The notes under the pieces were generated by a model that saw only the letters and a program-made list of their open reading frames with translations, was not told where the DNA came from and searched no databases. The position numbers and the translations under genes are program-made. 20,607 nucleotides of DNA from a virus, in IMG/VR virus record IMGVR_UViG_3300025427_000001, positions 1-20,607 of that record; one strand, given 5' to 3'. Each line of letters starts with the position of its first letter. Position 1 is the stretch's first letter. Positions 1 to 20,607 of the stretch are shown one piece after another.

Positions 1-533
1 CCTTTACGAACGAAGAATTCAGCTGCGGATAGGGCAGCTCCAGCAGGTTGGGCCAGCAAATCAGGGTTGTTGATCAGGTCCAGGCACAAGGCGTTCGCGG
101 CGGTCTGGTAGTTCGCACGACCAGTGATTTGCAGCAGGCCACGACCACGGAACAACCAGCCATCACCAGAATCCGGCGAGCCATTGCCAAGATCAACGCG
201 CCCACCATAAGTGGCGTTAGCGATTGCCTGGGGATTTCTGGCGATCTTGTTAGCCAGGGCGTTCGGAACCTTCGGGTTAGAACTCGGGTCGACCGCATAA
301 CGGCGCGGCCACGTATTCGCCAGACCCTGGGCGCTGTAGTTCAGGTTTTCGACGACGTTGACCAGTCCGCCAGACTCAACGCCGTAGTTGGCGAGCGCGG
401 CAGCAATCGGATTTGGCGTGCTGATGCTGTAGGCATCAAACGCACTGTTCAAAGGGTCGAGCCACATACTTGCCACATTTGAGCTTGCGCCAGTACCGGC
501 CATAACAACAGCGAGTGTAATCGTCAATTTCAT
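1..533 (-). CDS. GH19 (chitinase-type) endolysin, 3' end cut by window
   Basis: This gene was read directly from the minus strand. It starts with ATG at 531-533 and stays open to the window edge (about 177 residues visible). The protein is a peptidoglycan glycosidase of the GH19 lysozyme/chitinase class, expected to degrade the host wall at lysis. The sequence shows the GH19 N-terminal helical region (TGAS, then WLDPL), the first catalytic Glu in VESGG (E53), a second candidate Glu in ENLNYSAQGL (E62), and the substrate-cleft motif FRGRGLLQITGRANY. The usual His before the first Glu (HESGG) is Val here. The first residues (KLTITLAVVMAGTGAS) fit the normal GH19 N-terminus, so I do not call a signal peptide; a holin elsewhere would be needed. 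The Shine-Dalgarno candidate GAGG sits only 2 nt from the ATG, which is unusually close, and a hairpin lies just upstream. Confidence 0.88.
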   Translation of the reverse strand, partial: MKLTITLAVVMAGTGASSNVASMWLDPLNSAFDAYSISTPNPIAAALANYGVESGGLVNVVENLNYSAQGLANTWPRRYAVDPSSNPKVPNALANKIARNPQAIANATYGGRVDLGNGSPDSGDGWLFRGRGLLQITGRANYQTAANALCLDLINNPDLLAQPAGAALSAAEFFVRK

Positions 534-546
534 ATCCTCTATAAAC

Positions 547-574
547 GATAAAGAGCCAATCAAGGCCCTTTATC
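547..574 (-). terminator. Intergenic hairpin between tail fibre and endolysin; possible terminator
   Basis: On the minus strand GATAAAGGGCC pairs with GGCTCTTTATC around the 6-nt loop TTGATT: 11 pairs including one G-U. The 3' arm runs into a moderately U-rich stretch (CTTTATCGTTTAT), so it resembles an intrinsic terminator in which the A and U tracts form part of the stem. It fills most of the 60-base gap between the fibre stop and the endolysin start. It could limit read-through from late structural genes into lysis, or it could influence endolysin translation. The lack of a long U run makes terminator function uncertain. Confidence 0.55.
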
Positions 575-593
575 ATACTACTTTAGCGTGTTC

Positions 594-3143
594 TTAGCGA
601 TACTTTATGATCAAGCCGCCGACTGCGCCTGTACCGCCAGCAGCAGCGGCACCACCAGCAGCAGTACCTGCGCCGCCGCCGCCGCCGCCGCCCGGTTGAA
701 CGCCGTTGACTCCGGTCCCGGTAGCGGAGGCTCGACCGCCAGGACCGCCACGTGGAGCTGCGCCACCCACACCACCGATCCCGTTTGTGGTCATCCCTGC
801 CGACCCACCTTGGATGGACAAATCACCGCCAGACGCCAGACCGCCGACCGGGCCAGTGGACGCGCCAGATGTTGCGCCGCCGTTAACTTGTGAAGTACCA
901 CCGTTGCAGACAATCAGATTGCCTACTGTGGCGTTTCCGAAAGTTGTGGTGCCGCCGTTACCGCCTGCTGCTGCACCTGTGCCGCTTGTTGCTGCTGGAG
1001 CGCCCGCACCGCCAGCACCAATAACGACGTTATAAACAGTACCCGGAACTTGGTTGGTGAAACGAAGCATCGAATAACCACCAGCAGAGCCGCCTGCGCC
1101 CGCTGCACCACCCGTGGAGATTGCGCCGCCAGCCCCACCACCACCGCCAGCCCAAGCTTCAATTTCGAAGACAGAGTTCGGAAGGGTATCCGGTGGAGTG
1201 GTGAAAGTGAAGTTACCGGCGTTGAAGAACACCTGTTGCCCGGAAGCCATACGGGCAAGGGCGTTCACTTGAGCCAGCAAGGATGAAATATCGATCAAGC
1301 CTTGGTTCGCTGGAACGTCGAACGCCTTGATACAACGCATGAAAGCGATGTTTACAGGCCGGGTTTCTGTTCCGACCGGAATGAACGTCGTTCCTGGGAT
1401 TGTCGCCCCCGTAATCAGAAACCCAGTACCAGCGTTAGAGCCTGTTTGCAGAGTGTTGGTTGTGGAAGAAGAAATGTTCCCTTGGGTACGAACAGAATCC
1501 GCCTGAGTAGAACCCAATACGCGGCCAGCGTCATAGCTAGTGCCTGTATGCGACCAAGCCCGAGTGAACAGGCCGCGCGCGTCAGGAAGGTTGAAAGTGG
1601 TAGTTCCGTTTCCAGAGCCGTAGTTGACACCAATAACACCGAAAAGAGTAGGCAGAGTGGTACGGCTCTGTGCACTACCATCACACTCAAGGAATCCTGC
1701 TGGGGGTGTGGAAACTGGGAAGTCAATGATAGAGCCTACTGGAAGACCAGCGACGGTCGAAACCCCTGTTGATTCCGTCAAATACCATTGGGTTGTGTCA
1801 CGACTCAGGGTCAGTTCAATAACCCCATTCAGGATGATGGCCCCGCCAGCCAAAGGGAAACCGCCTGCACTCACAATAGGAAGCGTAGGAAGAATCCCGG
1901 GAGCTGGGTTGAAAGTGGCCGGGCCAGTGTTCGTCGAAGCTGCCAAACAACGAAGCTGCATGCCTGACGAAAGAAGCGTAAGCCCTGGGGCATATGGAGC
2001 GCCATAAGCATTCGGTGTGGTTGTGGACAGTGTATCTTGCGTTACAACCATAGTCCCGTTTTGGACTTGCCGTGCGCGTGGCGCATGCGTCTGGTCGGTC
2101 GCCTGGTTAACGCTAAGTGCGCCCGCACTGGAGTTGATAATGAACCAGCCTGAAGCGGACCAGCGCAATGTGATATAACGACCAGCCAGCATTTCACCGG
2201 CAGTAACAGCAGCGCTCGTGCAGCCGTTGATAGGATACGCCCCTGCACCGTTCACGTTCAAAGTGGCGTTAGCTTGGTTCGCGAGGTTTGGGGTTACAGA
2301 ACGGAATTCAAAACCGAAAGGGATTGAAGTTGGTGCCGGAACCAATGTAGCGGTGTAAGTAAGGCCGTCAGAACTAATCAAGTTTGCGAACGAATAGGCC
2401 GCCTGCTGAACGCGGTTCAACCCGACCTTGAAATCCCAGTTACCAGCAACACCGTTAACGAAAAAACGGATGGCGTGTTCGTCGTTTCGGTTGGTGTAAC
2501 GCTGCATGGTGTAAACATTCGAACCGCCTGCTGCCGAATCGTTCCAGTTCAGGACTTCCAGAACACCAGCCATCGCAGCGCTACTTGGGAAGATCGGAAG
2601 GTTGGTGCAGGCGGCAGCGATAGTGTCGTTTGCGACCTGATAAGTGCCAGTACCGAGGGTGTTGAAGTCAACGGCATGGATGATAACGCGCGCGCTCGAA
2701 CCGGCAGCGCCACCAGATGGCATAGGTATGTTATTCAGAACACTACCCGCAGTAGGCTGAAGTTCCCAGTTGAGCGGGGTATTGATCGGGTCAGAAATGT
2801 TGTTCGGGACAAGAGAGCGGAAAATCTGCGCAATACCGTTACCATCAACGCGCAGAACAAGCGCTGTTTGGTCGTAACCACCGGGCATTGTCGAATACCA
2901 CGGCGCGATACTCATCCGCTGCCAAGCCTGGGCGTTCGTGGTCAACGATTTGAACAAGTAGTTCTGAATCGGACGCTCAACGGCTTTAGCTTGAGGGTTG
3001 TTCGCGCTCAGGCTGATTTCGTAAAAGGTGGTGTAACCATCGGTATAGTTCACGAACCCGTTCGGATCAGTTTGCGGCGGAATGAGGATGTCACCGGTCG
3101 AAGCAAACGGTTTCAGAATGATATCGGGAAGAACGAGTGCCAT
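594..3143 (-). CDS. Tail fibre with knob, tail-collar and glycine-rich C-terminal domains
   Basis: This is the receptor-binding fibre candidate, 849 residues long. The N-terminal ~130 residues resemble baseplate-attachment regions of myophage fibres (KSLTTNAQAWQ, then APWY). Residues ~155-240 look like a pyocin-knob domain (GTGTYQVANDT, TNLP, GVLEVLNW). Residues ~275-340 and ~385-455 are two related modules, each a small beta unit ending in a W-containing strand. Residues ~466-605 form a phage tail-collar domain (VGSIIDFP, PAGFLECDG, FNLPDARGLFTRAW, ETRPVNIAFMRCIKA). Residues ~636-849 are very rich in Gly/Ala/Ser and end GGLIIKYR, like glycine-rich adhesin tips. AGGA lies 10 nt before the ATG, and the DUF2612 stop is 6 nt upstream. 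The order after baseplate J and DUF2612 is typical for fibre genes. No chaperone for the fibre is visible in the window. Confidence 0.9.
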   Translation of the reverse strand: MALVLPDIILKPFASTGDILIPPQTDPNGFVNYTDGYTTFYEISLSANNPQAKAVERPIQNYLFKSLTTNAQAWQRMSIAPWYSTMPGGYDQTALVLRVDGNGIAQIFRSLVPNNISDPINTPLNWELQPTAGSVLNNIPMPSGGAAGSSARVIIHAVDFNTLGTGTYQVANDTIAAACTNLPIFPSSAAMAGVLEVLNWNDSAAGGSNVYTMQRYTNRNDEHAIRFFVNGVAGNWDFKVGLNRVQQAAYSFANLISSDGLTYTATLVPAPTSIPFGFEFRSVTPNLANQANATLNVNGAGAYPINGCTSAAVTAGEMLAGRYITLRWSASGWFIINSSAGALSVNQATDQTHAPRARQVQNGTMVVTQDTLSTTTPNAYGAPYAPGLTLLSSGMQLRCLAASTNTGPATFNPAPGILPTLPIVSAGGFPLAGGAIILNGVIELTLSRDTTQWYLTESTGVSTVAGLPVGSIIDFPVSTPPAGFLECDGSAQSRTTLPTLFGVIGVNYGSGNGTTTFNLPDARGLFTRAWSHTGTSYDAGRVLGSTQADSVRTQGNISSSTTNTLQTGSNAGTGFLITGATIPGTTFIPVGTETRPVNIAFMRCIKAFDVPANQGLIDISSLLAQVNALARMASGQQVFFNAGNFTFTTPPDTLPNSVFEIEAWAGGGGGAGGAISTGGAAGAGGSAGGYSMLRFTNQVPGTVYNVVIGAGGAGAPAATSGTGAAAGGNGGTTTFGNATVGNLIVCNGGTSQVNGGATSGASTGPVGGLASGGDLSIQGGSAGMTTNGIGGVGGAAPRGGPGGRASATGTGVNGVQPGGGGGGGAGTAAGGAAAAGGTGAVGGLIIKYR
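673..690 (-). repeat. Trinucleotide tract (GCC)6 inside the fibre gene
   Basis: On the plus strand six GCC triplets run in a row; read on the coding strand they are GGC codons within a run of eight glycines near the fibre C-terminus (residues ~818-825). Slippage in such a tract would add or remove glycines without shifting the frame. The tract lies inside the Gly-rich domain, so composition alone may explain it. Confidence 0.6.
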
Positions 3144-3149
3144 TGTCTT

Positions 3150-3830
3150 TTATTCCTGAATTGCGATAGACAGACTACCGACCATGCACGGGAGAATGCC
3201 GTTAGTCGATAGGTTGATAAAGTTCAAAAACTGCGGGGATAAACCCATGCCAGGGCCGATACGATATTCGATTCGAAATGGCCCTGGAACGTTAGAGGTC
3301 GTGGCCGGATCACTTGTGCAGTCTACCACAATGAAGTAATTCCCTGCGGCGAAGTTCCAGGGCTTCCCGTCATTGAAGATATAACGAAGCATGTAGTTGA
3401 TGTACTGCAAGTTTCCGTTACTCACCAACGCAACATAGCGCAACTTCAGAATTTTGGTGATTTCAGAGAAGTTCAAAAGCTCTGCAACACCGCCGCCGTA
3501 GAAGTTGCCGCCGACAGTGTTCGGGTTTGGAAGTGTCGGGTTGGTATGGCTATAAACATAGTTCTGGCGGTTCGCGCCATAAGCCCAAGAAGCAGAGCCA
3601 CCACGAAGCCCGAGGTTTCCCGAAGGAACCCCCAAGATGATGCACCAGACCATCAAACCGAAAGGGTTAGCGGTATTTATGTTGAAAACGTTCGCTTCCC
3701 AATCCGTCCAAAACTGCGTGTGGAACTGCGTATACCAATCTTTCTTTTTGCTGATGACTCCCTGGATGCCTGGGGCGTTGTTCTGCATCCATTTAAGGGC
3801 TTGTGTGATGTCTCCATTGAAAGGGATCAT
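3150..3830 (-). CDS. DUF2612 baseplate/tail protein
   Basis: This is a 226-residue protein of the DUF2612 family, found next to baseplate J genes in many myophages. The recognisable segment is the N-terminal half: DWYTQFHTQFWTDWEANVFN followed by TANPFGLMVWCIILGVP. The start MIPFNGD is chosen because AAGGTGG lies 7 nt before this ATG and the ATG overlaps the stop of the J gene (ATGA), implying translational coupling. A longer open frame reaches back to 3938, but its extra 36 residues (Arg/His-rich) fall inside the J gene and look non-coding. The position between J and the fibre suggests it joins the fibre or wedge periphery to the baseplate, as P2 gpI does in other phages. That role is inferred from position only. 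Confidence 0.85.
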   Translation of the reverse strand: MIPFNGDITQALKWMQNNAPGIQGVISKKKDWYTQFHTQFWTDWEANVFNINTANPFGLMVWCIILGVPSGNLGLRGGSASWAYGANRQNYVYSHTNPTLPNPNTVGGNFYGGGVAELLNFSEITKILKLRYVALVSNGNLQYINYMLRYIFNDGKPWNFAAGNYFIVVDCTSDPATTSNVPGPFRIEYRIGPGMGLSPQFLNFINLSTNGILPCMVGSLSIAIQE

Positions 3831-5065
3831 ACGAAGGCCACCTTGACGTTGCCGATTGCGATTTGAGCCTGTTGAAATGGCGTCATAACGAATTCGGTTG
3901 TGAATGTGGTCGGTGCAGCGGCTCCAGCCGGAACACAAGCGACTTGAACGGACTTGATATAAAGGCCCGGCAGGCTTTCTGCGATAGAGCCTGAAAGTTC
4001 AAATGCCGATACCGAAGCGCCGACCACAAAACCTGCCTCACCAGCGTTAAGCCCGTTCGCATAGTCGACCACGGCCTGTTGGATCGCGGCTGTCGACGCG
4101 GACGACGTCCCTTGCGACACGATGATATTTACGTAAGTGTCGAACAGGATCGGGGTGGTCGACTTGACCAAGAAATTCTGACCGCTCACCGGGTCTTGCA
4201 CTGAGACTGCCGGTACAGGCACGCCATTGCCCGCAGAGCCGTAGTCCCATGGGCAGCCGCCGCCATGTCCCTTAAGGATGGCGGCGGCGATTGCGGCTCG
4301 GTTGCCGGTGCCTGCAACGCACACCCAAAAGGCGTTCGGCAGGGTGAAAGTGACGCCGCCTACCAGACCAACAGCGCCAGTATTGTTTTCCACAACTTTA
4401 ACGGAAGTGACATTAGGGACTTTCGACACCTGGGCAATGATCGATGCAGCAGAGCCGCGACCAAGGGATGCAAGTTGCACGTTACGGGCGTTCTTCAACT
4501 GAGGATCGGTAAGTGCCAGAGTACCGAGGGTGATAACGGTGCTAGCGGTTACGTTCGCACCACCCCAACCGATAGTGCCGTCGATGATGGTGAGGGGACC
4601 GATAGGCAGTGGTACAGGGCCTGCCGATTGAGCAACAAAAATACCTTCAACAATCCCACCGGCTGGAATGGTCACGTTAACGGACAATACAAACACATCC
4701 CCGTTAACAGTCATTGCCCGAGAACCTGCACTGATGGTTGTGCCGGAGTTACCGATAACATCAATGTTAGAGCCTGCTGTAAAGTCGTCCTCGCCGCGAT
4801 CTACGCCAAGGAATGAGCAGACAGCGTCCAGATGCGTGCCATAAGTGAAGTTAGGATTAAGCAGATTGGCTTGCTCCACATTGTTCTTCATTACACCACT
4901 GCGGGCGATGGTTTCTGCTGCAATCATAGTACCTTGCAGGGTGGCCGAGCTGACATTCAGGTTCTGCTGGATAGAGCTTTTGAACTCGCCTTGCACATTA
5001 GAGAGCAAATCCGAAGTGTCTACCGAGGCAATGCCAGTATCCACAGAATAGTTGTATTGAGTCAT
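3827..5065 (-). CDS. Baseplate J-like protein
   Basis: This 412-residue protein is of the baseplate J family (P2 gpJ and T4 gp6 related), the main wedge component forming the baseplate ring. Visible hallmarks are the N-terminal helical region with an NLLNPNFTYGTHLDAVCSFLG-like stretch around residues 65-90, then SGTTISAGSRAMT and GDVFVLSVNVTIPAGG (the beta domain that accepts the substrate-like loop). A late helical AAIQQAVVDYANGLNAGE motif is followed by VGASVSAFELSGSIAESLPG. Its start codon shares one base with the spike stop (TAATG), and its stop overlaps the DUF2612 start. The order spike, J, DUF2612, fibre is the canonical one. A GC-rich 11-bp inverted repeat lies inside the gene at 4256-4288. 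Confidence 0.92.
   Translation of the reverse strand: MTQYNYSVDTGIASVDTSDLLSNVQGEFKSSIQQNLNVSSATLQGTMIAAETIARSGVMKNNVEQANLLNPNFTYGTHLDAVCSFLGVDRGEDDFTAGSNIDVIGNSGTTISAGSRAMTVNGDVFVLSVNVTIPAGGIVEGIFVAQSAGPVPLPIGPLTIIDGTIGWGGANVTASTVITLGTLALTDPQLKNARNVQLASLGRGSAASIIAQVSKVPNVTSVKVVENNTGAVGLVGGVTFTLPNAFWVCVAGTGNRAAIAAAILKGHGGGCPWDYGSAGNGVPVPAVSVQDPVSGQNFLVKSTTPILFDTYVNIIVSQGTSSASTAAIQQAVVDYANGLNAGEAGFVVGASVSAFELSGSIAESLPGLYIKSVQVACVPAGAAAPTTFTTEFVMTPFQQAQIAIGNVKVAFV
4256..4288. repeat. 11-bp perfect inverted repeat inside baseplate J gene
   Basis: GCCGCCGCCAT (4256-4266) and ATGGCGGCGGC (4278-4288) are exact reverse complements around an 11-nt spacer that itself contains the palindrome CCTTAAGG. 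The arms encode an Ala run and a Gly run, whose GCC and GGC codons are complementary, so codon composition may be enough to explain the structure. Confidence 0.6.
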
Positions 5066-5769
5066 TACGAAATTGCTCCACCGGATGTCCGGTTGCCTGG
5101 GGAAGAGCTGATATGTCCGTGACCGATGAAACTAACACCATCGATATTCGTATCACCGACGATTTTAGCGGTTCCGTTCACGAGTAAGTTCCCGTCAACC
5201 TGAAGATTCGCCGAAGTTTCGACGGTAGGCGTCTGGAGCAGGATTTTGGTCGGCGCAGTAATCTTGATGTTATCGCCGCGAATAGAGATTTTGGTCGCCC
5301 CGTTCGTTGACTGAATCACCATAGCGGCAGAGTCCTCGGCAGCGATGGTGTATTGACGAAACACGTCCGGGATGAACATTGCATCACTGAAAGAGTGCAG
5401 TCGTCCGCTGTTCGGAATCGACTCTTTGAGTGATTGAACAAACTGGGAGATATCCCGGTCGGACGCGTGAATCCACCCAAGGTCGCCGGTATTCATCGGG
5501 AAGCTGATGTGGAAGTTGCCAGCGCCCATCGACAAAACCGGGATACCCGCAATTACGTTGCGGCTATGACCGATGTCTTGAACGTCAAGAAGTTTGATCA
5601 GTGGGCGGACGGTCGCTATATTCGCGTTCCGGTCGTAATTAAGGACGACTGCTGGTAGCATGTCCTCAATTTTGAGCGAGTTTGAATATAGGAGTTGTTC
5701 AAGCGCACTTATGAGGCGTTTCCGCGCTGGGGCGTTCGTTGAAACTAACGGCTTTAATTTGGTCGACAT
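5065..5769 (-). CDS. Gp138-like membrane-puncturing spike
   Basis: This 234-residue protein matches the layout of Gp138-type spikes (phage phi92 gp138), the needle at the distal tail end that pierces the outer membrane. The N-terminal ~110 residues form an OB-fold-like region (MLPAVVLNYDRNANIATVRPL, FPMNTGDLGWIHASDRDI). Residues ~125-200 are a beta-helical needle (ISIRGDNIKITAPTKI, LQVDGNLLVNGTAKIVGDTNIDG). The tip has GHGHISSSPGN, an HxH motif that in such spikes coordinates a metal ion. The start is the ATG at 5767-5769, with GGAG 6 nt upstream; an in-frame TTG 24 nt further up has no comparable site. Like its neighbours it is coupled to J by a TAATG overlap. Confidence 0.87.
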   Translation of the reverse strand: MSTKLKPLVSTNAPARKRLISALEQLLYSNSLKIEDMLPAVVLNYDRNANIATVRPLIKLLDVQDIGHSRNVIAGIPVLSMGAGNFHISFPMNTGDLGWIHASDRDISQFVQSLKESIPNSGRLHSFSDAMFIPDVFRQYTIAAEDSAAMVIQSTNGATKISIRGDNIKITAPTKILLQTPTVETSANLQVDGNLLVNGTAKIVGDTNIDGVSFIGHGHISSSPGNRTSGGAIS

Positions 5770-5824
5770 GGAAAGCTCCAGAAGGTCGCGCAATTATAGC
5801 CGTTAGAGGCCCTGCGAGGAACTA

Positions 5825-6340
5825 TTATCGCTTAGATGCCTTTGCAGCAGCCTCGCTAGATAGGGCGTCATTGACCCCTTTCGCTACGTTGATTTCGAAC
5901 ATCTTAAAGGCATCCTCTAAGGAGTAATACTCTTCAAGCTCCTTAAGACTGGCCGACCCTGACTGAACCAGCTGGGTTATCAGTGGCTTGGAGTACGCAG
6001 TGCTAACGCTAACCGCATCGCTGATGAAACGGGAAGGGACCTTGACCCCTTTCCATCCAGACAGGAATTCGAAGCTGAAGGCGCTGACCGTATCCGATAA
6101 GGCTATCAGCACCTTCAGCGGCGGAACGATCCCGAGCACGTCTTTAACATAGAAGTTCACGTTGTCTGGGTCATTGAGCGGAACCCAATTGCCCATAACC
6201 TCTACTTCGGTTTTCTTAAGGACTTCGCAAGGGTGAACAGTGCGTAACAGCTCCATAAGGTCAAGGCCGCTGACTGCGTCAAATTGAGTCGTGCGATACT
6301 TAACGCCGAACATGTCGAAATTGCGTGTTTTACAGGACAT
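5825..6340 (-). CDS. Putative tail/baseplate assembly chaperone-like protein
   Basis: This 171-residue protein has no certain family assignment. It has the compact alpha/beta-then-helical look of phage tail assembly chaperones: a short N-terminal beta part (FGVKYRTTQFDAVSGLDLMELL), a middle with FSFEFLSGWKGVKVPSRF, and a C-terminal helix YYSLEDAFKMFEINVAKGVND. The pattern F-x-A near the N-terminus followed by Gly recalls the chaperone-like gene at 9517-9933. It lies directly after the hub gene (4-nt gap) and before the spike, so a hub or spike assembly factor, by analogy to T4 gp26/gp51, is another possibility. There is no clear Shine-Dalgarno; translation probably depends on coupling to the hub gene. 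A 55-nt gap follows before the spike start. Confidence 0.55.
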   Translation of the reverse strand: MSCKTRNFDMFGVKYRTTQFDAVSGLDLMELLRTVHPCEVLKKTEVEVMGNWVPLNDPDNVNFYVKDVLGIVPPLKVLIALSDTVSAFSFEFLSGWKGVKVPSRFISDAVSVSTAYSKPLITQLVQSGSASLKELEEYYSLEDAFKMFEINVAKGVNDALSSEAAAKASKR

Positions 6341-6344
6341 ATGA

Positions 6345-7214
6345 TTACGCGGGTGGTGACCCGGTTCCTTTTACGTAGAATGGTTTATCCCGCGAAGTCA
6401 GGTCGTACTCAAGCTCTGTCAGAACATAGTTCCCTTTAAGGCTTGGGTTCATAACAGAGTCGAGGAACACCGACTGACCGACCTTAACACTTGGATCAAA
6501 CATTGTGGTGAATTCAGCACCCCATTCATTCCACATTGGGATACCGATGAATGTGGTAATGTTCGAGGTCAGTTGCGTGTTGATGGCCTTGTTAGCATCC
6601 TTCACAATCAACACACCATCATCGATATACGCAACGATATTGACGCGGTAATTGTTCTGGATGTCGATAACGAGTGCCCCGGCTACATAGGTAGACGCTG
6701 ATGGGTTCTTCGTTGTTGTATTGTTATATGAAGTGTCACAAACGGGTTGCGTTGTAAGCCCCATTTGACGATTCGCCCATTGCACGTATTCGATAAGCGT
6801 CGGATTGACCGGCGCAGGTTGCGAAATAAACGTGGTCTGGTTGATCTGGTTGGTGTAGGCCGTGATGCGTACACCAATATCTGGCGGCGCTGATCCAGGT
6901 TCGACAAGTACCACTTCGCCCTTATAAACGACAGCCGAGTTTTCTATCCCGTTTTCAGAGTAACCAGCTTCAATAGTCACCGGGACATGGTTCGCCACTA
7001 ACTGTCCGATGTCCGTTTTCCGTTTGTTCCAGGCGGTGAACTGAGAAAGCAAAGATTCGCGGGCCTGTGTATCCAGTCCGGTAACTTCAATAGTCGCCTT
7101 GTTCTGAATAGCCAGGGCCATCTTGTGGATTCGAACACTGAGCCGCAAAGATTGATCCAGAACGATCAACTGCCCTGGAATTTCGAATGTAACCCGGAGA
7201 ACTCGCGTTTTCAT
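6345..7214 (-). CDS. Baseplate hub protein (gp27-like role)
   Basis: This 289-residue protein is probably the central hub that connects the tube to the spike. The N-terminus reads as a beta-rich domain (VTFEIPGQLIVLDQSLRLSV, then ATIEVTGLDTQ) followed by VTIEAGYSENG, VVYKGEVVLVEPG and VRITAYTN. This pattern of a paired-beta tail tube domain with a GxxxxV-like strand is seen in hubs of the Mu gp44/T4 gp27 type. The C-terminal segment has GQSVFLDS, then GNYVLTELEYDLTSRDKPFYVKGTG, the strand-loop-strand ending usual for these hubs. Its ATG shares a base with the tape measure stop (TGATG) and has little Shine-Dalgarno, so coupling is likely. Spike and J genes downstream fit the role. The assignment rests on pattern and order. 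Confidence 0.75.
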   Translation of the reverse strand: MKTRVLRVTFEIPGQLIVLDQSLRLSVRIHKMALAIQNKATIEVTGLDTQARESLLSQFTAWNKRKTDIGQLVANHVPVTIEAGYSENGIENSAVVYKGEVVLVEPGSAPPDIGVRITAYTNQINQTTFISQPAPVNPTLIEYVQWANRQMGLTTQPVCDTSYNNTTTKNPSASTYVAGALVIDIQNNYRVNIVAYIDDGVLIVKDANKAINTQLTSNITTFIGIPMWNEWGAEFTTMFDPSVKVGQSVFLDSVMNPSLKGNYVLTELEYDLTSRDKPFYVKGTGSPPA

Positions 7215-9511
7215 CAGTATTTAATCGCGTCGGATGCATGGTTCACAATATCACCTAAGTGATTCTGCAAGTGGTTATCAAGGATTTCGCCGAGTTTGGC
7301 GGGATCGTTGATACCGTTGATGTTGATCACGATAGCGTTTTCCCCAACAGTCAACGAGCGAGCCCCTTGTTGTGCTTTTTCTTCTACTGTCGGTGCGTAT
7401 TGCTGCATAAGTTGCAGGCCGTTTTGTTGTTCACGCAAATCGTTCATGATTTTAGCGCGAGACTGCGCAGGCAGCAAAGGATTCGTAAGTTCCTTGTTCA
7501 GACTGAAGATGTTGTTATGGTATCCAGCCTCAAGTTGAGACTCGCCCCAAACAACGTCGCCACGGTTAATGCGGCCTTGCTGAAGCTGTTCCACCGGGAC
7601 GTTCAAACGACTAGCCAGATTCCGCTGAACTCTCATGAGGTTGGTTGAGTTCCGCGATTCGCCCATGCCAGCGGCATAATCGCCATCACCGCGACCAAGA
7701 TCGGACGTGCCGAGGACTTGATCAGGATAGGCAGCGTTTTCCTTACCCCATTTCGATTTATCAGGTCCGCCCTGATAATAGCGAAGTGCAAGACGGATAT
7801 CACCGCCAGCCATTTTCAAGTTCTCGGCGAACAACTTGGCACCGGCCATGATGTTTTGCTGTGGGTCTTTTGCGTTCGTAACACCGTAGTGTTTTTGAAT
7901 AGCAGGCATGAGCTGCATAATACCTTCAGCGCGTGCCTTGCTCTTCGCGTCGGCCCGGAAGCTACTTTCTCGCTTGCCGATCCGCTTAAGGATGTCCACC
8001 GGCAGTCCTGTCGCGTCGGAAGCGGCCTGGAACTCCTTTTCATAAGGGGTAGCACCCAAGCCGCGAGTAACGCCAGGGAGGCCGTTGCCGCCGATGTTGG
8101 TAGGCCCGGACAGACCAGCAGCGCGCCCCGCTTCACCGGCCCATGCTGCCCACGCTTGCTTCTCATCGATAGCGCTGGAGAAGGACGACACGGCGCCAGA
8201 GAACATACTGATGGCGCGTGCCATGTCGGATGCAGCTCGGGTGCCTGCTTCGTTCTGGCGGTCAGCCCCGGTAACCCATTCATCCAAGGTTTTCTTGGAC
8301 TTCGGATCGATTGGGACAGTTACGGCGGTCGGCTTTTTACCTTGCTCGGCAGAAGACTCATCATTCTTTTTGACCTGATCTTTATTGCCGCCAGTAATAT
8401 AGTCTTTTAGTGACGTATACCCTTTGTGGATAACTCCAAGCGGCGTTACGTTGGACGCGATACTGCCAGCCGACTCTTTTGCGATGTCCCCGAAGCTGGC
8501 CCCGGCCTTCATTCGATCAATGGCTTTAGAAACCATACCGACAGGGCTGATTTTCTCGTAAAGACTTTGTGCGCCTTCGACGGCGTTGAACCCTCCCTTC
8601 CCATCCGTCCCGCCGATATGCTCGGCCTTCTTAACGTAGTCTGGAACCGCGTCAACGATCTGATTAATCAGGTCGATGAGCTTGGTAAATGTCGGGATGA
8701 GCCGCTGCCCAAGACTTATTTCGAGGTTGTTGGTCTTTTCATTCAACAGGCCAAGTTCAGTGTTGAACTTTGCAAGAGAGCTTTCAGAGTCTTGACGTTT
8801 TTGGATATCAGCAGCGGTAAGCTCAGTCACGCGGCCAACAGCAGGCCCAAGCTTTTGCAAGGTCAGTGCAAAGTCTTGGTTCATGCCAATAGCTTTAGCG
8901 ACACCCTGGACCTGATCAGGGCGCATTTGACTAAATGATTTGGCAAGTTGAGAGAATGCGTCGTTGAAGCCGGTCTGTCCTTTCCCTGGCGCACCAACCT
9001 CAACGCCAGCAAGACGGAACACGCGGGCTTCAGTGCCTTGTCGGGTGGGGTCCGCGTACGCAGCCTGAAGTTTCTCAGACAAGTTCTGAATCTGGTCCTT
9101 AGCTGCGTCACGCGTGACCATACCGCCAGAGTTGCGTACAAACTTGCGTTGGTACTCTTCCATGCGCAGGCTGCTGAAGCCCGATTGCATCCCTGTGAGG
9201 CGTTGCTCACCGTACTGAGCCCGAAGGTCGATCACGGCCTTAACGCCGACCGCCAAGGCCCCCACGGCCACGGCAGCGGCAGAGAACCCAGCACCCATCA
9301 CACCGATGGCGCTGGACACCTTCTCAATGCCTGGGATGAGCTTGCCAACCTCATCAGACGCGCCCTTAGAGAAGTCCTTAAACTCGTTCGTCGAATTGTT
9401 GGTTTCCTTGTTGACCTTCTTAACCGACGCGCTGAGCTGTTCGAGACGGCTAATCGCGTCCTTCATTTCGACTTGGTATTGAAGGACGAACTTATCTGTT
9501 TCAGAAGCCAT
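7214..9511 (-). CDS. Tape measure protein with embedded SLT transglycosylase domain
   Basis: This is the tape measure protein, 765 residues. It sets tail length and is released into the periplasm on infection. Residues 1-65 are helical and charged (EMKDAISRLEQLSASVKKVN), and residues ~66-95 are a hydrophobic Ala/Gly/Val segment that could insert in a membrane. Residues ~490-600 are a lytic transglycosylase (SLT) domain: KRESSF with the catalytic Glu at 515, GIMQLMP at 530-536, NIMAGAKLFAE, and RYYQGG at 577-582. The C-terminus has IVININGINDPAKLGEILDNHLQNH, usual for tape measures. The SLT domain would open peptidoglycan locally for the tube. At about 1.5 angstroms per residue, a tail near 110 nm is expected (inference). 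It starts 5 nt after the chaperone stop. Confidence 0.93.
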   Translation of the reverse strand: MASETDKFVLQYQVEMKDAISRLEQLSASVKKVNKETNNSTNEFKDFSKGASDEVGKLIPGIEKVSSAIGVMGAGFSAAAVAVGALAVGVKAVIDLRAQYGEQRLTGMQSGFSSLRMEEYQRKFVRNSGGMVTRDAAKDQIQNLSEKLQAAYADPTRQGTEARVFRLAGVEVGAPGKGQTGFNDAFSQLAKSFSQMRPDQVQGVAKAIGMNQDFALTLQKLGPAVGRVTELTAADIQKRQDSESSLAKFNTELGLLNEKTNNLEISLGQRLIPTFTKLIDLINQIVDAVPDYVKKAEHIGGTDGKGGFNAVEGAQSLYEKISPVGMVSKAIDRMKAGASFGDIAKESAGSIASNVTPLGVIHKGYTSLKDYITGGNKDQVKKNDESSAEQGKKPTAVTVPIDPKSKKTLDEWVTGADRQNEAGTRAASDMARAISMFSGAVSSFSSAIDEKQAWAAWAGEAGRAAGLSGPTNIGGNGLPGVTRGLGATPYEKEFQAASDATGLPVDILKRIGKRESSFRADAKSKARAEGIMQLMPAIQKHYGVTNAKDPQQNIMAGAKLFAENLKMAGGDIRLALRYYQGGPDKSKWGKENAAYPDQVLGTSDLGRGDGDYAAGMGESRNSTNLMRVQRNLASRLNVPVEQLQQGRINRGDVVWGESQLEAGYHNNIFSLNKELTNPLLPAQSRAKIMNDLREQQNGLQLMQQYAPTVEEKAQQGARSLTVGENAIVININGINDPAKLGEILDNHLQNHLGDIVNHASDAIKY

Positions 9512-9516
9512 GGCTT

Positions 9517-9933
9517 TTATTCCGCTTTGCGTTGCTGCATCATTTCCATTGCTGGCCCCATCAGCTTGGTAGTTTCAGCCAGGAAACCAACGGCAAGCTC
9601 GGCCCCGGCGTTAGACCAGAACGACGGGGATTCCGCGTGGGTCTTCGGGTCAATGCCGTTCTGCATCAGAATGCCCTCGAACACAATGACGATATTCTTC
9701 CAGTGCTCAAGATGGTTATCGATCATGGCGTCGGTACTGAGAGGATAAACCAAGTCGTCAAACTCGACCTTGGCATACGACAGCACATCCATGATATAGG
9801 CGCGGCGAATCTTCGGATCGGTGGTACTGGCGAACTCAATGAAACGCCGCTGGAACTCCCAACCGTCCAATGCCGAGAAGTTCTGAATGGTGATATTCTT
9901 TACTTTGCCTTGAGAGCTTACGATTTCGATCAT
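9517..9933 (-). CDS. Tail assembly chaperone candidate
   Basis: This 138-residue protein lies directly upstream of the tape measure gene, the standard place for tail assembly chaperones, which bind tape measure protein before tube polymerisation. Supporting sequence is the N-terminal ITIQNFSALDGWEFQRRF, DPKIRRAYIMDVLSY, and a helical core with DAMIDNHLEHWKNIVIVFEGILMQNG. AAGGTGA lies 3 nt before the start ATG at 9931-9933. In many phages this gene is extended by programmed frameshifting. Here the downstream tape measure starts only 5 nt after the stop and I see no convincing slippery site, so a single product is expected. Confidence 0.72.
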   Translation of the reverse strand: MIEIVSSQGKVKNITIQNFSALDGWEFQRRFIEFASTTDPKIRRAYIMDVLSYAKVEFDDLVYPLSTDAMIDNHLEHWKNIVIVFEGILMQNGIDPKTHAESPSFWSNAGAELAVGFLAETTKLMGPAMEMMQQRKAE

Positions 9934-9941
9934 ATGTCACC

Positions 9942-10526
9942 TTAAAATAGTGAGCTAACTTTATCATACAGGCCGCTGACAGTCGATGTAACTTTGTTGA
10001 TAGCGTTAGTGGCCAAACTTTGCGGCTGTTGAATTCGAAGGCCGAATGAACTAGCGTTTGCAGAGCCTTTAGGGGCGAACGCGTTAGACTTAGGAATGAA
10101 CGCCTGTTCTAGCTCGATAGTGATATCGACAGCCGCTGTCATTTCAGCGGATTGAGTAATTACCATGTCAGTCATAACCATAGCATCAGAAATGATGGCT
10201 TTCGACGTGATCGAAAACGACAATCGCGCGTCTTGAAATGCGACCATCAAGTTTTCTACAGTAGACGGGTTATTCGATAAGGCGTGAATCTTCAACTTTA
10301 CTGGGCGAATGATCTTCGTGTTCTTAGTGTCAATCTGAATGCCACTGTCATACACAGACGTCGCCGTTCCGTCTTGGTTGTACAGAGGGCTTTCGCTTGT
10401 TGTGGTTTCAGGCATAAGGTCGACGCTGACTATAGCCAAATCCGTGAAGGATTTAAGGCCTGTTACGTCGTTCACGATGGTGAGTGGAGACTTTTTGAAC
10501 AAAGTATCCAGAATCGAACCGGCCAT
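9942..10526 (-). CDS. Dit-like baseplate protein, second paralogue
   Basis: This 194-residue protein is a clear paralogue of the product of 10530-11066. Both begin MA-x-x-IL-x-TLF-x-K, both contain an IRP/IRV strand in the middle and QSAEM (here VITQSAEMTAAVDITIELEQAF), and both end with a helix containing GLYDKV or DLYGKA. These features fit the Dit-like N-terminal domain found in baseplate proteins of myophages of this type, which cap the tail tube near the hub. AGGA lies 6 nt before the ATG, and the first paralogue ends 3 nt upstream. Being nearer the chaperone and tape measure, it may form the ring next to the hub. The family name is from recall; the paralogy is seen directly. Confidence 0.75.
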   Translation of the reverse strand: MAGSILDTLFKKSPLTIVNDVTGLKSFTDLAIVSVDLMPETTTSESPLYNQDGTATSVYDSGIQIDTKNTKIIRPVKLKIHALSNNPSTVENLMVAFQDARLSFSITSKAIISDAMVMTDMVITQSAEMTAAVDITIELEQAFIPKSNAFAPKGSANASSFGLRIQQPQSLATNAINKVTSTVSGLYDKVSSLF

Positions 10527-10529
10527 TAT

Positions 10530-11066
10530 TTATCCTACCAAGTTGCTAACGGAAGTGACTGCCTTTCCGTATAAGTCTGATACCGCACCCGCTGCTGATG
10601 AGATAGCAGCGATGCCTCGGTTTATTAGGGATGAGTCGGCAGGGTTTTTGAATGTCTGCGGGTTGTTGTTCTGGATTAGTAACTGTTTGAACGAAATTCG
10701 GATCGGGGTCGCGGTCAGCATTTCGGCAGACTGGCGAAGTGTGGCGCCTTCAGCCCGCATATCCGGGAGTACAATGCCGCGCGTTGACACTTTGTAACGA
10801 GTGTCTCGGTTCTGAATGATGTTGTTCATCTGGATTAGAGTATCGATGTCCGGGCAAATGGCGTCCATCGATACTCTAATCGGCTTGATGGTTCGAGTAT
10901 CGACCAGCGTGGTGCCGTCTTCCAACATATGCCGTTGCGGCTCGGCTGACAGGTTGATGGATACCTTAAGGACTTTAAGGTTCAGCGCGGTCTTGGCGCC
11001 ACTGAGTTGGTCCTGAATCGAAACAGACGGCTTTCCGAATAGGGTAGAGAGGATTCCGTCAGCCAT
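10530..11066 (-). CDS. Dit-like baseplate protein, first paralogue
   Basis: This is a 178-residue paralogue of the following gene (9942-10526). Shared landmarks are MADGILSTLFGK at the N-terminus, the central IRVSMDAICPDIDTLIQMN region, RGIVLPDM, LRQSAEMLTATPIRISFKQLLI, and a C-terminal helix SAAGAVSDLYGKAVTSV. The likely role is a ring at the junction of tube and baseplate, as the ripcord-type proteins do in pyocin R2 and related tails (inference). Its ATG overlaps the stop of the tube-like gene (TGATG). The gene contains a perfect 16-bp inverted repeat with a third competing arm (see the repeat feature and finding), which its paralogue lacks. Confidence 0.75.
   Translation of the reverse strand: MADGILSTLFGKPSVSIQDQLSGAKTALNLKVLKVSINLSAEPQRHMLEDGTTLVDTRTIKPIRVSMDAICPDIDTLIQMNNIIQNRDTRYKVSTRGIVLPDMRAEGATLRQSAEMLTATPIRISFKQLLIQNNNPQTFKNPADSSLINRGIAAISSAAGAVSDLYGKAVTSVSNLVG
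10833..10903. repeat. Perfect 16-bp inverted repeat plus third competing arm
   Basis: GATTAGAGTATCGATG (10833-10848) and CATCGATACTCTAATC (10866-10881) are exact reverse complements separated by 17 nt. A third element, GAGTATCGA (10895-10903), is the reverse complement of the middle of the second arm with an 18-nt spacer. The transcript could therefore fold either as a 16-bp or as a 9-bp hairpin using the same central arm. The whole element lies inside a coding sequence, so neither hairpin is a terminator by position. Related segments (VDTR, IDTL) share the codons GAT ACT, which explains only part of it. Confidence 0.85.
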
Positions 11067-11563
11067 CAGAAAATACTCAATGCACTTTGAGCGAGCCCGA
11101 CCAACAGCTCCTTGGCGGATTGAGCGCCGGTAACAGTGCCGAAAACGAAAGTGTAGGTGTTGCTCTTCTTGCGGCCTGCTGAAGTGATGCTATCGACGAC
11201 AGGGCCGCTCAAGATAGAGCCGCTGGACAGGATTACCCGGCCATTATCCGGGTAAGTGATTACCATCGACGTAATGTCGGGTAATGGCAGAATTTTGGGG
11301 GTGCTTTTCTTGCTCTGCAAAAGGATCTTCAGATTCAAGTCGTCGTCGCTGCCTGGGATAACCGAAACAGCGACTTCAACCGGTGCAGCCTTATCAAAAG
11401 CAAACAGAGAACCGTCGTAAAGCATTTCATAACCAGTCGGCGAAATATCCTTGGCCGTCAACGGGTCTTGATCGTCCGCGAACTGGGACAAGTTGAAGCC
11501 CATCGGAAACGACTGTAAGGCTACAATTGTGATCCCTGTCCCAAATCCGCTAACGTCAATCAT
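11066..11563 (-). CDS. Second tail tube-like protein (DUF3277-like paralogue)
   Basis: This 165-residue protein is a colinear paralogue of the main tube protein (12637-13089). Shared positions run through the whole length: MI-x-x-SGFG, then F-x-x-GF-x-LS-x-FADD-x-DPL, VIP-x-S-x-x-D-x-NL-x-ILL, a later K, YP, SG-x-x-x-SG, and GR-x-K with a Y-x-F-x-F strand. It has an extra C-terminal helix (SAKELLVGLAQSALSIF). The single-copy, baseplate-proximal position suggests a tube initiator or terminal tube ring rather than the polymerised tube. The downstream Dit-like gene overlaps its stop (TGATG). AGGA lies 10 nt before its ATG, and the proline-rich gene ends 6 nt upstream. The paralogy is seen in the sequence; the role is inference. 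Confidence 0.8.
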   Translation of the reverse strand: MIDVSGFGTGITIVALQSFPMGFNLSQFADDQDPLTAKDISPTGYEMLYDGSLFAFDKAAPVEVAVSVIPGSDDDLNLKILLQSKKSTPKILPLPDITSMVITYPDNGRVILSSGSILSGPVVDSITSAGRKKSNTYTFVFGTVTGAQSAKELLVGLAQSALSIF

Positions 11564-11569
11564 TTGTGC

Positions 11570-11953
11570 TTATTCCTGGGCTGGTTCGGCTGGTGTAACT
11601 GGTTCGGCAACTTCCGCAGGCGCGGCAGGCTCTTCAGCTTCGGCGACCGGCACGGCTGGCTCTTCAACTTCGGCGACCGGGATAACCGGAACTGCCGGTA
11701 CAACAGGATCGACCGGCAGGGCTGCGCCTGGAGCTTCTGGTGTGAACACCGGAACGCCATTTACGTGGTCTTCCGGTGGGGTATCCAGCGCTCCTGGGGC
11801 CGGTGGAATGTCGATAGGGATGATAGGCGCTTCGAAGGGGTTCCGGGGCATATCCTCGGGCTTCGGGTGGAAGCTCGGGAGCGCTTCGGAAAACACTTTG
11901 CTGACATCTTCAGTCAGTACCAGAATGCCATGAGCGAATTGAGTAAGCATCAT
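11570..11953 (-). CDS. Proline/alanine/glutamate-rich low-complexity protein, function unknown
   Basis: This 127-residue protein is of no recognised family. Only the first ~30 residues (FAHGILVLTEDVSKVFSEAL) look foldable. From about residue 35 it is rich in Pro, Ala, Val and Glu, with repeated units VAEVEEPAVP and VAEAEEPAAP, and is almost certainly disordered and acidic. The gene looks real: ATGATG overlaps the stop of the gp25-like gene, GGTGA precedes it by 7 nt, and the tube-like gene follows after 6 nt in the same dense operon. A disordered acidic linker could tether baseplate parts or act as a chaperone or scaffold. The reverse-strand frame over the same bases is a shadow of the repeat. 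Existence is fairly sure; function is not known. Confidence 0.65.
   Translation of the reverse strand: MMLTQFAHGILVLTEDVSKVFSEALPSFHPKPEDMPRNPFEAPIIPIDIPPAPGALDTPPEDHVNGVPVFTPEAPGAALPVDPVVPAVPVIPVAEVEEPAVPVAEAEEPAAPAEVAEPVTPAEPAQE
11628..11680 (-). repeat. 30-bp-period tandem repeat in proline-rich gene
   Basis: The 23-base segment at 11628-11650 recurs at 11658-11680 with one difference (GGCTCTTCAGCTTCGG against GGCTCTTCAACTTCGG, both followed by CGACCGG). The period of 30 bp equals ten codons, matching the protein repeats VAEVEEPAVP and VAEAEEPAAP. A more decayed copy appears to lie just before them on the plus strand (from about 11600). The near identity suggests recent duplication or slippage. 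Confidence 0.75.
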
Positions 11954-12303
11954 TTGTTAGTCACCGTAAGTGGGCCATAAATCGTGTGAGATTGAGCAAC
12001 GAAGTCTAGTTCGTTGCCGTCTATTTTGAGTGTAAGTGAGTCAACACTAACGACATCGGGCGACGACGTGATCGCGGTGATAATACCTCGCCGCGCATCG
12101 TCGTAATTCTCTTGTGGAGCAAAAAACGCTCCAAGGTAATCAATTCCTTTTGCTTGGTTGTAGATGTCCTCGCCAAGACGTAACAGCGTTTCCGCTTTCG
12201 TGTCCTGGGTAACCGCGTCAACGTCATTCAGCAGAACAAGGTTCCCCGATGAGTCGACAAAGAAGTCGTTGTTGCTATCAACTTGGATCGTCGAAGTTGC
12301 CAT
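11950..12303 (-). CDS. Baseplate wedge protein, gp25/GPW-like
   Basis: This 117-residue protein fits the T4 gp25/P2 gpW-like wedge family, which anchors the sheath to the baseplate as the polymerisation seed. Visible features are an N-terminal strand region (NDFFVDSSGNLVLLNDVDAV), the conserved helix TKAETLLRLGEDIYNQ followed by GIDYLGAFFA, a central helix RRGIITAITSSPDVVSVDSLT, and the terminal strand LDFVAQSHTIYG. Length is typical. It starts 2 nt after the plug stop with a weak Shine-Dalgarno, and overlaps the next gene (ATGATG). Its location beside the tube gene rather than next to J is not the P2 order. Confidence 0.78.
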   Translation of the reverse strand: MATSTIQVDSNNDFFVDSSGNLVLLNDVDAVTQDTKAETLLRLGEDIYNQAKGIDYLGAFFAPQENYDDARRGIITAITSSPDVVSVDSLTLKIDGNELDFVAQSHTIYGPLTVTNK

Positions 12304-12305
12304 GA

Positions 12306-12635
12306 TTAAGCCTGATACCCCGCTTTAAGCATTTGCTTGTACGACTGGTACTCTGCTGCGTTCAGATAATAAAGATTGCACGCACTACCGAAAAGGTTAA
12401 AGTCTGCGTCGGAATCGAAAATAAAATTGCCGTACGTTGGAGCGTACATATATTTATACGGCATTAAACCGACCCCGCCAAGACAACGAATCCCGCTGAT
12501 CACTGGAACGTTGTTACGGGTGATGTCCATATACATCTGATTAATTGCCTGATAAACATGCAATTGCCAGAAAGCCCCGTCGACGTTAAACGTTAGCGAT
12601 TGATTGGGAGTTGCCGCGAGCGGGATCGGGTTCAT
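12306..12635 (-). CDS. Baseplate plug protein, Pam3 gp18-like
   Basis: This 109-residue protein resembles the small plug domain described for cyanophage Pam3 gp18, which sits in the baseplate below the tube. The matching pattern is an N-terminal NQSLTFNVDGAFWQLHVYQ strand pair, a W-like aromatic region (INQMYMDITRNNVPVISGI), a Gly-rich LGGVGLMPYKY turn, FIFDSDADFNLFGSACNLYYLNAAEY, and a short C-terminal tail. The ATG follows the tube stop by 1 nt with no clear Shine-Dalgarno, so translation depends on coupling. The family assignment is from recalled pattern and should be treated as likely, not proven. Confidence 0.62.
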   Translation of the reverse strand: MNPIPLAATPNQSLTFNVDGAFWQLHVYQAINQMYMDITRNNVPVISGIRCLGGVGLMPYKYMYAPTYGNFIFDSDADFNLFGSACNLYYLNAAEYQSYKQMLKAGYQA

Positions 12636-12636
12636 G

Positions 12637-13089
12637 TTAGGACGCGTTCGCTTTAGTGATCTTTTCGAAGCGGAAACGATACATCCGCGTTTTCAGACGA
12701 CCGGAGCCAGCAACCTGCGGCAGGATCGCGCCGGACACGATTACACCGCTGCTGCAAGTAACAGTCTGGCCGTTCGGGTAAGAGAAGACGATGCCGACAG
12801 TGTCGCGGGCGCTGGTCTTGTTCTTGCCGACGCGGTTGGCGTCCAGCAGGATATCCAGGTTAACGTCGCCCGCGCTGGTCGGAATGACGTTCATCGAAAT
12901 CTCGATACCGTTGGCGCGGCTCCAAACTACCATATCGCCGTTGAGGCCGTAGCCGGTGTCGGCGGCGGTGAAGTCAGGACTATCCAGAGGGTCCGCATCA
13001 TCAGCGAAGTCGGACAAAGTGAAGCCGTTCGCGAAAGTGTTACTCGCGGTAATTTGTGCCACAAGGCCGAAGCCAGAAATGTTGATCAT
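12637..13089 (-). CDS. Tail tube protein (DUF3277-like)
   Basis: This 150-residue protein is the main tube protein candidate, directly downstream of the sheath gene as usual. Hallmarks of the DUF3277-like tube family are MINISGFG, GFTLSDFADDADPLDSP, VVWSRANGIEISMNVIPTSAGD, VNLDILLDANRVGK, and the C-terminal beta segment GIVFSYPNGQTV, IVSGAILP, MYRFRFEKI. The SD site AGGAG lies 9 nt before the ATG and a perfect -10 hexamer lies 24-29 nt upstream (13113-13118), which suggests independent extra expression. It has a clear paralogue at 11066-11563. Confidence 0.9.
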   Translation of the reverse strand: MINISGFGLVAQITASNTFANGFTLSDFADDADPLDSPDFTAADTGYGLNGDMVVWSRANGIEISMNVIPTSAGDVNLDILLDANRVGKNKTSARDTVGIVFSYPNGQTVTCSSGVIVSGAILPQVAGSGRLKTRMYRFRFEKITKANAS

Positions 13090-13112
13090 TGAGTCTATCT
13101 CCTAAGTTGTCG

Positions 13113-13118
13113 ATTATA
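13113..13118 (-). promoter_or_regulatory. Consensus -10 hexamer upstream of tube gene
   Basis: The minus strand reads TATAAT, an exact sigma70 -10 box. Transcription would begin near 13106, giving a leader of about 17 nt that still holds the tube gene's Shine-Dalgarno site. There is no good -35 hexamer at 16-18 nt spacing and no exact extended -10 (TGn). It sits right after the strong hairpin at 13123-13159. A tube-specific booster promoter is plausible but not proven. Confidence 0.3.
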
Positions 13119-13122
13119 ACCA

Positions 13123-13159
13123 CATATGGCCGCGCAATCCTTAAATTACGCGGCCTATG
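13123..13159 (-). other. Strong hairpin between sheath and tube genes
   Basis: On the plus strand GGCCGCG (13128-13134) pairs with CGCGGCC (13149-13155). The stem is extended outside by CATA and TATG, with one bulged base, and inside by AAT and ATT around the loop CCTTAA. It begins 2 bases beyond the sheath stop. No U run follows, so it is not a classic intrinsic terminator; it may protect a 3' end or mark an RNA processing point that sets tube to sheath ratios. Confidence 0.6.
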
Positions 13160-13161
13160 AG

Positions 13162-14682
13162 TTAAATCAGGGTGTCGGAACCGGTGATCAAACGAACCGC
13201 ATCACCTTTCGCGTAAACCAAACGGTATACCGCCTGTTTCTCGACAAGGCCGGTGTTCGGGTTGGTGTAACTGGAGAAAGTGATGTTAATCCAGTAGCCG
13301 ATAGTTTGAATCTGGCGCCATGCGTTTTTATCCCCGGTAACTTGCGAGATAAATTGCTGTTGAACGGCGGTGAGGGTCGCGCCTTCAGAGAAAACGCCGT
13401 TAGCTTGGGCTTGCGTCATAACATCCTGATACACGCCCAACAGCATGCCGCCGCCGGTTGGGTTGGCAGGCAGGGTCGGGACCGCCATCAACAGACCCAA
13501 CGAAGTGGTAGCCATGGTCGACTTGAGCCACATTTCATTGGCATAGATGTTCATATCGACAGCATCCAACGGACCGCCACACAACAGGCCCCGCTGATAG
13601 AACGCGAGGGGAGCGCCCGCCGATTGGGTGACCCCGATGTAGTTGGCGCGGAACGAGTCAGCGATGTTCGCAGTCGGATCGTCGCTTACAGTGGTGTTAC
13701 GATTCGGGAACTGATAGAACATGTAGTTCTGCGCGGAGTTCGGCTGGCTGTAGTCAGTCGAGGCCAGAATCTCACAAGGCGACTGTTCAATGAAGTCATT
13801 CGGCGCGGTCGTCGAAAGAACGTTGATTGCAGTACCAGAGTAACCTTGAATCAGCGGAAACAGTGTACCCATGTTGGTTAGGGTAGTTGCGAGGCTGTAC
13901 ATGTACATGTTGTTTTGCGAAGCGTTCCAGGCCGCAATAGCGACAAGATCCGCGTTCACAAAAGGGGTCGTCGGTGTGACGTATACGAACGAACCGAAGT
14001 TGTTCGACAACGACGCACTTTTCGAAATCGCAACATCGGCGGTATCTGCCGTTTGTCCTTTTACCAACACAGTGCTACCGGTCGCGAGGCCGGTCAAAGT
14101 GGAGATATCAGTCGCTAGGGTGGAAGGGGCCACGGAAATGACGCCAGCGCCGACGACCGAGCCGGTCAGTACGAATTGGTTGGTGTTGGTGTTGTAGGTG
14201 ACGGTCGCGGCGGTCAACTGGGAGTCGGTGCTGACCCGGACAGCCGTCTGGATGAGTGCTGCCACGGCTGTGAGGTTCGCGGCGCCGCTCAGGTTGATAG
14301 GGCCAATGCTGATGGCGTTCGCCCCCGACATGATCGTCAGGGTGCCTGCTGTGAAAGCGGCCAGGGCGGTCAGACTCTTCGGGAAGCTGTCGCCGACAAC
14401 GGTCGGGGCGATAGACTGGTTAACCCAGCGCGCATAGCTGATCAAGGCCGGAGACTTGATAGACTTGCTGATGAAAGTGAAGTAAGCGAGTGCGCGTGCA
14501 TATTCTTCGGAATTTTGGCCGAAGAACGAACCTACAGCACTTTCTGCCGAGAACTCGATAATGATCCCTGGCGGGATAACTGGGTTCTGCGTGACGACAC
14601 GCAAGATCAGTTTCCGTTCTGGTACGGTTTGGGCTGCACCTACACCCGTGATAATTTTTACGTAACGACTTTGACTAATCAC
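13162..14682 (-). CDS. Tail sheath protein (DUF3383)
   Basis: This 506-residue protein of the DUF3383 sheath family is the contractile outer sheath. Family landmarks are the N-terminus MISQSRYVKIITGVG, ERKLILRVVTQNPVIPPG, AVGSFFGQNSEEYARALAYF, FISKSIKSPALISYARW, and toward the C-terminus DEFIEQSPCE-like (NDFIEQSPCEILAST), RGLLCGGPLDAVDMNIYANEMWLKS and the final KQAVYRLVYAKGDAVR. A middle domain (residues ~115-215) is a beta-rich insertion. The start is GTG at 14680-14682 with AAAGGAG 8 nt upstream, immediately after the stop of the tail completion gene. Sheath and tube in this order define a contractile tail. Confidence 0.95.
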   Translation of the reverse strand: MISQSRYVKIITGVGAAQTVPERKLILRVVTQNPVIPPGIIIEFSAESAVGSFFGQNSEEYARALAYFTFISKSIKSPALISYARWVNQSIAPTVVGDSFPKSLTALAAFTAGTLTIMSGANAISIGPINLSGAANLTAVAALIQTAVRVSTDSQLTAATVTYNTNTNQFVLTGSVVGAGVISVAPSTLATDISTLTGLATGSTVLVKGQTADTADVAISKSASLSNNFGSFVYVTPTTPFVNADLVAIAAWNASQNNMYMYSLATTLTNMGTLFPLIQGYSGTAINVLSTTAPNDFIEQSPCEILASTDYSQPNSAQNYMFYQFPNRNTTVSDDPTANIADSFRANYIGVTQSAGAPLAFYQRGLLCGGPLDAVDMNIYANEMWLKSTMATTSLGLLMAVPTLPANPTGGGMLLGVYQDVMTQAQANGVFSEGATLTAVQQQFISQVTGDKNAWRQIQTIGYWINITFSSYTNPNTGLVEKQAVYRLVYAKGDAVRLITGSDTLI

Positions 14683-14696
14683 TTGCGCGACTCCTT

Positions 14697-15257
14697 TTAG
14701 ATAACTTTACTGCTTACCAACTGAAGCATATGCCCCGAGTTGATCAGAGGTTTGTTGAAGCCCTTCTTCCGTGCCGTTGAATCAGCGTTCGGTGTCCAGT
14801 TTCCGTTTTTAATACTTTTGGCGATACATCCCTCAAGTGCCAGACCGATCAGGCCTAGCGCTTTAGCTGGAGTTGTTTCGCCGGTTATAAGTTTTTTCGC
14901 AATCGTCTTCTGTAAGGCCGCTCGTTGTTGACTGAACATCGACCAAGCTAAAGCCATAAAAGGACGCGCTGGGATTACGATTTTGTGAGCTTGAGTAACT
15001 TTGTGTTCCCCCTGAAAGTTCTTGTGAACAAACCGAGTTCCGACAAAGTTCTTCTTAACGATGGCGTCACTAATATACTTTGTTCCGCCCGGATGGTCGA
15101 TAGTTGCGCCGTTTTCAAGTATGCGAGCGATAGCCGCGACGGGCATTCCGGCGCCCGTGCCACCATTCGGCGGGCTGTATATCGCTGACTCAAACCAGCC
15201 CGCCTCTACGCTCTTTCCCTTAAGGGCCTGCATCGCCTTGATATGGCTTTCAATCAT
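14697..15257 (-). CDS. Tail completion protein, HK97 gp10-like
   Basis: This is a 186-residue protein (from the chosen start) of the HK97 gp10-like tail completion type that joins tail to neck. Motifs are GMPVAAIARILENGAT, a family-typical ARPFMALAWSMF, then GLIGLALEGCIAKSIKNGNW, TARKKGFNKPLINSGHMLQLVSSKV at the end. The start ATG (15255-15257) is chosen because AAAGAG lies 6 nt upstream. An in-frame GTG at 15276-15278 overlaps the upstream stop (GTGA) and would add 7 residues, so it remains possible. The gene is followed by the sheath gene. Confidence 0.8.
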   Translation of the reverse strand: MIESHIKAMQALKGKSVEAGWFESAIYSPPNGGTGAGMPVAAIARILENGATIDHPGGTKYISDAIVKKNFVGTRFVHKNFQGEHKVTQAHKIVIPARPFMALAWSMFSQQRAALQKTIAKKLITGETTPAKALGLIGLALEGCIAKSIKNGNWTPNADSTARKKGFNKPLINSGHMLQLVSSKVI

Positions 15258-15274
15258 GGCCGACTCTTTAGGAA

Positions 15275-15829
15275 TCACGGCAACACGACCTTGATGTCGC
15301 CAGTAACAACACCAGTCCCTTTAGTGACCATAGATATCGTGCGGCTGTGCGTTGTCACGATATCGAAATTAGGATGCGCTTCAAACTGGTGGTCGTCGTT
15401 TTCGAAGTATGGGTTGCGAACCTCAGAAATTCGCAGGATACGCACGCCAAGAGCGGTCAGCATAAGTTGACGCGATGGCAGCATAAAAAATAGGTTGATC
15501 TGGTTGACGATGTCAGACGCGGTCACCACCTGGGCGTCTGGAAGTGCCGGGTCTTGCCAGGACAGGGAGCTGATTCGAAAGTTGGTTTCGTATAGCTGTT
15601 CGACCGACTCTGTCACGTTGAAGGCGTCGACAGGGGTGTAGGTAGTCATAGGCCAGCCGCGAGGCAGATCAAACAGCTTCTCCAGATACACCGATTTTCC
15701 GGTGACCGTGCCCTGCTGGGTTGGGGAATTCTTCTGAATGACAATGACAGGACCAACACTCGGGAAACCGAGTTGAATTGCGGATAACAGCTCAGTCCCC
15801 AAAATGTTAATCAAAACTGAATCGAGCAT
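15275..15829 (-). CDS. Neck/tail terminator protein, gp12-like
   Basis: This is a 184-residue protein from the chosen start MLDSVLINILGTELLSA. It has the features of the neck or tail terminator family that caps the sheath-tube assembly: a helical N-terminus, then TGKSVYLEKLFDLPRGWP, TYTPVDAFNVTESVEQLYETNFRI, a helix TASDIVNQINLFFMLPSRQLMLTALGV, and RNPYFENDDHQFEAHPNFDIVTTHSRTI. GAG lies 6 nt before this ATG. An upstream in-frame ATG at 15863-15865 would add 12 residues, but it has no Shine-Dalgarno and overlaps the collar gene by 26 nt. The family name comes from recall of the FDIVTTHSR-type ending and from neck position. Confidence 0.7.
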   Translation of the reverse strand: MLDSVLINILGTELLSAIQLGFPSVGPVIVIQKNSPTQQGTVTGKSVYLEKLFDLPRGWPMTTYTPVDAFNVTESVEQLYETNFRISSLSWQDPALPDAQVVTASDIVNQINLFFMLPSRQLMLTALGVRILRISEVRNPYFENDDHQFEAHPNFDIVTTHSRTISMVTKGTGVVTGDIKVVLP

Positions 15830-15839
15830 GTTATTCTCA

Positions 15840-16250
15840 TTAATTCGGGAAGGCGTAATTCCCATTGTTGTCGATTGGTAAAATGCCTGGACCGATGTCT
15901 ACTGCCAAACATACCGCCCATCCGTCTTGTTCGAACCACGTCCCTTGCGATTCGAGTTGAAACAGTCGACGACGATAAATAAACTGGTCGCCAGCATGGT
16001 CGCGGTCGAGGTCGATCATGTCATAAGGTGCGAAAACTTTGACGTAGTTGCGTTGCCACTCAAGGCCGAATGCTACGTATTGTTCTCGCGGAACTCGTTG
16101 CACCATACTTTCAAGATCGGCAGGTGCAGAGAATTGTGAAATAAATTGGAATTGTGAGTTCTGGATGCGGGACTGGAAATTCCGGTAGCTAATGATTTGC
16201 GTACCAAGTACGTCAAATGCCTCGCCTAAAAGATTGCTTCCCGGAATCAC
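15840..16250 (-). CDS. Collar/neck protein
   Basis: This 136-residue protein resembles a conserved collar protein of myophages with DUF3383 sheaths: MIPGSNLLGEAFDVLG at the start, VPREQYVAFGLEWQRNYVKVF, DMIDLDRDHAGDQFIYRRRLFQ. It likely links head to tail. The start is a GTG (16248-16250) overlapping the DUF4054 stop (GTGA), so it is translationally coupled. The upstream GGTGGGG is a loose Shine-Dalgarno. Function is from order and conserved pattern rather than a certain family name. Confidence 0.65.
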   Translation of the reverse strand: MIPGSNLLGEAFDVLGTQIISYRNFQSRIQNSQFQFISQFSAPADLESMVQRVPREQYVAFGLEWQRNYVKVFAPYDMIDLDRDHAGDQFIYRRRLFQLESQGTWFEQDGWAVCLAVDIGPGILPIDNNGNYAFPN

Positions 16251-16711
16251 CAGAACACCCCACCAGCTTTGCGGAAGCCTTCACGTTCTGGAAGGCCACC
16301 AACAGTGAACCCGCCGACAGCCAGCAAGCTCAGAAGAGCCCACAACATCTGACCGCCAGGGGAACCGGCCAACCACCACTGCCAAGCGTTAGTTGCTGGC
16401 GGCGCAAGCTTGGCAACCGACACTTCCCCAACCGAGGCCGAAGTAGTGAAGCCGCCCATCTTTGTAGTCGCCGCACTGGACGCGCCGGTAGCAGTCGCGG
16501 CTTGACCTGCCAGGAACAGCAGGTGCGCGCAAAGCATGTTGAGTGCGGCCTGAAGAGTCTCCCCTGACAGTGTGTTGTAAGGGCAATCCGTTGCCGAAAT
16601 GAAGAGGGTCGCCATGTTCCAATACGCAGCAATAGTCGCGGTTGGATACTTCACCGGATCAGCGTACGCCGGAAACATCAACCGAAATGAAGCATCATCA
16701 TAAGCGGCCAT
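16247..16711 (-). CDS. DUF4054 neck/head-completion protein
   Basis: This 154-residue protein is of the DUF4054 family, a head-completion/neck subunit. Recognisable parts are FRLMFPAYADPVKYPTATIAAYW, LNMLCAHLLFLAG, the Ala/Thr spacer and SASVGEVSVAKLAPPATNAWQWWL, then GGQMLWALLSLLAVGGFTVGGLPER. The start at 16709-16711 is chosen because AAGGAG is 8 nt upstream; an in-frame ATG two codons earlier sits only 2 nt from that site and is disfavoured. The stop overlaps the collar start. Confidence 0.88.
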   Translation of the reverse strand: MAAYDDASFRLMFPAYADPVKYPTATIAAYWNMATLFISATDCPYNTLSGETLQAALNMLCAHLLFLAGQAATATGASSAATTKMGGFTTSASVGEVSVAKLAPPATNAWQWWLAGSPGGQMLWALLSLLAVGGFTVGGLPEREGFRKAGGVFW

Positions 16712-16723
16712 CTTCATTACTCC

Positions 16724-17155
16724 TTAGATTCGAAGACCGCCTTCAGGTGGCATGAACTGCGTAGTCACCTTCAGAGTCTTCGAAATGGTATCTTTGTTGA
16801 GTTGACGGAAGCCGTCCGCTTCCATATCAGCAGAGTGTTTTTTGACTTCACGGTAATTGCCGCGAATGTCTTTGCTGATGTGTTTGACCAGACTTTTCGC
16901 TTCATGCTTCTTGAAAACGATGTTATCTTTCAGCTTGGCCCAATCGTCATCAGAAATGACTGTCAGAACACCGTCGGCAGTCCAGATCGGTTGCCCTTCG
17001 GCGTTGGTCGACTGATCGCCGTAACCACTACGCAACGAAGGAATACTTGCGCCGCCCTGGATGAGAATTTTGTGAGTGACCACTGGCAGGTCGCCAACAG
17101 TCTGATAGAAGTTGTACGAAACGCTAGAAGTCATGGTGGAGAGAATGTATTGCAT
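16724..17155 (-). CDS. Hypothetical phage structural protein
   Basis: This is a 143-residue protein with no certain family. The N-terminal half contains YNFYQTVGDLPVVTHKI, IPSLRSGYGDQSTNAEGQPIWTADGVLTVI, then DDDWAKLKDNIVFKKHEAKSLVKHIS and a charged C-terminal helical part. It sits between the terminator after the capsid gene and the DUF4054 gene, so it is expected in head completion or the capsid surface. AGGA is 9 nt before the chosen ATG; a later ATG (residue 8) lacks a site. The gap upstream (17156-17254) contains the terminator. Function unknown. Confidence 0.7.
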   Translation of the reverse strand: MQYILSTMTSSVSYNFYQTVGDLPVVTHKILIQGGASIPSLRSGYGDQSTNAEGQPIWTADGVLTVISDDDWAKLKDNIVFKKHEAKSLVKHISKDIRGNYREVKKHSADMEADGFRQLNKDTISKTLKVTTQFMPPEGGLRI

Positions 17156-17214
17156 GGTATGTAGTCCTAGTTATTAGTGCAATTAAGCCCCTACAGCCTA
17201 ATCACATCGTTATG

Positions 17215-17238
17215 AAAAGCGGGACGTTTCCGCCCCGC
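17215..17238 (-). terminator. Intrinsic terminator after major capsid gene
   Basis: On the minus strand GCGGGGCG pairs with CGTCCCGC (8 pairs including one G-U) around a GAAA tetraloop, followed directly by TTTT. It begins 16 bases past the capsid stop. This is a textbook rho-independent terminator. It would reduce transcription of downstream tail genes relative to capsid, or act as a partial attenuator. Confidence 0.85.
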
Positions 17239-17254
17239 ATCTTTACAGCTCCGG

Positions 17255-18400
17255 TTAGATACCGGTGAAGCGGACGACAGCGTACGGGCGCTTGCACAGA
17301 GTACCGGCGGTGGCGTTCGCGTAGTCTTCGACGTACGACTTGGCGCGCTTTTCCACGCCGAGGGTCATGAACTTGGTCTGAACCAACTGGGCGAAGGTTT
17401 CGCCGCCGTCGGAAGAGCCGTCGACCGAAGCGTCGATGTCATCGGCGAACAGATACAGCACGTCCGAAGTACCGTTAGCACCGGACAGTTCCGGCGCCGA
17501 AACGATGCGCATTTTCGGATAAGTCTGCGTGATCCAGTCACGAACGCTGATACCGAAGTCGGTGGTTACCGACAGGAAGTCAACCTTCGAAGTTGGCAGT
17601 GCCAGGGTCAAGTCGACTTTTTCAGGGTCGATCTGATCTTGCGATTGAACGCGCAGGGTGATGATAGCGAAACGGATGTCGCCGATGATGCCTTTGAAGT
17701 CCGCACTCAACCAGCCGCCAGATGGTGCGGACTGGAAAGGTGGCAGCATCGGGTCGTTCAGGAAACCGAAAGTACGGTTTCCAGCGGCGCTGTTCCAGCC
17801 GTAGAAGCCGACCGCGTTTCGGAAGATCTCCAGGCCGACGGCGGACTGTTGACGTTTGGTGTCTGCCGAGTTCAGACGCATTGCAGCGGCACGACCTTCT
17901 TCCAGCAGACCCACGGCCATACCGAGTTCGGCGCGGACGATGGTCCGGCGTTCGAAGTTGGTGTTCCAGCTCGACAGCGGGATGTTGGTGTGATCGCCGT
18001 ACTCGGTCGCCACGCCAGCAGGCTCCACGATACCTTGGACGATTTCTTCGTCTTCCCACGAGCCGACAGTCTTGATACCGATGATGTCGTCGATCTTGCG
18101 AGCGGCGGTCAGAACTTTAACGAAGCCGGGCAGCCAAGTTTGCAGGAACTGAATCGGGGTCGGCAAACTGGCGGTGGTAACCGGCGCCGCGAAAGCGCTG
18201 TCCATTACGCCATTGGTCGACGGCTTGAAGGCGCCAGCGCGGTTCAGGGCTTCAACTTGCGAAGCGACGACACCATGATCGAAAACGATACCGATGCGCG
18301 CCAGGGCAGTTACGGCGGAGTCGGTGACAGACTTCATGTCGAACTGGCGGACGTTACGGCCCGAAATGCGGGACCGGGTTGGGCTGATCTTGTTGCTCAT
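17255..18400 (-). CDS. Major capsid protein (DUF2184)
   Basis: This 381-residue protein matches the DUF2184 major capsid family, which has the HK97 fold. Landmarks are the N-terminal variable arm, [89 protein letters not shown], a middle [16 protein letters not shown], and the C-terminus [34 protein letters not shown] lies 6 nt before the ATG, and its first bases are the stop codon of the cement gene: the strongest site in the window, fitting high expression. The neighbouring DUF2213 protease suggests its N-terminus is processed. The terminator after it supports its position as the main product of this unit. Confidence 0.95.
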
Positions 18401-18410
18401 TTTTAACTCC

Positions 18411-19043
18411 TTACTGAGTCAGTTGAACGATTGTCAGACCGGCGACAATCGCACCGACTGCCGACGCAGCCAGAGTGATGGAATTGAGGACGATGGCCGA
18501 CGGGATCGGCAGGAAACCCGCAGGGAGGGTCGATCCAGCCGGGAACGGAACAATGGCGCCGTACGGCAGGCCGAGGGGTTCGCTCGCGCTGACAATGGTG
18601 TTGGCAACGTACGCCAACGAATCGCCAGGGTTGATCGTGACGGTCGCGGCGGTGTTGTTCAGAATCTCGACCACACCGCCGGTCAGCATGTTGAAGAACT
18701 CGGCTTCAACGCCGTACGGCAGGTTCAGAGACGGTGCCAGGGTGCCGCCGGTCGGCGAGCCGCTCAGAACGTGGTGTTTCGGATGCATCAGCAGGCCAGC
18801 GAAAGCCGCGCCGCCAATTTCGACGGTCGGAACCATCGCAGCCAGGGTGGTGCCAGAAACGGGGATTTCACCGGTGTAGCCGAAAACGCGGGAAACGCGG
18901 TTGCCTTGGTTGCGCGGGTCACTGTCCTTGGTTGGAGTCAGCGCACTGATGCGGGCGGTCACGGCACGGGTAGGGCCGTCGCGAACGATGTCGCCAGGAA
19001 AGCCGGTGGTGAAGTTACGACGAACTACGGTTTGGAAAGGCAT
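18411..19043 (-). CDS. Head decoration/cement-like protein
   Basis: This protein of about 210 residues lies between protease-scaffold and capsid, the usual place for decoration or cement proteins that bind the mature capsid surface. The N-terminus reads [27 protein letters not shown], followed by [38 protein letters not shown] and a Gly/Ala/Val-rich beta part with [19 protein letters not shown], like cement proteins of the phage gp24-like type. GGGAG lies 9 nt before this ATG. A second ATG two codons earlier (19047-19049) is only 3 nt from GGGAG but overlaps the scaffold stop (ATGA), so either start is possible. Family call is by pattern and place. Confidence 0.72.
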
Positions 19044-19045
19044 GT

Positions 19046-19873
19046 TCATTTGCTCCCGTTCAGGTAAGCATCCATATCAACGTTCGACACTGCGGAATCC
19101 GCAACGCGAGTTTGAACGGCTTGCTTGGTTTTTTTGGCGGCGGCTTCAATGCCGTTCAGATACGCTTCGATAGTGACAGCTTCCAGGCCATCAGCACATT
19201 TGATGCCCAACTTCTTCACGCCGTAAACAGCAACTTGACGTGCATCCATAGCCTTGCAATCGAAGGTTCCAACAGTTGCAGACAGCCGGTTGTAGAGGCG
19301 ATCCTTAGCAGCAGAATCAGCGTAGAAACGAGCCAGCGCAGCATCTTCAGCTTTAACGCTCGGCTTAACCGAAGGGGTGGCGCCCTTTTCAGACTCGGTA
19401 ACGCCTTCGTCGGTGCTGACTTGCGCGCCGTTGACGCCGGTACTTTCCTGGAGCCCTTCGGTTTGGTCTTCCATCTGGCCGTTCTCGGCATCGGTAGTTG
19501 CCCCGCCGCCACACGCAGCTTGAAGGTTCGCCAGCAGTTGCTGAGCCTGGGCAATCAGCGCGCCGACATCGGGGGCGGATTCAGCGGCGCCCTGTGGTGC
19601 GTCAGGATCGACGTTCGCCGGATCGGCGGGTACGGATGGGTCAGTGGCACCTACAGCCGGGTCAGCAGCGGCAGCGGGGGCTGCATTTGGGTCTTCGGTG
19701 CCTTCGTCGGCGCCAGAAGCTGGGGCCGCGCCCTGGTGTTCAGGTTCGCTGCCTTCTTCTTGCAGAAACTCTTGCAGCGCGGAACTGAGCGCTGGCACGA
19801 GTTGTTGCAGTTTAGCGACGGCACTGTCACGCACCGCCTTATTGCGAATCACTTGTTTCAGTGCCTTCGACAT
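19046..19873 (-). CDS. Nested scaffold protein, in-frame internal start
   Basis: An internal ATG (19871-19873; residue 193 of the protease reading frame, MSKALKQVIRNK) is preceded by TGAGGA with 7-nt spacing, a better Shine-Dalgarno than that of the full-length gene. It marks the boundary between protease and scaffold domains. The 275-residue product would be free scaffold made in excess over protease, as lambda Nu3 is made from inside gene C. The product is inferred from sequence; it would be cleaved by the protease during maturation. Confidence 0.7.
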   Translation of the reverse strand: MSKALKQVIRNKAVRDSAVAKLQQLVPALSSALQEFLQEEGSEPEHQGAAPASGADEGTEDPNAAPAAAADPAVGATDPSVPADPANVDPDAPQGAAESAPDVGALIAQAQQLLANLQAACGGGATTDAENGQMEDQTEGLQESTGVNGAQVSTDEGVTESEKGATPSVKPSVKAEDAALARFYADSAAKDRLYNRLSATVGTFDCKAMDARQVAVYGVKKLGIKCADGLEAVTIEAYLNGIEAAAKKTKQAVQTRVADSAVSNVDMDAYLNGSK

Positions 19874-20449
19874 TGTGGGTTCCTCAGTTTGTTTGAATTC
19901 AAGACTCATGTGGTCGAAACAAAGACCATCCAAAATCCTCGCGCCGGGTACGCGACCTTCGCCAACTAGGGCGATGTGATTACCCCGGATGTTGATCTGG
20001 ACAAGCTCGTAAGCCTGACCTTGCCAAACCCCTGGCTTTTCCTCGAAATCGCAAGAGTAGCCAAGGGACAAATCTTTCTTGCCCTTGGCTAAGTCGTCCT
20101 GCATATCCCGAGCAAAAACTTTGATATCGCCGCGAAGCCATGGCGCTTCATAGTAGATATTCGAAGTAAGGATGCCCGATACACCATAATCTTCAGGCGC
20201 AGTGGACTCCTTATCGTTTTTGAAGCCGGAAAGCATTTCGTGGTCATTGATCAGCGGGACGTTTCGAAACGACTCGATCGCTTGCGGATCATTAACCGAG
20301 GATTCTGGGCGAAAAACTTTGACGATACGATTAGGATCGCCAGGGAGTTCAAGTTGGCCCGCCGAGTATTCGAAGATACCGACAGACGACAAAGGGCAGC
20401 CCTGAACAAGAAGGAAACCGTTAGCGTCAATTTTGCGGGCGGTGGACAT
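19046..20449 (-). CDS. DUF2213 prohead protease fused to scaffold
   Basis: This is a 467-residue protein. The N-terminal ~180 residues are the DUF2213 protease domain, a herpes-assemblin-like serine protease that matures the prohead. Candidate catalytic residues are H70 (NVPLINDH), S128 (DLSLGYS) and H158 (IRGNHIALVGEGRVPGARI). Residues 193-467 are the scaffold part: a helical basic-acidic segment, an Ala/Pro/Asp-rich acidic linker (~240-300), coiled regions and a C-terminus with two YLNG motifs. The gene contains an internal scaffold start (see next feature). The first ATG is used: a stop lies three codons upstream in frame, and KIDANGFLLVQGCPLS is a family-typical beginning. Its own Shine-Dalgarno is weak. 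Confidence 0.9.
   Translation of the reverse strand: MSTARKIDANGFLLVQGCPLSSVGIFEYSAGQLELPGDPNRIVKVFRPESSVNDPQAIESFRNVPLINDHEMLSGFKNDKESTAPEDYGVSGILTSNIYYEAPWLRGDIKVFARDMQDDLAKGKKDLSLGYSCDFEEKPGVWQGQAYELVQINIRGNHIALVGEGRVPGARILDGLCFDHMSLEFKQTEEPTMSKALKQVIRNKAVRDSAVAKLQQLVPALSSALQEFLQEEGSEPEHQGAAPASGADEGTEDPNAAPAAAADPAVGATDPSVPADPANVDPDAPQGAAESAPDVGALIAQAQQLLANLQAACGGGATTDAENGQMEDQTEGLQESTGVNGAQVSTDEGVTESEKGATPSVKPSVKAEDAALARFYADSAAKDRLYNRLSATVGTFDCKAMDARQVAVYGVKKLGIKCADGLEAVTIEAYLNGIEAAAKKTKQAVQTRVADSAVSNVDMDAYLNGSK
19881..19886 (-). promoter_or_regulatory. Internal Shine-Dalgarno for nested scaffold start
   Basis: TGAGGA on the minus strand sits 7 nt upstream of the internal ATG at 19871-19873, inside the protease-scaffold gene. 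Its spacing and strength decide in favour of a separately initiated scaffold. Confidence 0.7.
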
Positions 20450-20481
20450 TGGAAGTTATCGCTAAGTTCTAAGTGTGGGGA

Positions 20482-20487
20482 AGTATA
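20482..20487 (-). promoter_or_regulatory. Candidate -10 box upstream of protease gene; rest of gap empty
   Basis: TATACT on the minus strand lies 32 nt upstream of the protease start, in the 126-base gap at 20450-20575. No good -35 hexamer is found at 16-18 nt, so it would need an activator or is a chance match. I see nothing else in this gap, neither terminator nor gene. Confidence 0.28.
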
Positions 20488-20575
20488 TACGATAGCTGCG
20501 ACCGTAGGCTACATCTGCGCGCATTTATTGAGTGCACAAGATAGATTCGCGTGGGCGGGGTTTTGCGATGGTTGA

Positions 20576-20607
20576 TCACTTTTTGTCCACCATACCGGAT
20601 GGAATGG
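20576..20607 (-). CDS. Possible 3' end of an upstream gene, 5' part beyond window
   Basis: The minus strand entering at the right edge has a frame ending in IPSGMVDKK and a TGA stop at 20576-20578. It could be the C-terminus of the gene preceding the protease, where a minor head protein or portal would be expected. Two other frames stay open further, so this is a weak call. Confidence 0.2.
   Translation of the reverse strand, partial: IPSGMVDKK

Follow-up and report, generated by a model that had tools for sequence, protein, structure and literature searches.

A perfect inverted repeat within a ripcord-1-like gene

The window, by which we mean the whole stretch of 20,607 nucleotides analysed, encodes on its minus strand (10530 to 11066) a protein of 178 amino acids that, judged by homology and gene order, is homologous to ripcord-1 of the Pbunavirus-type baseplate (Pa193 gp38; gp37 in PDB entry 8eon), the name ripcord being taken from PDB records and PMC11042391. 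Phmmer matched the protein to 9b45_S, "gp38 Ripcord-1" of Pseudomonas phage Pa193 (E 3.8e-41, alignment of residues 4 to 176), and to 8eon_A (E 6.4e-41), and PHROG 2580 was matched with E 7.7e-57. This near-full-length homology to a solved ripcord-1 goes together with a position directly after the baseplate tube gene: the gene before it has its match in "gp37 Baseplate tube" (9b45_M), and the gene that follows (9942 to 10526) shares the PHROG of ripcord-1 and occupies the position of ripcord-2, a gene order that agrees with that of PB1-like and other phages. An earlier note on this DNA had called the hairpin-bearing gene Dit-like, a label that sequence comparison replaces with ripcord-1-like, and had considered an effect on passage between the tube-like gene and a second Dit-like gene; the repeat lies mid-gene, in codons 62 to 78, at no gene junction. 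In Xanthomonas phage XcP1 a rho-independent terminator is annotated within the ripcord-1 homologue (L061:2764-2804, plus strand), elsewhere than the hairpin of the window.

The repeat consists of two arms of 16 nt, 100% complementary and separated by a spacer of 17 nt (10849 to 10865, minus strand), exactly as had been claimed. On the plus strand GATTAGAGTATCGATG stands at 10833 to 10848 and its exact reverse complement at 10866 to 10881, the only perfect pair at 16 nt in the window. Read on the minus-strand transcript, the first arm (10866 to 10881) is GATTAGAGTATCGATG and comprises the last base of codon 62 and codons 63 to 67 (I R V S M), whereas the second arm (10833 to 10848) is CATCGATACTCTAATC and comprises the last base of codon 73 and codons 74 to 78 (I D T L I). 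The 9-base element that had been proposed as a competing partner was also found, at 10895 to 10903 (GAGTATCGA; TCGATACTC on the minus-strand transcript): it is the reverse complement of 10868 to 10876, inside the arm at 10866 to 10881. Both arms contain the self-palindrome ATCGAT. No further good copy of the 16-nt arm was found in the window, the best having 3 mismatches, and the neighbouring paralogue (9942 to 10526) has no comparable repeat, in agreement with the earlier note. An exact search for the whole 49-bp repeat in viral contigs, which may have left out the record of the window itself and those closest to it, returned nothing. Elsewhere in the window, an inverted repeat of 15 nt with 93% complementarity and a 32-nt spacer (5745 to 5759 and 5792 to 5806) lies near the junction of the ORFs at 5065 to 5793 and 5825 to 6340.

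Codon register and predicted folding

In the register of the two arms third codon positions face each other, so that first positions pair with second positions (phase 3 in the nomenclature of coding palindromes; PMC6649704). The residues I-R-V-S-M and I-D-T-L-I permit complementarity in this register, and when the protein was held fixed and synonymous codons were drawn at random according to the codon usage of the window, a median of 10 of the 16 pairs formed; part of the complementarity therefore comes free with the protein. All 16 pairs were reached in 1.5e-5 of the draws. The complementarity beyond the share of the protein is codon choice, including a rare AGA arginine codon in the first arm (10875 to 10877, minus strand), one of only two AGA among the 209 arginine codons of the minus-strand genes. 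The longest arm in 400 synonymous shuffles of the genes of the window was 15 bp, and none (0/400) reached 16 bp, which makes chance by independent mutation unlikely for one window; by extrapolation it would be about 1 in 1000 or below, many windows having been read, however. What lies here is a coding palindrome, a perfect inverted repeat in an intact gene beyond codon-preserving chance.

Predicted energies on the minus (coding) strand, each hairpin being folded in isolation, are -26.6 kcal/mol for the 16-bp form and -11.5 kcal/mol for the 9-bp alternative. A minus-strand segment of 171 nt has a predicted fold of -56.8 kcal/mol, with z = -5.0 against dinucleotide shuffles (0/200 more stable). 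The comparison with codon-keeping shuffles, which the earlier note had suggested, likewise gave an unusually stable fold (z = -4.0; 0/300 equally stable), and the plus-strand fold was less exceptional (z = -2.3). Predicted folds of the nascent RNA favoured the 9-bp form until the second arm was mostly made, and the 16-bp form thereafter. On these models a fork of two hairpins is physically possible, its use by the phage being unsupported. The third arm itself would mostly be a by-product of a repeated D-T protein motif (D-T-R and D-T-L): the third element codes for V-D-T-R and the second arm on the transcript for I-D-T-L, both D-T sites use GAT ACT C, and the homologue in L003 carries a near-intact element, TAGATACTC, in the corresponding position while forming just 4 of the 16 hairpin pairs.

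Conservation and the excess of coding inverted repeats

We gathered homologues from annotated phages and through queries with the host gene and with the sheath, baseplate tube, lytic tail and major head proteins. Among the 35 distinct homologues that aligned through the region, between 2 and 10 of the 16 positions formed Watson–Crick pairs (mean 4.7), against 4 of 16 expected for random letters and 3.5 to 4.9 pairs in a shifted-partner control; the longest run of pairs in any of them was 5, and the full pairing was kept in 0/35. Judged by this alignment, in which the nearest homologue is 46.6% identical in protein, the hairpin is not conserved. The earlier note had named retention of the protein with loss of complementarity as the sequence half of what would speak against its RNA readings, and all 35 homologues are in this state, evidence against a fork or processing site that is conserved. 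No ancestral imperfect repeat is visible at such a distance. DNA-level relatives of the host gene were absent among annotated phages, a search of genome contigs found no relative, and a search with the ripcord-2 paralogue gave no match. The arm columns of the window are no more divergent than those between relatives and do not indicate which arm changed; the first arm, being the least like the relatives, was considered as the recipient of a change and rejected, given that the relatives differ from one another just as much in those columns.

The census of perfect repeats within 100 nt covered 1,015 non-redundant ORFs (782,085 bases, a mechanical ORF set) from the window and its relatives, with expectations from synonymous shuffles and with mirror and complement repeats as controls. 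For arms of at least 10 bp we found 149 inverted repeats against 85 expected (mirror 109, complement 60), for at least 12 bp 21 against 5.8 (mirror 14, complement 6), for at least 13 bp 11 against 1.6 (mirror 3, complement 1), for at least 14 bp 8 against 0.43 (mirror 2, complement 0), and for at least 15 bp 4 against 0.075 (mirror 0, complement 0). The ratio of observed to expected inverted repeats is thus 1.8 at 10 bp and climbs to about 19 at 14 bp, and 7 repeats of at least 14 bp remain when the window is left out. Arms of 16 bp arose in 0/40 synonymous shuffles of the 782 kb. Two repeats of at least 16 bp per 782 kb, that of the window included, correspond to about one in 20 windows of this size, a rough rate based on two events. 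An excess confined to inverted repeats and growing with arm length is the pattern predicted by homogenisation of the arms through template switching.

Similar repeats occur in other ORFs of the relatives: L021 has one with arms of 17 bp, and in L030 and L102 the arms measure 15 bp. The 17-bp perfect repeat, with a spacer of 29 nt, begins at base 1711 of an 873-aa ORF downstream of ripcord-1 (L021:10874-13495, plus strand) and is identical in L015 and L019, three contigs in all. Two ripcord-2-like genes on the plus strand, L069:2152-2742 and L030:8366-8974, each contain a perfect inverted repeat (13 and 14 bp, respectively) in a register that differs from that of the window. Of the 11 inverted repeats with arms of 13 bp or more, 3 lie in ripcord genes, where length alone would predict 0.4, that of the window being one of the three; with the threshold lowered to 10 bp (7 against 7.2) or 11 bp (3 against 2.9) these genes are not enriched, and we do not claim them as special hosts of hairpins.

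Origin and meaning of the repeat

We consider it fairly probable that the hairpin is a lineage-specific coding palindrome that arose by template switching during replication, and it is probably neutral. A polymerase would have changed templates for a moment inside the repeat, rewriting one arm as a copy of its partner, with either arm as the possible recipient, and in this way a short inverted repeat that already existed would have been perfected to 16 bp; the repeat would then persist because the encoded residues are tolerated and not because an RNA structure is needed. Template switching between the arms of inverted repeats is reported to homogenise them in yeast coding DNA (PMC8604942) and, in RNA genes, to make perfect stems in a single event (PMC8794818). 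For this origin speak the failure of the synonymous nulls, the inverted-repeat excess, the lack of pairing in the homologues (0/35) and the AGA codon in the first arm; against it, the excess pools other possible sources (selection for hairpins, terminators inside ORFs, internal repeats) and is unsplit by gene. The earlier note had offered an attenuator-like fork, an RNase III site or the scar of a template switch; the pairing missing from every homologue speaks against a conserved form of the first two, and the scar stands as the best-supported option because the genes of the relatives are rich in long perfect coding inverted repeats.

That point mutation and codon drift made the repeat by coincidence, and that it stood out through the number of windows read, is rather unlikely: the amino acids do allow most of the first- and second-position pairs, with the median of 10/16 under random synonymous codons, and many windows and features were examined at the first stage, but no shuffle of the window or of the 782 kb reached 16 bp, and the relatives, too, carry more repeats of this class than expected. 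We regard as unlikely a lineage-specific RNA element in which the 9-bp hairpin would form first and the 16-bp hairpin after it, with an effect on cleavage by RNase III, on the stability of the mRNA or on the speed of ribosomes between the baseplate tube gene and ripcord-2. The strong local fold and the predicted shift of the nascent RNA from one form to the other as the second arm is completed are what such an element would call for, yet its pairing is kept in none of the homologues, the D-T motif accounts for the third element, and a hairpin in mid-gene would presumably be opened by ribosomes in the course of translation. No terminator-like or promoter-like site was found at the hairpin, and the window has 0 Rfam matches. 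The fuller proposal, that the nested hairpins are a recently acquired element tuning expression or mRNA processing of the baseplate tube, ripcord-1 and ripcord-2 genes, is very improbable. Transcription attenuators and riboswitch-type forks are alike in that the sequence permits two hairpins, each excluding the other; the hairpin of the window, by contrast, has neither terminator nor leader position nor conserved pairing, its helices lack compensatory changes across the 35 homologues, and a curated RNA family is not matched, so that a regulatory fork is not supported. Least of all do we expect a DNA-level site for binding or recombination, or an artefact of contig assembly: ATCGAT occurs in each arm, and the window comprises an entire virus record of a public collection, probably a genome fragment, but other copies of the arm differ by at least 3 mismatches, and the intact ORF and its end-to-end alignment with relatives make a chimeric join unlikely.

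Template switching thus remains the preferred origin, and it has counterparts in known systems. Quasipalindrome-associated template-switch mutations in E. coli, yeast and RNA genes (PMC7202029, PMC8604942, PMC8794818) resemble it in yielding a perfect inverted repeat with a short spacer; there the change was inferred from ancestor to descendant or seen in assays, whereas here no close relative shows an imperfect precursor, and the related genes also show an excess of perfect arms over the codon-preserving expectation. The coding palindromes of nematomorph mitochondria (PMC6649704) are likewise perfect inverted repeats inside genes with both arms coding, are gained and lost between species, and have template switching proposed as their origin, as here. 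They differ in reaching 284 bp and being numerous per genome, against a single repeat of 16 bp, and in register, that of the window (phase 3) being the most protein-constraining.

By itself the hairpin is of little import, an ordinary coding stretch with a probable mutational by-product. The more useful result is that genes of this phage group carry perfect inverted repeats of at least 14 bp at about 19 times codon-preserving chance. Given this excess, a regulatory role should not be read into a long perfect hairpin of a phage gene unless conservation speaks for it, and such phages could serve for measuring template switching.
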